Shown piece after piece: positions 1 through 64,000 of a stretch of DNA of 64,000 bases. The DNA is from Natrinema salaciae (lineage in GTDB: Archaea; Halobacteriota; Halobacteria; Halobacteriales; Natrialbaceae): assembly GCF_900110865.1 (NCBI RefSeq), contig NZ_FOFD01000001.1, forward strand, positions 496,001 through 560,000. The letters are read 5' to 3'. The notes beneath the pieces were generated by a model, which saw only the letters and a list, made by a program, of their open reading frames with translations, ran no database searches and was not told the DNA's origin. The position numbers were made by a program, and so were the translations under genes. How positions within the stretch are numbered: position 1 is the stretch's first letter; every line of letters starts with the position of its first letter.

Positions 1-2
1 TC

Positions 3-389
3 GACAGCCTGACCAATCGCGGTATCGGCCAGACCACCGCTATCGGTATCGGCGGCGACCCGATCATCGGCACCGACTTCGTCGACGCCCTCGAACTGTT
101 CGAGGACGACCCCGACACCGACGCGATCGTCATGTGCGGTGAGATCGGTGGCGAAGACGAGGAGGAGGCGGCAGCGTTCATCGACGACTACGTCGACACG
201 CCGGTCGCCGGCTTCATCGCCGGCCGTACCGCACCGCCGGGCAAGCGGATGGGCCACGCCGGTGCGATCGTCTCCGGCTCGGGCACCGGGACCGCAGAGA
301 GCAAGATCAGCGCGCTCAACGACGCCGGCGTCCCCGTCGGCGACACGCCCGAGGAAGTCGCCGACCACATCGAAGAATTCCTGGCGTAA
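3..389 (+). CDS. sucD: succinate--CoA ligase (ADP-forming) alpha subunit, C-terminal part
   Basis: The frame is open from the left edge, so only the last ~128 residues are present. Succinyl-CoA synthetase interconverts succinyl-CoA and succinate with substrate-level phosphorylation in the TCA cycle; the alpha subunit binds CoA and carries the phosphohistidine. Visible are the [12 protein letters not shown] segment, CGEIGGE, and [16 protein letters not shown], whose His is the residue phosphorylated in this family. The end (HIEEFLA) matches the usual C terminus, so the gene is intact on this side. sucC would be expected upstream, outside the window. Confidence 0.97.
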
Positions 390-492
390 CCCCCTCGAAC
401 GATCCTGCAGGCCGCTCGTACGCGGTCTGTACGCTTTTCTCGGTTCGGACGTCCCCGGCCGTTGCTCGTTCGCACCACGTTCATGACCGTGC

Positions 493-669
493 GTGTCGTA
501 CGTCGGGCCGACCGTGCCGGTCCACCTCGAGTGTGACGTCTGCGGGGACGCGCATACGATCCCGGAGCGACCGGACGATCCGGACGCGGGCGGAACGCAC
601 TGTCCGGAGTGCGGGGGGAAACCGTTCACGGTCCATCGGAACGGGCTCACGTGGCATCCGGAGCCGTAA
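493..669 (+). CDS. small zinc-ribbon protein (58 aa)
   Basis: The product starts at GTG ([10 protein letters not shown]); a TGA in frame just upstream at 484 leaves no earlier start. It has two knuckles, CDVCG near residues 16-20 and CPECGG near 37-42, the paired CPxCG-type pattern of the many tiny haloarchaeal zinc proteins. The rest is short and acidic with no catalytic domain. Such proteins are mostly of unknown role; binding to protein or nucleic acid is inference. It is oriented like sucD but separated by about 100 bp. The paired cysteine motifs in such a short frame are the main reason to accept it. Confidence 0.75.
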
Positions 670-787
670 TCGCGCTCGAGAGGGGATCACGCGGCCGTCG
701 AGAAAACGAGTACGTATCGGGGGCGGAGCGTGGTGATCGATCGCGCCGGCGCGGCGACACCGGTGATTCGGCGAGCGGAGACGGTGG

Positions 788-1549
788 CTATCGGAACAGC
801 CGGCCGGGGAACGATCGAAGCCGGCCGAAGAGGCCCCGTGATTCGTCGGCGGCCGTGAGGCCGTCATCGCCGTCCGTACTGTCGGTATCGTCGTCGGCGT
901 CTCCGGTCGCAGTGGTGTCGCTCGCCGCGTCAGCAGACTTCGTCTGACTCGCCGAGGCCGCGTCGTCCCCGGTCGTAACGGCGATACTCGAGTTCGACAC
1001 GACCTCGCGGTCGGACCCGGAGCCGGCGTTGTCCCCGGTCTCACCGTTGGCCGTGGTCTCGGTCTCGGAAGCGATCTCCGCGTCCCCGCCGATCAGTTCG
1101 GACGCAGTGACGTCGTTCGTCTCGGTGGGCTCGTCACCGTCGGAGTCCTCGGTCTCCACCCAGAGGAACTCCTCGCCTTTCGTGCGGCCGGTCAACAGGA
1201 GGTCCGCGATCTCGTCGTCGTCGGCCAGCAGCTCGTCGGCAATCTCCGGCTCCGGTTCCGGCTCGTCCGCGCTCGCGATGATGTCAGCCGGACTCTCGTC
1301 GGCGAGAACGGCGTCGGCACCGCCGTCGTCGACCGCGTCGGCGCGGAGCTGTTCGAAGACGTCGGCGGCCGTCCTGTCCTCGACGCCCTCGGCCGTCTCC
1401 CCGTCGGTGGTCTCGTCCTCGTCCGGCGAAGTGGACCGACGTTCGTCCCCCGCGTCGTCGGTCTCGAACTCCCCGAACAGGTCGTCGACGCTCGAGCCGA
1501 TGTCGAACGCGCCGTCCCCCCGATTGGTGTCTATTGTGCTATCTGTCAT
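788..1549 (-). CDS. acidic low-complexity protein, unknown function (253 aa)
   Basis: The start chosen is MTDSTIDTNR; a frame extension of ten residues lacks support because a TATA-like stretch and an inverted repeat lie there. The protein is dominated by Asp, Glu, Ser and Thr with no transmembrane segment. An N-terminal element (FDIGSSVDDLFGEF) and a basic amphipathic end (LFGRLRSFPGRLFR) are the only structured-looking parts; the middle contains EADRTKGEEFLW-like hydrophobic patches around ADLLLTGRTKGEEFLW. This is reminiscent of haloarchaeal proteins that bind partners through short linear motifs, but I do not recognise the family. It stands alone on the minus strand. Confidence 0.7.
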   Translation of the reverse strand: MTDSTIDTNRGDGAFDIGSSVDDLFGEFETDDAGDERRSTSPDEDETTDGETAEGVEDRTAADVFEQLRADAVDDGGADAVLADESPADIIASADEPEPEPEIADELLADDDEIADLLLTGRTKGEEFLWVETEDSDGDEPTETNDVTASELIGGDAEIASETETTANGETGDNAGSGSDREVVSNSSIAVTTGDDAASASQTKSADAASDTTATGDADDDTDSTDGDDGLTAADESRGLFGRLRSFPGRLFR

Positions 1550-1560
1550 GTACTCGCTTC

Positions 1561-1580
1561 TGTGATACTGGATTATCACA
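1561..1580 (-). promoter_or_regulatory. imperfect palindrome at the predicted start of transcription
   Basis: TGTGATACTGGATTATCACA has perfect 7-bp arms (TGTGATA/TATCACA) around a 6-bp centre. It lies 12 bp upstream of the acidic protein's ATG (1549) and just downstream of the A/T-rich box at about 1586-1595. A factor bound here would cover the transcription start, which suits a repressor. No experimental support. Confidence 0.4.
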
Positions 1581-1598
1581 CGACTTTAATTTTTGGAA

Positions 1599-1625
1599 TT
1601 TTCTCAGTCACGATAGATGAGAAAA
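1599..1625. repeat. 8-bp perfect inverted repeat upstream of the acidic protein gene
   Basis: TTTTCTCA and TGAGAAAA are separated by 11 bp. The element lies upstream of the presumed promoter, where haloarchaeal activators or repressors often bind; it could equally form a small hairpin. Confidence 0.35.
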
Positions 1626-1925
1626 GTGACGTATTAGTGTACTGGCCGTCGGCGGTGTTCGACGGTCACAGAATTTGACAACTGGACAGGAACGTAGCGC
1701 TTCGCCACACGATTTGGAGACTCAGGGTTCGAGACAGGAAGCGGCGTATTCGATCGGCCAACCCACCCACGAGCGACGGGATGACGGGACCCGCTCGAAC
1801 GTTCGTGACCGAACGGACTGCGGACGTGTCATCGGCCCGCGTGCCTCGAGAACGACGCCGACGAGTTCGTCGAACCGGGGACGACGCTCGAGAATCAGTG
1901 TGGGGCCGCCGCGGGAGCCGTTCGG

Positions 1926-2840
1926 TCAGCGGGACTCGACTGGGGTCCGATCGACGAAGTCGACGATGCGCTCCGCGATCTCCTCGCCGGCGTCTTCCTG
2001 GAGGAAGTGTGCGGCCTCGTCGATCCAGACGTCCGGCTGGTCGCTCGCGGTCGGAACGAGTCCTCGCAACGGATCGCGGTTGTCGGCCGTGATCGGATCG
2101 TGCTTTGCGAACAGGACGAACGCCGGCTTCTCCCACTCGGCGAGTCGGTCCCGTGCGTTCGCGAACCGCTCGGCACCGGGGTCGTCGGGCGACTGCGGCA
2201 CGAGCCCCGGGAAGGTTCGGGCACCCGCCACGTATCGCTCGTCGGGGAACGGCGCGCGGTAGGCATCGACCACCGGCTCGGGGAGGTCGCGGTAACAGCC
2301 GTTCGCGACTAGCGTCCCGATATCGAGATCCTCGGCGGTGGCGACCATCTCCGCGAACGCGTGCCAGGTCTCGCTCATCTCCTGGGTTCCGTCGGGCAGT
2401 CCGGTATTCATCGGGACGAGCCGATCGAACCGCTCCGGCTGGTCGGCCGCCAGCGAGAGCCCGAGCAGCCCGCCCCAGTCCTGACAGACGAGGGTGATAT
2501 TCGACAGCTCGAGTTCCGCGACGAACGTCCGGAGGGCGTCGTAGTGCATCTCGACGGTGTACTCGTCTGGATCCTCGTATCTGTCGGAGCGGCCGAAGCC
2601 GATCAGGTCGGGGACGACCACGCGGCCCCGCTCGGCGAGGACGGGCATCATCTTCCGGTAGAGGAAGGACCACGTCGGTTCGCCGTGCAGGCAGAGGAAC
2701 GTCTCCTCGCCGGATTCGGTGGCCGCGTCGCCGCCGGTCTCGACGTACGCCATGCGTAGCTCGCCGACGTCGACGTACTGCGGCTCGTAGTCGAAGTCCG
2801 GCACGTCCTCGAACCGCTCCTCGGAGAGACGGATGACCAT
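1926..2840 (-). CDS. haloalkane dehalogenase-like alpha/beta-hydrolase
   Basis: A 304-residue alpha/beta-hydrolase closest in motifs to haloalkane dehalogenases, which hydrolyse carbon-halogen bonds to an alcohol and halide. The oxyanion segment LHGEPTWSFLYR is at 51-62, the nucleophile Asp121 in CQDWGG is followed by the halide-binding Trp122, a second Trp lies in the cap (Trp159), the acid is Asp248 (AKHDPIT) and the base His278 (EAAHFLQED). An Asp rather than Ser nucleophile with adjacent Trp is the family signature and separates it from esterases; epoxide hydrolases also use Asp. The start MVIRLSEERF fits the family length of about 300. Physiological substrate unknown. Confidence 0.85.
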   Translation of the reverse strand: MVIRLSEERFEDVPDFDYEPQYVDVGELRMAYVETGGDAATESGEETFLCLHGEPTWSFLYRKMMPVLAERGRVVVPDLIGFGRSDRYEDPDEYTVEMHYDALRTFVAELELSNITLVCQDWGGLLGLSLAADQPERFDRLVPMNTGLPDGTQEMSETWHAFAEMVATAEDLDIGTLVANGCYRDLPEPVVDAYRAPFPDERYVAGARTFPGLVPQSPDDPGAERFANARDRLAEWEKPAFVLFAKHDPITADNRDPLRGLVPTASDQPDVWIDEAAHFLQEDAGEEIAERIVDFVDRTPVESR

Positions 2841-3018
2841 ATGGCATGATACCGCACACCACTATTCAAACGTTGGGAAACCGACGCGAATCGCCCGTTC
2901 GTCGAAACCGACGATCACCGACGAGCGCACGCTGCTGGGCTCGAGGGCGGCTTTCAGCAGCCGTCTCCTCGGCGACGGGCCCCGAGCACCGTTCGGACGA
3001 CGTGACCATCCAAAAACG

Positions 3019-3027
3019 TTATAAATA
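3019..3027 (+). promoter_or_regulatory. TATA box of the biotin operon
   Basis: TTATAAATA is centred 25 bp upstream of the bioB GTG at 3048, preceded by a purine-rich BRE-like stretch. This is the spacing expected for a leaderless haloarchaeal transcript starting at the initiation codon and supports the GTG start. Confidence 0.6.
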
Positions 3028-3047
3028 CGTCAACCGACGCTAGGATT

Positions 3048-4151
3048 GTGGTTTACGAGACTGGAAACGAGACGGTCGACGACGCACTCGAGCGGGTGCT
3101 GGCCGGCGAGCGCCTCGATCGGACGGACGGGCTGGCGCTGATGGCCCAGCCGGTCGAGGCGCTCGCGGAGGCTGGCGCGGCCGTCCGCGATCACTTCGGT
3201 GACGGGACGGTCGACGCCTGTTCGATCGTCAACGCGAAGGCGGGCAACTGCGCCGAGGACTGTGGCTTCTGTGCGCAGTCGGTCCACTTCGACACCGGCA
3301 TCGACACCTACGGCTTCCTCGGGCCCGAGAAGATCCTCGAGGCCGCGAAGCGCGCCGAGCGCGACGGTGCCCAGCGCTTCGGCATCGTCGTCGCCGAGAA
3401 GGGCGTCTCGAAGGAACACCGCCCCGACGAGTGGGCGGAGGTCCTCGAGTCCATTCGCCTCGTCCGCGACGAGTGTGATCTCGAGGTCGACGCCTCGCTG
3501 GGCATTCTGACCGAGGAGGAGGCCGCGATCCTCGCCGCGGAGGGAATCAATCACTACAATCACAACATCGAGACCTCGCCGCGGTACTTCCCCGAGATCG
3601 TGGGCTCACACAGCTTCGAGGACCGGGTGGCGACGCTCGAGGTCGCCAAGGAGGCCGGGATGGACCTGTGTGCGGGCGTCATCCTCGGGATGGGCGAGAC
3701 GCCGACCGACCGCGTCGAGGCCGCGATCGCCCTGCAGGATATCGGCGTCTCCTCCCTGCCGGTAAACGTCCTCAATCCGGTCGCGGGGACGCCGCTGGCC
3801 GACCAGGGCGTCGACATCACGACCGCGGAGATCGTCAAGACGGTCGCGGTGTACAAACTGCTCCATCCCGACGCGCGGGTCCGCCTGACCGGCGGTCGCG
3901 AGGTCAACCTGGCACCCGACGAGCAGCACCTGCCGCTCGAGGCCGGTGCGGACGGCATTCTCACCGGCGATTACCTGACGACCGAGGGCCAGTCGCCCGG
4001 CGACGACCTCGAGATCATCGAGCGCGCGGGCCTCGAGCCCAACCGAGACACCAACGAGTTCGACCCCGAGGAAGTCAAGGCCAGACACGACAGCGCTGCG
4101 GAATCGTCGACCGAGACGGCGAGTACGGGCGCGGAACCGAGCGACGACTGA
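3048..4151 (+). CDS. bioB: biotin synthase
   Basis: A radical-SAM enzyme of 367 residues that inserts sulfur into dethiobiotin, the last step of biotin synthesis. The CxxxCxxC cluster is Cys68, Cys72 and Cys75 in AGNCAEDCGFCAQS, the bioB-specific form. Further family segments include NHYNHNIETSPRYF, CAGVILGMGET and the C-terminal LTGGREVNL region whose Arg contributes to the [2Fe-2S] site. The last ~25 residues are a Ser/Thr/Ala-rich acidic tail typical of halophilic proteins. It is the first gene of the operon, 30 bp before the BioU-like gene. GTG start supported by the TATA spacing. Confidence 0.96.
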   Translation: MVYETGNETVDDALERVLAGERLDRTDGLALMAQPVEALAEAGAAVRDHFGDGTVDACSIVNAKAGNCAEDCGFCAQSVHFDTGIDTYGFLGPEKILEAAKRAERDGAQRFGIVVAEKGVSKEHRPDEWAEVLESIRLVRDECDLEVDASLGILTEEEAAILAAEGINHYNHNIETSPRYFPEIVGSHSFEDRVATLEVAKEAGMDLCAGVILGMGETPTDRVEAAIALQDIGVSSLPVNVLNPVAGTPLADQGVDITTAEIVKTVAVYKLLHPDARVRLTGGREVNLAPDEQHLPLEAGADGILTGDYLTTEGQSPGDDLEIIERAGLEPNRDTNEFDPEEVKARHDSAAESSTETASTGAEPSDD

Positions 4152-4181
4152 CGAAGACACGATAGCAACACATCGATAAAT

Positions 4182-5240
4182 ATGAACGAAATGACGTTTG
4201 CGGTACTCGGAACCGGCGGTATCGGCCGACGAGCACTCGAAGTGAGCCAGCACAAGGACGCACTGACACCCGTCGCGGCGTGTGACCGCCACGGCGTCGC
4301 CGTCGACTTCGACGGCCTCGACGTGGACGAACTGCTCGCAGCGACGGAGGGCAACATCGACAACGAGGTCGCGACCGATGGAGGGACGGGTGCGACTGCA
4401 GCCGAAAGCGGCGTCAAACAACACGGCGAACGGAAGGGCGTCGTCGCCTCGAGTCAGGCACGCCCCAGCGAGGACCCCATTCAGGAGATCATCGACCGCG
4501 GTGATGGGATCGACGCGGTCCTGCTCGCCCTGCCGAACTACGAACACGACTTCATTCCCCGGACCGCCGACCGGTTCGCCGAGGGCGGCTACGAAGGGGT
4601 CATGATCGACGTACTCAAGCGCTCGCGCGTGATCGACATGCTCGACGACCGCAGCGACCAATTCGAGGAGGCCGGGATCACCTTCATCTGCGGGGCGGGC
4701 GCGACGCCCGGACTGTTGACCGGCGCGGCCGCGCTCGCCGCTCAATCGTTCGTCGAGGTCACGGCCGTCGACATCTGGTGGGGCGTCGGCCTCAAATCCG
4801 GCTACGAGGACAACCGCGGGACCGTCCGCGAGGACATCGCGCACCTCCCCGAGTACGACATCGAGACCGCGCGCGACCTCTCCGAGGCGGAGATCGAAGC
4901 GATACTCGACGACCACGACGGCGTCATCGAGTTCGAGGACATGGAACACGCCGACGACGTCCTGCTCGAGCGCGCCGGCATCTGCGACGCCGAGGACGTC
5001 GAGGTCGGCGGGGTCCTCGACGTTCGCAACGACGAGAAGCCGACGACGACCACGGTGCGCGTGACCGGCCGAACCTTCGACGGAGAGACGGCCACGAACA
5101 CGTTCCAGCTCGGCGACGAGACGAGCATGGAGGCCAACGTCAACGGCCCCGCACTGGGGTACCTGAAAGCCGGCGTGCGACGGAACCGCGCCGGCGAGTA
5201 CGGCGTCTTCGGCCCCGCCGAACTGATGCCCGGATTCTGA
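4182..5240 (+). CDS. bioU: saccharopine-dehydrogenase-like Rossmann protein, probable BioU
   Basis: A 352-residue protein with an N-terminal dinucleotide-binding motif (AVLGTGGIGRRAL, residues 7-19) and a saccharopine/homoserine-dehydrogenase-like fold. It sits between bioB and bioF, and no DAPA aminotransferase (bioA) is in the operon. Known biology: BioU of cyanobacteria replaces BioA by donating the amino group of its own lysine to the 8-amino-7-oxononanoate product of BioF, using NAD(P)H and then CO2, in a single-turnover reaction; I recall haloarchaeal homologues. Lys146 in IDVLKRSR, at the end of a strand facing the Rossmann domain, is my candidate for the sacrificial lysine. Family and context are solid; the lysine assignment is inference. 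Confidence 0.8.
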   Translation: MNEMTFAVLGTGGIGRRALEVSQHKDALTPVAACDRHGVAVDFDGLDVDELLAATEGNIDNEVATDGGTGATAAESGVKQHGERKGVVASSQARPSEDPIQEIIDRGDGIDAVLLALPNYEHDFIPRTADRFAEGGYEGVMIDVLKRSRVIDMLDDRSDQFEEAGITFICGAGATPGLLTGAAALAAQSFVEVTAVDIWWGVGLKSGYEDNRGTVREDIAHLPEYDIETARDLSEAEIEAILDDHDGVIEFEDMEHADDVLLERAGICDAEDVEVGGVLDVRNDEKPTTTTVRVTGRTFDGETATNTFQLGDETSMEANVNGPALGYLKAGVRRNRAGEYGVFGPAELMPGF

Positions 5241-5395
5241 GACGACACCGAGATGGCCGACTTTCGATACCGTATGACCCATAGCATCCACGACCCTCCC
5301 GCACATCATCCCGCCAGCGTCGGCGAATCGCGTCGACTCGCTCGAGCGATCCGAACCGTGAGAGTCAAACCGTGGCGTTGAGTTCTGCTAGCCGA

Positions 5396-6619
5396 ATGGC
5401 CGACCGCGGGTTCGACCTCGAGGACCGACTCGAGGCTCTCGAAGAGGACGATCTGAAACGCGCGCTATCGCCCGTCGATCGAGTCGCCGAACGCGGCTAC
5501 TTCGCCGAACCCTCGGGCGGCGAACTACCCGTACTCGACTCGGAAGAGGCGCTGGTCTTCGCCTCGAACAACTATCTCGGGCTGACCGACGACCAGCGGG
5601 TCCAGGACGCGGCCCGTCAGACCGCCGCGACCGTCGGCACGGGTGCCGGCGCGAGCCGGCTGGTCACCGGCGACACGATGGTTCACCGGGACCTGGAGCG
5701 GCTGCTCGCCGAGGTCAAGGGAACCGATCGCGCGCTGGCCTTTTCGTCCGGATACGCCGCGAACGTCGGGACGATTACGGCGCTCGAGCCGGACGTGGTT
5801 TTCTCCGACGAGCTGAATCACGCGAGCATCGTCGACGGCTGCCGACTCGCGGGCACCGAGACCGTCGTCTACGACCACTGTGACGCCGCCAACCTGCGAT
5901 CGAAGCTCGAGGAGCGCGCGGAACGGGTCCGCGGAGACGACGGCGACCCGGACGCGGAGTCCTGGCTGATCGTCACCGACTCGGTGTTCAGCATGGACGG
6001 GACCGTCGCCCCGCTGGCGGAGATCTGCGACGCCGCCGACGCGTTCGGCGCGTGGGTGATGGTCGACGAGGCCCACGCCACGGGGCTGTACGCGAACGGC
6101 GGCGGCGTCGTGCAGGCCGAGGGGCTCGAGGACAGGGTCCAGATTCAGCTGGGAACGCTCTCGAAGGCGCTCGCCAGTCAGGGCGGCTACGTCGCCGGGA
6201 GCGCGGAGCTGATCGAGTGTCTGTGCAACGACGCGCGATCGTTCGTCTTTTCGACCGGCCTCGCGCCGCCGGCCGCCGCGGCCGCGAGCGAGGCGCTCCA
6301 CGTCGCCCGTCACGGTGGTGCTCGAGAGCGACTGTGGGAGAACGTCGCCCACCTCCGCGACGGCCTCGAGTCGATGGGGTTCGACGTCTGGGGCGACTCC
6401 CAGATCCTCCCCGTGGTCGTCGGCGATCGGACGGACGCGATCGCCCTCGCCGACGGAATCCGCGAGCGCGGCGTCGTGGTGCCGGCGATCCGGCCACCTT
6501 CGGTCCCGGCGGGGACCAGTCGACTCCGCGTCGTGCCGATGGCGACGCACGATCGGGACGACATCATCGCCTGTCTCGAGGCGTTTCGCGCGGCGGGCGA
6601 GGAGGTCGGACTGCTGTGA
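5396..6619 (+). CDS. bioF: 8-amino-7-oxononanoate synthase
   Basis: A PLP enzyme of the alpha-oxoamine synthase family (407 residues) that condenses a pimeloyl thioester with alanine. Visible are FASNNYLGLTDD, GAGASRLVTGD, the substrate His in DELNHASIVDG, MVDEAHATG, and the PLP lysine Lys257 in GTLSKALASQGGY. An in-frame GTG at 5372 would add eight residues; the ATG at 5396 (MADRGFDLEDRL) fits the family better. The last codon overlaps the GTG of bioD, indicating translational coupling. Confidence 0.95.
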   Translation: MADRGFDLEDRLEALEEDDLKRALSPVDRVAERGYFAEPSGGELPVLDSEEALVFASNNYLGLTDDQRVQDAARQTAATVGTGAGASRLVTGDTMVHRDLERLLAEVKGTDRALAFSSGYAANVGTITALEPDVVFSDELNHASIVDGCRLAGTETVVYDHCDAANLRSKLEERAERVRGDDGDPDAESWLIVTDSVFSMDGTVAPLAEICDAADAFGAWVMVDEAHATGLYANGGGVVQAEGLEDRVQIQLGTLSKALASQGGYVAGSAELIECLCNDARSFVFSTGLAPPAAAAASEALHVARHGGARERLWENVAHLRDGLESMGFDVWGDSQILPVVVGDRTDAIALADGIRERGVVVPAIRPPSVPAGTSRLRVVPMATHDRDDIIACLEAFRAAGEEVGLL

Positions 6620-7317
6620 CCGCGAGCCGACCGATCGCCGTCGTCGGCTCCGGGACGGGCGTCGGGAAGACCGTCGTTACGGCCGGACTCACGCGCCTGC
6701 TCCGCGAGGCCGGACACGACGCGCGAGCGATCAAACCGGCCCAGACCGGCCACCCGCCGGACGACGACGCCGCGTTCGTCGCCACGGCGTGTGCGGAACC
6801 CGACGCCGCGACCTGTCCGCGATATCTCGAGCCGGCGCTCGCGCCGCGAGTCGCGGCGGCGGTCGCCGACGAGGAACTCGCGTACGAGACGATCCGCGCG
6901 GCCTGCGAGCGCGAGATCGAGGCGACCCCGGTCCCGATCGTCGAGGGAATCGGTGGTCTCCGCGTCCCCCTGGCCGGCGACCGCGAGGTGATCGACCTCG
7001 TCGCCGACATCGGGGCCGCAGCGGTCGTCGTCACGCGGTCGGGACTGGGCACGCTCAACCACACCGCGCTCTCGATCGACGCGCTCGAGGATCGCGGGAT
7101 CGAGGTCTGCGCCGTCGTCGTCAACGAGTACGCTGGCGAGACGGTCGCCGAGCGGACCAACCCTGACGAACTCGAGCGGATGACCGGTCACGCGGTCGAG
7201 ACGGTGCCACCGCTTGGCGACGGTGAGCGCGACGGCGATCCGCGCGAGCTCGCTGCCGGAGTCGGCGACGCGCTCTCCCCGACGTTGCTCGAGCGACTAC
7301 CGATAGAACGTTCGTGA
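6616..7317 (+). CDS. bioD: dethiobiotin synthase
   Basis: A 233-residue ATP-dependent carboxylase/ligase that closes the ureido ring of dethiobiotin. The P-loop GSGTGVGKT is at 11-19, the substrate-lysine region AIKPAQTG follows, and VEGIGGLRVPL is the characteristic later motif. The GTG start overlaps the bioF stop by four bases (GTGA). If BioU supplies a carbamate intermediate, BioD would act on that product rather than on free diaminononanoate. It is the last gene of the operon. Confidence 0.94.
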   Translation: MTASRPIAVVGSGTGVGKTVVTAGLTRLLREAGHDARAIKPAQTGHPPDDDAAFVATACAEPDAATCPRYLEPALAPRVAAAVADEELAYETIRAACEREIEATPVPIVEGIGGLRVPLAGDREVIDLVADIGAAAVVVTRSGLGTLNHTALSIDALEDRGIEVCAVVVNEYAGETVAERTNPDELERMTGHAVETVPPLGDGERDGDPRELAAGVGDALSPTLLERLPIERS

Positions 7318-7334
7318 TCGAGCTTCGCGGCCGC

Positions 7335-7532
7335 TCAGGCCGACGGGGCCTGTGGCCCGTCGTCGACCGTCGGCGGCTCGCGTTCGGACGAAATATCGGT
7401 TACCGCCGCGTCGAGTTCGACGAGAAACGAGACCACCTCGGACTTCCGGTGTTCCACCTCGAGGTGGACGCGGAGGTCGGTCCGGTCGTCGTACGTCTCG
7501 GTACAGAGCGGGCAGCAGTGGGGGTCTGTCAT
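7335..7532 (-). CDS. C2H2-like zinc-finger protein (65 aa)
   Basis: MTDPHCCPLCTETYDDR begins the protein; a single finger with Cys-x2-Cys and the later His pair of RVHLEVEH gives a C2H2 pattern, followed by an alpha-helical region and an acidic tail. An upstream in-frame start (five extra residues) is possible. Function unknown; single-finger archaeal proteins of this size may bind DNA or protein. It faces the end of bioD, only 17 bp away, on the opposite strand. Confidence 0.75.
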   Translation of the reverse strand: MTDPHCCPLCTETYDDRTDLRVHLEVEHRKSEVVSFLVELDAAVTDISSEREPPTVDDGPQAPSA

Positions 7533-7698
7533 TCGGCCGGTCACCACGAGAAACTCACACCGTTTAGCGACGTAATAGTGTCGATCAATCTATGTATAGA
7601 TATATTCGAGATGAATAAAACTCGGTTGTTCGGACGGGTCCAGCGACGGCCCGTTCGACGCGGTCGAAAGCGATCGATCGGCGGGACGGCGTCCGCGA

Positions 7699-9177
7699 TC
7701 AGAGGAAATCGTTCAGGCCGGACTGATCGTCGTCCGGTTCCTCGGTCGTCGAGGCCTCGCTCGAGGCCGACTCCGAGCCGCGTTCGCCGTCGCTCGCCGC
7801 CGCGAGGGTCTGCTGGTCGTCGGCGTCGGCGTCGGCGTTGTCGTCGCCGTCGTCGCTCGAGCCGTCGGCCTGGAAGAAGGCGTTGCCCGAGTGTTCGACC
7901 GCTTGCTCGGCTTTCCGCTCTTCGGCGTCCGTGACGATCGACTGGACCTTGTTGGTGTCTTTTCCGCTGCCGGTGACGAACGAGACCTCGGATTCGTCGA
8001 GATCGTAGGCCGCGGCCATGCGGACGGTCAGGTCGCGGTTCTTGCAGTGGTGGGTCATCGCCGAGAGGAACGGAAGGATCTCCCGGCGGGCGGTGGCGAC
8101 GCTCGATCCCTCGCGTTCGGCGACGCGTTCGGCGATCGAATCGCGGGTGTTCCGCGTTCCCTTGGTCCGCCCGAGTTTCGACCAGTAGCTCGGCGGGCCG
8201 TACCGCGTCCAGCCGCCCTTGTCGCCCTGCCGGGAAGCGGCGACGCCGGCGGTCATGTTGTCCGTCGCGTACCGCCAGTAGGAGTAGTCCTGCGTGGCTC
8301 GAACCCGCCCCAGCCAGCGGTCGGCGTTCGAGAGAAACTCGTAGGCGTCGGCCAGTTCCGCCCCCTCGTAATCCTTCGGGACGTTGTCCTCGATCCAGTT
8401 GAGCAGGTCGTCCGGCGTCTCGTCGACGTCGTAGGACGCTCGCAGCGCGCCCTCGGCGTCTCGCTCCTTGATGAGTTCGTCGAGGAAGTCGAAGATCCCC
8501 TCGGTGGTGTCGCGTTCGCTCGTCACCACGTCGTCGACGGTCAACCGCTCGGCTTCCTCGGCGACCGCCTGTAGATCGTTGACCGCCGAGCGCAGGTCGC
8601 CGCTCGTCGACTCGGCGATCGCCTCGAGCGCTTCCTCCTCGAACTCGACGTCCTCGCGGCGACAGATGTCCCGCAGCACGGGGACGATCGACCGCTTCGA
8701 GACGTCCCGGAACTCGATGGTCTCGCAGGCGTTGCGCAGCGACTGACTCATGTCGTAGAACTCGTTGGCCACGAGCACGATCGGCTGGTTCGCATCCTTG
8801 ACGACGCGCGTGACCTCCCGCGAGCCGCCGTAGTCGGCGTTGCCGTGGAAGTTATCGGCTTCGTCGAGGATGACGAGCCGACGGCCCGCACCGCCAGCGG
8901 TGAGGGTGCCGCTCTTGGCCGCCTCGCCGGCGATCCGTTCGATGACGTCGGCTCCGCGGCTGTCGCTCGCGTTGAGCTCCATCACTGGCCAGCCCATGTC
9001 GGCGGCCAGCGCGTGGGCGGCGGAGGTCTTCCCGACGCCGGGGCTGCCGTGGACGATCACCGACTTCCGGTGGTCGTCCCAGGTTTCGGCCCACTCCTCG
9101 AGTTTGTCCCGGGCCTTGTTGTTGCCGCGTACCTCCGACAGCGTCGTCGGGCGGTACTTCTCCGTCCAGTCGGTCAT
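7699..9177 (-). CDS. rfcL: replication factor C large subunit
   Basis: Clamp-loader large subunit (492 aa) that opens PCNA and loads it at primer ends together with RfcS. Walker A GSPGVGKT is at 44-51 and Walker B LVILDEAD at 101-108; the N terminus MTDWTEKYRPTTLSEVRG is the RFC box. The AAA+ and collar domains run to about 420, followed by a variable acidic Asp/Glu/Ser-rich region. The final residues QSGLNDFL form a PIP-box-like PCNA-binding motif, as in other archaeal RfcL proteins. It is monocistronic here. Confidence 0.97.
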   Translation of the reverse strand: MTDWTEKYRPTTLSEVRGNNKARDKLEEWAETWDDHRKSVIVHGSPGVGKTSAAHALAADMGWPVMELNASDSRGADVIERIAGEAAKSGTLTAGGAGRRLVILDEADNFHGNADYGGSREVTRVVKDANQPIVLVANEFYDMSQSLRNACETIEFRDVSKRSIVPVLRDICRREDVEFEEEALEAIAESTSGDLRSAVNDLQAVAEEAERLTVDDVVTSERDTTEGIFDFLDELIKERDAEGALRASYDVDETPDDLLNWIEDNVPKDYEGAELADAYEFLSNADRWLGRVRATQDYSYWRYATDNMTAGVAASRQGDKGGWTRYGPPSYWSKLGRTKGTRNTRDSIAERVAEREGSSVATARREILPFLSAMTHHCKNRDLTVRMAAAYDLDESEVSFVTGSGKDTNKVQSIVTDAEERKAEQAVEHSGNAFFQADGSSDDGDDNADADADDQQTLAAASDGERGSESASSEASTTEEPDDDQSGLNDFL

Positions 9178-9219
9178 TGGAGACAGGTTGGTGCGAGTCG
9201 CGTTTAGTGGTTGCGGACG

Positions 9220-9594
9220 CTACTCTTCGGTGCCCGTCTTCAAGTCGAGACGAGGCGTAACGTCCTCGTATGCATCATCACTCGAGACGATAGTATCCCC
9301 GTCCGATTCGACGAAGTGAAGCGCGTCGAACGGTGTGAACCCGTGGTCTTCCACGTACGTTGCCGCCGTAACGACAGTCTCCGCGTCACCGCGTACCTCG
9401 ACGAGATTGGCGGCGTTCGAAACGACCCGTTCGGTATCGCGGTCCTCGCGGTAGGCAACTAAAAGGAGTTCGATGAGCGTGAATTGCGACGTCCACAACT
9501 CGTCCTGTCGGTCTCGGTATACCGGTTCGGCGGCGTCTCCGAGCCAGTCTTCATCCTTGATGAGCGCGAGCAGAAAGTCGGTTTCCGCGTACAT
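9220..9594 (-). CDS. PIN-domain toxin-like ribonuclease (VapC family)
   Basis: A 124-residue PIN domain. The acidic metal-binding set is visible: Asp6 (ETDFLLALI), Glu42 (TLIELLL), Asp90 (FTPFDALH) and Asp106/107 (VSSDDAYE). VapC toxins cleave RNA, often tRNA, and are neutralised by a co-transcribed antitoxin. The start ATG follows the stop codon of the AbrB-type gene without a gap, the classic antitoxin-toxin order. Specific target unknown. Confidence 0.88.
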   Translation of the reverse strand: MYAETDFLLALIKDEDWLGDAAEPVYRDRQDELWTSQFTLIELLLVAYREDRDTERVVSNAANLVEVRGDAETVVTAATYVEDHGFTPFDALHFVESDGDTIVSSDDAYEDVTPRLDLKTGTEE

Positions 9595-9825
9595 TTACTG
9601 TCCGGCCTCGTCGAGCGCTGCTTCACGTGCTTCTTCACGAAGTTCGTCGGCCGACTTCTTGACATCCGCAAACTCGTCTCTGAGTGCCTCGAGCGGGTCG
9701 TCAGCGACCGGAACCAATTTGACTCCGTCTGGAAGCTGCACAACGTGATATCGGTCCCCGTATCGCTCTCGGACCTCCTTCGGGAGCGTGAGACGCCCGC
9801 GGTCGTCCAGCGCTACGTCTGACAT
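9595..9825 (-). CDS. AbrB-type antitoxin (VapB-like)
   Basis: A 76-residue protein with an N-terminal swapped-hairpin AbrB domain (MSDVALDDRGRLTLPKEVRE, with VKLVPVADDP closing it) followed by a charged helical tail that would wrap the PIN partner. The 30-residue upstream extension of the frame is rejected because a TATA-like box at 9848-9855 places the transcript start at this ATG. AbrB antitoxins also repress their own promoter. It directly precedes the PIN gene. Confidence 0.85.
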   Translation of the reverse strand: MSDVALDDRGRLTLPKEVRERYGDRYHVVQLPDGVKLVPVADDPLEALRDEFADVKKSADELREEAREAALDEAGQ

Positions 9826-9847
9826 ATCTTGGCGTATGGTGGGCGAA

Positions 9848-9855
9848 AGTAAAAA
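9848..9855 (-). promoter_or_regulatory. TATA-like box for the AbrB/PIN pair
   Basis: On the minus strand TTTTTACT is centred about 26 bp upstream of the ATG at 9825, consistent with a leaderless mRNA. Confidence 0.45.
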
Positions 9856-10051
9856 TGTTCCCCGATATACAGAGAGACCCATTCTATCTCCACTGGTCGG
9901 ACTGTATCTCCGCATCGACGAGCGAACGACGAGACATATTCGACGTTCTCAGTACATCGAATCTACATCGTATTTTCCGTACTTCGCTGTCCAATCACTT
10001 GTTGGTAACGGGGTGGGCTGAACGGCGTTTAGCTGGAAGTAGGCGCTACGC

Positions 10052-10092
10052 CCCCTTCCTCAGCGAGCGCCAAAGGCGCGAGCAGGGAGGGG
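10052..10092 (+). repeat. left-end imperfect hairpin of the IS200/IS605 element
   Basis: A core stem GCGCC-AAA-GGCGC (10067-10079) is extended by CCCCTTCCT pairing with AGGGAGGGG, interrupted by mismatches. Subterminal imperfect hairpins of this kind are the recognition structures for Y1 transposases. Confidence 0.6.
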
Positions 10093-10195
10093 ATACAGCG
10101 CCGCACAGTTCTCATACAATCTACGGTTGCAGACCTACAGGCCCACGCAGTCGCAACGTTTTTGCAGTAGGATAGTACGGTATTGACCGAACCCA

Positions 10196-10600
10196 ATGGA
10201 GTACGATCTCGACTCGGGAGCGCACTCGACGTATTCGCTCCACTACCACCTGATACTCGCCACGAAGTATCGGCGCGGAGTGCTAACCGAGGAGCGAACC
10301 CAATTCATTCACGAGGTCATCAGCGGGTTCACGGACAACTACGGTGTCGAACTGACGAACCTCGACGGCAAGGACGACCACGTACACATCCTATTCCGAG
10401 CGAAACCAACCACAGACCTCGTGAAGTTCATCAACACGGTCAAGGGCGCGACCGCCCGCCGTATCCGCAACGAGTACGCGGACGAACTGAAGACCGAACT
10501 GTGGGGCGACTCGTTCTGGAACGACTCGTACTGCCTCATCTCGACGGGGCAGGTGTCGCTTGATGTGCTGAAACAGTACGTCGAGAACCAACGCGAGTAG
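10196..10600 (+). CDS. tnpA: IS200-type Y1 (HUH) transposase TnpA
   Basis: A 134-residue single-strand DNA transposase. The HUH motif is His62-Val-His64 (DDHVHILF) and the catalytic tyrosine is most likely Tyr128 in LDVLKQYVENQ. The length is normal and the N terminus MEYDLDSGAHSTYSLHYHLI matches the family, so the enzyme looks functional. It mobilises the element as single-stranded circles using the end hairpins. tnpB starts six bases after its stop. Confidence 0.95.
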   Translation: MEYDLDSGAHSTYSLHYHLILATKYRRGVLTEERTQFIHEVISGFTDNYGVELTNLDGKDDHVHILFRAKPTTDLVKFINTVKGATARRIRNEYADELKTELWGDSFWNDSYCLISTGQVSLDVLKQYVENQRE

Positions 10601-10606
10601 AGAGTC

Positions 10607-11863
10607 ATGTACTACGCCTACAAGTACCGTCTCAAGCCGTCCGACGCCCTCCGCGAGGAGTTGGACCGCCACCGAGATATTTGTAGGCAACTTTACAACC
10701 ACACGCTCTACCGCCTCAACGAGTACCAAGACGAACACGGTGAACTGCCGTCCATGACCACGCTACGGTCGGAACTTCCCGACCTCAAGAAGTGGTGGGA
10801 CGACCTCTCGGACGTGTACTCAAAAGTGCTCCAAACCGTCGTGGAACGACTGTTTGACACCCTCAAAGGACTCTCCAAACTCAAGAACAAGGGCTACGGC
10901 GTCGGTCAACTCGAGTGGAAGCCGCCACGGGAGTTCCGCAGTTTCACGTACAGTCAGTCTGGCTTCAAGCTCGACAAGAAGGGCGGTCAGACTGTGCTGT
11001 CACTCTCGAAACTCGCGGACATCCCGATTCGGCTCCACCGCGCTATCCCCGACGACGCGACACTCAAGCAGGTCACACTCAAGAAGGAGCCGACGGGCGA
11101 GTGGTTCGCCACGTTCGGTGTCGAACTGGGCCGTGAGCCACCCGAACCACCTGAGAACCCCGAGACGTGCGTTGGCATCGACGTAGGGATTCTCAAGTAC
11201 GCTCACGACACGGACGGCATAGCGGTCGGGTCGCTTGAGCTCTCCGCCGAACGGGAACGACTGGAACGCGAACAGCGGTCCCTCTCGCGGAAGCAGCACG
11301 GGTCGAACAACTACGAGGAGCAACGGCGGCGAGTCGCGGAGTGCCACGCCGACCTCCGACGGAAGCGCCGCGACTTCCTCCACAAGCTCTCGAACTACTA
11401 CGCTCGGGAGTACGACCTCGTAGCGGTCGAAGACCTGAACGTGAATGGGATGCTCGAATCGCCGTCGAACAGCCGCAACACCGCGTCTGCCGCGTGGCGA
11501 ACGTTCCTCTCGTTGCTCGAATACAAATGCAAACGCGAGGGGACGCACTTCGTGGCGGTCAACCCGAGGGGGACGACCAAGGAGTGTGCGGCGTGCGGTG
11601 TCTCGACGGAGAAGCCGTTGTGGGTCCGTGACCACTCCTGTCCTGCCTGCGGGTTTGAGGCGGACAGGGACGTGAACGCGGCGTGGAATATTCTTTCTCG
11701 CGGTCTCGAAGCTGTAGGAGTGGGACACTCCGAACGAACGCCTGTGGAGACTGCGCTCCCTACGGACACCGATTCGGTGTCTGCAAAGCGCGTCGTGGAA
11801 GCAGGAAGCCCTACACCCTCAAGGAACGAGCCGCGTCAGCGGCGAGTGAGTAGGGTAGGGTAG
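10607..11863 (+). CDS. tnpB: RNA-guided endonuclease TnpB
   Basis: A 418-residue TnpB, the compact ancestor-type of Cas12. RuvC residues are Asp192 (CVGIDVGI), Glu275 (VAVEDLNV) and Asp353/355 (EADRDVNAAWNI). The zinc finger is Cys327-x2-Cys330 (ECAACG) and Cys345-x2-Cys348 (CPACG). The N-terminal wedge domain (MYYAYKYRLKPSD) is present, so all catalytic parts are intact. After the RuvC end the frame runs on for about 50 residues over the right end, where the guide RNA is normally encoded. TnpB cleaves target DNA next to a short motif and helps retain the element. Confidence 0.95.
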   Translation: MYYAYKYRLKPSDALREELDRHRDICRQLYNHTLYRLNEYQDEHGELPSMTTLRSELPDLKKWWDDLSDVYSKVLQTVVERLFDTLKGLSKLKNKGYGVGQLEWKPPREFRSFTYSQSGFKLDKKGGQTVLSLSKLADIPIRLHRAIPDDATLKQVTLKKEPTGEWFATFGVELGREPPEPPENPETCVGIDVGILKYAHDTDGIAVGSLELSAERERLEREQRSLSRKQHGSNNYEEQRRRVAECHADLRRKRRDFLHKLSNYYAREYDLVAVEDLNVNGMLESPSNSRNTASAAWRTFLSLLEYKCKREGTHFVAVNPRGTTKECAACGVSTEKPLWVRDHSCPACGFEADRDVNAAWNILSRGLEAVGVGHSERTPVETALPTDTDSVSAKRVVEAGSPTPSRNEPRQRRVSRVG

Positions 11864-11866
11864 TTC
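11660..11866 (+). ncRNA. putative omega (reRNA) guide RNA of TnpB
   Basis: Known biology: TnpB uses an RNA transcribed across the 3' end of its gene and the right end of the element, the guide part lying just outside. Here the 3' end of tnpB has a stable hairpin (GCCGC-GTCA-GCGGC, 11830-11843) followed by GAGTGAGTAGGGTAGGG, consistent with a scaffold. The exact ends are a guess; the guide would begin at about 11867. Confidence 0.35.
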
Positions 11867-11870
11867 ACTG

Positions 11871-12211
11871 GTTCCGGAGCGTCATTTTTCCTATATTCGG
11901 ACGGATACCCACCACGCTCACTCGTCGGGATTTATCCCTTCATCCGTGATTCTCCCGACGGGAGGTAGTCGAAGTAACGACGGCGAACGATGGCTTCGAA
12001 AGCTGGCCCGCAGCGGACCACCGAAACCTCGATCCCACAGCTGTACATCCCCCGCTTCGGTTCGTCGGATGGACAGTCGGTCACCGGACCCGATTTGCGC
12101 CTTCCGCCCCGGTGGCCCCGCGCGATGGCTCCGCGTATACACCGGGCATCACGACGAGAACGATAGCGTCGTACCCTACTTCTATGCGACTGGAAGCGCT
12201 GTATTTCGGTG
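11871..12211. other. intergenic, about 340 bp
   Basis: Between the IS right end and the GCS2-like gene. Open frames here have the composition of shadows and no start-associated signals. I see no RNA gene. The sequence probably contains the promoter of the following gene but I cannot place a clear TATA box. Confidence 0.4.
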
Positions 12212-13726
12212 ATGGCGGAGTTCATCGACCTCGTCACGCGGTCGCTCCGGGACGCGACGCAACGCGAGTTCGACCGTCGCGTCGACGAGCAAGCCGCCCG
12301 CCTCACCGACGCCGTTCGGGTGGGGAAACTCGGCAACCCGAGTTTCGGTCTCGGGATCGAAGTCGAGGCCTACGCCGTCGACGAGGAACGGCGACTCGCA
12401 CGAGTCCCGAAGAGCGTCTTCCGGGGGCCCTGCGACACGGAACTCGGGCTGCAAAACGTCGAATTCAACACCGATCCGAACTCGTTCGATTGCGAAGGAA
12501 TCGACGCACAGGCGGCGGCGCTCCGTCGCGACTATCGAACCGTCCAACGCATCGCAGCCGAAGAGGGGCTCGAAATCGTTCTGGATGCGATGTGGACGAT
12601 TCCGCCGCCGGAAGGTAGCGACGAGTACCTCACCGCAGTTCGCGAGAGCGAGGGGACGACGATCGCCGAGAACATGACGCCATCGCCTCGATACTGCGCG
12701 ATCGACAACCACATCCTGGAGCGAACCGGGGGATCGGTCGCCCTCTCTGTACCGGGTGTCGACCGCCGGTTTCCGACGATCCTGTTCGAATCGCTGGCGA
12801 GCTCGATCCAGCCACACCTCCAGGTCCCCGACGCCGCGGCGTTCCCGCGCTATTACAACACCGCCGTGCGGACGCTCGGCCCGGTACTTTCGTTAGCGAC
12901 GAACTCACCGCTGTTGCCGCCGGATCTGTACGATATCGGCGATCCATACCGGCTGCTCGACGAAACGTATCACGAACTCCGCGTTCCGGTATTCGAGCAG
13001 TCTATCAACGACGCGTGGGAGAAGGTTCGCTTCCCGACGGAGTTACGGCGTGCATCCGATGCTATCGACGAACTCGTTGCCGATCCGACGTGTGCCCCGT
13101 TTTTGCGCGAATGGCTCGTCGACGGCGACCGCGAGACGTTCGGAGACCGGTTCTGGGAGCTCGACCACAAGCGGGGAACGTACTGGCGGTGGCTCCGCAC
13201 CGTCGTCGGTGGCCAGCCGGTCGACGACGGCGACCGGTGGTCGATTCGGATCGAATATCGCCCCTTGCCCACACAGCCGACCGTTCTAGAAACCATCGGA
13301 TTTCAGTGTCTGGTCGCCGGGCTCGTCCACGGGTTGTGTGTGGCCGACCATCCGCTCGAGACCCTCGATCGGGCCGCCGCCAAGCGGAGCTTCTACGACG
13401 CCGTCGAAAACGGGATCGACGCCGATCTCGAGTGGGTTTCCGTCGACGGTGACCGAACGACCGACCGAACCGAAATCTACGAGGAGGTCTTCGAATTCGC
13501 TCGTCGCGGCCTCCGCGAGCAGGGCGTTCCGTCGGAGACCGTCGAGGAGTATCTGGCTCCGATCGAGGCTCGCTGGAGCGAACGGACGACGCCCAGCCGG
13601 TGGAAACTGGAGCGCGTCGCCGATTCCCTCGACGCTGGTCTGCAGTTCGACGACGCCGTCCGCGAGATGCAAACCGAGTACGGTCGTCGATCGAAGGCTG
13701 GCACACCGATCGTGGAGTGGACGTAA
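12212..13726 (+). CDS. GCS2-family glutamate--cysteine ligase-like protein
   Basis: A 504-residue protein of the carboxylate-amine ligase GCS2 superfamily (YbdK/GshA type), which forms gamma-glutamyl bonds using ATP. The diagnostic start is FGLGIEVEAYAVDEERR followed by the metal-ligand segment LQNVEFNTDPN; later YYNTAVRTLGPVLSLATNSPLLPP and IRIEYRPLPTQPT correspond to the substrate and ATP sites. Haloarchaea make gamma-glutamylcysteine with a GshA of this superfamily; this longer protein is more likely a paralogue with an unknown acceptor. ATG at 12212 directly follows an in-frame GTG. It is isolated from neighbours. Confidence 0.8.
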   Translation: MAEFIDLVTRSLRDATQREFDRRVDEQAARLTDAVRVGKLGNPSFGLGIEVEAYAVDEERRLARVPKSVFRGPCDTELGLQNVEFNTDPNSFDCEGIDAQAAALRRDYRTVQRIAAEEGLEIVLDAMWTIPPPEGSDEYLTAVRESEGTTIAENMTPSPRYCAIDNHILERTGGSVALSVPGVDRRFPTILFESLASSIQPHLQVPDAAAFPRYYNTAVRTLGPVLSLATNSPLLPPDLYDIGDPYRLLDETYHELRVPVFEQSINDAWEKVRFPTELRRASDAIDELVADPTCAPFLREWLVDGDRETFGDRFWELDHKRGTYWRWLRTVVGGQPVDDGDRWSIRIEYRPLPTQPTVLETIGFQCLVAGLVHGLCVADHPLETLDRAAAKRSFYDAVENGIDADLEWVSVDGDRTTDRTEIYEEVFEFARRGLREQGVPSETVEEYLAPIEARWSERTTPSRWKLERVADSLDAGLQFDDAVREMQTEYGRRSKAGTPIVEWT

Positions 13727-14081
13727 CGTCCGTCCCAACCCAGAAAGGAGACACCGCCGCCCCGAACACGGGCGACGGACACGTCGTAGAGAGCCGATCG
13801 AACGCGAGGGGGATCGACGCCAAGCAGTACGTTGTTCGACGCCGATCGGGACGATATGGAGGATCACTCGAGCCACGGCGATCACAGCGACGGGACCGTG
13901 GAGCGAACTCAAGGATATGCCCCCGAGGGTCACGCTGCGCGAGGTATCACTCGCCGTGAACGGACTCCGCCTCGAGCCCTCGGCGACGCGATTCGAACCC
14001 GGGGCGTCCGTGGACTGGACGACTGTGAACCCGTCCACGGCGCGTCCGCCCCGAAAACCGGCGGACGTGCTGCGAGCCCCC
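13727..14081. other. intergenic, 355 bp, possible decayed small gene
   Basis: No intact gene. On the plus strand near 13857 one frame reads MEDHSSHGDHSDGTVERT and, after a shift of one base, another reads PPRVTLREVSLAV; together these faintly resemble small His/Asp-rich haloarchaeal membrane proteins. The similarity is from memory and weak, so I do not call a pseudogene. Confidence 0.2.
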
Positions 14082-15032
14082 TCAGTCGGTCCCGCGAACG
14101 AGAACGGACTCCTCGACCGCGTCGTCGGCCGATTCGAGACGGATCGGGAACTCCTGATCGTTAGCGACCAGTGGTGTCTCGTACCCCGTCGTGAGCGCCG
14201 TCCGCTCACCGGCACCGAGTGTCACCGCTCGCCGCTCGACCCGTTCGGCGCTGTGGCCGACGATCAACTCGAGGTCCTGCGTGCCCTCGGTCCCGCCGGT
14301 GTTCTCGATCGTCGCGCTCACTTCGAGGGGGGCTCCGGCATCGATCGGCGTGTTCGTCTCGAGACGTACGATTTCGAACGTCGCGTCGCCCTCGCCGTCG
14401 GTTGCGCCACCGTCGCCGTCGTCAGGCGCTACGTTCCGCAGGCACGCGCTCGCGTTCGGATTTTCGTGCGTCGTCCCCGCCGTGAGATAGTCCTCCTGCT
14501 CGGTCGTCAGCGCCGAAATAACGGTGCCGTCGCTCCCGTACGCCGGAATCTCGACGACGATCTCGTCGGTACCGTCACGAACGGCCGACTCCGAGCCGAT
14601 CTCGAACGCGACCGTTCCCGAGAACGGCGCGTCGACGTCCTCGCCGAAGACGATTCCGTCCTCGATCATGGTGTTGCCGTACAGGCCGTCGTCGTAGAAG
14701 CCCGTGCTCGCGAAGGCGACGTCGTCCGGTTCGAACGTCCCGGTGACCGTCGCCCGGGTACAGGAGTGGAACGTCACGTCCCGTTCGGAACCGTCGCCCC
14801 CGTCGCCGGTTTCCTCGCGCTCCTCGGTGTCGGCGTTGCGCTCGCTGTCGGGCCGGTCGTCCGTCCCGGTGGCATTCCCGGTACTCTGGTTCGGGGACGG
14901 ATCATCGGCATCGGCGAACTGCTCCCCGTCGTCCGTACGATTACCGCCGCTAGCGCCGTCGGTGGTCGCGTCGAGACAGCCCGCGAGTCCCAGTCCAATT
15001 CCAGCGCCGACGACGAATTTCCGGCGATCCAT
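14082..15032 (-). CDS. Tat-exported lipoprotein with CARDB-like domain
   Basis: The chosen start gives MDRRKFVVGAGIGLGLAGC: a Tat motif (RRKF) followed by a lipobox with Cys19 as the lipidated residue. A 22-residue upstream extension is rejected. After an acidic Ser/Thr/Asn linker (about 25-80) there is a central domain with isolated cysteines (FHSCTRATVTG, ASACLRNV) and a C-terminal CARDB-like beta-sandwich (APLEVSATIENTGGTEGTQDLELIVG to about residue 310). Total 316 residues. Expected on the outer face of the membrane. Binding partner unknown. Confidence 0.85.
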   Translation of the reverse strand: MDRRKFVVGAGIGLGLAGCLDATTDGASGGNRTDDGEQFADADDPSPNQSTGNATGTDDRPDSERNADTEEREETGDGGDGSERDVTFHSCTRATVTGTFEPDDVAFASTGFYDDGLYGNTMIEDGIVFGEDVDAPFSGTVAFEIGSESAVRDGTDEIVVEIPAYGSDGTVISALTTEQEDYLTAGTTHENPNASACLRNVAPDDGDGGATDGEGDATFEIVRLETNTPIDAGAPLEVSATIENTGGTEGTQDLELIVGHSAERVERRAVTLGAGERTALTTGYETPLVANDQEFPIRLESADDAVEESVLVRGTD

Positions 15033-15213
15033 ATACTGACCGAAGGCCGTCTTGGGGCATAAAGATGTAGCAAATATGTTATATTCGGATACAGTCATCG
15101 ACTCGAGAGGGACCGTCAGGTCTCCCGGACGGTCACAGCGCTAGGGATTCTCTGACGAACACCGCCCGAACGGCGGCGACGCGTCGGACTCGTTTCGCCC
15201 GCCGCTGTGACGG

Positions 15214-16572
15214 TCAGTCGGTCGATTCCTCGGCCGCCGGCGGATTCTCGCTCACGGTCACCCTCGAGACGCGGGTTCCCTCCACGTCCTCGACGGTCAC
15301 CTCGTAGCCGTCGACCTCGATCGTGTCGCCGACGTCGGGGGCGCGGCCGAGGCGACTCAACACCAGGCCGCCGACGGTCTCGAACGCGTCGCCCTCGAGC
15401 TCCGTTCCCAGGGTCTCGTTTACCTCCGCGAGCGAGACGCCACCGTCCATCGCGTACTGACCGTCCTCGAGCTCTTCGACGGAGGGCTCCATTTCGGCGA
15501 CGTCGAACTCGTCTCGAATGTCGCCGACGACTTCCTCGATGACGTCTTCGATCGTCAGGATTCCTTCGAAGGCACCCCACTCGTCGATGACGACGGCCAG
15601 CTGGACGTTCCGCCGGCGGAACTCCGCGAGTATCTCGTCGATCTGGCGGGTTTCGGGGACGATAATGACCTCTCGAGCGAGGTCGCGTGCGGTCGGTTCG
15701 CCGGCCGATTCGTCACCGTCTACCGCCTCGATTGCCTGGAGGACGTCCTTCGCGTGGACGAACCCGACGACGGGGTCGTCGGCGTCCTCGTCGACGATGG
15801 GGAGCCGAGTGTAGCTCCCGCTGGCGGCGACACTGCGGAGTTCGGAGAGGGGCATCTCCGCTCGAACGGTGACGACGTCGGGGCGCGGAACCATGACCTC
15901 GCGAGCGACCGTCTCGCCGAGGTCGAAGACCGACTCGACCATCTCGACTTCGTCCATCCCGACCGCGCCCTGTTCGCCCGACTGGGCGACGATCCGCAGG
16001 ATCTCGTCCTCGCTGTGGCTCTCGTCGCGCTCGGATGCCGGTTCGACGCCGATGAGCCGCGTGAAGAAATTCGCCGTGCCGTTGAAGACGATGATGCCGG
16101 GAATGAAGATGTAGTAGAAGAACTTCATCGGTGCGGCGACGAGCAGTGCGATCCGCTCGGCATCCGCGATAGCCAGCGTCTTGGGCGCGAGCTCCCCGAA
16201 GACGACGTGGAGGAACGTGATGACGCTGAATCCGATCGCGATCGCCACCAGGTGAATCGATCCCGCGGGGAGCACCGATCCCAGCACGGGCTCGAGGAGC
16301 GAGGCGATGGCGGGTTCGCCGACCCAGCCCAGCCCCAGCGAGGCGATCGTGATGCCCAGTTGAGTCGTGGCGAGGTAGTCGTCCAGATTCTCTTCGGCCT
16401 CCTGGACGAGCTCCGCCGCCGGGCGACCCTCCTCGACGAGGGACTCGATCTGCGTCGAACGGATTCGGACGTACGCGAACTCCGCCGCGACGAAAAAGCC
16501 GTTCAGGAAGACCAGAAAGAACGCGAAGAGGAGTCGCCCGAACGAGAAGGCGAGGTCTACCATCGGTTCCAC
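15214..16572 (-). CDS. CNNM/CorC-type membrane protein (DUF21, CBS pair)
   Basis: A 452-residue hemolysin-C/CorC-like protein. Order: DUF21 transmembrane domain with three to four helices (residues about 1-195, starting LAFSFGRLLFAFFLVFLNGFF), a CBS pair (about 215-345, VMVPRPDVVTVRAEMPL and VVIDEWGAFEGILTIEDVIEE), and a C-terminal CorC_HlyC domain (about 365-440, VSLAEVNETLG). Members of this family are linked to Mg2+ or Na+/Mg2+ export, with CBS domains sensing nucleotides. An alternative start three residues later (MVDLAF) is equally good. No operon partner. Confidence 0.92.
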   Translation of the reverse strand: MEPMVDLAFSFGRLLFAFFLVFLNGFFVAAEFAYVRIRSTQIESLVEEGRPAAELVQEAEENLDDYLATTQLGITIASLGLGWVGEPAIASLLEPVLGSVLPAGSIHLVAIAIGFSVITFLHVVFGELAPKTLAIADAERIALLVAAPMKFFYYIFIPGIIVFNGTANFFTRLIGVEPASERDESHSEDEILRIVAQSGEQGAVGMDEVEMVESVFDLGETVAREVMVPRPDVVTVRAEMPLSELRSVAASGSYTRLPIVDEDADDPVVGFVHAKDVLQAIEAVDGDESAGEPTARDLAREVIIVPETRQIDEILAEFRRRNVQLAVVIDEWGAFEGILTIEDVIEEVVGDIRDEFDVAEMEPSVEELEDGQYAMDGGVSLAEVNETLGTELEGDAFETVGGLVLSRLGRAPDVGDTIEVDGYEVTVEDVEGTRVSRVTVSENPPAAEESTD

Positions 16573-16840
16573 CCCGACGGCCGTGAGCCGCCGGTGCCTC
16601 GCGTTGTCCGACTTCCCGTTCGATAGACCCGCGCGTCCCGTTCGAGGCGGCGGACGCCGATCGGCAGCGGGGACCCCACTGCGGTCCCGTCGCCGGTGAA
16701 TACGACCATACCTCCACTTGGCACACGGGTTACAAAACCGTGACGTTGGCGATCGGCGGGTGGACGCGGTCTACGGCGCGCTCGACGGTCGATTGGTCGA
16801 ACCCCGGAGCGGATAACTGCACGGAACTCGAAGGCGGTCT

Positions 16841-17599
16841 ATGAACGTCGCGATCGTCACCGTCGGCGACGAAATTCTCGCGGGATCGACGACCAACACC
16901 AACGCGTCGTGGCTGGCCGAGCGGATCACCGAGCGTGGCAGCACCGTCCAGCGCATCCTGACGATCCCCGACGACCGCGAACTCATCGCGGCGCACGTCG
17001 CCCGCTGGAGCGACGCGTTCGACGCCGTGATCGTCACCGGCGGCATCGGCGGCACGCCGGACGACGTGACCGTCGAAGCCGTCGCCGACGGCCTCGAGCG
17101 CGAGTTCGTCGTCCACGGCGAGATCCGGGAGCGGCTGGTCGAGAAGGCAGCCGCGTTCCGCGAGGCGAACCCCGAGATGGTCGCGGAGTACGACCTCCAG
17201 CTCGACATCGACGCCGCGGCCTCGATCCCCGAGGGTGCGACGCCGATCGTCGTCGACGAGGGGTGGGCCCCGGGCTGTCTCGTCGAGAACGTCTACGTCT
17301 TCGCCGGCATCCCCGACGAGATGAAGGCGATGTTCGAGGCGGTCGCCGACGAGTTCCAAGGGGACTCCACCGCGGAGACGCTGTACACGCCGGCACCGGA
17401 GGGATCGCTCCACGAGGCGCTCGAGGGCGTCACCGACCGGTTCGACGTTTCGGTGGGGAGCTATCCGCGGAGCGAGAACCGGCCCGGCCGAATCCGGGTC
17501 TCGAGCACCGACCCGGAGACGGTCGATGCGGCCATCGGATGGCTGCGGGAGCACGTCGAGACGACCGACCCGCCGACCGAAACGAACGCGTCCGAGTAA
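16841..17599 (+). CDS. CinA N-terminal/MoCF-like protein, nicotinamide mononucleotide family
   Basis: A 252-residue protein with the molybdopterin-binding (MoCF) fold as in the N-terminal domain of CinA. Motifs: VTVGDEILAGSTTNTNASWLA at the start and VTGGIGGTPDDVT at about 65-77. CinA N domains act as ADP-ribose pyrophosphatases in some species; stand-alone archaeal versions are not firmly assigned. The C-terminal amidase domain of full CinA is absent, which is the usual archaeal form. Confidence 0.88.
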   Translation: MNVAIVTVGDEILAGSTTNTNASWLAERITERGSTVQRILTIPDDRELIAAHVARWSDAFDAVIVTGGIGGTPDDVTVEAVADGLEREFVVHGEIRERLVEKAAAFREANPEMVAEYDLQLDIDAAASIPEGATPIVVDEGWAPGCLVENVYVFAGIPDEMKAMFEAVADEFQGDSTAETLYTPAPEGSLHEALEGVTDRFDVSVGSYPRSENRPGRIRVSSTDPETVDAAIGWLREHVETTDPPTETNASE

Positions 17600-18326
17600 C
17601 GCGAGTCGGCGGCGTTTCGCAGTTCGGCCGGGACTCGATCCGCGTACCGCTATCTCGAGCGTTCGAACCAAGACTGGCTCGGGAGGGTCGTGGGATATCG
17701 ATTCGGCAACCCCGATATCGTGGTGGCGACTTCGACGACTGTCACCACGATTGTGTGCTGATCAGCGCCGGAGAGAACTCGAGAGGTTCGTGAAACCGGG
17801 TGTATACCAATGGTCGATGCGGGTTCAGTCGGCGCAATTGAGCAAGCAATACACGAGCAAGGAGGTGGTGAAAAGACGCGAATCCCCTTGCGTCAAACGC
17901 AGAGCCGGAGAGCAGTGTTACTTGAGCGAGCCGCCGAGACGGGGTATATCCACCGGGATATCGGGTGTCGTTTGACTACCCCACGGGGTATTACCTTCGA
18001 CAGCACATGCGATCCAGTCGGCACAACCGATCATCGCACCAACGTCACTACAGAACTGATAGACGCAGACGCCACAGAGGACCGCTCCAGCGCCCGTCGC
18101 CCCGCTCGTAAAACCGGGCCGCACAGACGGCAATCGAGAGCCGAGGAGGCCGCGCCGACTTCGACCGTTTACCGAACCATCAATTTCAGCTATCGAGAAT
18201 AAATATAATTGCGACAGATACAGATTTTTGATTTAATTTTAGAGACAGTATTATTACTGTGCAGGCATTATAGATAGTCCGATCGGGTAGAAAATATTTT
18301 TCAGACAGGTCGGAAAACGGCTCACT
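17600..18326. other. intergenic, 727 bp, compositionally mixed
   Basis: A long gap in which open frames on the plus strand lack acidic composition and recognisable motifs. From about 18180 the sequence becomes A/T-rich and includes AAAATATTTTT at 18291-18301, a good TATA region for the M48 gene at 18327. On the minus strand lies the cysteine-rich fragment listed separately. The remainder looks like decayed or non-coding DNA. Confidence 0.45.
17918..18133 (-). pseudogene. cysteine-rich hydrophobic peptide fragment (possible halocin-like remnant)
   Basis: A minus-strand frame of 71 codons contains LCGVCVYQFC and, eight residues on, GCADWIAC within a Gly/Ala/Val-rich hydrophobic stretch. Spaced cysteines in a hydrophobic C-terminal peptide recall microhalocins such as halocin C8, but the sequence is not one I recognise. 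The only start in the ORF is TTG and the upstream frame (open to 18235) has no ATG or signal peptide, so I interpret it as a broken gene. It could also be chance. Confidence 0.25.
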
Positions 18327-19292
18327 ATGCGACTGACAACACCGGCTGGACTTGCAAGCCGTGCGGTCCTCGGGGCAGCTATCAGCGGGATGGTGCTCGC
18401 CGGCAGCCTCGCCATCGTGGTGGCGATCGCAACCGCTGGTGGGATGATTCTCTCCGCGTACGGATCTGATCTCCTTGGTTTCGTTCGAATCACTCCTCCT
18501 CGATTGTTCTGGCCGATCGTCTGGTCGCTCTGTGCGCTCGGCGCTACAGGATTATTCGTTCGAGCAATCGTGCGCACTGTTCGAACCGAGCGCGCCGCCT
18601 TCCTGGAGGGAGCGTCGCCGCTCTCGGAGACCGAGATAGTCGAGACGTCGTCTATCGACTCCGCAGTCGAGCGCCTCGCGAGGCAGGTCGGGATTCCGAC
18701 GCCGACGGTCAGAATCGACTCGGCGGCCACCCCGCTTGCATATACGACGTATCGGCCGGATGCACCCCTCGTCGGCGCTGGTAGGGACGAGACGCCAGTG
18801 ATCGTGCTCTCGACGGGGCTCGTCGAGACGCTGTCGCAGTCCGAGTTGTCGGCAGTACTCGCACACGAAATCGCTCATATCGCCAACGACGATCTCCGGC
18901 TGATCACCGTCCTACTGGTGCCGCTCGTCGCCGCCGAGACGCTCGCGGAAGACGAGGGGAGCACGTCGAACGTCTTCGAACTCTGTGGGCATCTCCTCTC
19001 GTTCGTCGCATCGATCGGTGTCGGCGTCTTCTCGCGGGGTCGAGAGCTGGCCGCCGACCGCGCCGCCGCTGTGATGACTGGAGAGCCCGCTACACTCGCC
19101 AGCGCACTCGAGAATCTCGACGAGTCGTCGACTTCGAAGCCGACCACGGATCTCCGAGACCACGCTCGATCGACGAACGCGATCAACGTGCTCCCGACCC
19201 TCGGACCTGCGAACAGCGGGACGGGACTCCGGTCGACACATCCGTCCCTCGAGACACGTCTCGACCAGCTTCGCTCGCTCGCACGCGACTGA
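18327..19292 (+). CDS. M48-family membrane metalloprotease (HtpX-like)
   Basis: A 321-residue membrane-anchored zinc protease. Two N-terminal hydrophobic helices (about 12-45 and 60-82) precede the peptidase domain; the zinc motif His180-Glu181-x2-His184 (AHEIAHI) and third ligand Glu240 (SRGRELAADR) are in place, with a further hydrophobic segment at about 192-235. HtpX-like proteases degrade misfolded membrane proteins. Preceded by an A/T-rich promoter. The C-terminal STHPSLETRLDQLRSL is characteristic of the family. Confidence 0.92.
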   Translation: MRLTTPAGLASRAVLGAAISGMVLAGSLAIVVAIATAGGMILSAYGSDLLGFVRITPPRLFWPIVWSLCALGATGLFVRAIVRTVRTERAAFLEGASPLSETEIVETSSIDSAVERLARQVGIPTPTVRIDSAATPLAYTTYRPDAPLVGAGRDETPVIVLSTGLVETLSQSELSAVLAHEIAHIANDDLRLITVLLVPLVAAETLAEDEGSTSNVFELCGHLLSFVASIGVGVFSRGRELAADRAAAVMTGEPATLASALENLDESSTSKPTTDLRDHARSTNAINVLPTLGPANSGTGLRSTHPSLETRLDQLRSLARD

Positions 19293-19471
19293 ACCGAGCG
19301 AGCACGGGAGCGGGGGGCGTCGCCGGTCACTTCTCGATTTGGCCGGACGATAGCGATGGCCGCGAACGGCATCGATCGCGCCACCGATCGCGCACCCGAG
19401 GCTCCGAAATTGTGAAATATCGACGATTCGATGACGGCGTCATCGTGGCGCTCTCTCGGTGGAGATCCGTC

Positions 19472-20116
19472 TCACGATGACCGTCGGTCCTCGACGATTC
19501 GTGCGATAACTGCGGTATATCCGGCGACGGCGAGCACGAACCGCTCGCCGGTCGCCGCGATGGGGAAGATCCGCTCGATCCCCGCCGCCGGTTCGCCGCG
19601 AGTCGGATCGAATCCCGTTCTGTAGTGGGTGTTCTCGGTCGTCCCGCGCGCCGTCGACTCGGCGACGCCGCCCGACTCGAGTTCGACGAACGTCTGGACG
19701 AGCCCGCGCTGATCCGTCACGAGGAGCGATCCGGACAGGTCGTAAAACCGGTTGTGGAGCGGCCAGAAGAGGTTGACGCCGTTGAAGAACGCGTCGAACA
19801 GGATGTGTCCGAAGAACAACCCGGCTGCCGTGACCCACGCGACGCGGTAGCCGTAGGTCCCCCAGCGGGTCCGGACGAACGATTCGTCGCGCAGCGTCCA
19901 GTCCCAGTACAGGAGGACCGCGGGGACGAGAACGATCCAGACGTTGTGCAGCGCCGCGCGGTGCGTTCCGGGGACGACGATCCCGATCACCGTGTCGAGA
20001 TCGAGGAGGGCGGTACACCCCATCACGGTCAGAATCGCACGGGTCTCGAACTCGTCGCCGAGCAACGCAACCCCGAGTAGTCCCGCGAACGCGACGTGGA
20101 CGATAGTCGACGGCAT
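19472..20116 (-). CDS. integral membrane protein, DUF457/YdjM-like metal-dependent hydrolase
   Basis: A 214-residue protein beginning MPSTIVHVAFAGLLGVALL, the typical start of the LexA-binding/YdjM-like membrane hydrolase family, with LLDLDTVIG and HNRF/HILFDAFFNG carrying the conserved His/Asp positions. There are about five hydrophobic segments. Family members are annotated as metal-dependent hydrolases but the reaction is not established. It is divergent from the XRE regulator, sharing a 96-bp intergenic region. Confidence 0.82.
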   Translation of the reverse strand: MPSTIVHVAFAGLLGVALLGDEFETRAILTVMGCTALLDLDTVIGIVVPGTHRAALHNVWIVLVPAVLLYWDWTLRDESFVRTRWGTYGYRVAWVTAAGLFFGHILFDAFFNGVNLFWPLHNRFYDLSGSLLVTDQRGLVQTFVELESGGVAESTARGTTENTHYRTGFDPTRGEPAAGIERIFPIAATGERFVLAVAGYTAVIARIVEDRRSS

Positions 20117-20212
20117 ACGACGCGGACTCGAACCGTGGCGGCTTGAGTATTTGGACTCGAGCGGTCGTCTCGTCTCCGGTAGCTACTTGGATCGACCCAG
20201 TAACGGTCCGGT

Positions 20213-20923
20213 ATGAGCGGACGCGGACCGAAACGGGAACTCGCGGAGAAGATCGCCGGAGAAATCACGCTGAGCGACGATCCCGGCGCGACGCTGCGAA
20301 AGTGGCGCACCGACTTCGACGTCTCGCAGACCGATCTCGCGGCCGAACTCGACGTCTCGTCGTCGGTCATCTCCGACTACGAGAGTGGTCGCCGGGAGAG
20401 TCCCGGCATCGGCGTCGTCGGGCGACTCGTCGACGGCCTGCTCGCGATCGACGAACGCCGCGGCGGGGAGCGCATTCGACAGTACGGCCGCGTCCTCTCG
20501 GCAGGTTTCGAAAGCGACGTCGTCTACGACCTCCGGGAGTACGCGACCTCGCTGCCCCTCTCCCGGCTGTACGGCGATCTCGAGGCGACGGAAGTGGCCT
20601 CGAGCGGGACCGAGCAGGTCAGCGGCCACACCGTCATCGACAGCATCGAGGCGATCACCCGCCTCTCGAGCGAGGAGTTCTTTCGCCTCTACGGGCAGAG
20701 CACGAACCGCGTCCTCGTGTTCACCAACGTGACCCAGGGAGAGGGCGTCGGGATCGCGCTGCGAGTGATCAATCCGACGCCGAACGCCGTGATCCTCCAC
20801 GGCCTCGAGGAGGAGGACCTCTGGGACCACGCGAAGGAACTCGCACGAATCGACGGCTACTCGCTGGCCGTGACGGCAGCACCGCTCGACGAGATGCTCG
20901 AGCATCTCGTGAGCCTCGAGTGA
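20213..20923 (+). CDS. XRE-family helix-turn-helix regulator
   Basis: A 236-residue archaeal regulator. The Cro/C1 HTH spans about 26-75 (LRKWRTDFDVSQTDLAAELD, then SSVISDYESGRR). The rest is an archaea-specific alpha/beta ligand-like domain (EQVSGHTVIDSIEAITRLSSEEFFRLYGQSTNRVLVFTN). The architecture is widespread in euryarchaea; target genes are unknown. It might control its divergent neighbour or the gcv genes that follow on the other strand, but that is speculation. Confidence 0.88.
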   Translation: MSGRGPKRELAEKIAGEITLSDDPGATLRKWRTDFDVSQTDLAAELDVSSSVISDYESGRRESPGIGVVGRLVDGLLAIDERRGGERIRQYGRVLSAGFESDVVYDLREYATSLPLSRLYGDLEATEVASSGTEQVSGHTVIDSIEAITRLSSEEFFRLYGQSTNRVLVFTNVTQGEGVGIALRVINPTPNAVILHGLEEEDLWDHAKELARIDGYSLAVTAAPLDEMLEHLVSLE

Positions 20924-20991
20924 GCCGTCGGCCGGTCCCAGAGCGGTCGCTGACGGCGAGACGACCGCTCGAGAACGGGCGAAACCGTGAC

Positions 20992-21375
20992 TCAGGCGAT
21001 TTGCTCTTCGTACTCGTCGGCGGTCAGCAACTCCTCGAGTTCGTCGGGATCGTCCGGTTCGATCTCGAGCATCCAGCCGTCGCCGAAGGGGTCCTCGTTG
21101 ACGAGTTCCGGGGCGTCGAACAGGTCCTCGTTGATCGCGACGACCTCGCCGCCGACCGGCGCGTAGAGGTCGGAGACCGCCTTGATCGATTCGACGACGC
21201 CGAACTCGCCCTCGGCTGCGAGGTCGTCGCCCTCGTCGGGGAGTTCCACGAAGACCACGTCGCCGAGTTCGTCCTGCGCGAAGTCGGAGATGCCGACGCG
21301 GACGACGCCGTCGGTCTCGAGTGCCCACTCGTGCGATTCCAGATACCGTCTATCGTCGGGAACGTCGAAGCTCAT
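20992..21375 (-). CDS. gcvH: glycine cleavage system H protein
   Basis: A 127-residue lipoyl carrier that shuttles the aminomethyl group between the P, T and L proteins. The lipoylated lysine is Lys65 in [13 protein letters not shown]; the fold-specific HEWALE and GDVVFVELP segments are present. Its ATG overlaps the stop codon of gcvT by one base, so the two are translationally coupled. The P-protein subunits are encoded 21 kb away in the same window. Confidence 0.97.
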
Positions 21376-22472
21376 TATACTGTGTCGATGAAGGGTGTGG
21401 TTTCGACTCGTGCTTTCTTCGATTGCCCGCGGACGACCACCTGCAGCGTCGTCCCCGGTTCGGCGTACGCGACCGGCACGTAGCCGAGGCCGATCGGCCG
21501 CTCGAGGGTCGGGCTCATCGTCCCGCTGGTGACGGTGCCGATGACCCGGCTCTCGGGGTTCGTGATGTCGTAGCCGTGACGGGGGACGCCCCGGTCGATC
21601 AACTGGAAGCCGACGAGCTTTTCGTCGACGCCCGCCGCCTCGATCTCCGCGAGCGCGTCCCGACCGACGAACTCGGTCTCGAGGGCCACGGTGAAGCCGA
21701 TGCCGGCCTCGTAGGGCGTTCGCGGGTCGTCCTCCTGGTCGAAGTCTTGCCCGGCGAGCAGGAGTCCGGCTTCGATGCGGAGCGTGTCCCGTGCGCCGAG
21801 GCCGCAGGGCTGGCAGTCGAACGCCGTCCAGAGCTCCTCGGCCGCCGCCCAGGGGACGATCAGCTCGAAGCCGTCCTCGCCGGTGTAGCCGGTCCTGGCG
21901 GCCCAGCACTCGACGCCGTCGATCGTCGTATACCGCGCCTGAAACCGGTCGAGGTCGGTGATCGACTCCTCGGTTACGTCCGCGATCAGGTCGGCCGCGT
22001 TCGGTCCCTGGACGGCGAACATGGCGTACTCGTCGGTCCGGTTGTCGACGGTCGCCTCGAGGCCCCACTCGTTGCGGTAGTCGATCCACCGCTCGTGGGT
22101 CGCCTCGTCGGTGCCGGCGTTGGGGACGAACAGGTACGTCGCGTCGTCCCCCTCGTCCGGCAGCCGGTAGACGACGGTGTCGTCGATGATGATTCCGTCC
22201 TCGTCGGTGATCGCGGCGTACTGGGAATCGCCGACCGAGAGCCGGGAGATGTCGTTCGACGTCAGCCGTTGCATCAGTTCGGGCGCGTCGGGGCCGGTGA
22301 CGTGTATCTGGCCCATGTGCGAGACGTCGAATATCCCGACGTCCTCCCGGACGGCCGCGTGCTCCGTCTGGATCGAATCGAATTCGACCGGCATGTCCCA
22401 GCCGCCAAACTCCGTGAACTTCGCCCCACGCTCGTCGTGGATCCCACGTAACGGCGGCGTCTGAAGCGGCAT
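21375..22472 (-). CDS. gcvT: aminomethyltransferase (glycine cleavage T protein)
   Basis: A 365-residue tetrahydrofolate-dependent enzyme that releases ammonia from the aminomethyl-lipoyl H protein and forms methylene-THF. Motifs include the N-terminal [23 protein letters not shown], the catalytic Asp region, and [12 protein letters not shown]. The start [10 protein letters not shown] fits the family; a TATA-like box 26 bp upstream supports it, and the longer open frame upstream is not coding. Forms an operon with gcvH. Confidence 0.96.
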
Positions 22473-22492
22473 ACTCGAGCTATCAGCGGCGG

Positions 22493-22503
22493 TGTAGTAA
22501 TGT
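22493..22503 (-). promoter_or_regulatory. TATA-like box of gcvTH
   Basis: On the minus strand ACATTACTACA is centred 26 bp before the gcvT ATG (22472), consistent with a leaderless gcvTH transcript. Confidence 0.5.
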
Positions 22504-22794
22504 CTTTTCGTCGGCCAGCGCCCGCTGGCGACCGGACGGGCGTCGACGTTCCGCGGCCGATCCGCTCGCGGCCCCCGAGCATCGCCGTTCGAACGGCAGT
22601 GTTCAGTCGGCAAACGGGTTGCACGCCGCGACTGTCCCCACCAGCGAACGAGCCGATCCCTCCGCCCCGTCTCCGACGGCCCACTCGACTGACGTGCGGT
22701 GGCGCGCGCTGTCGGTCGGCCGAACGAGAGTGAGGCCGACGGACGGTCCTGCGCGAGGGATGAGCGACCGACCGGAGGGAGAGAGCGAATCAGG

Positions 22795-22924
22795 TGGGGA
22801 GGGCGTGGTGACGCCGTGCCGCCACGATAGTAACGCACTCCCGACGGCCGTTCCGGGTCGAGTCGGTCTCGGCACGGCGATAGCAGCCACACCCGTCGCC
22901 ATCCACAGACACGGGAGCACACCG
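22795..22924 (+). repeat. intergenic repeat, copy 1 of 2
   Basis: About 130 bp matching 24222-24353 at roughly 85% identity with one 2-base length difference. It begins TGGGGAGGGCGTGGTG, includes a hairpin CGTGGTG-(9)-CGCCACG at 22804-22826, an almost invariant block GGCCGTTCCGGGTCGAGTCG, and ends CACAGACACGG-AGCACACCG. It does not keep one reading frame between copies because of the indel, so it looks non-coding. Confidence 0.8.
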
Positions 22925-23175
22925 ACGACCGCCTCGAGCAGTACGTCGACGCCGACGCGGCCGACCGGCGAGTCGAACCGCCGTCGACGCGGAGATGGTG
23001 TCCGTCAGTATCGGATGATCGATTCACCGTCCGCGATACTTGCGCCCGTTCAAACGGTTGCACTCCCTCTTAAACGGAAAATAAGATTAAAACCCTCCGT
23101 CGATGTCGCTCACGGAGCGACCGCTCGTTGCTCCACGAACCGTATGACAACTGCGACACCCACTACCAACGACGA

Positions 23176-24057
23176 ATGAAACGAACCCGACGCGGAATAC
23201 TCTATACTGCAGCTGGAGTTACCGGATACGCTGCTACCGCAGCTGTTGCATCGGCCGAAAAACGACCGCTCGACAGTTCGGAACGCTGTCCGCGAACAGG
23301 TCGCGACGAACCCACCCCGGTAGAGGGCGGTGAGACGGAACCGCGATCACGGGGTCCGGTCGCGGACGTCGTCGCGAGCGAAACGAACGTCGATGCCGGC
23401 ACCGAGGTCACGTTCGATGCGAGCGCCACCACGGGCGACATCGAGGTGTATGCGTGGGAGTTCGGCGATGAGTCCGAGCCGAAGGCGACGACGGACGCCG
23501 CCATCGCTCACACGTACGAGAAGCCGGGTGAGTACACCGCCGTGCTCGCCGTTCGGGACGCGAACGGTGAGTACGACAAGGATACGATTTCTCTCAGCGT
23601 TTCCGACGCCACTCAGACGGACCCGGGCGACTCGAGCGACTCGACGTACAGTGCGCAGGTCGAAGCCGCGATCCACGACGAGGTAAACGCGGTCCGAGCT
23701 GACGAAGGTCTGAATCAGCTCGAATTCGACGAACAGGTCGCCAAGGTTGCTCGCGGGCATAGCAGAGATATGGCCGAGAACGACTTCTTCAGCCACGTGA
23801 CGCCAGACGGCGAAACCGTCCGTGACCGATTCGAAGACGCGGGCCTCGTCTGCAGGTCGATGGCCGAAAACATTCTCTATCAGCCTGCCACCGATGACCC
23901 GGCGACCGCGGCGAAAGAGTGCGTCGAGAGCTGGATGGGAAGCAGCGGGCACCGTCGAAACATTCTCAACGAACGGTGGGACAGCGAAGGACTCGGTGTC
24001 GTCGTCGACGAGGGCGGTCGACTCTACGCGACGCAGAACTTCGACCTCGGGTGCTAA
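23176..24057 (+). CDS. secreted protein with PKD and CAP/SCP domains
   Basis: A 293-residue exported protein starting MKRTRRGILYTAAGVTGYAA, a Tat-like signal (RRGILY) with a processing site near AVASA. A PKD beta-sandwich follows (about 62-150: NVDAGTEVTFDASATTGD, WEFGDESEP, HTYEKPGEYTAVL). The C-terminal CAP domain (about 160-293) has the family segments VNAVRADEGLNQLEFDEQV, ARGHSRDMAENDFFSH with the conserved His/Glu pair, SWMGSSGHRRNIL and the end YATQNFDLGC. Four Cys in or near the CAP part could form disulfides. CAP proteins bind lipids or act in cell-surface interactions; the role here is unknown. The gene is bracketed by the two repeat copies. Confidence 0.92.
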   Translation: MKRTRRGILYTAAGVTGYAATAAVASAEKRPLDSSERCPRTGRDEPTPVEGGETEPRSRGPVADVVASETNVDAGTEVTFDASATTGDIEVYAWEFGDESEPKATTDAAIAHTYEKPGEYTAVLAVRDANGEYDKDTISLSVSDATQTDPGDSSDSTYSAQVEAAIHDEVNAVRADEGLNQLEFDEQVAKVARGHSRDMAENDFFSHVTPDGETVRDRFEDAGLVCRSMAENILYQPATDDPATAAKECVESWMGSSGHRRNILNERWDSEGLGVVVDEGGRLYATQNFDLGC

Positions 24058-24538
24058 CAGACCGCAGTTGGTGAGGTTGTGGGATGATCCGTCCTACCGG
24101 TTGGCAGTACGTGGGGGTTGCAGTCCGATATTTTGGAGTGGACGCCATCGCAGCGCGAGCAGCGTTGATTCGTACGTGTATCGGAAACGTGATGTCTCGT
24201 GGGCCCGGCTCGAGAATCGGCTGGGGAGGGCGTGGTGGCGCCGTGCCGCCACGATAGCAACGCGCTCTCCTGGCGGCCGTTCCGGGTCGAGTCGGTCTCG
24301 GCACGGCGATAGCGGGCGCACCCCTCGCCGTCCACAGACACGGAGGCACACCGTTCGAGTGCGACCGAACTCAAGGCCCGGTTCCGAGCCGACCGGCCGA
24401 CCGAGCACGTCGGAAGCGAACGCGGTGCTGTCGACGGTGACAGCGTGGTGGTCGGTGGTGACGTGGTGGTCGGTGGCGCGTTCGATCCGCGACGCCGACC
24501 GATCGGCCGCTCGACGGGACTCGAGCGCCGCACCCCGA
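24058..24538. other. intergenic, 481 bp, contains copy 2 of the repeat
   Basis: Apart from repeat copy 2 (24222-24353) I see only GC-rich sequence, including a short GTGGTCGGTGGTGACGTGGTGG-like stretch near 24445-24475 built from GTGGT units. No frame has family motifs. Confidence 0.4.
24222..24353 (+). repeat. intergenic repeat, copy 2 of 2
   Basis: Direct-orientation partner of 22795-22924, 1.43 kb downstream, so that the CAP-domain gene lies between the copies. The hairpin arms CGTGGTG and CGCCACG are unchanged (24231-24253) while the loop differs, which hints at conserved secondary structure. Confidence 0.8.
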
Positions 24539-24778
24539 TTACTCGTCTGCCCCGCGACCGGATTCGCCGTCGGCTCCGGCGTCCGGCTCGCGGTCGGGCT
24601 CCCGGTGGTGCAGTCCGGGCGCGACCGTACAGCCGCAGGGTCTGACGACGCCGGTGTGTGGACCGGCCGACGTCAGCCCGGAGATGGGTCGACCGCAGGC
24701 CGGACAGGAGAGCAGCGCCGACGCGTCCCCGTTTCCCTCTCCCTCTCCCTCTCCGCTTCCCGTCCTGCCGCTACACAT
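24539..24778 (-). CDS. small zinc-binding protein (79 aa)
   Basis: MCSGRTGSGEGEGEGNGD opens the protein (a Gly-Glu dipeptide run), then a zinc-ribbon-like core: CPACGRPISGLTSAGPHTG followed by PCGCTV, then a charged tail rich in Glu-Pro-Asp. The Cys-x2-Cys/Cys-x-Cys arrangement with a GPH between resembles a recurrent haloarchaeal microprotein. The ATG at 24778 is preferred over an in-frame GTG nine bases upstream. Function unknown. Confidence 0.65.
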   Translation of the reverse strand: MCSGRTGSGEGEGEGNGDASALLSCPACGRPISGLTSAGPHTGVVRPCGCTVAPGLHHREPDREPDAGADGESGRGADE

Positions 24779-24879
24779 CGCGATCACGGCTCGCGATCCG
24801 CAGGGGCCTCGAGACTGATCGCGTCGGGCGGTTCTGCCGTCGTGCGGGACGTTTATATCCCGGTAGAATGAACGGAATC

Positions 24880-25002
24880 ATGGCAACCGAATCCCTCCGT
24901 GGGTTTGGAAGCCACGTCTCGGGTGCTGCTACCACCCGGGGCATTTCACTACAGCCCCCTGTCGATGGAGACCGGCTTCCGATTTCTCGTTTTATCCATT
25001 GA
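24880..25002 (+). CDS. possible leaderless small protein (40 aa), hypothetical
   Basis: The frame MATESLRGFGSHVSGAATTR continues for 20 more residues to a stop at 25000-25002. TTTATAT at 24852-24858 is centred about 25 bp before this ATG, the spacing seen for leaderless haloarchaeal genes, whereas the earlier in-frame ATG at 24868 is too close to it. No motif, no similarity I know; the only argument is promoter geometry. Confidence 0.25.
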   Translation: MATESLRGFGSHVSGAATTRGISLQPPVDGDRLPISRFIH

Positions 25003-25200
25003 AACTTATATCTACTGCTAATTGTCAGGAATAGAATCGCGTCGGCCGCGCGCTCGGGATGGAACACGATGTCCAGGATGATGTCCGAGCGCGATATTCG
25101 AGTCAGCGAGCCGGTACCGGTCGCGCTACTCGAGCCGGGGTGGTGTGCGAGACGGACCGCGATCGGCGCGATTTCCCGCCGCCGAGCGGGTAAGCGATCC

Positions 25201-25220
25201 CGGTTACAAACTTGTAACCG
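25201..25220. promoter_or_regulatory. perfect 20-bp palindrome, probable operator of the aldehyde dehydrogenase gene
   Basis: CGGTTACAAACTTGTAACCG has perfect 9-bp arms with a 2-bp centre. It lies 57-76 bp upstream of the dehydrogenase ATG (25277), just ahead of the presumed promoter. Such a site fits a homodimeric winged-helix regulator. Its position also argues against the longer reading frame starting at 25145. Confidence 0.6.
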
Positions 25221-25276
25221 CACGGTATCCGGTTGACGAAAACATATGGGCGAATCGCCCGTACTCGGCGTGCAGG

Positions 25277-26758
25277 ATGACCGCCTCAGAACTCGAGCCG
25301 ACGGCCGACTGGAATCGGATGTACATCGACGGCGAGTGGCGCGATGCGGCCGACGACGAGACGATCCCCGTAGAGAATCCCTCGAAACGAGACGCGTTTA
25401 CGGACGTGCCGGCGGCGACGGTCGACGACGTCGACGCCGCCTACGAAGCGGCCGCGGCGGCCCAGCCCGCGTGGGCCGACACGCCTCGCGAGGAGCGCGA
25501 CGAGATCCTCGAGGCCCTCCTGGACGAACTCAACGAGAACTTCGAGGCGATCGCGAATCTGCTCGCGACCGAAGCCGGCGCGCCCGGCTACCGCGCGATG
25601 GGCGAGTTCGCGACCGCGACCGGCGACGTGGAGATGGCCCTCGAACTCGAGCCGCCCGAGGAGGTGGTCCGACCCTCCCCGTCGATCGAGGGCAAGGACA
25701 ACCACGTCGTCCACGAACCGGTCGGCGTCGTCGGCGTCATCTCCCCGTGGAACTTTCCGCTGCACCTCTCCCTGCGGGCCGTCGTGCCCGCGATCGCGCT
25801 GGGCAACACCGTCGTCCTGAAGCCGGCGACGGACACCCCGATCACCGGCGGGCTGCTCATCGCGAAACTCTGCGAGGCGGCCGGCGTCCCCGACGGCGTC
25901 GTCAACGTCGTCACCGGCCGCGGGTCGGACATCGGCGATCGGATGAGCAGCCACCCGATCCCGCGCGTCATTTCGTTTACCGGGTCGACGGCCATCGGCA
26001 AGGGCGTCGCCGCGAACGCCGCCGGGAGTCTCGCGCTCCCTGCCCTCGAACTCGGCGGCAACGCGCCCTTCGTCGTCACCGACGAGGCCGACCTCGAGCG
26101 GGCGGCCCGCGCCGGCGCGTTCGGTTCGTTCTTCCATCAGGGGCAGGTCTGTATCTCGATCAACCGACACCTCGTCCACGAGGACCTGTACGACGAGTAC
26201 GTCGACCTGCTGGTCGACCACGCCGAGTCGCTCGTCGTCGGCGATCCCTCCGAGGACGAGGACGTCACCTTCGGGCCGGTCCAGAACGAGACCCAGCGCG
26301 ACGATCTGATCGAGTTCATCGAAGGCTCGCTCGAGGCCGGCGCGACCCTCGAGACGGGCGGCGAGGCCGACGGCCTGTTCGTCGAGCCGACCGTCCTCTC
26401 GGACTGCACCAACGACATGCCGACGGCGTGCAACGAGCACTTCGGCCCGGTCGCACCCGTGATCCCGTTCGCGGACGACGAGGAAGCGATCGAGCTAGCT
26501 AACGACACCGAGTACGGCCTCTCGGCGTCGGTCTTCTGCGAGGACGAGGATCGGGCCCGCGCGCTCGCGGACCGGATCGAGGCCGGGATGGTCCACGTCA
26601 ACGACCAGCCGATCAACGAGGATCACAACGCCCCCTTCGGCGGCGTCAAGGGGTCCGGCCTCGGCCGGTACCACGGCGAGTGGATCGTCCGGGAACTCAC
26701 CGAACCCAAGTGGATCTCGGTCCAGGACGGGGAGCGGGACTACTTCGTCTTCGAATAG
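25277..26758 (+). CDS. NAD(P)-dependent aldehyde dehydrogenase
   Basis: A 493-residue ALDH-superfamily enzyme oxidising an aldehyde to the acid. Motifs: SPWNFPLHLS with the oxyanion Asn, VVLKPATDTP for cofactor, FTGSTAIGKGV, the general base Glu in LELGGNAPFVV, and the nucleophile Cys in HQGQVCISINR. NEHFGPVAPV and APFGGVKGSGLGRY near the end are also typical. The GQVCISINR/GRYHGEW combination resembles benzaldehyde/vanillin-type dehydrogenases, but the substrate is not predictable. The start at 25277 (MTASELEPTADW) leaves the palindrome outside the gene. Confidence 0.93.
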   Translation: MTASELEPTADWNRMYIDGEWRDAADDETIPVENPSKRDAFTDVPAATVDDVDAAYEAAAAAQPAWADTPREERDEILEALLDELNENFEAIANLLATEAGAPGYRAMGEFATATGDVEMALELEPPEEVVRPSPSIEGKDNHVVHEPVGVVGVISPWNFPLHLSLRAVVPAIALGNTVVLKPATDTPITGGLLIAKLCEAAGVPDGVVNVVTGRGSDIGDRMSSHPIPRVISFTGSTAIGKGVAANAAGSLALPALELGGNAPFVVTDEADLERAARAGAFGSFFHQGQVCISINRHLVHEDLYDEYVDLLVDHAESLVVGDPSEDEDVTFGPVQNETQRDDLIEFIEGSLEAGATLETGGEADGLFVEPTVLSDCTNDMPTACNEHFGPVAPVIPFADDEEAIELANDTEYGLSASVFCEDEDRARALADRIEAGMVHVNDQPINEDHNAPFGGVKGSGLGRYHGEWIVRELTEPKWISVQDGERDYFVFE

Positions 26759-26824
26759 CGACTCGCCGCCCGCGCCCGCGGCGGGAGCGCCATCCGCCAC
26801 CGCGGCGACGCGGCTCCCGTCGCG

Positions 26825-28444
26825 TTATCGCCCGCTTTCGTCGACTCGCAGCGTGTACTCGCCGCTCCCGCCGTTCGCGTGCACCTGGAGGCCGAACGTC
26901 TCGTCGCCCTCGAGAGTGCGCGAGATCGACGCCGTCGGCCCCGATCCCGCGGCCGACGCGTCGTGGCTCCACCTGGTGGGCTCGCTGCCGTCCGTCGTCA
27001 CGTAGAGATCGAAGTCGCCGCCGTCGGGGCCCTCGAGCGAGATCGTGATCGAACAGGGGTCGGCGGTGTACAGCGAGTAGCTGTACCGATCGCTCTCACC
27101 CCACCAACCGCTCCCGTCGAGCCACCCGCTCGCGCTCGCGGAGACGGTCTCGTCGCCGCACTCGCCGGTCGACTCCTCCTCGTTCACGTCGCCGCCGCCG
27201 TCGCCGAACGGATCCGTCGTGACCGCCGCACCCGCGTCGACGCGTCCGTACCCCTGTTCGTCGTCGTCGAGGCCGACGTCGACGGCGGTCGCCCGCAGGT
27301 GGTCGCGGAGTTCCTCCCGCGAGAGATCGGGGTACGCCGAGAGCACGAGTCCGGCCACGCCCGAGACCACCGGCGCTGCCATCGAGGTCCCCGACATGCG
27401 GCCGTACCCGTCCCCGGTGACGCTCGAGACGAGCCGACTGCCCGGTGCGGCGAGTTCGATCGCCGGTCCGGTGTTCGAAAAGGACGCGAGGTCGTCGTCG
27501 GCCTCGAGTGCGGAGACGGCGACGACGGTGTCCTCGGACGCTGGCGAGAAGACGCTCCCGCTCCCGCTGTTGCCGGCCGCGCCGACGAGGAGGACGTCGC
27601 GATCCGCCGCGTACTCGCAAGCGGAAGACAGCGTGTCGTAGGAGCCGTCGACGCCCAGCGAGAGGTTGATGACGTCCGCGCCTTCGTCGGCAGACCACTG
27701 GATTGCGTCGGCGATGTCCGAGAGCGACCCGACGCCGTCGTCGTCGAGCGCGCGGGCCGACAGGAGCGAACAATCACTGATACCGGCGTGTCCCCGTCCG
27801 TCGTCCGTTCCGCTGGCGGCGATGCCACCGACGTGGGTGCCGTGATCCGACCCGCGTAGCGGATACGGGTCGCCGTCGCCGTCGACGAAGTCCCGCCCGA
27901 TTCGGTCGTCGACGACGCCCTCGAGTGCGGGGTGGTCGTACTGGATCCCCTGGTCGACGACGGAGATGACGACGTCCTCGCTTCCGCGGGTGATCTCCCA
28001 CGCGGTCTCGCAGTCGATCTGCTGGGGAGCGTGCTGGGAGTCGTAATAGGGATCGTTCGGCTCGAGCAGCGACTGGACGGTCGCGTTCGGTTCCGCGTAC
28101 TCGACGGCGGACGAGCGCGTGATGGCGTCGATGACGGTTTCGCGAGCGCTATCGGGCGCTTCCGAGGGGAAGGAGACGACCGCGTAGTGGATCGACTCGT
28201 TCGCGTGAACGACCTCGGCGTCGCCGGGGACGGCGGCGCGAGCCGCGCCCGCCACGTCCGAAACCGACGGCGAGATGCCGACGATGAGCTCGTCGTCTTT
28301 CGGACCCGGATCGCGACCAGGTGTCGCGCTCGCGACGCCGCTCGAACCGATCAACCCGCCGACCGCGATCGCTCCGGCACCGGTCAGGACGGATCGTCGG
28401 TTGTACGTGGGATCGGTGTCGTCGGGGGGGCCGTTCTGTGTCAT
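26825..28444 (-). CDS. Tat-exported subtilisin-like serine protease (halolysin type), 539 aa
   Basis: An S8 peptidase with a Tat signal (NRRSVLTGAGAIAVGG, cleaved near ASA|TPGRD), an I9-like propeptide (about 45-125) and the catalytic domain (about 140-410). Catalytic residues: Asp164 ([10 protein letters not shown]), His201 ([12 protein letters not shown]), oxyanion Asn292 (GAAGNSGSG), Ser354 (SGTSMAAPVV). After an acidic linker a C-terminal PPC-like beta domain (about 445-539, YSYSLYTADPCSITISLEGP) with a few Cys follows. Likely a secreted protease stable in high salt. It is paralogous to the next gene, arranged in the same direction. Confidence 0.94.
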   Translation of the reverse strand: MTQNGPPDDTDPTYNRRSVLTGAGAIAVGGLIGSSGVASATPGRDPGPKDDELIVGISPSVSDVAGAARAAVPGDAEVVHANESIHYAVVSFPSEAPDSARETVIDAITRSSAVEYAEPNATVQSLLEPNDPYYDSQHAPQQIDCETAWEITRGSEDVVISVVDQGIQYDHPALEGVVDDRIGRDFVDGDGDPYPLRGSDHGTHVGGIAASGTDDGRGHAGISDCSLLSARALDDDGVGSLSDIADAIQWSADEGADVINLSLGVDGSYDTLSSACEYAADRDVLLVGAAGNSGSGSVFSPASEDTVVAVSALEADDDLASFSNTGPAIELAAPGSRLVSSVTGDGYGRMSGTSMAAPVVSGVAGLVLSAYPDLSREELRDHLRATAVDVGLDDDEQGYGRVDAGAAVTTDPFGDGGGDVNEEESTGECGDETVSASASGWLDGSGWWGESDRYSYSLYTADPCSITISLEGPDGGDFDLYVTTDGSEPTRWSHDASAAGSGPTASISRTLEGDETFGLQVHANGGSGEYTLRVDESGR

Positions 28445-28697
28445 CGGATGACAGTCAGTATTCCCTGAAATTAGTAAACTTTTATCGAACTCAGAATAGT
28501 TTATTTGAGAATATATCTGCGAGTACGTGATTGTATAGAACTATGTTCGGAAATAGGGTGTGAATATGTGAAGTCGGTCGGTTATCCCGTCCGACCGGTG
28601 CTCGACAAACCTGTTCTCAGTTTCCCAAACGATGGATTCGGGTGCTCCCGCTGTGGAGCGCGAGCGACGGCTCGGTCGCCGGGGCGAGGGGCCGCTT

Positions 28698-30374
28698 CTA
28701 TCGGCCGCTCTCCTCGATGGAGACCGTGTAGGAGCCGCTGCCGCTGTACCGCCTGACGAGGATACCGAACTCTTCGTCGCCCGAGAGGTCGACGTCGATC
28801 GCTTCGGTCGAACCCGAGTCGATCGATCGTTCGTCGTAGTCACGCGTCGTCGGCGTCCGTCCATCGAGGGTCAGGTAGAGGTCGAAGTCGGCGCTCGACG
28901 GGCCCTCGATGGAGACGGTGGCGCTGCAGGGATTCGCCGTCTGAAGCTGGTAGGTGTATATGTCGCTCGGGTTACCCCACCAGCCGCCACTGAGTTGCCC
29001 CTCTCCCGTGGCCGTGTTGACTTCGTTACCGCACTCGCCGGGATCCGGGTCCGGGTCCGGGTCCGGGTCCGGGTCTGGGTCCGGATCGGGTGACGTTCCC
29101 GGTTCCGTGGTGACGGCGTTCCCGGCGTCGACGCGGCCGTTGCCCTGCTCGGTCTCCGCCAGCCCGACGTCGACCGCCGTCTGGTTGAGATGATCGCGCA
29201 GTTCGTCGTTCGAGAGGTCCGGCCACGCCGACAGCGTGAGTCCAGCCACACCGGCGACGACCGGTGACGCCATCGAGGTGCCGCCGAAGGTATCGTAGTC
29301 GTCGAACGGGATCGACGAGAGGACGTTGCCGCCGGGTGCGGCCAGTTCGATCTCCGGGCCGACGTTCGAGAAGTCCGACAGCGTCTCGCCCTGATCGAGC
29401 GACGAGACGGCCAGGACGGAGTCGTAGGCGGCCGGATACGAGACGGGGCCGCCGTAATCGTTGCCGGCGGCCGCAACGACCAGCGAGCCCTGCGATTGCG
29501 CGTACTGGCAGGCCTGTCGCATCAGGTCGGTCGCGCCGCCGCCACCGAGCGACATGTTGATGACGTCGGCACCCTGATCGGCCGCCCACTGGACCGCGTC
29601 GGCGATGTCCGAGAGCGACCCGCCGCCGCCGTCTCCGAGCGCGCGGGCGGAGAGCAGCGAACAGTTCGAGATGCCGGCGTGTCCCGTCCCGTTGTCGGTG
29701 CCGCCGGCGGCGATGCCGCCGACGTGGGTACCGTGGTTCTCCGACGCGCTCACCGGGTACGGATCCTTGTCGTCATCGACGAAGTCGTAGCCGCCGTTCG
29801 AGACGCTGTCGTCCATGTTCTCCGCGAGGTCGGGATGGTCGTACTGAATGCCCTGATCGACGATCGCGATCGTCACGTCCGGATCGCCGAGCGTCGTCTC
29901 CCAGGCCTCCTCGCAGTTGACCTGCTGTGGCGCGTACTGGTTCCCGAACTCCGGGTCGTCCGGCGTGTACAGCGGCGCAGCGCCGCCGCTGTCTGCCGTC
30001 TCGAGCGGCTCCGCCTCGAGGGCCTGGTAGGTGACGTTGTCTTCCGTGTACTGCACCTCGTCGGCGTCGAGGAGAGTTCGTTCGACGGTCGCCTTGGACT
30101 GCGTGGAGGCTTGGTCGGCCATCTCTACCGACGCGTAGCCGAGGGTGTCGTTCGTGTGGACGATCGTCGCGTCGCTCGGGATTTTCCGTTCGACTGCCGC
30201 TTCGACGTCCGACACGTTGGAGTCGACGCCGACGATGAGCTCGTCTTTTTTCGCCCCCGGCTCGCGCCCCGGCGTTGCGGACGTGACGCCGCCGAAACCG
30301 ATCAGCGCACTGACCCCGGCAACTGTTTGCAAAACCGATCTTCGGTCGATGTGTGAATGATTATCGTTCGACAT
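28698..30374 (-). CDS. Tat-exported subtilisin-like serine protease, 558 aa, with Pro-Asp linker
   Basis: The start [20 protein letters not shown] gives a Tat signal; a 38-residue upstream extension lies in the A/T-rich promoter. Organisation copies the neighbouring protease: propeptide to about 125, catalytic Asp173 ([10 protein letters not shown]), His214 ([11 protein letters not shown]), Asn305 (AAAGNDYGG), Ser367 ([10 protein letters not shown]). A (Pro-Asp)n linker of about 18 residues joins the catalytic domain to a PPC-like domain (about 465-558). The pair share [24 protein letters not shown] propeptide openings, indicating tandem duplication. Probably cell-surface or secreted. Confidence 0.94.
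29041..29091 (-). repeat. hexanucleotide repeat encoding the Pro-Asp linker
   Basis: About eight GGGTCC (GGACCC on the coding strand) units with two variants near the left end. Each unit encodes Pro-Asp, so slippage changes linker length in frame. Confidence 0.85.
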
Positions 30375-30706
30375 GGCCCGGCAGAAAGAAAGATCCTTCC
30401 GTACTAAAATCTTTTTAAATCGAATATTGTTCAATAATATTTGAACGAACGAATAGATCCGATCCGAGGATATTAGTATTGACAACATCTACGGGAAATA
30501 TCTATTGAATTGTTAACTATATAGTTCTCTAATGAACGCAATTATTGTTTATAGTGGGCCCGATATGTTCGGACGGTACAGGTGGTTTCGGGAGTCGCCG
30601 ACCGCGGGTCCGCCGGGCGACACGTTCGATTCGAGGGCGTCGACCGGCCGACGCTACGGTTTCGTCACACCTATCTCCGGGCGCGGAAACATTCGGGCAA
30701 CTGACT
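30375..30706. other. intergenic, 332 bp, divergent promoter region
   Basis: The first 150 bp are strongly A/T-rich with CTTTTTAAAT at 30411-30420, a suitable minus-strand TATA box for the protease. The rest becomes GC-rich towards the NYN gene. I see no RNA or protein gene. Confidence 0.5.
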
Positions 30707-31165
30707 ATGTTCGACCGCGTTCGCACCCGTCTCGCGCCCGATACCCCGACTCGGCCGACAGTGGGCCTGTTCGTCGACGGGCCGAACGTCTTCCGCGACA
30801 AGTTCGACGTCGACCTCGACGACCTCCGCGACGCGGCCCGCGAACTCGGCCGGGTCGGCGTCATCCGACTCTATCTCGACGAACACGCCACACCGGGACT
30901 CATCCAGGCCGCCGAAGCGCGGGGCTTCGAAGTGATCGTCACCAGCGGCGACGTCGACGTGAAACTCGCCGTCGACGCGACGGCGCTCGCGGGCGACGGC
31001 ACCATCGATCGGCTCGCGATCGCCTCTCGTGATACGGATTTCAAGCCCGTCCTCGAGTACGCGGGTACCGTCGGCGTGGAGACGGTCGCGATCGCACCGG
31101 GGACCCACGGGCGCTCCGACGCGCTGCGGAACGCGGCCGACGACGCGGTCACGCTCGACGTCTAA
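30707..31165 (+). CDS. NYN-domain (LabA/DUF88-like) ribonuclease-fold protein
   Basis: A 152-residue PIN-like NYN domain. Acidic positions typical of the family appear in VGLFVDGPNVF (residues about 18-28), DVDVKLAVDATAL and IASRDTDFKPVLEYA. The domain is found in RNases acting on tRNA or mRNA and in the LabA group. The start MFDRVRTRLA is chosen because the 54-residue upstream extension is basic and low-complexity. The gene is alone; a role in RNA processing is inference. Confidence 0.88.
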   Translation: MFDRVRTRLAPDTPTRPTVGLFVDGPNVFRDKFDVDLDDLRDAARELGRVGVIRLYLDEHATPGLIQAAEARGFEVIVTSGDVDVKLAVDATALAGDGTIDRLAIASRDTDFKPVLEYAGTVGVETVAIAPGTHGRSDALRNAADDAVTLDV

Positions 31166-31246
31166 ACCCGCTCGAGGAGCGATATATCGCCGATCTGGCC
31201 GCTTTCACGTCGAAGGGTTCAAGCTGGTACCTCAGGTAAGGGGCTC

Positions 31247-32731
31247 GTGTGTTCCTTCGGCCACGACGAGCAAACCGCGGCAGGTGTGCAGACCGATGAC
31301 CAGCGTGGCGTCCTCGGATTGAAGAGCGGACTCGATGCACTGCGCTCGAGTCCGGAGTTCCGCGGCCCCGTCGAGTCGCTGGGAGACCACGACCCCACCG
31401 AACACCTCGCGGTAATTCACGAGAGCCAAGCCGAACGGCTCGCGGCCGTCGTCCCGTTCATGCGGCAGGGGATCGAGCGCGGCGAGCGCTGTCTGTACAT
31501 CGTGAACGACCGCTCCGAGTCGGACCTGATCGAGGCGATGGAACGCGGCGGGATCGACGTCGACGCGGTCCTCGAGTCGGGCGCGCTTACGTTTCGTACG
31601 GTCGAGGACACCTATCTCAGAACCGGCACGTTCGATCCGGACGATATGCTCGAGTACTACGCCGACGCTATCGAGGCGGCGACGGCGGAGTACGCGGGCC
31701 TCCGCATCAGTGCCGAAACGACGTGGATACTCGATGAGGGAACGAGCCTCGAGAAGTTCATGGAGTACGAGAGCCGGGTGAACGAGCTGTTCGACGGCGA
31801 GGACTGCATCGCGCTGTGCCAGTACGATCGCGACGTAATTCCGGCCGAAATCATCTGCGATGTCGTTCGAACCCACCCGCATCTCGTCTACGACGGTGCG
31901 GTCTGTCACAACTTCTACTACACTCCGCCGGCGGAGTTCTTCCGCCCCGACAGTCCGGACCGCGAGGTCGACCGAATGCTCGGAACGCTCCACGAGCGAA
32001 CGACCGCGAAAGTCGAACGCAACGAAACGATCGACGCGCTCGAGGAGTCCAACGATCAGCTACAGCGATTCGCCTATATCGCATCCCACGACCTGCAGGA
32101 GCCGTTACGGATGGTCTCGAGCTACCTCCAGCTCCTCGAGCGCAACTATCGGAACGAGCTCGACGCCGACGCGCGAGACTACATCGACTTCGCCGTCGGC
32201 GGTGCCGATCGGATGCGAGAGATGATCGACGACCTCCTCGAGTTCTCCCGGATCGACACGGGCGAGACGACGCTCGAGCCGGTCGACTGCGAGGGTGTTA
32301 TCGACACCGTCCTCACCGACCACCAGGTGCAGATCGAGGAGAGCGGGGCGACGATCGAGACCGGAACGTTACCGACCGTCGAGGGCGACCGGACGCAACT
32401 CGAGCAGCTCTTTGCGAATCTCGTCGGCAACGCGATCAAGTATCGGGGGAACGAGCCACCGGAAATCGAGATCGATGCGACCGAGCGGGACGGCTACTGG
32501 CAGCTCTCGGTGTCGGACGACGGGATCGGAATCGACCCCGAATTCACCGACCAGATCTTCGACGTGTTCAATCGGCTCCACACGGAAACGGAGTATTCGG
32601 GGACGGGTATCGGGCTCGCGCTCTGTCGGAAGATCGCGACGAACCACGGCGGAGAGATCTGGGTCGACACCGAGCCCGGCGAGGGGTCGACGTTCTCGGT
32701 GACGCTCCCGAGGGCGCGGCACGCCGACTGA
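31247..32731 (+). CDS. sensor histidine kinase with N-terminal MEDS domain
   Basis: A 494-residue soluble kinase. The N-terminal ~200 residues (HLAVIHESQAERLAAVVPFM, GERCLYIVNDRS, ETTWILDEG) form a MEDS sensory domain, as in DcmR-like methanogen/methylotroph sensors. A short coiled coil (250-275) leads to HisKA with the phospho-acceptor His281 (ASHDLQEPLRMV), then an HATPase_c domain with the N box (NLVGNAIKYRG), SDDGIGIDPEF and GTGIGLALCRKI. No transmembrane helix. The GTG start at 31247 is the earliest; the real start may lie up to 20 residues in. No response regulator is adjacent. Confidence 0.92.
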   Translation: MCSFGHDEQTAAGVQTDDQRGVLGLKSGLDALRSSPEFRGPVESLGDHDPTEHLAVIHESQAERLAAVVPFMRQGIERGERCLYIVNDRSESDLIEAMERGGIDVDAVLESGALTFRTVEDTYLRTGTFDPDDMLEYYADAIEAATAEYAGLRISAETTWILDEGTSLEKFMEYESRVNELFDGEDCIALCQYDRDVIPAEIICDVVRTHPHLVYDGAVCHNFYYTPPAEFFRPDSPDREVDRMLGTLHERTTAKVERNETIDALEESNDQLQRFAYIASHDLQEPLRMVSSYLQLLERNYRNELDADARDYIDFAVGGADRMREMIDDLLEFSRIDTGETTLEPVDCEGVIDTVLTDHQVQIEESGATIETGTLPTVEGDRTQLEQLFANLVGNAIKYRGNEPPEIEIDATERDGYWQLSVSDDGIGIDPEFTDQIFDVFNRLHTETEYSGTGIGLALCRKIATNHGGEIWVDTEPGEGSTFSVTLPRARHAD

Positions 32732-32792
32732 CGGCCGCCGAAACGGACTGCGGTTCCGAGTCTGTCCTCCGACGAGCGGCAGGTGAAAAGCG

Positions 32793-32814
32793 TCCCCGCG
32801 GGTTAGCGCGGGGA
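32793..32814. terminator. strong hairpin between convergent genes
   Basis: TCCCCGCG-GGTTAG-CGCGGGGA is a perfect 8-bp stem with a 6-base loop between the ends of the kinase gene and the TRAM-like gene. There is no T-run, so termination is plausible but not shown. Confidence 0.4.
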
Positions 32815-32830
32815 AGGTATCACGAGGCGA

Positions 32831-33103
32831 TCACTCGGTGTAGGAGCTCTCGCCGATGACTTCGACGAACTCGCCGCGACCGCTCGCGGCCGTCTCGTCG
32901 AACTCGGTCACGCGGACCCGCGCTTGCTTTTCGACCACGTCCGGCCCGGCTCCGTCGACGAGCAGCTCCGTATCGCCGATATACGCACGGCCGGTGGTGC
33001 CGTTCGACTCGGCGACGAAGACGTCGATCTCGCTTCCGACCTCGAGAGACGGCCTGTCCGCCCGGAACGTCCAGCCTTTCAGGTACTTTCCGAGGAGGCT
33101 CAT
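32831..33103 (-). CDS. small TRAM/OB-fold-like protein (90 aa)
   Basis: MSLLGKYLKGWTFRADRPSL opens the protein, followed by a compact all-beta sequence (VGSEIDVFVAESNGTTGRAY, IGDTELLVDGA, KQARVRVTEFDETAASGRGEF) with the spacing of TRAM-like OB folds that bind RNA. Its ATG overlaps the stop of the NhaC gene (ATGA), so it is co-translated with the antiporter. The link between an RNA-binding-type fold and an antiporter is not understood. The family is conserved among haloarchaea to my recollection. Confidence 0.75.
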   Translation of the reverse strand: MSLLGKYLKGWTFRADRPSLEVGSEIDVFVAESNGTTGRAYIGDTELLVDGAGPDVVEKQARVRVTEFDETAASGRGEFVEVIGESSYTE

Positions 33104-34653
33104 ACGCGCGCCACCTCCTCGCTCTCGCGGTCGATAACGTACTCGCGACCGAAGCCGGTCAGCGCCGCGATGACGAACACCGCGACCAGTAGCCACCCCT
33201 GGAAGACGAACGGGACGACGTCGATCGGGGTGACGACCATCGACTGTTCGAACCAGTCGTACTCACCGGGCAGGTTCTGCATCGCGCTGTAGCCGGCGAG
33301 CACGCCGCCCGACCACGGGAAAATGTAGCCCAGTGCGGCGGTCTGGCCGTCGAGAATGTTGGCGCGTCGGTAGCCGTTCAGATTGAACCGCTCGCCGATC
33401 TTCGAGATGTAAGGACCGATCGCGACCTCGGCGGCCGTATTGATCGTGATGATCGCGTTGATCAGCGCCGCCGAGCCGACCATCGTCAACTCGGCGTTGC
33501 GGACGTTCGTCGCGAGGTTCTCGATCGACCACTCGAGCAGGACCTCGAACGCGCCCCCGCGGATCATGATCTGGGCCGCACCGATGATCAGCAGGACGAG
33601 GATCGAGAGCTCGAGGAAGCCGGCGACGCCGGTCATGAGGCTCCCGGTGACCCCGACCGCGTCAGGGTCGCTGACGACCGTGAGGATCGGAAGCCCCTGG
33701 AGCGGTTCGGCCAGCGGCGCGTCGCCGGGCGCGTTGAACATGACGATGTCGCCGAGGGTCGTCAGCCCGAAGACGAGGTTGAAGGCGATCGCGATGACGA
33801 TCCCCCACGAGATCGCCTCGACGATGTGGCGGCCGGCGACCGCTGCCCCGATGACGGCGGCCATCGAGACGACGTGAACGAGGCCGATCGCCTCGCTCCC
33901 CTCGAGGAAGATCGCCTGGGCCTCGGCGGAGATGTCGAGGCCGGTCATCGCCTGGCCGGCGGCGACGTAGCCGAGGAAGGCGACGAGTGCGGCGATGATG
34001 ACGTACTTGAACCGCGAGGCGACGACCCCGCCGATGTCGGCATCCTGCGTGACGGCGCTGACGATCGTCGTGTCGCTGACGGGCGCGAGGTTGTCGCCGA
34101 AGATCGCGCCGGAGAGGATCGCGCCGAACAGCAAGACCGGATTCGCGCCGAGCAACACGCCGGCCGGGAAGAACAGGCCGACGAAGGCCACGGTCGCGCC
34201 GTAGCCCGTCCCGATCCCCGTCGTGAAGACGGCGGCGAGGACGAACGTGATCGCGGGGAACAGCGCCGCGCCGACGCCCGCGGTGTCGGCAAGCCAGACG
34301 AGGCCGCCGACGAAGCCGCCGTCCTGTAACAACTGGGCGAACATGCCAGCCCAGATCCACGCGACGATCGCCGTCACCGCGACGGGCTGGGTCATCCCCT
34401 CGAAGATCGTGTTGGCGTAGGTCTGCCAGTTCCCCCGTACGAAGAACATCCCGAGGATGAGGCCGATCAGGATACCGACGATGAGCCCGCCGGTGTCGCC
34501 GATCCGCCAGAGAGCGGTCTGGACGATCGCCCAGACGATGAAGAACGCGATCGGGACCGCGCTCATCCCCCGGCCACCGTAGAACTCGACCGTCGGTCCG
34601 TCGCCGTCGGGTTGTTCGAACTGGTCCGTCGGGTCGTCCCCGGTCTCACTCAT
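33100..34653 (-). CDS. NhaC-family Na+/H+ antiporter
   Basis: A 517-residue polytopic protein with roughly 11-13 hydrophobic helices. Starts MSETGDDPTDQFEQPDG with an acidic cytosolic tail, then AVPIAFFIVWAIVQTALW. Conserved features of the NhaC/IT superfamily include GILIGLILGMFFVRGNW, GAILSGAIFGDNLAPVSDTT (the signature loop with Asp-Asn and Ser-Asp-Thr-Thr) and NAIITINTAAEVAIGPYI. Antiporters export Na+ in exchange for H+; related proteins exchange malate/lactate, so the substrate is probable rather than certain. An A/T-rich promoter lies at about 34700-34715. Confidence 0.9.
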   Translation of the reverse strand: MSETGDDPTDQFEQPDGDGPTVEFYGGRGMSAVPIAFFIVWAIVQTALWRIGDTGGLIVGILIGLILGMFFVRGNWQTYANTIFEGMTQPVAVTAIVAWIWAGMFAQLLQDGGFVGGLVWLADTAGVGAALFPAITFVLAAVFTTGIGTGYGATVAFVGLFFPAGVLLGANPVLLFGAILSGAIFGDNLAPVSDTTIVSAVTQDADIGGVVASRFKYVIIAALVAFLGYVAAGQAMTGLDISAEAQAIFLEGSEAIGLVHVVSMAAVIGAAVAGRHIVEAISWGIVIAIAFNLVFGLTTLGDIVMFNAPGDAPLAEPLQGLPILTVVSDPDAVGVTGSLMTGVAGFLELSILVLLIIGAAQIMIRGGAFEVLLEWSIENLATNVRNAELTMVGSAALINAIITINTAAEVAIGPYISKIGERFNLNGYRRANILDGQTAALGYIFPWSGGVLAGYSAMQNLPGEYDWFEQSMVVTPIDVVPFVFQGWLLVAVFVIAALTGFGREYVIDRESEEVARV

Positions 34654-34902
34654 ACTCGATCACTCATGTTGTGACACGAATGTGCTAACTGGATTCGACA
34701 TAATAACTATTTATGACAGTGTTGGTCGTTTGGATATCGCGTACTGCTATCGATCCGTCGTCCAGTACGGCCGACGCCTCCCATTTACCCGTCGATTCTC
34801 CCGGACTGGACGACGGGCCGCGATCGGCCGCCGACGCTCGACCGGCCCCGACGGGCGGCCGAAGCCGGTGACTTTTCGGCCGCGGCTCACCCACTACCGG
34901 GT

Positions 34903-35754
34903 ATGATCGACGAGACGCCGGTACTGGACGATCACCTCCACCTCGATCCGGACGCCCACCGCGGCATCGACGCCGTCCGAGACTTCGCCCGCGTCGGCGG
35001 GACCCACCTGCTCGTGGTGAACAAACCCTCCTGGCACCTCGGCGTCGAAGCGGAAACCGGCGAGGACTTTCGCGACGTCTTCGAGCGAACGGTCGACATC
35101 GTCGCGGACGCCTCGAGCGAACTCGAGGGTCGAGCGTGGCCGGTCCTCGGGGTCCACCCGGGCCTGATCTCGCGGCTGGTCGACGACCGCGGCTTCACGC
35201 CCGAGGCGGCTCGCGACCTCATGCGGGCCGGGATCGACGTCGCCGCGGAGTACGTCGAGTCGGGCGACGCGCTGGCGCTGAAGTCCGGCCGGCCGCACTA
35301 CGAGGTCGGCGACGACGTCTGGGACGCCTCGAACGCGGTTATGCGACGGGCGTTCGAGCACGGCGCGGCCCTCGAGTGTGCCGTCCAACTCCACGCAGAG
35401 GCCAGCGAGGACATGACCGAGGTGGCCGACTGGGCGGAAGACGCCGGCATGCCGGCCCACCGCGTCGTCAAACACTACGCGGGCGGCCGCCTGAAGGGCC
35501 CGACGCCGAGCGTCATGAGCGAGAAGGATCGCCTCGAGACCGCCGCCGAGCGCGGCGAGCCGTTCCTGATGGAGACCGACTACATCGACGACCCCGACCG
35601 GCCGGGCGCGGTGCTCGGTCCCAAGACGGTTCCCCGTCGGGTCCGGTGGCTCCTCGAGAACGGCCGCGAGGAGGCGGTCCGGATCGCCCATATCGAGACG
35701 CCGAAGCGAGTCTACGGCATCGATACGGAAGCGACCCTGGCCTCGGCGGAGTAA
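34903..35754 (+). CDS. TatD-related metal-dependent hydrolase
   Basis: A 283-residue TIM-barrel hydrolase. The metal motif HLHL (residues 11-14, LDDHLHLDP), LGVHPGLI with its His, CAVQLHAEA, RVVKHYAGG and FLMETDYIDD match TatD/amidohydrolase positions. Archaeal members of this type are annotated as TatD-related DNases or deacylases; the activity of this clade is not established. Standalone gene, ATG at 34903. Confidence 0.85.
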   Translation: MIDETPVLDDHLHLDPDAHRGIDAVRDFARVGGTHLLVVNKPSWHLGVEAETGEDFRDVFERTVDIVADASSELEGRAWPVLGVHPGLISRLVDDRGFTPEAARDLMRAGIDVAAEYVESGDALALKSGRPHYEVGDDVWDASNAVMRRAFEHGAALECAVQLHAEASEDMTEVADWAEDAGMPAHRVVKHYAGGRLKGPTPSVMSEKDRLETAAERGEPFLMETDYIDDPDRPGAVLGPKTVPRRVRWLLENGREEAVRIAHIETPKRVYGIDTEATLASAE

Positions 35755-35916
35755 GAACGGATTACGCTCGGACGAGACCGCGAGCGACGAGCCGCCGAAC
35801 GTGACCGTGAGCGCGTCTGTGAGGGATTCCGAGGCGCTCACCCAGCCGAGATAAACATTCACTCGCGGTGGCTAGTGTAGAGAAAGGCATTTCAAGCGGC
35901 CGGTGTAGGTGTCTGT

Positions 35917-36495
35917 ATGAGCAATCCCCCGACCGAGTTCTACTCGGAGGAACGCTGGCAGAACTGGATCGATCGCATCAAAGACGAAGACATCGATCCG
36001 GAGGACGAATCGTCGGCGCGGCTCCTGTTGAACCTGCAGGACGACACGGCGATCGCGATCGCGAAGATCGTCGCCGCCTACGACGACGGGGAGCTCGGCC
36101 AGGAGGAGACGCTCGCGGAGATCAACGACGTCCGCGAGATCGTGCTCAGCGAGGTCGACATCGAGGACGAGGAGAAGCTGATTCTGGTCGACGGGGTCCA
36201 GACGAGCCTGGTCTGTGTCTTCTTTGCGGCCGAGGAGTACGTCGCGAACGGGCCGGCGGAAGAGGGCACCGTCGGCGACTATCTCAGCGCCGCGGCCGAC
36301 GCCGAGGCCGAGGAGGACCTCGACACCGCGCTCGGCTACGCGGCCCAGGCGGGGACGCTCATCATCGACGATCAGGAACTCGACATGACCGTCGCCGAAG
36401 ACCTCGAGTACGGACTCGTGACGGAGTGGATCAACGGCCTCGACAGCCTCCAGAGCGCAATGAGCGATCCGGAAGTCGTCGAGGAAGACGAGTAA
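35917..36495 (+). CDS. DUF2150 family protein
   Basis: A 192-residue acidic, all-helical protein starting MSNPPTEFYSEERWQNWIDR. The motif ARLLLNLQDDTAIAIAKIVA and LVDGVQTSLVCVFFAAEEYV are the conserved parts of haloarchaeal DUF2150. No catalytic residues, signal peptide or membrane segment. Function unknown. Confidence 0.85.
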   Translation: MSNPPTEFYSEERWQNWIDRIKDEDIDPEDESSARLLLNLQDDTAIAIAKIVAAYDDGELGQEETLAEINDVREIVLSEVDIEDEEKLILVDGVQTSLVCVFFAAEEYVANGPAEEGTVGDYLSAAADAEAEEDLDTALGYAAQAGTLIIDDQELDMTVAEDLEYGLVTEWINGLDSLQSAMSDPEVVEEDE

Positions 36496-36579
36496 CGAAT
36501 ACCGTCGCGACGACGTTCGGTTCCGTCGTCGCCGCTCGATAGCCATCAGACGTTTAACCGATGGTGACTATCCTCGCGT

Positions 36580-38433
36580 ATGTTTCGCCGGGAAGACGAG
36601 CGCGCAGTGACCGTCCAGATCGGGGCGGTCCTCCTGCTGGCCATCGTCTTCACCGCGCTCGCCCTCTATCAGGTCAACGCCGTCCCCGCGGAGAACGGGG
36701 CGGTCGAGAGCGAGCACAACCAGCAGGTCCGCGACGAGATGCAGGACCTGCGGAACGCGATCCGAAACGTCGGGACGAGCGGCGGCACCGAGTCGGTGGC
36801 CGTCACCCTCGGCACCCAGTACCCGGCGCGAACGGTCTCGATGAACCCGCCCGATCCGAGGGGAACGCTCGAGACGACCGGTAACGGAACCGTGCGTATC
36901 GACAACGCCTCGTACGTCGGCTCCAGCGACGACTACCACGGGGACCCGGCGACGATGATCGAGGGAGACCACGCGACGACGACGCTGGTCTACGAGCCGG
37001 ACTACAACGAGTATCCGAACGCACCGTCGACCAGAATCGAACACGGGTACGCGTTCAACGATTTCGAGGACGCGACCGTCCCGCTGACCGATCAGGGGCT
37101 GCTCAACGACGGGACGATCAGGCTCGTGCTGCTCGAGGGGGCGCTCTCCGAGTCGGGAAGCGGGGCGGTGTCGGTCGATCCGACGGTGCTCAGCGGTCCC
37201 AGCGACGCGGTACCGATAACTGCGGCCGAGGGGGCGGGCAACATCACGATCACGATGCCGACCCACTCGCCCGCGCGGTGGAACGAAACGATCGGGACGA
37301 CGTTCGATGCCGGGGAATCCGACGCTCGAGTCGTCGCGTACGCCGACGGCGAGTTGCGGATCGAACTCGCCGACAGGGCCGAGGAGTACGCGCTCCGGAT
37401 GGCTCGCGTCGGCATCGGCGACGGCGGCAACCGAAGCGACGACTACGACGTTCGGCGGGCGGACGACGATAGCGGCGATGGCGGCCGGAGCCCGGCGTAT
37501 CACGTCGACTGGCAGGACCCGTCCGGACAGTCCGGCGTCGACGACGATCGGTGCGATGCGGACTCGTGTACCGTCGTCGGCGATTCGGTCGACCTCTCGA
37601 TGACGACGGACGAAACCGCCGCCGACGCGTCCGTCGAGTACGCGGTGAACGATACCGCCGTCGGAGCCCTCTCGTCGACCGAGGGACGGACGGACTCCAG
37701 CGGGACGCACGGGATTACCTTCGACGTCAGTTCGGACGCGACGGATTCGGATTCCGTGCTCGTCTACACCTCGAGCGGGAGCGACGGCGATCGCATCCGC
37801 CTCGATATTTCACGCGAGTCGTCCTTCGACGTCACGATCACCGGAACGAACGAGCCGGTCGGCGAGAACGAGACGCTGTCAGTGACCGCGGAGATCGAAA
37901 ACGTCGGGGGCGCGGCCGACACGCAAGCAGTGAATCTGACGATCGGTGACGGCGTCGGCGAGGTGGATACCGAACCCGTCGAACTGGCACCCGGCGAGTC
38001 CGACACGGTGACGCTTGACTGGGAGACGACGGTCGGCGATGCGGGAACGTACGACGCGACCGTGGCCAGCGAGGACGCCCGCGAAACGAACACGGTCGAC
38101 GTCGGCGAGCACTCGCCGCCGACTGCATCGATCGACGCCGCGACGTACCGGACGAGCGGCCCGTGGTGGTGGCCGAGTTACGACGTGATAGTCGACTGGT
38201 CCGCCAGCGACGACGACGAACTGAGCGGCGGCTCGGTCAACGAAGTACGACTGTACGACTCGAGCGGGACCTACATCGGGAGCCGCGAGATATCGCCGAG
38301 CGGGACGACGGACAGCGGTCGCGTACAGGTTAGCGACGTCAGAAGCAACCCCGACGGCTGGACGGCGGAACTCGAGCTCTCGAACACGCACGACATCCAG
38401 GACACCGATTCCGAAACGGTTACTGCCAGCTGA
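36580..38433 (+). CDS. large surface protein with type IV pilin-like N terminus and CARDB domain
   Basis: A 617-residue protein opening MFRREDERAVTVQIGAVLLL: a short charged leader, a probable prepilin cleavage site and a hydrophobic helix, as in haloarchaeal pilin-like (DUF7289-type) proteins. The long ectodomain is beta-rich and acidic; a Cys pair in DDDRCDADSCTV may form a disulfide. A CARDB-like repeat sits at about 415-510 (NEPVGENETLSVTAEIENVGG), and a final beta domain with WWWPSYDVIVDWSASDDDE closes it. CGTTTAACC at 36551-36559, about 26 bp upstream, suggests a leaderless transcript. It may be a minor pilin or adhesin. Confidence 0.85.
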   Translation: MFRREDERAVTVQIGAVLLLAIVFTALALYQVNAVPAENGAVESEHNQQVRDEMQDLRNAIRNVGTSGGTESVAVTLGTQYPARTVSMNPPDPRGTLETTGNGTVRIDNASYVGSSDDYHGDPATMIEGDHATTTLVYEPDYNEYPNAPSTRIEHGYAFNDFEDATVPLTDQGLLNDGTIRLVLLEGALSESGSGAVSVDPTVLSGPSDAVPITAAEGAGNITITMPTHSPARWNETIGTTFDAGESDARVVAYADGELRIELADRAEEYALRMARVGIGDGGNRSDDYDVRRADDDSGDGGRSPAYHVDWQDPSGQSGVDDDRCDADSCTVVGDSVDLSMTTDETAADASVEYAVNDTAVGALSSTEGRTDSSGTHGITFDVSSDATDSDSVLVYTSSGSDGDRIRLDISRESSFDVTITGTNEPVGENETLSVTAEIENVGGAADTQAVNLTIGDGVGEVDTEPVELAPGESDTVTLDWETTVGDAGTYDATVASEDARETNTVDVGEHSPPTASIDAATYRTSGPWWWPSYDVIVDWSASDDDELSGGSVNEVRLYDSSGTYIGSREISPSGTTDSGRVQVSDVRSNPDGWTAELELSNTHDIQDTDSETVTAS

Positions 38434-38583
38434 CGTGCCGCCGATCCGGTCCGATTCGTCGGACCGCTGTCGACCGCTCACGACCGCCAAGTTCGTCCAG
38501 GCTGGTCCGTACCGGTCAAAAATACGACGATCGTCGAAATGACGAACGACAATACCTTGTATGGTCACCTGTATTGATAGCGT

Positions 38584-39921
38584 ATGACTGCAGTCGGTAT
38601 CGACGCCGTCGAAATTTGGACCGGAAATCTCAAACTCGACCTTCCTGGCACGTTCGCCCCGGAGAAGGGCGAAGATCCGGAAAAGTATACGAAAGGACTC
38701 GGACTCAACGCCAGTTCGTTCCCCGACAGCTACGAGGACATCGTCACGATGGGGGCGAACGCCGCCCACCGATTGATGGAGCGGAAGGGCCTCGAGCCCG
38801 ACGATATCGGTCGAATCGACGTCGCGACCGAGAGCGCGTTCGACAACTCGAAGCCGGTTTCGACGTACGTCGCTGGCTGCCTCGAGCAGGTCTACGAGGG
38901 TGACTTCCACCACGCGAACAAGGGCGAGCGGAAGTTCGCCTGTATCGCCGGGACGCAGAGTCTGGACGACGCGTACAACTGGATCCGCGCGGGCCGCAAT
39001 CGCGGTCGCTCGGCACTGGTGATCGCGACCGACACGGCGCTGTACGCCCGCGGTGACGACGGCGAGGCGACCCAGGGTGCCGGTGCCGTCGCGATGCTCA
39101 TCAGCGAGGATCCGAACCTCGTCGAACTCTCCGCCGAACAAGGGTACGGCTCGGCCGACGAGACCGACTTCCTCAAACCCAACCAGCAGTTCCCCTCGGT
39201 CGACGGCAAGCGCTCGGTGCAGGTCTACCTCGCACGGATGCGCGAGGCCCTCGAGGACTTCGAGAGCGTCGCGGGCGAGGTCCACGAGGAGGACTTCACG
39301 TACGCGCCCTTCCACACGCCGTTCCCCGGCATGGTCCGGAAGGCCGCGCTGCTCGCGTTCCGCCACATCACGCGGAACACGGACATCGAGGACGAACTGG
39401 CCGAAGAGATCGGTCGGCAGCCCCGTCCGGAGGCGTTCGACTCCGACGAGGCGTATCACGACGCCCTCCGGGAGTACATGGACGCCCTCAAGGACACCGA
39501 CCGCTACGCCGAGTGGTACGACACGACCATCGATCCGACGCTGACGATCGCCCGCGAGGTCGGCAACTGGTACACCGGTTCCGTCCACGTCGCCCGCGCG
39601 AGCGCGCTCCAACACGCCCTCGAGAACGGGCGCGAGATGACCGGCGAGAAGTTGCTCGTCGGCTCCTACGGGAGCGGCGCGCAGGCGGAGATCCACGCCG
39701 AGACGATCCGGGAGGGATGGGAGGACGAGATCGAGGCCCTGAACGTCGACGAGCAGCTCGCCGAACGTTACGAAATGGACTGGGCGGACTACGAGGAGAT
39801 CCACGACGCCCACAACCACGAGATGGACGTCGACGTCGAGGAGTTCACGACGCCGAGCGAGGAGTTCGTCTTCGACGGCTGGGGCCGTATGGGCGAGCGC
39901 AAGTATCGGTACGTGGAATAG
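38584..39921 (+). CDS. hmgB: hydroxymethylglutaryl-CoA synthase
   Basis: A 445-residue thiolase-fold enzyme that condenses acetyl-CoA with acetoacetyl-CoA, the entry to the mevalonate pathway for archaeal lipids. Catalytic Cys120 is in KFACIAGTQSLDD, the general base Glu83 in VATESAFDNSKP, and the active-site His in APFHTPFPGM. Length and termini are as in other haloarchaea. It is transcribed alone. Confidence 0.96.
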   Translation: MTAVGIDAVEIWTGNLKLDLPGTFAPEKGEDPEKYTKGLGLNASSFPDSYEDIVTMGANAAHRLMERKGLEPDDIGRIDVATESAFDNSKPVSTYVAGCLEQVYEGDFHHANKGERKFACIAGTQSLDDAYNWIRAGRNRGRSALVIATDTALYARGDDGEATQGAGAVAMLISEDPNLVELSAEQGYGSADETDFLKPNQQFPSVDGKRSVQVYLARMREALEDFESVAGEVHEEDFTYAPFHTPFPGMVRKAALLAFRHITRNTDIEDELAEEIGRQPRPEAFDSDEAYHDALREYMDALKDTDRYAEWYDTTIDPTLTIAREVGNWYTGSVHVARASALQHALENGREMTGEKLLVGSYGSGAQAEIHAETIREGWEDEIEALNVDEQLAERYEMDWADYEEIHDAHNHEMDVDVEEFTTPSEEFVFDGWGRMGERKYRYVE

Positions 39922-40190
39922 GCGGCATTTTCACTCGCGAGCAAGTTGCGGTGTGTCTTGTCACGTTCGGCCGAGACAGTACCTTCTGAGTCGGAATCGT
40001 TAGAACAGATATTCGTGCCTACGAGTTCCGAGACGACAGTGATGCTATAAGTTCCGGATGGCTCTACAGACGGATACGATTTGAGTTCGTCCGTAACTGA
40101 CCCGAAACACCAGCTGTGAGCTCTATCGCACAGTTGTCGTCGACGAGACGAGGGGCCACCTGATCGACGAGAACGCACGTATCAGTAGAA

Positions 40191-40199
40191 TAATATATG
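40191..40199 (+). promoter_or_regulatory. TATA box of the AI-2E-family permease gene
   Basis: TAATATATG is centred 25 bp before the ATG at 40220, consistent with a leaderless mRNA. The 298-bp region before it (39922-40219) has no clear gene. Confidence 0.5.
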
Positions 40200-40219
40200 T
40201 CGCGGTCACACGTCTGGGT

Positions 40220-41359
40220 ATGCCAGATCGTCCCGAGCCGCCGGCCTGGATCGTCGAGCAGCCCGGGTTGACGGCGGTCGCACTACTGAGTGGGATTCTC
40301 GCACTGTTCGTTCTCTTGCCGTATCTCCAGTACGTCCTCTTCGGTATCGTCCTCGCCTACATTATGCTGCCCGTACAGCGACGCCTCGAGCGGTACGTGA
40401 GACCCACGTTCGCAGCGATCGCGGTGGTGGTTGCCACGTTAGTCGTCGTTTTGATCCCGCTCGTCTACATCCTCTCGGTCGCCATCGGACAGTCGCTTCG
40501 GGTCATCCGTTCCATTCGACGGGGCGAGGTCGACATCGAGACGATCGAGGACGTTCTCGAGACCAACGGCTACGCCGTCGATCTCGTCGATCTCTACGAA
40601 TCGAATCAAGGCCGGATCGCGACCGCCATCCAGGAGGTCACGTCGGGCGCGATCGATATCCTCGGCAGCCTGCCGAATCTCTTCATCGGGTTGACCGTCA
40701 CGCTGTTCGTCCTCTTTGCGCTGTTACGGGACGGGGAAGAGCTCGTCGAGTGGTTCCAGTGGGTGTTGCCGATCGACGACGAGGTCCTGATGGAACTGCG
40801 CACGGGGCTGGATCGGCTCATGTGGGCATCGGTCGTCGGCAACGTCGCCGTCGCAGGCATTCAGGCGGTACTGCTCGGCGTCGGGTTAGCAATCGCCGGC
40901 GTCCCCGCGGTCGTCTTCCTTACCGTCGCGACGTTCGTCCTGACGTTGCTCCCGCTCGTCGGTGCGTTCGGGATCTGGATCCCGGCAGCAGTCTACCTGG
41001 TCGCGATCGGACGGCCGACTGCCGGTGGGGCGATGGCCGTCTACGGACTCCTCGTCACGTTCTCGGATTCGTACCTTCGTCCCGCGCTGATCGGCCGGAC
41101 CAGCGCGTTCAACTCCGCAACCGTCGTCGTCGGCATCTTCGGCGGACTGGTCGTCTTCGGAGCCGTCGGCCTGTTCATCGGTCCCGTCGTCCTCGGCGGC
41201 GCGAAACTCACGTTCGATTGCTTCGCTCGGGTACGGACCGGCGATTCCCCGCCCGGAGCCGCTCCCGAGGGCGAGGGGACGGAAGGCGGTACCGCGGACC
41301 CGATCGACGAAACCGGGTCGGCAGCCGATGCCGACGGAGACGTCGACACCGACTCGTGA
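40220..41359 (+). CDS. AI-2E-family (PerM/YhhQ-like) transporter
   Basis: A 379-residue polytopic membrane protein with seven to eight hydrophobic segments: 16-50 paired helices, 64-90, then a soluble loop (95-145), 148-170 (LPNLFIGLTVTLFVLFALLRDGEELVEWF), and four further helices to about 335. This is the AI-2E/TqsA-type domain; archaeal members may instead be Na+/H+ antiporters or exporters of unknown substrate. The last ~45 residues are an acidic tail rich in Asp and Gly. Confidence 0.88.
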   Translation: MPDRPEPPAWIVEQPGLTAVALLSGILALFVLLPYLQYVLFGIVLAYIMLPVQRRLERYVRPTFAAIAVVVATLVVVLIPLVYILSVAIGQSLRVIRSIRRGEVDIETIEDVLETNGYAVDLVDLYESNQGRIATAIQEVTSGAIDILGSLPNLFIGLTVTLFVLFALLRDGEELVEWFQWVLPIDDEVLMELRTGLDRLMWASVVGNVAVAGIQAVLLGVGLAIAGVPAVVFLTVATFVLTLLPLVGAFGIWIPAAVYLVAIGRPTAGGAMAVYGLLVTFSDSYLRPALIGRTSAFNSATVVVGIFGGLVVFGAVGLFIGPVVLGGAKLTFDCFARVRTGDSPPGAAPEGEGTEGGTADPIDETGSAADADGDVDTDS

Positions 41360-41481
41360 CCGCCTGTCGATCCCTCGTGCTGCCGATACGTCGCCCACTG
41401 TGACTGTCTCGAAGCGAGTGGAAGAGCCGGGGGACGTGTCGATCAACAATGCAGACGCTCACGGACGCGTGTCCGACAGTG

Positions 41482-42261
41482 TCAGTCGTTTTTCCACTCC
41501 CCCGGTTTCTGGCCGTGGATCTCGCCTTTCGCCTCCCGTTGGCTCGGCCACAGGCCGAGAGCGATCGTGGTCCCGAAGAAGACGGCGAGGAGGCCCGCCA
41601 CTAACGCGCCGTGAACGCCGGGGAGTTCCGCGGCTTCCGTCCAGCGCTGTTCGGGTGTGAACAGCGTGACCTTGAATACCCAGCCGACCACGGCCACCGA
41701 AAACAACAGCCCATAGACTCGTCGTATCCGTCGAGAAAGCGCCTCTCGAGTCGACACCTTGAACGTCGGGTGCCGGAGGTCGTCGCTCAGTTCTTCGCGC
41801 CACGCGGGATGTTCGACGCCGACGGGCTCTAACGCGTTCGCGAACACGTTCTCCTGCACGAAGCGGACGCGGGCGCGCCAGTGGTCGTAGAATCGGTACC
41901 GACGGACCTCGTAAAACAGGAAGATCGATAGAACGAATATCCCGATCAGGAGCAGGAACGCCGGCATATTGCGGCTCGAGAAGACGAGGGACAACAGCGC
42001 AGCGAGCAGCGTGATCGCCCAGTCGGTCGTCCGGTCGATCCGATCCTGCGCGCTGTTGGCCTGGCTGACCTCGCCGCGGTAAAAGTGGGGCAGCACGCCG
42101 AGCAGGGCGTCGATATCGCCGGCGGCCGCCGCTCCGACCTCCTGATCGCCGCGGTCGAGCGGCCCATCTCGCTTCGCTCGCTCGTCCCGGTCGTCGCCGG
42201 TCGGTGAACCGTCTCGGCCTCCGCGGCCGGTCCGTCCGGCCCTGTCGTTGTCGTCGACCAT
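41482..42261 (-). CDS. DUF2270 family membrane protein
   Basis: A 259-residue protein starting MVDDNDRAGRTGRGG; the 32-residue upstream extension is not acidic and is rejected. After a charged N terminus comes the conserved LLGVLPHFYRGEVSQANSAQ region, two close hydrophobic helices (about 75-110), an amphipathic RRYRFYDHWRARVRFVQENVF segment and two more helices (185-235). This is the DUF2270 pattern seen in haloarchaea and some bacteria. Function unknown. Confidence 0.85.
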   Translation of the reverse strand: MVDDNDRAGRTGRGGRDGSPTGDDRDERAKRDGPLDRGDQEVGAAAAGDIDALLGVLPHFYRGEVSQANSAQDRIDRTTDWAITLLAALLSLVFSSRNMPAFLLLIGIFVLSIFLFYEVRRYRFYDHWRARVRFVQENVFANALEPVGVEHPAWREELSDDLRHPTFKVSTREALSRRIRRVYGLLFSVAVVGWVFKVTLFTPEQRWTEAAELPGVHGALVAGLLAVFFGTTIALGLWPSQREAKGEIHGQKPGEWKND

Positions 42262-42490
42262 GGGACTTCGATACCGCCGTCGTGCATAGTGGTCCGTGTA
42301 GCGACTGCAGGTCACGTCCCGAGCGATCGGCCGTCGAGAGACACCGCCGACAGACACCGGCCAGTCGCTCCGAAACGAGTGCGTTCATAACCCCTTGTCT
42401 GCTAGAGGCCAGTATCGTGTCTCGGATCGAGCGCTGCAATCGTCGCGGGTGGGGATGGAAGGAATCGATCCATCGAGACCACAGCTAGTC

Positions 42491-43828
42491 ATGCACGGAT
42501 CACACGCCACGGGGAGCCCCTACGCTCCCCACACGGAAGCAGACCGCACCGCCATGCTCGAGGCGATCGGGTCGGAGTCCGTCGAAGCTCTCTTCGACAT
42601 TCCGGCCGACATCCGGTTCGACGGACGGTTCGACATCGACGCGCGAACGGAGCGGGAGACGCGGCGACTGGTTCGATCGATTCTCGGTCGCAACGACGAC
42701 CTGACCGAACTACTCGGGCGCGGACACTACGGCTACTACGTGCCGTCGCTGGTCGATCACCTCGCGGATCGCTCGGAGTTTCTCACCTCGTACACGCAGT
42801 ATCAACCCGAGATCTCCCAGGGGTTCCTGCAGGCCCTGTTCGAGTACCAGTCGCTGCTGGTCGAGCTAACGGGCCTCGAGGTCGCGAACTGTTCGATGTA
42901 CGACGCCGCGACCGCGCTCGGCGAGGCGGCCACGCTGGCCGACCGCGTCCGCGATACCACGGGTCACCGCGTGCTCGTTCCCGACCTCCTGCGCGAGGAA
43001 CGACGGAGTACCCTCGAGAACTACGTCGCCGGCACGGATCTCGACGTCGAGGCGTACCCCGTCGACGACGGAAACGTCGATCTCGCGGGACTCGAGGACG
43101 CCGTCGACGAGGACGTCGTGCTACTCTACGCGGAGAACCCGACCGTCCGCGGAACGATCGAGGAGCACCTCGACGCGGTCGGCGAGCTCGCCGACGCCAA
43201 CGACGCGCTGTTCGTGCTCGGCTCCGACCCGATCGCGCTCTCCCTGCTCGAGCGGCCCGCCGACGTCGGCGCCGACGTCGTCGTCGGTGACGCGAGCGTC
43301 CTCGGGCTGCCGACGAGCTACGGGATGGGACTGGGCCTGTTCGCGACGCGGGAGGAGTACCTGCGGCAGGTCCCCGGCCGGCTGGTCGGGGTGAGCGAGG
43401 ACGCGACCGACCGCCGGGCGTACACGCTCACCCTGCAGACCCGCGAACAGCACATCCGTCGGGAACGCGCGACGAGTAACATCTGTACGAATCAGGCGTG
43501 GGTCGCCCTCCGGACCGCGATCCACGCCGCCGCCCTCGGTCCGTCCGGGATGGTCGACCTCGCGACGCGCGACGTGACTCGAGCGCGCGAGCTCGCGGCT
43601 CGGCTCGACGAGATCGTCGGCGTCAAAGCGCCGGTCCACGACCGACACCACATCCGCGAGTTCGTCGCTCACGTCGACCAGCCCGCGCGGGCCGTCGCCG
43701 CGGACCTCGAGCGACTCGGCTTCGCGGTCCACGTCGTCGGCGATCACGAGATTCAGGTCTGCGTCGCCGGCGTCCCCGACGAGCGGCTCGATCGGTTCGT
43801 CGAAGCGGTCGCGGAGGTGGCGCGATGA
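42491..43828 (+). CDS. gcvPA: glycine dehydrogenase (decarboxylating) subunit 1
   Basis: The N-terminal half of the split P protein (445 aa), which pairs with GcvPB to decarboxylate glycine and load the aminomethyl group on GcvH. Motifs: [43 protein letters not shown]-like [20 protein letters not shown] and [14 protein letters not shown]. The subunit lacks the PLP lysine, as expected. An earlier in-frame start (42395) would add 32 residues without family support. Its stop overlaps the ATG of gcvPB. Confidence 0.95.
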
Positions 43829-45330
43829 GCGACGACCGACCCGCGGGCGACGCGAGCTCGCGCTACGACCAGGCGAGATACGTCGAGAACGGGGAGTACG
43901 AACCCCTCCTCTCGGAGAAGGACCTGACGCGAGTCGAGGTCGGCGGCGACGGAAACGCGAGCGGCGGCGAGGACGGCTCGCCGCTCCCGGACGACCTGAC
44001 GCGGGACTCGCTCGAGCTCCCGGCGCTCTCCGAACCCGAACTGGCGCGCCACTACACGCGGCTCTCCCAGATGATCTACGGGATCGACAGCGGTCCCTAC
44101 CCGCTGGGGTCCTGTACCATGAAGTACAACCCAAAGTTCACCGAAGACGTGGCCGCGCTCCCGGCGGCGGCCGTCCATCCCGACCGCTCCGAGGAGTCCG
44201 TCCAGGGCACCCTCGAGCTCCTCTATCGGCTGCAGGACTACCTCGGCAGAATCGGCGGTATGGATGCGGTGACGCTCCAGCCGCCGGCCGGCGCGGCCGG
44301 CGAGTTCGTCGGTATCCGCGTCGCCGCGGCCTACCACGAACACAACGGCGAGGGCCACCGTGACGAGGTCATCGTCCCCGAGAGCGCCCACGGGACGAAC
44401 TTCGCCACCGCCGCGCTCGGCGGCTACGACGTCGTTTCCCTGCCCAGCGACGACGAGGGCCGGGTCGATCTGGACGCACTCGAGGCGGCGCTCTCCGAGA
44501 ACACGGCCGCGCTGATGCTGACGAATCCGAACACGCTCGGGCTGTTCGAGCGCGACATCGCGGAGATCGCCGAGCTGGTCCACGAGGTCGGCGGACTGCT
44601 CTACTACGACGGGGCGAACCTGAACGCGCTGCTCGGCCGCGCACGACCCGGGGACATGGGATTCGACGTGATGCACTACAACGTCCACAAGACGTTCGCG
44701 ACGCCCCACGGCGGCGGCGGGCCGGGTGCGGGGCCGGTCGGCGTCGTCGACGACCTCGCGCCGTTCCTGCCCGCGCCGCGGATCCGGAAGCGCGACGAGC
44801 GATCGAAGACGGGTGAGCCGATTTACGAACGCTTCGACCCCGAACGGACCATCGGCAAGGTTCACGGGTTCGAGGGCAACTGGCTGGTGCTCGTCAAGAC
44901 CTTCGCCTACATCGCCCGCCTCGGCGACGAGGGACTCGCGGACGCGAGCGCATCGGCAGTCCTCAACGCGAACTACCTCGCCGAGCGGATCGACTACGAG
45001 GTGCCGTACGGACCGTTCCACCACGAGTTCGTCGCCAGCGCCGGCGAGCAGGACGCGGCCGACGTCGCGAAACGAATGCTCGACTACGGTGTCCACCCGC
45101 CGACGACCAAGTGGCCCGAGATCGTCCCCGAGGCCCTGATGACCGAGCCGACCGAGGTCGAGAGCAAGACCACGCTCGATCGGCTCGCCGCCGCGTTCAA
45201 CGCCGTCGCCGGCGAGGACGACGCGGCGCTCGAGACCGCGCCGGAACGGACCACCGCACGCCGGATCGATCAGACGAGCGCCGCGCGCAATCCGCGGTTG
45301 TCGTGGCAGGCGCTCGAGGACGAGTCCTGA
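43825..45330 (+). CDS. gcvPB: glycine dehydrogenase (decarboxylating) subunit 2
   Basis: The C-terminal, PLP-binding half of the P protein (501 aa). The PLP lysine is Lys289 in [47 protein letters not shown] and [13 protein letters not shown] are also diagnostic. Coupled to gcvPA through an ATGA overlap. Residues 40-60 contain a Gly/Asn-rich insertion ([13 protein letters not shown]) typical of halophile variation. With gcvTH at 21-22 kb the window encodes all four glycine-specific components. Confidence 0.96.
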
Positions 45331-45604
45331 TCGCCCGGCGCTATTTCTCGCACGCGGCCGCGAGGTCACTTCCCGCCGCCGCGCATCGTCGGTCGACGCG
45401 ACGGTGCCGAACGCGGAAGCAGGCCCGAATCTCTGCCGGTATTTGGCTGCGAAGACGACCGCGAGTGTAATGCTTCCCGGTTACGAGGAATGACGAACCT
45501 GTCGAACGGTACCTTTCAAAACAAGAATGGATAAACCAGAATCGGTTATATTCGTGTTGCCGATTGGCAAACCTTTTCCACGCGACTGGGCATCAGTGGG
45601 ACCC

Positions 45605-47122
45605 ATGGCCAGTCACTCAGACTCAGCCGAGGATCGCCGAAATGACGTAATGGAACGCCACCGCGAGGCGGCCGACGCAGTCGTCCCGGAACGGACGTCG
45701 CTGTATATCGGCGGCGAGTTCACCGAGCCGGCGGGCGGCGAAACGTTCGCAACGATCGATCCGACGACGACCCAGGAACTCGCGTCCGTCGCCCGCGGTC
45801 GCGAAGCTGACGTAAATCGTGCGGTCGAGGCCGCGTGGGAAGCGTTCGAGACGGAGTGGTCGGAGCACTCCCCTGGCGATCGTCAGCGGATCCTGACCGA
45901 AATCGCCGACGTGATCGAGGCCAACGCCGACGAACTCGCCCGGCTGGAGACGCTCGACAACGGCAAGCCGATCACGGAGGCGAGGATCGACGTCGACTCC
46001 GCCGCGGAACAGTTCCGCTACTTCGCCGGGATCGTCCGCGAAAACGGCGGCGAGACGATGACCGAGGGTTCGAGGTACGGACAGGTGATCTCTGAGCCGT
46101 ACGGCGTCGTCGCACAAGTGATTCCGTGGAACTTCCCCCTGCTGATGGCGTCGTGGAAACTCGCACCCGCGCTTGCCGCCGGCAACTGTACGGTGTTGAA
46201 ACCCGCCGAACAGACGCCGCTGTCCGCGCTTCGGTTGGCCGGGCTGCTCGACGAGGTCGTCCCGGACGGCGTCGTCAACGTCGTCACCGGCTTCGGCGAG
46301 GAGGCTGGCGACCCGCTGACTCGCCATCCCGACGTTCGAAAGGTGGCGTTCACCGGGTCGACCGCCGTCGGAAAGCAAGTCATGACGAACGCGGCCGAGA
46401 ACGTCACCGACGTGACGCTCGAGCTCGGTGGCAAGAGCCCCGTGGTCGTCTTCTCCGATGTCGACGTCCCGAAAGCGGTCCAGTTGATTACGGCTGCGAT
46501 CTTCTACAACACCGGCGAGTGCTGCGAGGCCGGCTCGCGGCTGTTCGTCCACGAGGACGTCGCCGACGACGTTCTCGACGGACTCGTCAATGCGATCGAT
46601 GAGATGGAAATCGGGGACCCGCTCCGCGAGGCGACTGATCTCGGCCCGAAGGTTTCCACGGAGCAGGTCGATCGCACGCTCGAGTATCTCGAGGCGGCAC
46701 AGGACGCCGGCGGTCGGTTCCTCGCCGGCGGCGACCGTCCCGACGACGAGGTCCTCTCCGAGGGCTGTTACGTCGAACCGACACTCATCGAGGGGCTCGA
46801 GCACGACCACGCCGCCGTTCAGGAGGAAATCTTCGGCCCGGTGCTCGAAGTGTTCCGATGGACCGACTACGAGACGATGATGGAACTGGCGAACGACGTC
46901 GACTACGGACTCGCCGGCGGCGTCATCACCGACGACGTTACGCAAGCGAACCGGGCCGCGAGGGATATCGAAGCAGGGTACATCTGGATAAACAGCTACC
47001 ACGACCTCGCACCGGGGCTTCCGTTCGGCGGCTACAAACAGTCCGGGATCGGTCGGGAACTGAGCGCCGACACGCTGGATCACTATCGGCAGACGAAAAC
47101 GATCAATCTCTCGCTCGGGTGA
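45605..47122 (+). CDS. NAD(P)-dependent aldehyde dehydrogenase
   Basis: A 505-residue ALDH. Motifs: VIPWNFPLLMASWK, CTVLKPAEQTP, FTGSTAVGKQV, LELGGKSPVVV (base Glu), NTGECCEAGSR (nucleophile Cys), EEIFGPVLEVF and LPFGGYKQSGIGREL. The GGYKQSGIGRE ending places it near betaine/retinal/lactaldehyde-type dehydrogenases, without fixing the substrate. The 26-residue upstream extension is rejected: it overlaps a probable TATA box (GGTTATATTC near 45543) and a short palindrome TTGCCGATTGGCAA. Confidence 0.92.
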   Translation: MASHSDSAEDRRNDVMERHREAADAVVPERTSLYIGGEFTEPAGGETFATIDPTTTQELASVARGREADVNRAVEAAWEAFETEWSEHSPGDRQRILTEIADVIEANADELARLETLDNGKPITEARIDVDSAAEQFRYFAGIVRENGGETMTEGSRYGQVISEPYGVVAQVIPWNFPLLMASWKLAPALAAGNCTVLKPAEQTPLSALRLAGLLDEVVPDGVVNVVTGFGEEAGDPLTRHPDVRKVAFTGSTAVGKQVMTNAAENVTDVTLELGGKSPVVVFSDVDVPKAVQLITAAIFYNTGECCEAGSRLFVHEDVADDVLDGLVNAIDEMEIGDPLREATDLGPKVSTEQVDRTLEYLEAAQDAGGRFLAGGDRPDDEVLSEGCYVEPTLIEGLEHDHAAVQEEIFGPVLEVFRWTDYETMMELANDVDYGLAGGVITDDVTQANRAARDIEAGYIWINSYHDLAPGLPFGGYKQSGIGRELSADTLDHYRQTKTINLSLG

Positions 47123-47204
47123 ACCGGTCCCTCGCGAGAGTGCGGTCGGTCACGGTACGCCCAACTCCCCTGCGAGCGAACCGAGCCGGGAACATCCGAG
47201 ACGC

Positions 47205-47381
47205 TTACGCGGTACTCGAGTCGACGGCGGTGCCGTTGTCGCCGATGCGGACGAAGCCGTAGTCGCAGTCCGGGCAGTGCCACTTGACTTTCTCGCCGAG
47301 GTGGAGCGTCGTGCTCGCGGCGCGGTAGAACGTCTTCTCGCCCCCGCAGACGGGACACTCGTGGTCGAGTTCCAGAGCCAT
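47205..47381 (-). CDS. small zinc-ribbon protein (58 aa)
   Basis: MALELDHECPVCGGEKTFYR starts the protein and a second knuckle HCPDCDYGFV follows about 20 residues later, giving a paired CPxC ribbon; the middle has TTLHLGEKVKW. GTTTAACG at 47406-47413 is about 28 bp upstream on the minus strand, so the gene looks leaderless and back to back with the adenosyltransferase. Function unknown. Confidence 0.82.
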   Translation of the reverse strand: MALELDHECPVCGGEKTFYRAASTTLHLGEKVKWHCPDCDYGFVRIGDNGTAVDSSTA

Positions 47382-47510
47382 AGGCGGCGATAGCGGGCGA
47401 AGCGAGTTTAACGTACTGGTTCCGGCGTCGGCCCCGTCGGCGCGGCTGCCCGACCTCCCGCGGCGGGCGGTGACACGGAAGTTAAGTGCGATCCCGCCGT
47501 CGGTCGGCGT

Positions 47511-48044
47511 ATGTCGATCTACACCGGGCGCGGCGACGACGGACAGACGGATCTCCGGGACATGACCCGCGTCTCCAAGTCGAGCGCCCGCATCGAGGCC
47601 TACGGGACAGTCGACGAACTCAACGCCCTGATCGGGACGGTTCGCCCGACCGACCACGACGACATCGACGACCGCCTCTCGGCGATCCAGAACCACCTCC
47701 ACGTCGTGCAGGCCGACTTCGCGAATCCCGACCCCGACGAGGACGATCCCGCGATCCGACCCGACCACGTCGAGACCGTCGAAGACTGGATCGACGACTA
47801 CGACGAGGAACTCGAGCCGCTGACCTCGTTTATTCTGCCGACCGGCAGCGAGCACGGGGCGGCGCTGCACCACGCCCGCACCGTCTGCCGGCGCGCCGAG
47901 CGCCGCGCGGTCGCGCTCGCCTCGGCCGAGCAGATCAACGAAGACGCAGTCCAGTACCTCAATCGGCTCTCGGATGGGCTGTTCACATTCGCCCGCGTCG
48001 TCAACGCTCGCGACGGAGAGCCGGAGGAAGCGCCCGAGTACTAG
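47511..48044 (+). CDS. ATP:cob(I)alamin adenosyltransferase, PduO type
   Basis: A 177-residue enzyme that transfers adenosyl from ATP to cob(I)alamin, making coenzyme B12. Diagnostic parts are the N-terminal ATP loop (MSIYTGRGDDGQTDL), SARIEAYGTVDELNA, LPTGSEHGAALHHARTVCRR-AERR and LNRLSDGLFTFARVVN. All three conserved stretches are present. GAAGTTAAG at 47478-47486 sits about 28 bp upstream, consistent with leaderless transcription. Confidence 0.94.
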   Translation: MSIYTGRGDDGQTDLRDMTRVSKSSARIEAYGTVDELNALIGTVRPTDHDDIDDRLSAIQNHLHVVQADFANPDPDEDDPAIRPDHVETVEDWIDDYDEELEPLTSFILPTGSEHGAALHHARTVCRRAERRAVALASAEQINEDAVQYLNRLSDGLFTFARVVNARDGEPEEAPEY

Positions 48045-48179
48045 CGGGCTGTACGCAGAATCGGCTCGGCCTCACCGGTCGCTGCGATCGGTGAGACGGC
48101 TCCGACTTCGGTACCGAACCGGATCGGTCTCGTCGGTGGTCGGTGATCGGTCGTCGCTCCCTCGAGCACGGGACGCGAC

Positions 48180-48368
48180 CTACGCGGTCTCGGTCGTCGG
48201 CGGTAACTCGATGGCGACCAGTTCGTGTCCGGTCTCCCGTCGGTGATCGGTTCCGATCCGGGTCGCTTCGTCGCGGCCGGTCGCCGCTCGCTCGTACGAA
48301 CAGCCGTTGCAGTCCACGAGGTACCGCTTCCCCTCTCCGCCGCCGGGAGCCGTCTCTTTCGTTGTCAT
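48180..48368 (-). CDS. small zinc-binding-like protein (62 aa)
   Basis: MTTKETAPGGGEGKRYLVDC starts the protein; the core has Cys-x2-Cys (DCNGCSYERAA) and two His (GTDHRRETGHELVAI), a treble-clef-like C2H2 arrangement. The same pattern recurs in the 45-residue protein at 52513. Function unknown; conservation of the ligands suggests metal binding. Confidence 0.72.
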   Translation of the reverse strand: MTTKETAPGGGEGKRYLVDCNGCSYERAATGRDEATRIGTDHRRETGHELVAIELPPTTETA

Positions 48369-48722
48369 ACGCGTCTAGTAGGTGACCACCCGCTTGAACC
48401 GTCCTCCAAAAGAAATTGGACGGAAGCGGCGTTCACGTCCGCGTGAACTATCAGTCGATGCGCCCGCGACGGCCGATACAGACCGACGTTCAGCCCGTCG
48501 GCCCACGGTTCGCCGGCGAGACCCAGCAGGAGCAGCGAGCGGCCGAGCAACTCGACGTTCGTGAGGGAGTGGCTCGTCTCGGTTTGCCGTTGCTCCACGG
48601 GGACCGTCCAGCAGTCGTGCACGAACGGCGCGGCGACGAGGAGTTCCGCACGCGGCCCGCCCAATTCTGTCGTCTGCGAAAGAACTATATCTACATCCGA
48701 CCTCTCTATGGGGGAGCATCAC
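48369..48722. other. intergenic, 354 bp, divergent promoter region
   Basis: No convincing gene. AACTATATCT at 48683-48692 is a likely TATA box for the plus-strand gene at 48723, with a purine-rich GGGGGAG 8-14 bases before its ATG that could be a Shine-Dalgarno site. Confidence 0.4.
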
Positions 48723-48995
48723 ATGAACAAGCACTTCGACGACAGCCGATACTACCTCGCCCGCGCCGCCGAACACGCCCGCCTCGGCGTGACCGAGTCC
48801 CTCGAGGGACCCGCCGCTCGCGTTCGAACGCTCCTCGGACGAGAGCCCGACCCCGAGCCGGATCGCGTCGACGGCGTCCTGGAAGACGTCACAGCCCTCG
48901 AGCGACGGCTCGAAACGCGCGCTCGCGGCGCGATGGGGTCGGTTCGCGCACGAGTCGCGACCGGGCGCTCGAGCGAGGGCGATGGCCGTCGGTGA
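48723..48995 (+). CDS. small haloarchaeal protein of unknown function (90 aa)
   Basis: MNKHFDDSRYYLARAAEHAR and LGVTESLEGPAARVRTLLGR form two amphipathic helices, then a charged helical region (VEDVTALERRLETRA-like) and a basic tail. The family (which I recall as DUF7553) is conserved in haloarchaea. No catalytic motif. It lies just before tRNA-Val. Confidence 0.75.
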   Translation: MNKHFDDSRYYLARAAEHARLGVTESLEGPAARVRTLLGREPDPEPDRVDGVLEDVTALERRLETRARGAMGSVRARVATGRSSEGDGRR

Positions 48996-49035
48996 AAGGA
49001 AGTCTTAAGTCGAACGCACGGGAATCCCCTCGTGC

Positions 49036-49110
49036 GGGTTGGTGATCTAGTCCGGTTATGATACCTCCTTCACACGGAGGAAGTCGGCAGTTCAAATCTG
49101 CCCCAACCCA
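49036..49110 (+). tRNA. tRNA-Val (anticodon CAC)
   Basis: The cloverleaf folds: acceptor GGGTTGG/CCAACCC with discriminator A at 49110, anticodon stem CCTCC/GGAGG with loop TTCACAC (anticodon CAC), T stem GGCAG/CTGCC with loop TTCAAAT. No CCA is encoded and no intron is present. It marks the left border of an AT-richer segment. Confidence 0.95.
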
Positions 49111-49441
49111 TCCGCTCGGTTCCCTCGCGTGAAGTAGTAAACCCCCAGAGGGCGGCGTATCCGTCTTGCACCCCTCCAGCAATTCACTGAGTCGCTTCCC
49201 AATTCTGTGTGAAATCGCAGTACGGCGTCCCGGTATCCAATAAGTAGTGCTGGGTACGCTAGAAGGCATGTTTATGAGCGAAAATATCCGCCTTCTTCTG
49301 GTACTTCTATGAATTAGCGATGTTCCTACGGTTGATGCTGTCTACCTCAAGAGATCAACTCGATATCTACAGCATTGAGGTGGATGAGAAACAGCCCGAA
49401 CTTCTTGTGAATCCGTTCGTTATTAGAAGAGGGATTGGAGA
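49111..49441. other. intergenic, 331 bp, start of the AT-richer segment
   Basis: Composition drops clearly from about 49230. I see no gene and no duplicate of the tRNA 3' end within the window, so an integration event is not demonstrated. Confidence 0.45.
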
Positions 49442-50602
49442 CTACCGATAACTTAGCTCGTCAACAGGCTTCTGAATTATATCAAACACTTCCCTCGCAC
49501 GGAAGACACGGTTTCTACTCTGACCGGTAATCTCCTCTAAGACTCCATCTTCTTCCAGCTGTTTCACTGCATTATTTGCTGTCCTATATGTCATACCAAG
49601 TGCATCTTCTGCTTCGTTAACAGTGAGATATGGTTTTGTGAATATCTCCGTCGAGAGCTGTGAAACAGAATTTGCCCCATCTTGATATCTGTCTCGGTAT
49701 TCATCTCGTAGGTCAAGCAACTCAGAAGCCCTACTAAATGCCTCTTTCGCCTGTTGAGAGATTCCTTTCAAGAAGAAAATCAACCATTCTTTCCACGCGC
49801 TATCTCGACTCACAGCCAGTAATCTGTCTGTGTATTCGTCCCGGTTGCGGTTAAAATAGGAACTTGGGTACAAGTATGGTTCTGGTAAGAGTTCGTCATT
49901 ACACATCATTAGCATGATGAGAAGTCGCCCCATTCTACCGTTACCGTCTCGGAAAGGATGAATCGTCTCAAACTGATAGTGAACTAATCCAATGTCAATC
50001 AGGGGCTGGTAGCTGCCTCCGGTTCGAATATATGTTTCCAAATTTTGCATCGCATAAGGAACTACAGAAGGTGGTGACGGTACGAATCGTGCTTCTCCCC
50101 CGCGACCTCCGATATACACCTGCGTATCTCGGAACTCCCCAGGTTTTTTATCTCCGCCGCGGACGCCACTCATCAACGTATTATGCAGGTTTCGAACGAG
50201 TTCAAGATCGATACCGTTTTCCAGTTCTTCGATTCCCTGAAAAACGGCTCTGACATAGTTATGAACCTCTCTCAGTTCATTACGGCTAGCTCCAGAGGAA
50301 CTATTTTCTCGTCCTGCTTCATATTCATACACGTCTGAAAGTGTGACTCGAGTCCCCTCTATTTCAGACGAAACAACCGCCTCTTTGTAGATGAACGGAC
50401 TGATTAGCATACTTGGATTTTCGACACGCCTTCCAACTCCACTAAGTTGACCTACATTGGTTGCTGCCTCTGTGAAGACATCCAATAATTCGTCCTCCAG
50501 ACGTATCTCTGGAGGAAGTGGGTCCGGCTTGAATGCGATATCACCTCCAGAATTCACTAATTCTCCGGATATTTCTCCGGATTGAAAACGGTCTACGTTC
50601 AT
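49442..50602 (-). CDS. Fic-domain protein with C-terminal winged helix
   Basis: A 386-residue Fic enzyme; Fic proteins transfer AMP or other groups to target hydroxyls. An N-terminal Fic_N region carries the inhibitory motif SSEIEGT (78-84, Ser/Thr-x3-Glu-Gly type). The catalytic motif HPFRDGNGRMGR begins at His215, and the flap residues around GEARFVPSPP are present, so it should be active when de-inhibited. The C-terminal ~60 residues (YLTVNEAEDALGMTYRTANN, VKQLEEDGVLEEI) form a winged helix, suggesting DNA binding. The start is ATG at 50602 (the frame's TTG at 50614 is rejected because a TATA box fits 50602). Codon use is AT-richer than neighbours, suggesting transfer. Confidence 0.93.
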   Translation of the reverse strand: MNVDRFQSGEISGELVNSGGDIAFKPDPLPPEIRLEDELLDVFTEAATNVGQLSGVGRRVENPSMLISPFIYKEAVVSSEIEGTRVTLSDVYEYEAGRENSSSGASRNELREVHNYVRAVFQGIEELENGIDLELVRNLHNTLMSGVRGGDKKPGEFRDTQVYIGGRGGEARFVPSPPSVVPYAMQNLETYIRTGGSYQPLIDIGLVHYQFETIHPFRDGNGRMGRLLIMLMMCNDELLPEPYLYPSSYFNRNRDEYTDRLLAVSRDSAWKEWLIFFLKGISQQAKEAFSRASELLDLRDEYRDRYQDGANSVSQLSTEIFTKPYLTVNEAEDALGMTYRTANNAVKQLEEDGVLEEITGQSRNRVFRAREVFDIIQKPVDELSYR

Positions 50603-50625
50603 GCATTCTATCAAAATGGGGGGCT

Positions 50626-50637
50626 CATATTAAACTG
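50626..50637 (-). promoter_or_regulatory. TATA box of the fic gene
   Basis: On the minus strand AGTTTAATATGA is centred about 28 bp before the ATG at 50602, giving a leaderless transcript. Confidence 0.5.
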
Positions 50638-50648
50638 TTTTGCGTATA

Positions 50649-50687
50649 GGTACAATATGGCCCCGAATATCTCCGCTATATTGTACC
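50649..50687. promoter_or_regulatory. 10-bp perfect inverted repeat upstream of the fic TATA box
   Basis: GGTACAATAT (50649-50658) and ATATTGTACC (50678-50687) face each other with a 19-bp spacer, 29 bp centre to centre, about three helical turns. The element lies just upstream of the TATA/BRE region, a typical regulator position. A third direct half-site, GGTACAATTA, starts at 50701. Confidence 0.6.
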
Positions 50688-50748
50688 GCTCCTTCGATCA
50701 GGTACAATTAGGAAGTGGTGCTGTGTGGTACCTAATAGAGAGAAGATA

Positions 50749-50975
50749 TGTTGAAGCGTATTCCGAGTGAGTACAATAAGCGGTACAATGACGAAGTGTG
50801 TTGAAGCGTATTCCGAGTGAGTACAATAAGCGGTACAATGAAGAAGTGTGTTGAAGCGTATTCCAAGTGAGTACAATAAGCGGTATAATGACGAAGTGTG
50901 TTGAAGCGTATTCCGAGTGAGTACAATAAGCGGTATAATGACGAAGTGTGTTGAAGCGCATTCCGAGTGAGTGTG
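50749..50975. repeat. 50-bp tandem repeat, about 4.5 copies
   Basis: Units start at 50749, 50799, 50849, 50899 and 50949 (the last partial, to about 50975). Each begins TGTTGAAGCGTATTCCGAGT and contains two TACAAT words 12 bp apart (GAGTACAATA and CGGTACAATG), the second mutated to TATAAT in units 3 and 4. Only one to three changes distinguish units. The 50-bp period is not a multiple of three, so the open frames across it are not real. Confidence 0.95.
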
Positions 50976-51010
50976 AACGTCTGATGGTTAGTCTGAAATC
51001 ATAGAAAATT

Positions 51011-51031
51011 CTTCAGAAGGTTTTACTGAAG
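51011..51031 (-). terminator. hairpin with following T-rich stretch after the AstE/AspA-like gene
   Basis: On the minus strand CTTCAG-TAAAACCTT-CTGAAG is followed by AATTTTCTATG, shortly after the stop codon at 51048. A rho-independent-like or T-rich terminator is plausible. Confidence 0.4.
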
Positions 51032-51047
51032 ATCTTTCATTCAGAAT

Positions 51048-51926
51048 CTACGAGGCATCGAACATCCCTTTCTCTCGGCAAACCTCGTAGACGGCCGACG
51101 TCGTCAGGGTCCGCTGGCGCTCGTCGTCGAGCCGACGGTACGTCTCGAAAATGATCGCCGGTGTGTCGAGGTCTGCACCGACCTTGTGCTTGAGCATGCG
51201 TTCGGTGCCGTCTTCACCAGCCGTCGCTCCCGTGAAATTGTATTCTGGGTTACTGATGAAGGTCTCGTTGAGATACGACTGAAGGTCGCGTCGGTACTGA
51301 TCGGCCTCGCCTGCGTTCGTCGCGAAGATACCCTGTCCGACTCCGTCCCCCTCATCCCACTTGTACAGACCACTGGAACTGTGGAGGTCCAACAGGAAAT
51401 CGATGTTCTCCTCGGTCACGACGTTCCAGATCCCTCGTGCGAGCGGTGACCACGGAGCTTGACCAGCGGGGAACTCCCGGTTCAAATCTTGTACGTTGCC
51501 TTTCCCGCTGCGGTCGAATCCCCGAGTACCGTTCCTGATAGCGGGTTTGCAGGCCTCCGGAAGCACGACCAGCCTGCCGCTCTCGATGCTCCACTGGGCG
51601 ATTCTCGCCGCCGAATCGTATCCGGCTGGTTCGTCGCCGTGCATCCCGCCGACGACCATGACCGTCGGTCCGACCGATTGCCCGTCGATGACGTGAACTG
51701 TCGTCTCTTCGGGCAAGCCTTCCTGGATCTTGTAACTCCATCGCGAGGGCGAGGCAGCCGCGGCGGAACCACCGGCAGCCGTCAGTGTTCCCAGACCCGT
51801 CACCACGGTGGCACCGGCCGTGCCGAGGCCCTTCATGTACGTTCGCCGGTTTAGTTGGTGGTTTCCACGATCCGTATCGTTCGACGCGAATGGTTGCCGC
51901 ACATCATTCATTCCAGAGGAGAGCAT
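51048..51926 (-). CDS. Tat-exported AstE/AspA-like (M14-type) zinc hydrolase
   Basis: A 292-residue exported protein. The Tat motif is NRRTYMKGLG (27-36) followed by a Gly/Ala/Thr-rich hydrophobic core ending near AAAASP. The mature part is a succinylglutamate desuccinylase/aspartoacylase-like fold: zinc ligands His96 and Glu99 (GGMHGDEPAG), His182 (LLDLHSSSG), and catalytic Glu261 (AIIFETYRR). Such enzymes cleave amides or C-terminal residues; here probably an extracellular carboxypeptidase or deacylase, substrate unknown. A TTAATTAAG box 26 bp upstream supports the ATG at 51926. Its 5' end is duplicated upstream, and a paralogue lies at 53505. Confidence 0.88.
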   Translation of the reverse strand: MLSSGMNDVRQPFASNDTDRGNHQLNRRTYMKGLGTAGATVVTGLGTLTAAGGSAAAASPSRWSYKIQEGLPEETTVHVIDGQSVGPTVMVVGGMHGDEPAGYDSAARIAQWSIESGRLVVLPEACKPAIRNGTRGFDRSGKGNVQDLNREFPAGQAPWSPLARGIWNVVTEENIDFLLDLHSSSGLYKWDEGDGVGQGIFATNAGEADQYRRDLQSYLNETFISNPEYNFTGATAGEDGTERMLKHKVGADLDTPAIIFETYRRLDDERQRTLTTSAVYEVCREKGMFDAS

Positions 51927-52063
51927 ATATAAATCCTATGAACATTCTCTTAATTAAGAATTTACACGATCCGTATCGTTCTGCGCAAATGGTTGCCACA
52001 CATCATTTATTCTAGAGGGAAGCAAATGTGAATGCGATGAATACTCCTCTAATTTGAGATTAT
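51866..52063. repeat. 99-bp tandem duplication of the 5' end and promoter of the AstE/AspA-like gene
   Basis: 51866-51964 and 51965-52063 are direct copies at roughly 75-80% identity: both contain CACGATCCGTATCGTTC, AATGGTTGCC, CACATCATT, and an A/T-rich promoter end. The outer copy, read in the gene's direction, encodes a matching INDVWQPFAQNDTDR then VNS and a stop, so it is a truncated 5' fragment. Confidence 0.85.
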
Positions 52064-52512
52064 CAAGAAGAGGTTGACGAGTGGAAGCGGAAGGGGCGGT
52101 CACTTTTGTCCCAGCTTTGGGACACGAACGGCAGAGACGGAAACGTCCCAGATAATGATAGAAACACCCTCTGAAATCGGTTTCTCCGTGGAATAGTGAT
52201 TCCCCGGAACGGCCACAACAGCCGGATCATTGACTACATACCAGCAGCGGCCCGGACGATGCACACCGGTTTGCTTGGAAAAATCAACCAGCAGTTCGTC
52301 TCTACACGAGGTTTTAAAGCATATAGAATTATCCCCAAAAAGGGAGTGAGTGACTCACGACCAATCGATACACGATGGTAGAACCGAATACGTCACGGCT
52401 GACTCGAGGGAGCCCCAGATCGCGCACCACGTTGCTGCTACGATCCTGCCCCCTCTTCGATCGAGTCCTCTCGCCGACGACGTTTAAGCCGATCGGCGTG
52501 GTAGAGTGCCGT
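51927..52512. other. intergenic, 586 bp, AT-richer
   Basis: Holds the outer copy of the duplication (to 52063), a small hairpin GTCCCA-GCTT-TGGGAC at about 52110-52125, and at the right edge CGTTTAAGCC (52481-52490), a TATA-like box 26 bp before the 45-residue protein. A 61-codon frame from a GTG at 52196 has no motif and I do not call it. Confidence 0.45.
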
Positions 52513-52650
52513 ATGTACCGACTCCAGTGTGACAGCTGCGATCTCGAGCGCGAACGGACGAACTGGGCCGACGCGAACAGGGAGGCCAGCGATCACGAAG
52601 CCAAATACGCCGACCACTGGGTGAGCATCGTCGACGTGCGGGAGGTCTGA
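52513..52650 (+). CDS. small zinc-binding-like protein (45 aa)
   Basis: MYRLQCDSCDLERERTNWAD begins the protein; Cys-x2-Cys is followed by two His (SDHEAKYADHWVSIV), as in the protein at 48180. CGTTTAAGCC is centred about 26 bp upstream, fitting leaderless translation. Function unknown. Confidence 0.7.
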   Translation: MYRLQCDSCDLERERTNWADANREASDHEAKYADHWVSIVDVREV

Positions 52651-52724
52651 GCCGTCGGGGTCGACGAGGTCGACGGGACGAAAGTGCGCCTCGCCGAGCC
52701 CGTGCCATCGGGCGGTGCGTCTGC

Positions 52725-53138
52725 CTACTCCTCGAGCGGCCCCGAATCGGCGAGCGCGGCCGACAGGATCGCCGTGTGAACCGTTCGGCTGTCCGTCTCC
52801 TGGATCGTGGCGGCCGCCTGGAAGCGTTCGCGGGCGCGGGTTACCGTCTGCGGGTCGGCAGCGAGGTGTGCGAGGACGAACGCGTCGGCGTCGACCCGCC
52901 GAGCGGCCTCGAAGTCGGCCTCGTCGTACAGCGTGGCGAACGCGGCGACCACGGCCGAGACGAGCCGATCGGTCGCGTCGGCACCGGGGTCGCCCGCGGG
53001 GAGCGTGGATACCGACGGATCGAAATAGTTCCCGTAGTCGACGACGCCGGCCTCCTCGTACAGGAACGTCTCGAGCGCATCGAAGACGGCCTCGGAAACG
53101 TAGACGCCGAACAGCTTGTACCGATCGTCTGCGGTCAT
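52725..53138 (-). CDS. haloarchaeal protein of unknown function (137 aa)
   Basis: MTADDRYKLFGVYVSEAVFD opens an acidic, mainly helical soluble protein with ALETFLYEEAGVVDYGNYFD and a run of helices (VSAVVAAFATLYDEADFEAA). No Cys, no membrane helix, no catalytic pattern. The base composition is that of native haloarchaeal genes. I do not recognise the family. Confidence 0.75.
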   Translation of the reverse strand: MTADDRYKLFGVYVSEAVFDALETFLYEEAGVVDYGNYFDPSVSTLPAGDPGADATDRLVSAVVAAFATLYDEADFEAARRVDADAFVLAHLAADPQTVTRARERFQAAATIQETDSRTVHTAILSAALADSGPLEE

Positions 53139-53202
53139 GATTGGAACTCCGTGCCGCTACGCCTCGACCGTACCGTCTCGAGTACTATAAATCGCGGTCC
53201 AC

Positions 53203-53508
53203 TCACGGCCGTGCGTCGGCGGCCGATCCGGCCCCTGACCGGTCGCGCCACACCGCGTAGCCGTACCCGACCGCGACCGCGAGCCCGTAGCTGCCGGCGA
53301 GAAACGGGAGCCAGTAGACCCAGAGCTTGTAGGCCGGCGCGATCGCGTTGCCGATCGCGGTCCCGATCACGTAGAGCAGGTAGCCGGGAAGCGCCAGCGG
53401 CGTCATGAGCGACGTCTCGAACCAGCCGAGCGCGAACGGAACGACCAGGACACCGTACGCGGCGAGCGTCGCGCAACTCGTGAGCGCGCGCCGAACCGTC
53501 GGCATCAT
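53203..53508 (-). CDS. small integral membrane protein (101 aa)
   Basis: Three hydrophobic segments are visible: about 10-28 (TSCATLAAYGVLVVPFALGW), 36-58 (PLALPGYLLYVIGTAIGNAI) and 62-86 (LWVYWLPFLAGSYGLAVAVG). Its ATG overlaps the stop of the upstream AstE/AspA-like gene, so the two form an operon. Function unknown; it could anchor or support the exported hydrolase. Confidence 0.72.
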   Translation of the reverse strand: MMPTVRRALTSCATLAAYGVLVVPFALGWFETSLMTPLALPGYLLYVIGTAIGNAIAPAYKLWVYWLPFLAGSYGLAVAVGYGYAVWRDRSGAGSAADARP

Positions 53509-54314
53509 GGCGATCCCTCCGCGAGCAGACCGTGCAACGACAGTACCTTCGCCGTCGCCAGTCGCGCGAGTTCGTTTCTCGCCTCCTGGTCGAGCAGGAA
53601 CTCGGTCGTTTCGAAGAGGTAGCCGGTCGCCTCGAGATCCCGGATCGCTTTCTGGAAGAGTAACGACCCCGACGAGTTGGTCGGTTGTGCCGTCACCCTG
53701 TGGAGCGGCATGTACCAGGGGATGGCGACGTCGTTGAGATAGTCCGCGATTTCGTTGCCGTGTGCGTCCGACGAGTGAAAGATCGCTTGACCGACGTACT
53801 CCGTGTGGACGCCGTCGATCCCGAGCGATCGGTGGAGATCGAGGACGGTATCGGGCGCGTGGCGCTCGACGGCGTTCCAGATGCCCCGCGCGAGTTCGCT
53901 CGTCGGCTCGCTACCGACCGGAAAGTGACGGTTCAGGTCGCCGGCGGGACCCTCGCGCGTGTCGTTCTCGACCGCGATGCGGTTGGTCTCGGGGACCACG
54001 ACGAGCGTTCCCTGATCGGGAGCCCAGTCGGCGACCTCACGAGCGACCTCGATTCCGCTTCGTTCGTCGCCGTGGACGCCGCCGAAGACCATCGCCGTCG
54101 GTCCGTCCCGCGGCGCGTCCCGTTCGTACAGTGTGGTCTCGTGATGGGTGTCGGGGAGGATCGTCTCCGTCGACGTCGTCACCTCGCCGTCACCGTCGAA
54201 CGTGCGAGCCGTCGATAGCAGTTCGTCGTCGCCTGATGGGCGACTCAGGATGCCAGCGAGGCCCGCTCCGACCGTGGCAGTACCACCGATCAACAGCTGC
54301 CGTCGTTTCATCAT
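53505..54314 (-). CDS. Tat-exported AstE/AspA-like zinc hydrolase, paralogue
   Basis: A 269-residue protein starting MMKRRQLLIGGTATVGAGLA, a short Tat-like signal. The same catalytic pattern as the gene at 51048: His81 and Glu84 (GGVHGDERSG), His161 (VLDLHRSLG) and Glu235 (GYLFETTEF); LNRHFPVGSEPTSELARGIW is shared too. The mature domains are alignable but well diverged, so duplication is old. Co-transcribed with the small membrane protein downstream. Confidence 0.87.
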   Translation of the reverse strand: MMKRRQLLIGGTATVGAGLAGILSRPSGDDELLSTARTFDGDGEVTTSTETILPDTHHETTLYERDAPRDGPTAMVFGGVHGDERSGIEVAREVADWAPDQGTLVVVPETNRIAVENDTREGPAGDLNRHFPVGSEPTSELARGIWNAVERHAPDTVLDLHRSLGIDGVHTEYVGQAIFHSSDAHGNEIADYLNDVAIPWYMPLHRVTAQPTNSSGSLLFQKAIRDLEATGYLFETTEFLLDQEARNELARLATAKVLSLHGLLAEGSP

Positions 54315-54576
54315 ATCGACTACTGAGTAGCTCTGTAACGCAAGTTCTTATCGGTCCCGTATCGATTGTTGGAACGCCGACTGTTCGAGAATTCGAACGA
54401 CGTTATGGGATTACAAAACGGTCACAGGTGCCGTCTGGTGGGTATTCGGTGGGACAGTTCTGGTCCATTTCCGATACTGTTCACGATACGCAACTGCCCA
54501 AAGTCTACTTAAGTCGTCTGAAGACAGCAAACAAAGGTTGCTGTTTATAGCTCCTGTGTCCGGAGGGGCGGACGAA

Positions 54577-55602
54577 ATGCAGAACGAAATGCGCACACAG
54601 CGACGGAACGTCCTTGCAGCGACGGGGACGGTAGCACTGCTTGGCGTGGGTGGGGCTGCGGGGATCACAAGCGGGCAGACATCGTCAAATATCGCGAACG
54701 CGCCTGTCCCGGCGTCGCCGAACGACTACGCGTATCCGACGATGGGAGCCGACGATGCACCGACGGCGACGCTCTACGGAAATTTCAAGTGTCCGTACAC
54801 GAAGGAGTTCGTCGGTCGGAACCTTCACGCAATTATCGACGAGTTCGTCGAGACGGGGCGTCTCAAGATTCAGTTCTACAATCTTGCATACGATCCGGGC
54901 AGTACCTCGTCGACGTTCATCTCGAGTAGCGACCCGCGTGCTGCGGCTATGGGAAACGGCGTCTGGGACGCGGACCCGGACAGCTATTGGCAGTTCTTCG
55001 CCGAAACGTTCGACGATCCGCTCGAGGGGGACGTCGACGGCGACGAACTCGCGTCACGAGCCCGGGCGGCTGGTGTCTCGAACGCGGACGAAATCGTCGA
55101 GCGGGTTCGAGCGGGCGAGTACGATGCCAACGTCGAGGCGATCAGTTCCGAGGCGGCGGCCGACGGCGTCACGTACACGCCCACGCTGGAACTCGCGGGA
55201 GAGACCACCTCGCCACGCCACGGAACGCAGGATACTCTCAACTGGATCGAAGCCCGTCTAGACGACGCACCGAACGAGACGGACGCTGCAAACGGTGAGG
55301 GATCGAGCGAGCAGTCGGAAGACGAATCCGACGACCAGGACTCGGCGGACGCGACCGAGTCCGACGAGCAGGCCGACGAACCGAACGGCGGACCGTCCGA
55401 GAGCGACGCTGGGTCGTCCGAGAGTAACGCGAGATCATCCTCATCCGGGAGCGACACCGGATCGTCCGAGACGGACGCCGACGTCATTCAAACCGAGACG
55501 AAGACCGAGGACGGCGGTGGAAACGCGACCTGGAACCAAAACGCGGAGTGCGAGGGTCCCTGGGACACGTCCGACCTCTGGGAACAGAAACAGGAGTGCT
55601 AA
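54577..55602 (+). CDS. Tat-exported thioredoxin-fold (DsbA-like) protein with CPYT site and acidic tail
   Basis: A 341-residue protein: a signal with RTQRRNVLAATGTVALLGVG, a DsbA/thioredoxin-like domain (about 50-230) and a long Ser/Asp/Glu tail (about 230-310). The active-site position reads NFKCPYTKEFVG: Cys72 is the only cysteine in the domain, so the usual CxxC is CPYT. TYTPTLELAG is the cis-Pro loop. Two further Cys lie in the last 20 residues (ECEGPW and the terminal EC), beyond the low-complexity tail. An alternative start four codons later (MRTQRRN) is possible. Confidence 0.83.
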   Translation: MQNEMRTQRRNVLAATGTVALLGVGGAAGITSGQTSSNIANAPVPASPNDYAYPTMGADDAPTATLYGNFKCPYTKEFVGRNLHAIIDEFVETGRLKIQFYNLAYDPGSTSSTFISSSDPRAAAMGNGVWDADPDSYWQFFAETFDDPLEGDVDGDELASRARAAGVSNADEIVERVRAGEYDANVEAISSEAAADGVTYTPTLELAGETTSPRHGTQDTLNWIEARLDDAPNETDAANGEGSSEQSEDESDDQDSADATESDEQADEPNGGPSESDAGSSESNARSSSSGSDTGSSETDADVIQTETKTEDGGGNATWNQNAECEGPWDTSDLWEQKQEC

Positions 55603-55721
55603 CGTCATTCCCGATCACGTCGTCGACGGACGCGATATGGCTCGAGGACGGCGGACCGTGACCGGCGTCTCGAAGATCGGTGTGTCGGTGTGGATCAGGT
55701 GACCCCTCCTCGTCGGAAACG

Positions 55722-56114
55722 TCAGGGCTTCCCACGGCACCGCACCGCTGGTTTGGGATATTTGCTGGTTTGTAACCCGGTCGCCATGACACGGCTCGTA
55801 TACGGTCCTACAAATGAGGGGTCGGTGTAGCGTTCGAGCGCCTCGTGAACAATTCGACAGAACTCGTCGGGATGTTGCTCGAGGGTGTTCAGTTCGGTCG
55901 CGCCCGCGCCGTGTTCCTGCTCCCGCTCGATGATTCGGCGATTGGACGCAACGCCGCCGGTCTCGGTCGCCGAACTCGTTTCGATCAACTTCCGGGGCGG
56001 CTCTAAGGCTTCGATCTGGGCGTTCGTGACCGCAAGCCGTTCGATCAGGACCCGTTGATTCAGGTCGCCGCGCTGATAGAACCACGCGAGTTTGCCCGCC
56101 ACGTTCGCCGGCAC
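55722..56114 (-). CDS. hypothetical protein, possibly a truncated gene (130 aa)
   Basis: A GTG-started frame encoding a mainly helical domain (AGKLAWFYQRGDLNQRVLIE, LAVTNAQIEALEPPRKL, then HPDEFCRIVHEALERYTD). The N terminus begins abruptly in what looks like the middle of a helix, with a stop three codons upstream, and the last ~25 residues are basic and unlike the rest. It may be a fragment of a plasmid- or virus-type gene. I do not recognise it. Confidence 0.5.
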   Translation of the reverse strand: MPANVAGKLAWFYQRGDLNQRVLIERLAVTNAQIEALEPPRKLIETSSATETGGVASNRRIIEREQEHGAGATELNTLEQHPDEFCRIVHEALERYTDPSFVGPYTSRVMATGLQTSKYPKPAVRCRGKP

Positions 56115-56201
56115 TACCAGTCAGTGAAACGCAAGGAAGATAGCCGTCGGAATAATTCCTACGGGCGTTCTGCGGCCAATCTGCGGTCGCCGCGCACGAC
56201 C

Positions 56202-57950
56202 TCAGCGGGGCTGGTCGGGACCGTCACGGTCGTCGATCTCGTCGGACGCGTCGGATTTGGTGCGAGTCATCGCGGTCGCGAGAGAGACGGTCCCGTACGC
56301 GACTGCGCGTCCGAGTTGCAGCTGCTGGCGCTGGAGCGCTACCTGTCCGGCGAGAGTGCTCCGAAACAGTTGTTGCTGGACGGCGAACGCCGTCGAAATG
56401 GGCGACGCCGTTCGCCGACCACCCTTCCTGCCATCGGTCGGTTCGCCATCCGAATCTCCGCGTCTGTCGCTGTCGACGCCGGGAACTGCCTCGGCGGGAC
56501 GGCGATCGATACTCGAGTCGTCATCGGTGAGGATACGACGGTCGACGAGTTCGTCATCGTCCCCGGATCTGGGTTCCGCCCCGCCGATGGTCGCGGGATC
56601 GATGGCGGCAGCAGGTTCCCGATCGGGGTCGGTGACCGCCTCGAGATCGGTGCCGCGATCCAGTTCGCTGGCGAGATCTCGCTCCGCCGACGGGCTCGTG
56701 TCGGCGTTGCCGTCGGGTCCGTCGGAAGGGCCGCTCGCCGCGACCGATTCGATGCCGGTCCCCCGATCGAGTTCGTCGGCGAGGGTCCCCTCGTCGGACG
56801 GCGTCTCCGCGGCGTCGGCCGCTCCGTCGGAGTCGTCGGATCGAGCCGCCGACTCGATGTTGCGTCCGATGTCGAGTTCGGCCGTCAGACCCACGTCTTC
56901 GGTCGGATTCCGTTCGGCGCGATCGTCCATCCCGTCGCTGACGGCTTCGAGCGACTCGCTATCAGCGCGTCGAACGGATGCGTCGCTGCGGTCAGTCGCG
57001 GCCGATGGACTCTCACTGGTCGATTCGCCGTCGTCGCTCACCGGTAACCCGTCAGTGACGCCTCGCTCGTCCGTCAGATCCACGGTCGACGCGGCCTCGT
57101 CTGGTATCCCGGACCCGGTGGCCCCGTTCAGAGATTCGGTCTCCGTTTCACCGTCCGCTTCGGTCCGCGAAGGCTCCGTGGACCCGTCCCCGTCGCCGCG
57201 GTCGGACGACGCGTCGGTATCCGATCGCTCGTCGATCGAACTCGTCCCCGACTCGTCGTCGGCTCCGGCCGCATTCGACCGGTCGGTCGATTCGGTTTCG
57301 TCGGTTCCAGCGGTCCCTTCGACTCCGTCTCGCGCGTCGGTATCGACGACCTCGTCGGCCGTGATCGGATCGCCGAATCCGGATTCGGTGTCGGGTTCGT
57401 CGCTATCCGCTGCCGGATGCATCCGTTCCGTCCCATCCACGTCATCGGCGTCCGTCGTCCCCTCGGTCGGACGGGTTTCGTCGGTCGTATCTACCTCTCG
57501 GAGCGGATCTGCGGCTGGAGTTCGATCCGATTCGGCCGTCGACGTCGACGATTCGATTCCGCTCGCTTCCCCGGTGCGATCCGGATCTCGATCCACGATC
57601 GCGTCCGGTTCGGACGGGCCGGTATCGGACTCGAGCCGCCTCTCACGCGTCGACTCGCTCGAGTCCTCCCGCTCGCCGTCGTCGGTTCCCGCCCCCGCGG
57701 TCGGGTCCGCGGACTCCGATTCGAGCCGGATCACGTCGCCCGAGATCGACGCGACCGCGCTCTCGTGAATCCGCACGGTATCCTCGTGGGCTCGTTCCCA
57801 GCCGAGGGCCGCCCTGATCGAATCGATCACGCCGGATCGCGGCTCGACGGAGACCGTCTCGCCCTCGATCTCGGTGATGGTGCCGATCACGTCACCGTTC
57901 GCGTTCTCGACCGTTTTGTCGACGTCGGCCGGCGAAACCGTTGGACACAT
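56202..57950 (-). CDS. PRC-barrel-like protein with long acidic linker and helical C-terminal segment (582 aa)
   Basis: The start MCPTVSPADVDKTVENANGD gives an N-terminal PRC-barrel-like domain (1-70, DVIGTITEIEGETVSVEPRS). Residues about 75-510 are an extremely acidic, low-complexity region of Asp, Glu, Ser and Thr, including repeats of the type LADELDRGTGIESV, LASELDRGTDLEAV and LTAELDIGRNIESA. The C terminus (about 525-570) is an amphipathic helical stretch rich in Gln, FAVQQQLFRSTLAGQVALQ, resembling phasin-type helices. The combination suggests a scaffold or granule-associated role; that is inference. The ~84-residue extension upstream is basic and rejected. Confidence 0.75.
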   Translation of the reverse strand: MCPTVSPADVDKTVENANGDVIGTITEIEGETVSVEPRSGVIDSIRAALGWERAHEDTVRIHESAVASISGDVIRLESESADPTAGAGTDDGEREDSSESTRERRLESDTGPSEPDAIVDRDPDRTGEASGIESSTSTAESDRTPAADPLREVDTTDETRPTEGTTDADDVDGTERMHPAADSDEPDTESGFGDPITADEVVDTDARDGVEGTAGTDETESTDRSNAAGADDESGTSSIDERSDTDASSDRGDGDGSTEPSRTEADGETETESLNGATGSGIPDEAASTVDLTDERGVTDGLPVSDDGESTSESPSAATDRSDASVRRADSESLEAVSDGMDDRAERNPTEDVGLTAELDIGRNIESAARSDDSDGAADAAETPSDEGTLADELDRGTGIESVAASGPSDGPDGNADTSPSAERDLASELDRGTDLEAVTDPDREPAAAIDPATIGGAEPRSGDDDELVDRRILTDDDSSIDRRPAEAVPGVDSDRRGDSDGEPTDGRKGGRRTASPISTAFAVQQQLFRSTLAGQVALQRQQLQLGRAVAYGTVSLATAMTRTKSDASDEIDDRDGPDQPR

Positions 57951-58328
57951 ATTCGGTGATGGACGTGTTCGAGGCAAGCCAGTACTGCCTGCAACCGCGG
58001 GCCTCTCGCGGATCGGCCGCTGCCGGCCGCTGCGACGGGACCGACGCCGACCGGGCGACGCGAGACGCGGCGCTCGATCCGGGAGCGATCCCCCGTTCGG
58101 TTCGTGTCGTCCGGAAGCGACCGTCCTCGAGCGATCGTGCCGTGGTCGCCGGACCGCGTCGGTTCCGCCGTTCGATCCAGCCCCGCAGCTGCTCGAAGGC
58201 ATGTTGAAACGGAAGACTGTGTGAGCGAGACGCTCGCATATCGTCCGTAAGCTGGCTATACCCCGTTATCGATCGTGACGTATCGCTGAGGTATAAAGCG
58301 TTTTACCGCTGAGAGTCGAAGCCTTGGC
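57951..58328. other. intergenic, 378 bp, divergent promoter region
   Basis: The GC-rich left part has only shadow frames. GTATAAAGCGTTTTA at 58291-58305 is a TATA region for the MATE gene, with a short leader of about 7-10 nt. Confidence 0.45.
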
Positions 58329-59798
58329 GTGGCTTCTCGAGTGCCGAATCCGCTCCGCTGGCTCCTGCTATCGATCGGGTCCCTGCTCTCGCGGGTCGGG
58401 GTCGTCGATCTCCGACGCGTCGAGCGGACCACCGATCTCGCCTGGCCGCGCATCGTCACCGGGCTCGCGCGGATGTCCAAGTCGGCGGCGGACGTGGCCA
58501 TGGTCGGGGTCGCCCTCGGTCCGGCAGCGATCGCTGGCGTCGGATTCGCGACCCCGTTCTGGGCGATCGCGTTCGCGCTCGGCGGTGGGATCGCCGGCGC
58601 GACGATCAGTCTGGTCGCCCAGCGCTACGGTGCGCGGGCGACGGCGGAGCTCTCGCTCGCGGTGACGACGAGCGCGGTCGTCGTCGTCGCGGTCACCGTC
58701 CCCCTCGCGATCCTCTACTGGACGGTTCCGTCCCGGTTGATCGGGCTCGTCGCGGACGACGCCGCGTCGCTGGCCTACGGAACGGCGTACCTCCGGGTCG
58801 TCGCCGTGGGCGTCCCCTTCGCCGCGCTAAACCTGATCGCCAGCCGTACGCTCGTCGGGGCCGACGACGCGTGGACCCCGATGATCCTCCGAGCGGGCGG
58901 CGCGGTCGTCAACGTCGCCGTCAACGCCGTCCTGCTGTTCGTCCTCGAGCTCGGCGTCGTCGGCGCGGCGATCGGGACGGTACTGGCGAACGTCCTCGTG
59001 CTAGCGGCGTTCGTCACCGGGTTCACCGTCGGTCGGCTCCCCCTGATCGGCGAGTTCCCCGTGACGATCTCCCTCGGGCGACCGTTCACGACCCTGGAGA
59101 ACGTTCGGGACGTGATCGACATCGGGACGCCGCTTGTGTTCACGAACGTCGCTCGACGGGCCGCGCAGTTCCCGATGCTCGCGATCGTCGCGCTGTTCGG
59201 ACCGAACGTGGTGGCCGCGTACGTCGTGGCTCGCCGCGTCCGCGACCTGATGGACACCCCCGGCTGGGGCTTCTCGCTCGCGTCCAGCAGTCTGGTCGGG
59301 CAGGAGCTCGGCACCGGCGACGAAGGGGACGCCGACACCTACGGACGCGACGTGCTCTGGTTCGGGACCGCCGTCTATCTCTGTAGCGCGACCGTCGTCC
59401 TCGTCTTCGCCGAGCAGGTCGGCCGGCTCTTCGTCACCGACCCGTCGATCCTGCCGCTCGTGACCGCCTTCATCGTCGTCGCCTGCGTGAGCGTCGTGTT
59501 CCGCGGCGTCAGCGGCGGCGCGACCGGCCCCCTCCGCGCCAGCGGCGACACCCGCTGGCCGTTCTACGGCCAGGTGCTCGGACTGTACGTGTTCGCGCTC
59601 CCCGTCGCCGCCCTCGGTGCCGTCTCTGTTCCGATACCGGCCCTCGAGGCGGTCACGCCGCTGGGGATCGGTGCGCTCTACGCGGCCCTGATCCTCGAGA
59701 CGCTCGTTCCCGCGGTCGTCACGTACTACCGGTTCGCCGCCGGTCACTGGAAGGTCATCAGTCGCGGCTATCGTCCCGAATCCGCACCGGGCGACTGA
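58329..59798 (+). CDS. MATE-family efflux transporter
   Basis: A 489-residue membrane protein with the 12-helix MATE/DinF organisation. Typical parts: TDLAWPRIVTGLARMSKSAADVAMVG at the first helix, GATISLVAQRYGARATAELSLAV, GVPFAALNLIASRTLVGADD linking halves and VFRGVSGGATGPLRASGDTRWPF near the end. MATE proteins export cationic compounds in exchange for H+ or Na+. GTG start, close to the TATA region. Confidence 0.93.
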   Translation: MASRVPNPLRWLLLSIGSLLSRVGVVDLRRVERTTDLAWPRIVTGLARMSKSAADVAMVGVALGPAAIAGVGFATPFWAIAFALGGGIAGATISLVAQRYGARATAELSLAVTTSAVVVVAVTVPLAILYWTVPSRLIGLVADDAASLAYGTAYLRVVAVGVPFAALNLIASRTLVGADDAWTPMILRAGGAVVNVAVNAVLLFVLELGVVGAAIGTVLANVLVLAAFVTGFTVGRLPLIGEFPVTISLGRPFTTLENVRDVIDIGTPLVFTNVARRAAQFPMLAIVALFGPNVVAAYVVARRVRDLMDTPGWGFSLASSSLVGQELGTGDEGDADTYGRDVLWFGTAVYLCSATVVLVFAEQVGRLFVTDPSILPLVTAFIVVACVSVVFRGVSGGATGPLRASGDTRWPFYGQVLGLYVFALPVAALGAVSVPIPALEAVTPLGIGALYAALILETLVPAVVTYYRFAAGHWKVISRGYRPESAPGD

Positions 59799-59822
59799 GC
59801 CGTCTCGGAACGGCGGGTTCGA

Positions 59823-60608
59823 TCAGAGCAGATCGCCGCTGCCGCGCGCGGACGGGTTCCGCTCGATCGACGGAATCTCGCCCGTCTCGACGAGGCTCTT
59901 GAACCGCCGGAGCGACTGCTCGGCGGCCGTTTCGGGGAGGGTAGCCAGCCGCTGGAACACGGCGTCACCGAGTTCGCCGCCGGGCGGATCGAAGGCCAAC
60001 TGAAGGGTCACCATCGTCCCACGGTCGCCCGGTGCCGGTCGGAAGCGCACGTCACCCGCGGCGGAAACCGTCGCCCCCTCGACGGACTCCCAGCGCAGGC
60101 GCTCGCCGGGTTCGTCGTCGACGATTTCCGTTTCCCAGGTCGGGTTCGGACCGCGAGGCAACTCGAGCGTCCAGCGGTGACGATCCTCGCCGGCTCCGGT
60201 CACCTCGGCGAACGGACCCATAATTCGCGTCAGCAGTTCGGGGTCGCGCCAGTACTGTGCGAGCTCGTCTGCGGGTGCCCCGACCGTGATCGATTGCTCT
60301 ACCGTCACGGCGTCGGTCGGGACGCCGGCGTCGGCTCCACCGAAGCGTTCCGAGGCCATCGAGGCGAGCGCTCCGGCGGGACGGGAACGCCCGCTGACGC
60401 CGCGAGCGACCAGCCAGCCGCCGCCGATCGCCATCGCCGTGCCGACGAGGGAACGTCGCCTGAGACCCACAGTCACGAGGACGCTCCCGGTAACCGTCTC
60501 CACCAGCCGTCTCCCTCGACCGCCGGACCGATCCATCGCGGATCGGCTCCCTACGGTCGCTGCGCCGAGCAGTCCGTCGGGTATCGTCGCTGACACGGAC
60601 TGGATCAT
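59823..60608 (-). CDS. SRPBCC-family protein with N-terminal membrane-associated region
   Basis: A 261-residue protein. The N-terminal ~85 residues include two short hydrophobic helices (VETVTGSVLVTVGLRRRSLV, GTAMAIGGGWLVARGVSG), as in DUF2892/YgaP-like regions. Residues about 105-240 are an SRPBCC/cyclase domain (VTVEQSITVGAPADELAQYW, TRIMGPFAEVTGAG, LRWESVEGATV). Such proteins bind hydrophobic ligands; in many genomes the pair DUF2892-SRPBCC is fused like this. Ligand unknown. Confidence 0.85.
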   Translation of the reverse strand: MIQSVSATIPDGLLGAATVGSRSAMDRSGGRGRRLVETVTGSVLVTVGLRRRSLVGTAMAIGGGWLVARGVSGRSRPAGALASMASERFGGADAGVPTDAVTVEQSITVGAPADELAQYWRDPELLTRIMGPFAEVTGAGEDRHRWTLELPRGPNPTWETEIVDDEPGERLRWESVEGATVSAAGDVRFRPAPGDRGTMVTLQLAFDPPGGELGDAVFQRLATLPETAAEQSLRRFKSLVETGEIPSIERNPSARGSGDLL

Positions 60609-61373
60609 GTTCGGTCAGGCCGGAAGAGCCGCTCGAGCGAGCGCACGTCGACGCCCCCCGTTCGTCCCGTTTTCGCGGTCTGTCTCGATCCCATCGTCGT
60701 CGATCGTATCGGTGTCATCGAGGAACAATTCACACGACAAGCAGGATGTGGGTGCCATTGTAACTTTCAACTGCAAATGCAACGCCGTTTGCCTGCCAGC
60801 CGGCTGAACGGGAGATAGCGCGGTACGAAGCGAGTATCCGCCGGCGGGTATCGGTAATACTCGAGCGGGCCGTTCGTCCTGCTCGCAACCCAACCGACAC
60901 CCACTGACGACGGATGAGTTATAACTATCAGATACCATATTATGAAATAATTTAGCCATATGCGTCGAAGCCGACGATGTCGATCGCCTCGAGTCGCTAA
61001 CACAGCTACTTCTCGGAACCGGATCATCACCGGTACAACTGGCCACGATGGCGAGTTTGGTGATTGACCCCCGATTCGATCGAGCGACGTTCCGTTTCCG
61101 AATCGAGGATCGATTCGCTCGCTACCGACCGGTTGTGAGCGGCCAATCGACGAAATGCGCCGGTAGAACCGTAAATCACTGCGATCGCCGACCGAGATCG
61201 ATACGGAAGTCGTTCGTTCCTCTTAAAATGAAAGATAGTAGGTAGAATGGATGTATTATAATATAATGCATGTTTCGCCGAGCGCGTCTCGTCGGTCGTC
61301 CCACTGTCTCGATCGAACTCGAATCCCGCGGGCGTTCGCCGAGGCGGAACCCGGTCTCGGTGGACCCCGGGAC
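60609..61373. other. intergenic, 765 bp
   Basis: Contains A/T-rich patches around 60930-60960 and 61215-61270 but no convincing gene. A 47-codon minus-strand frame from 60758 (MAPTSCLSCELFLDDTD...) has one Cys-x2-Cys and no promoter signal; I do not call it. The remaining frames are basic and motif-free. Confidence 0.4.
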
Positions 61374-63335
61374 CTAGATCTCCTGGACGTACGTGTACGA
61401 CTCCTCGAGCGCTTCCGCGTCCTCCCGGAGCAGGGCGACGACGAGGCAGTCGACGTACTCCTCGAAGTACTCGACGAGGTCCGCGATTCGGTTCGAGTCG
61501 ATGGCCTCGAGCGAATCCAGCAGCATGAACGGGACGACCTCGTGCACGTCGTGGACCAGATAGCCGGCGAGCGCGAAGACCAGTCCCGTCACTTCGCGTT
61601 CGCTCTCCGAGAGGTGATCGACAGTGTCCTCGTAGGTCCGTCCGTCCGCGGTCGTCCGGACGATGTGCAGATCGAACGCCGTTCGAGAGACTTTTCGCCG
61701 ACCCTCTCGGACCGTCTTCTCGCGCCGTTCGATCCAGATTCGATCGATGTTCCGGTACTCGAGGATCGACAGGATCGAGTCCATGTGCTCGTTGAACGCG
61801 TCGACGGCGTTGGCTTCGATCCGATCGACGCGCGTCCTGAGGTCGGTTAGCTCGTCCTCGAGCGTCTCCCGACGGTCCTCGAGGTCGCTCCGTTCGTCGA
61901 CCGTCGCCTCGATCTCCTCGATTCGGCCCTCGACCTCGTCACGTTCGTCCTCGAGGTCCTCGAGTTCGAGTTCGAGCCGGTTCAGTTCGCGGTGGGTCTC
62001 GATGACGTCGCCGTATTCGGCGTTCTCGAACGTCTCGGCGTCCGATTCGAGCTCGTCGACGCGGGCCTGCTGCGCCTCCAGATCGGCCTCGAGCTCCTCG
62101 ATGCGTCGCGATCGCCGCTCGAGTTCGTCCTCGATCGCCTCGAGTCGCGTTTCGATCTCCCCGCGTTTCTGGCGCCGCTCGCGGAGCTCCTTCCGACGAG
62201 CGGAGAGCTCGTCGATCTGATCCTGCAGTTCGCTTCGCTCGTCGAGTTTCGACTGCCGGAGCGATCGCAACCGGTCGAGCGTCGACTCGATCCGGTCGCG
62301 GTCGACCTGCGAGCCACACGTCCAGCAGACGACGTCGTTCGAGTCCGCGAGGAGCTGCTCGGTAATGTCGCCGTCGTCTCCGTCCCCATCGCTGGCGTCG
62401 GACGTCTCCTCGAGATCGAACTCGAAGCCATCGTCCGCGAGCCGCTCCTCGTTGAACCGGATCACGCTCTGGAGTTCACTGACGGTCGTGTCGAGCGACC
62501 GCTTTCGGGCCCGAAGCTCCTGAACGCGCCCCTCGAGTCGGTCCGGGGACTCCTGGGTATCGTCGAACGCCTCGAGTTCGGCCTCGAGTTCGTCGCGTTC
62601 CCGCTCGAGTTCGTCGTAGCTCTCCCGCTCGGTCTCGAGGTCGTACTCGATCGACTCGAGGTCCGTCCGGGCCGTCTGGAGATCGGCGAACGCCGACTCG
62701 ATCTCCGCTTTCCGGGCGCGGCTGGCTTCCACGTCGAGATCGAACGCCTCGAGCTCGGCCTCGAGGGTCTCGATCCGCTCGGTCGTCGCTTCGATCTCGT
62801 CTTCGAGCGCGACGCGGTCCGCCTCGAGGTCGGGGAGTTCCGTATCGAGCTGGGCGAGTTCCTCGAGCCGATCGTCGAGTTCGCGCTTTTCGGCCTCGAG
62901 CATGCTGATCTCCGCTTCGATCTCGTCCGTATCGATCGGCTGCATGATGAGTTCCCGGAGATCGTCGCCGCGCCTGACGGCCCGCCGGGCCTCGTTGGAC
63001 TCGAGCAGAAAGGCGAACAGATCGGGGAGTTCCGGATCGTCGAGATACGGGTCGCCGTCGAAGACGACCTCGCCGTTGCGCCGCTCGAGGTATCGCGTGT
63101 ACTGCTCGTCGTCGAACTCCAGTTCGACGTGACCGGCGTCTGCGTCGCCTTTCAGTGAGGAGCGTCGGCTGCCCAGCGCCGCCATGATCGTCTGCAGGAA
63201 CGAGGTCCGATTCGTCGCGTTCCGGCCGGTCAACACGTTCACGCCGGGCTGGAGAGTTACCTCAGTACTGTCGATACCGCCGATATTCTCCGCGAGGACG
63301 GTTATCGACGATGAAACTGACTCTGGAGATGACAT
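61374..63335 (-). CDS. archaea-specific SMC-related protein (ASRP/Sph type)
   Basis: A 653-residue SMC/Rad50-like ATPase. The Walker A position reads GRNATNRTSF, with Arg where SMC proteins have the P-loop Lys; this form occurs in haloarchaeal ASRPs. Two coiled-coil arms (about 120-330 and 350-540) flank a zinc-hook-like Cys337-x2-Cys340 (VVCWTCGSQ). The C-terminal head has the signature SESEREVTGLVFALAG and the Walker B FMLLDSLEAID. ATTTATATC at 63358-63366 is centred 27 bp upstream, a leaderless start. In Haloferax a protein of this kind (Sph3) and RdfA are linked to rod shape; here the two genes are adjacent, 65 bp apart. Confidence 0.93.
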   Translation of the reverse strand: MSSPESVSSSITVLAENIGGIDSTEVTLQPGVNVLTGRNATNRTSFLQTIMAALGSRRSSLKGDADAGHVELEFDDEQYTRYLERRNGEVVFDGDPYLDDPELPDLFAFLLESNEARRAVRRGDDLRELIMQPIDTDEIEAEISMLEAEKRELDDRLEELAQLDTELPDLEADRVALEDEIEATTERIETLEAELEAFDLDVEASRARKAEIESAFADLQTARTDLESIEYDLETERESYDELERERDELEAELEAFDDTQESPDRLEGRVQELRARKRSLDTTVSELQSVIRFNEERLADDGFEFDLEETSDASDGDGDDGDITEQLLADSNDVVCWTCGSQVDRDRIESTLDRLRSLRQSKLDERSELQDQIDELSARRKELRERRQKRGEIETRLEAIEDELERRSRRIEELEADLEAQQARVDELESDAETFENAEYGDVIETHRELNRLELELEDLEDERDEVEGRIEEIEATVDERSDLEDRRETLEDELTDLRTRVDRIEANAVDAFNEHMDSILSILEYRNIDRIWIERREKTVREGRRKVSRTAFDLHIVRTTADGRTYEDTVDHLSESEREVTGLVFALAGYLVHDVHEVVPFMLLDSLEAIDSNRIADLVEYFEEYVDCLVVALLREDAEALEESYTYVQEI

Positions 63336-63357
63336 AACAACCTCTTATCGGCGCGGG

Positions 63358-63366
63358 ATATAAATG
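63358..63366 (-). promoter_or_regulatory. TATA box of the ASRP gene
   Basis: ATTTATATC on the minus strand lies in the 65-bp gap after rdfA, centred 27 bp before the ASRP ATG, so the ATPase can be transcribed independently of rdfA. Confidence 0.55.
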
Positions 63367-63400
63367 TTATTTGGTTGTGGCCGCAGCGGACACGCGACCG

Positions 63401-64000
63401 TCACGCGGCGTCCGCGCCGTCACAATCACAGCCGCCCTGATCGAGCAATTCGGCGATCGGGTAGTCGGCCCCGCAGTTCCCACAGATGGCTCGGACGTCG
63501 ACGAACACCTCGTACTCCCGGTCGGTAATCTCGTCGGCATTACGCAGCTCGTCGAGCGTGGATTCGGTGATGACCTGCGTTCGGCCGGCGAGTCGCTGGA
63601 CCGTCTCTTTCTTTCGTTCGACGCGGTCCTCGGCGTCCTCCTCCGGGAGGGAGGCGTCGCGAACGTTCGTGAGGTACGTGTAAATCGTCTGGTGGGTGAC
63701 GAAGTTCGACCGAACCTCGTCGATGTCGACTCCCGATCGCTCGAGTTCGCGGCGCTTCCGGACCGTGTCGGATCGCGACACGTCGTCGTCCGTCAGGGTT
63801 CGATAGAGGGATTCGACGTCGGTATCCAGCACGGTGCCCTCCGCCTCGCGGACGGCGGCCCCGAGCACGGCCTGATTGAACGCGGTCGCGAGGTCCCGGA
63901 GACTCGTTCGCTCCGTCCCCTCGCCGGTCCACTCCGCCTCCAGTCGTTCGCCCCACTCCTCGAGGTCGTACTCGTCCATCACGCGCTCGACTTTCGTTCG
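63401..64000 (-). CDS. rdfA: rod-determining factor RdfA, N terminus beyond window edge
   Basis: About 199 residues are visible. An ATG at 63979 exists, but the frame stays open to the edge and reads RTKVERVMDEYDLEEWGERL, which matches the KVDRV-type start of RdfA proteins, so the real start is outside. The N-terminal part is helical (LRDLATAFNQAVLGAAVREA, TDVESLYRTLTDDDVSRSDT). A zinc-binding C terminus has CGNCGADYPI and GGCDCDG. Known biology: RdfA is needed for rod morphology in Haloferax volcanii. It is upstream of and co-oriented with the ASRP gene. Confidence 0.85.
   Translation of the reverse strand, partial: RTKVERVMDEYDLEEWGERLEAEWTGEGTERTSLRDLATAFNQAVLGAAVREAEGTVLDTDVESLYRTLTDDDVSRSDTVRKRRELERSGVDIDEVRSNFVTHQTIYTYLTNVRDASLPEEDAEDRVERKKETVQRLAGRTQVITESTLDELRNADEITDREYEVFVDVRAICGNCGADYPIAELLDQGGCDCDGADAA

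What the first reader, a model, noticed from the sequence alone, without database searches (positions are those of the whole stretch)
50603..50990. Fic gene controlled by a TACAAT inverted repeat plus a 50-bp tandem array
Three things coincide upstream of a Fic gene: a leaderless-type TATA box, a perfect 10-bp inverted repeat (GGTACAATAT...ATATTGTACC) right behind it, and 4.5 nearly identical 50-bp units each carrying two more TACAAT words. The Fic protein ends in a winged helix. I infer that the protein (free or modified) binds this array as an autoregulator, giving a self-contained Fic switch. The array resembles iterons, so an origin or partition role is an alternative. I know of no described system with this layout.
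Basis: partly seen in the sequence, partly recalled or inferred. Interest (0 to 1): 0.68.

Follow-up and report, generated by a model that had tools for sequence, protein, structure and literature searches.

The report
Fic defence gene with phased self-binding sites
The repeats next to this toxin-like Fic gene are very probably docking sites for the Fic protein itself, and the same roughly 50-base spacing recurs in front of related genes across salt-loving archaea, which suggests that this family of virus-defence proteins controls its own production.

Summary
A perfect 10-bp inverted repeat (GGTACAATAT-N19-ATATTGTACC) and a 50-bp x 4.5 tandem array lie upstream of a class II Fic gene, and all nine GTACAAT words in the 64-kb window are there. 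The Fic protein is a relative of SoFic, a known anti-phage Fic, with a C-terminal winged helix. The autoregulator reading gains strong comparative support. The N19 repeat keeps its spacing and position in orthologues 84-85% identical in protein. The array's half-sites at about -177 and -227 are kept in orthologues that have no tandem array. In 56 thinned haloarchaeal SoFic promoters, half-sites differ between clades but match within a promoter (z 4-5; controls null) and track the recognition helix. In 53 promoters without arrays, direct repeats peak at 50-51 bp; seven of eight clades rank 50, 51 or 52 bp first of 119 spacings. Another clade carries its own 50-bp x 4.5 array of unrelated sequence. 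Precedent: Yersinia CccR, a Fic-HTH protein, represses itself through a spaced 10-bp inverted repeat. So the principle is known; the phased 50-bp, clade-specific operator layout appears new. An iteron or origin role has no support. DNA binding and the sign of regulation remain unmeasured.

The parts
49442..50602 (-). SoFic-type class II Fic gene (Fic_N + Fic + C-terminal winged helix), 386 aa
   Evidence: Pfam Fic_N 4.2e-23 and Fic 4.2e-21; PADLOC SoFic 6.7e-115; AF2 model closest to SoFic 3zec/3eqx
50354..50371 (-). N-terminal inhibitory motif SSEIEG (pattern [S/T]xxxE[G/N], class II Fic)
   Evidence: sequence; motif definition from family knowledge
49934..49960 (-). catalytic Fic motif HPFRDGNGR, intact
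   Evidence: sequence; mostly invariant columns in alignment A1
49472..49672 (-). C-terminal winged-helix domain (residues 311-377)
   Evidence: AF2 secondary structure H-E-H-H-E-E-H, pLDDT about 90
49550..49588 (-). predicted DNA-recognition helix (residues 339-351)
   Evidence: AF2; helix identity tracks operator similarity
50627..50636 (-). TATA box within AGTTTAATAT; also a degenerate half-site 51 bp from the forward arm of the inverted repeat
   Evidence: sequence; 7/10 match to GGTACAATAT
50649..50658 (+). inverted-repeat arm GGTACAATAT (-56 to -47 from the ATG)
   Evidence: arm and N19 spacing kept in G116 and G023, degenerate in G060 and G272
50678..50687 (-). inverted-repeat arm (ATATTGTACC on +), -85 to -76
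50701..50710 (+). further half-site GGTACAATTA, 52 bp from the first arm
   Evidence: GGTTCAATTA at the same place in G116
50749..50972 (+). tandem array, 50-bp unit x 4.5, two half-sites per full unit (starting at 50770/50782, 50820/50832, 50870/50882, 50920/50932)
   Evidence: the -177 and -227 sites are conserved in G116 and G023, and the -226 site in G060
49036..49110 (+). tRNA-Val(CAC) at the left edge of the low-GC insert that holds fic and the array (insert about 49111-52515)

Best explanation
The inverted repeat and the 50-bp array are the operator of the Fic gene, bound by the winged helix of the Fic protein that it controls. SoFic-type Fic proteins are dimers. Their recognition helices read short half-sites in alternating orientation, with the same-strand sites recurring every 50-52 bp. 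Several dimers can therefore line up side by side across the promoter, and in most clades they cover the TATA box and reach the start codon. The most likely result is negative feedback, which keeps a toxic AMP-transferase scarce until it is engaged, for example through a change in ATP binding or C-terminal-domain position during infection, which would free the promoter. In this genome the upstream part of that phased site set has been homogenised into a 4.5-copy tandem array with eight half-sites, probably giving tighter or more cooperative control. Shown by computation: site conservation, within-promoter matching, phasing, link to the recognition helix, protein family and fold. Inferred: physical binding, repression rather than activation, cooperativity, and release during infection.
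For: (1) The inverted repeat keeps position and N19 spacing in orthologues from other families: G023 AGTACTATAT-N19-ATATTATACC (P=0.003 vs shuffles, the smallest value possible with 300) and G060 (degenerate, P=0.047), with perfect arms in G116. (2) Half-sites at -177/-227 in the window recur at -178/-228 in G023, -176/-226/-276 in G116 and -226 in G060, although G023 and G060 have no tandem array. (3) In 56 thinned haloarchaeal SoFic promoters, sites within a promoter match each other more than those of other promoters in the predicted orientation (z 5.3, 4.6, 3.8; P=0.0002), with five mis-oriented controls null. (4) Operator similarity follows recognition-helix identity after correcting for the Fic domain (partial r=0.088, P=0.0005); the converse is not significant (P=0.15). 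(5) Direct repeats peak at 50 bp (z 8.4) and 51 bp (z 7.8) in 53 array-free promoters, with the largest null z 3.3; against GC-matched haloarchaeal DNA P<=0.0002; 7 of 8 clades rank 50, 51 or 52 bp first of 119 lags. (6) A Fic gene of another clade (L119) has its own 50-bp x 4.5 array of unrelated sequence, and L095 a 51-bp x 2 array. (7) The operator is private: unique in its genome, and the second SoFic gene of the same genome carries a different half-site, AGTCAAAT. (8) CccR precedent: footprint, EMSA and ITC on AGATAATCAT-N26-ATGATAATCT (PMC9755527). (9) ATP binding twists the SoFic C-terminal domain (PMC12249575), a possible coupling.
Against: No binding data for an archaeal Fic were found. 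The helix-operator correlation is weak in size. Clade A (27 of 101 promoters) shows no 50-bp phasing. The window's array units carry two half-sites in the same orientation 12 bp apart, unlike the alternating layout elsewhere, and the array is not in register with the inverted repeat (69 and 81 bp from the half-site at 50701). The inverted repeat lies upstream of the TATA box here, so activation is not excluded. Promoters within a clade are related, so they are not fully independent samples.
Confidence: 0.78

Rival explanations
1. The Fic protein binds the same sites but as an activator or as a switch between states: sites upstream of the TATA box recruit the transcription machinery, and the array raises output.
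For: In the window the inverted repeat (-85 to -47) lies upstream of the TATA/BRE region, where haloarchaeal activators usually bind (general knowledge); the array extends further upstream.
Against: In clades B, C, F and H the sites cover the TATA box and abut or include the start codon, which fits occlusion; the window's TATA box itself reads as a degenerate half-site; CccR represses (PMC9755527).
Confidence: 0.14
2. A separate host transcription factor or nucleoid protein, not the Fic protein, binds the repeats.
For: No binding experiment excludes it; several factors can share a promoter.
Against: Half-sites differ between Fic clades, covary within promoters and follow the Fic recognition helix rather than the Fic domain; two Fic genes of one genome carry different half-sites; the inverted repeat is absent elsewhere in the genome.
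Confidence: 0.07
3. The array is an iteron-type replication origin or partition site of an integrated element.
For: Tandem 50-bp units resemble iterons; the region is a low-GC insert at a tRNA gene.
Against: None of the eight proteins scanned with Pfam (fic and its neighbours) is a replication protein; arrays with the same spacing but other sequences sit in front of other Fic genes; the sites continue into the promoter and occur phased without an array in orthologues.
Confidence: 0.02
4. The tandem array is a neutral local expansion; only the inverted repeat is functional.
For: Copy number varies (4.5 here, about 3 in G116, none in G023 and G060); second words drift to TATAAT or TTCACT.
Against: Half-sites at the array positions are kept without an array in G023 and G060, and 50-bp phasing is general in the family.
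Confidence: 0.2

Closest known systems
CccR of Yersinia pseudotuberculosis (Fic + C-terminal HTH, autorepressor; PMC9755527)
   Same: Class II Fic with a C-terminal HTH; spaced 10-bp inverted repeat at its own promoter
   Different: CccR: one pair with N26 spacer, bound and repressing by experiment, secreted toxin. Here: N19 pair plus a phased 50-bp array, archaeal, no binding data
SoFic/Sofic anti-phage system (PADLOC SoFic; Shewanella SO_4266 3eqx/3zec; E. coli Sofic PMC12249575)
   Same: Domain order, catalytic and inhibitory motifs, winged-helix C-terminal domain, fold (TM 0.8)
   Different: No promoter or DNA-binding function found reported for these; the NCBIfam SoFic equivalog cut-off is not reached here (166.9 vs 550 bits); no AS1-like co-directional small gene is evident downstream
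Autoregulated toxin-antitoxin operators with several inverted repeats (e.g. AbiEi, PMC7319586, abstract only read)
   Same: Negative autoregulation of a toxin through inverted repeats at its promoter
   Different: There a separate antitoxin binds DNA; here toxin and DNA-binding domain are one protein
Plasmid iterons
   Same: Tandem direct repeats of tens of base pairs
   Different: No replication gene among scanned neighbours; sites belong to the fic promoter and share spacing, not sequence, with other fic promoters

Membership tests
SoFic (class II Fic with C-terminal winged helix) | Fic_N and Fic domains | tested here: met
   Pfam 4.2e-23 and 4.2e-21; PADLOC SoFic 6.7e-115
SoFic (class II Fic with C-terminal winged helix) | Catalytic HPFx[D/E]GN[G/K]R motif and N-terminal [S/T]xxxE[G/N] inhibitory motif | tested here: met
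   HPFRDGNGR and SSEIEG read directly
SoFic (class II Fic with C-terminal winged helix) | C-terminal winged helix | tested here: met
   AF2 model; best PDB match SoFic 3zec, TM 0.80-0.83
SoFic (class II Fic with C-terminal winged helix) | NCBIfam SoFic equivalog cut-off | tested here: not met
   166.9 bits against 550: a relative of SoFic, not the same equivalog
SoFic (class II Fic with C-terminal winged helix) | Anti-phage activity by AMPylation | not testable with these tools
   only context: a fic gene 85% identical sits between HmaC/DUF499-like and HmaB/DUF1156-like genes
CccR-type autoregulated Fic-HTH | Inverted repeat of about 10 bp at its own promoter | tested here: met
   GGTACAATAT-N19-ATATTGTACC
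CccR-type autoregulated Fic-HTH | N26 spacing of the repeat | tested here: not met
   N19 here; inverted pairs peak at 20-28 bp start-to-start in haloarchaea, against 36 in CccR
CccR-type autoregulated Fic-HTH | Protein binds the repeat and represses its own gene | not testable with these tools
   needs EMSA, footprint and reporter
Iteron origin | Adjacent replication-initiator gene | tested here: inconclusive
   none among the eight proteins scanned (fic and its neighbours); the rest of the window was not scanned

The most novel reading that the evidence does not exclude
SoFic-type Fic proteins form a broad class of one-protein toxin-autoregulators that assemble as repeating dimers on DNA with a built-in step of 50-52 bp. 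Each lineage has its own private operator code that co-evolves with the recognition helix, so that the occupied array holds the defence enzyme silent until infection changes its conformation and opens the promoter.
Probability: 0.4. Interest if true: 0.8.

Novelty: new variant of a known kind. Interest (0 to 1): 0.62.

Why it matters
SoFic is reported in about 31% of the more complete archaeal genomes (PMC12988326), yet the CccR authors note that almost nothing is known of how class II Fic proteins are controlled (PMC9755527). The comparison here gives a direct, testable prediction for this family in haloarchaea: a private operator made of half-sites about 50 bp apart, readable from sequence. 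It offers a natural set of about 100 protein-operator pairs for working out the DNA code of one winged-helix family, and a concrete idea of how a toxic defence enzyme is kept silent.

Tried and rejected
Single-promoter inverted-repeat scores against shuffles were mostly not significant on their own and a self-repeat score was only moderately enriched; the pooled covariation and lag tests replaced them. Rfam found only the tRNA. The viral collection held neither the unit pattern nor a close Fic relative. The 87-aa ORF across the array (50698-50961, minus) is a mechanical reading of the repeats with no Pfam match. No attachment-site copy of the tRNA-Val 3' end was found on the right side in this window, so the insert's right border rests on relatives only. 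Bacterial relatives also show repeated half-sites near the start (Thermus, cyanobacteria, rhizobia), with a 51-bp lag in both cyanobacteria but other spacings in rhizobia; a dozen or so loci were too few for a test.

Full report
WHAT IS THERE. The window lies in a haloarchaeal chromosome (G000:C1:496001-560000); a genome of the same genus, G025, corresponds to Natrinema thermotolerans by its contig. A Fic gene runs on the minus strand from 50602 to 49442. Its protein has Fic_N and Fic domains, scores 6.7e-115 against the PADLOC SoFic model, keeps HPFRDGNGR and the class II inhibitory motif SSEIEG, and is predicted to end in a winged helix with its recognition helix at residues 339-351. The closest solved structure is Shewanella SoFic (TM 0.80-0.83). 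It stays below the NCBIfam SoFic equivalog cut-off, so it is a relative of SoFic rather than the same equivalog.

THE OBSERVATION. The inverted repeat GGTACAATAT-N19-ATATTGTACC (50649-50687) and the 50-bp x 4.5 array (50749-50972) are real. A further half-site lies between them at 50701. All nine GTACAAT words of the window fall in this stretch, against 1.45 expected, and the repeat is unique in the genome. In two of the four full units the second word reads TATAAT.

THE INSERT. From 49150 to 51050 the GC content is 43-48% against about 65% outside. In several genomes of the genus the DNA after the same tRNA-Val continues, after 0.27-0.9 kb, with sequence matching the window from about 52,500 on. 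So fic, its array and the next gene probably entered at a tRNA gene. In G116 and G272 the relics lie near a tRNA-Ala.

ORTHOLOGUES. Fic genes 84-85% identical in protein exist in G060 and G023 (the latter Halobacterium sp. TGN-42-S1), and one of 80% in G025, whose upstream DNA is cut off by the contig end. A matrix built from the window's sites finds the N19 pair at the same place in G023 (P=0.003, the floor with 300 shuffles) and a degraded one in G060 (P=0.047), and single half-sites at -178 and -228 in G023 and -226 in G060, where the window has -177 and -227. G023 and G060 have no tandem array. So the 50-bp step of the sites is older than the tandem array seen here. G116 keeps the repeat and about three array units next to a truncated fic; G272 keeps a decaying repeat and has no fic match. 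These look like remnants and do not refute the Fic link.

THE FAMILY. About half of 391 genomes sampled from the class carry a relative. Upstream regions of 101 genes fall into eight clades, most with a half-site of their own: GGATAAC/GTTATC (B), AGTTAG or CTAAGTC (C), GTTTACT (E), GGTTAGC (F), AGTCAAAT (H), TACAAT (Q, this window). Three tests were run on promoters thinned for similarity. First, sites of one promoter match each other, in the predicted orientation, better than those of other promoters: z 5.3 for the first pair, 4.6 and 3.8 for the start-proximal site, while five mis-oriented controls are null. Second, operator similarity follows recognition-helix identity after correction for the Fic domain (partial Mantel r=0.088, P=0.0005), not the reverse (P=0.15). 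Third, with tandem-array promoters left out, direct repeats peak at 50 and 51 bp (z 8.4 and 7.8 against shuffles, largest null 3.3; 63 other upstream regions give -0.7 and 1.6; GC-matched haloarchaeal DNA gives P<=0.0002), and seven of eight clades rank 50, 51 or 52 bp first of 119 spacings. The value of 50 bp came from the window's array, which was excluded from the test. A Fic gene of clade E (L119) carries its own 50-bp x 4.5 array and L095 (clade C) a 51-bp x 2 array, both of unrelated sequence.

HOW IT MOST LIKELY WORKS. CccR of Yersinia, a Fic protein with a C-terminal HTH, represses its own gene by binding AGATAATCAT-N26-ATGATAATCT, shown by footprint, EMSA and ITC (PMC9755527). E. coli Sofic is a dimer, and comparison with ATP-bound SoFic shows its C-terminal domain twisting with ATP (PMC12249575). 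The haloarchaeal sites alternate in orientation and recur on the same strand every 50-52 bp, as expected if dimers bind side by side. In clades B, C, F and H they cover the TATA box and reach the start codon, which points to repression. In the window the TATA box itself reads as a degenerate half-site 51 bp from the forward arm. I therefore favour negative autoregulation by a multi-site Fic-DNA assembly, with the tandem array as an enlarged version. Binding, sign and release during infection are inferred.

LIMITS. No report of an archaeal Fic binding DNA was found. The array is not in register with the inverted repeat, and its doubled same-strand words are unusual. Clade A lacks the phasing. 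Sampling within clades is phylogenetically structured. The paper library searched holds only open-licence papers, so earlier reports may have been missed.

VERDICT.

Noticed in passing
window 51862-52041: A 99-bp unit occurs 1.8 times in tandem across the start of the M99/AstE-like gene, duplicating its upstream end.
   Followed up: no
window 49036-49111 and relatives G144, G028, G400, G092, G004: Partial copies of the tRNA-Val 3' end lie near this tRNA in several relatives: a used integration site.
   Followed up: partly
L075 (G000:C4:192000-197500): A second SoFic-type gene (39% identical) in the same genome with its own half-site AGTCAAAT, one copy of which runs into the start codon.
   Followed up: partly
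L073; L169 and L170: The Halobacterium orthologue lies between HmaC/DUF499-like and HmaB/DUF1156-like genes; two Thermus plasmid relatives also sit next to a DUF1156 gene: a recurring defence neighbourhood.
   Followed up: partly
L119 at -268..-44 and L095 at -122..-19 from the fic start: Separate 50-bp x 4.5 and 51-bp x 2 tandem arrays before Fic genes of other clades.
   Followed up: yes
L178 (Agrobacterium vitis pTi plasmid): Several copies of ATCGACATG in both orientations just upstream of a fic gene, the last including its start codon.
   Followed up: no
L039 719-1144: A PIN-domain (VapC-like, by eye) gene lies near the fic-less remnant of the inverted repeat in G272.
   Followed up: no
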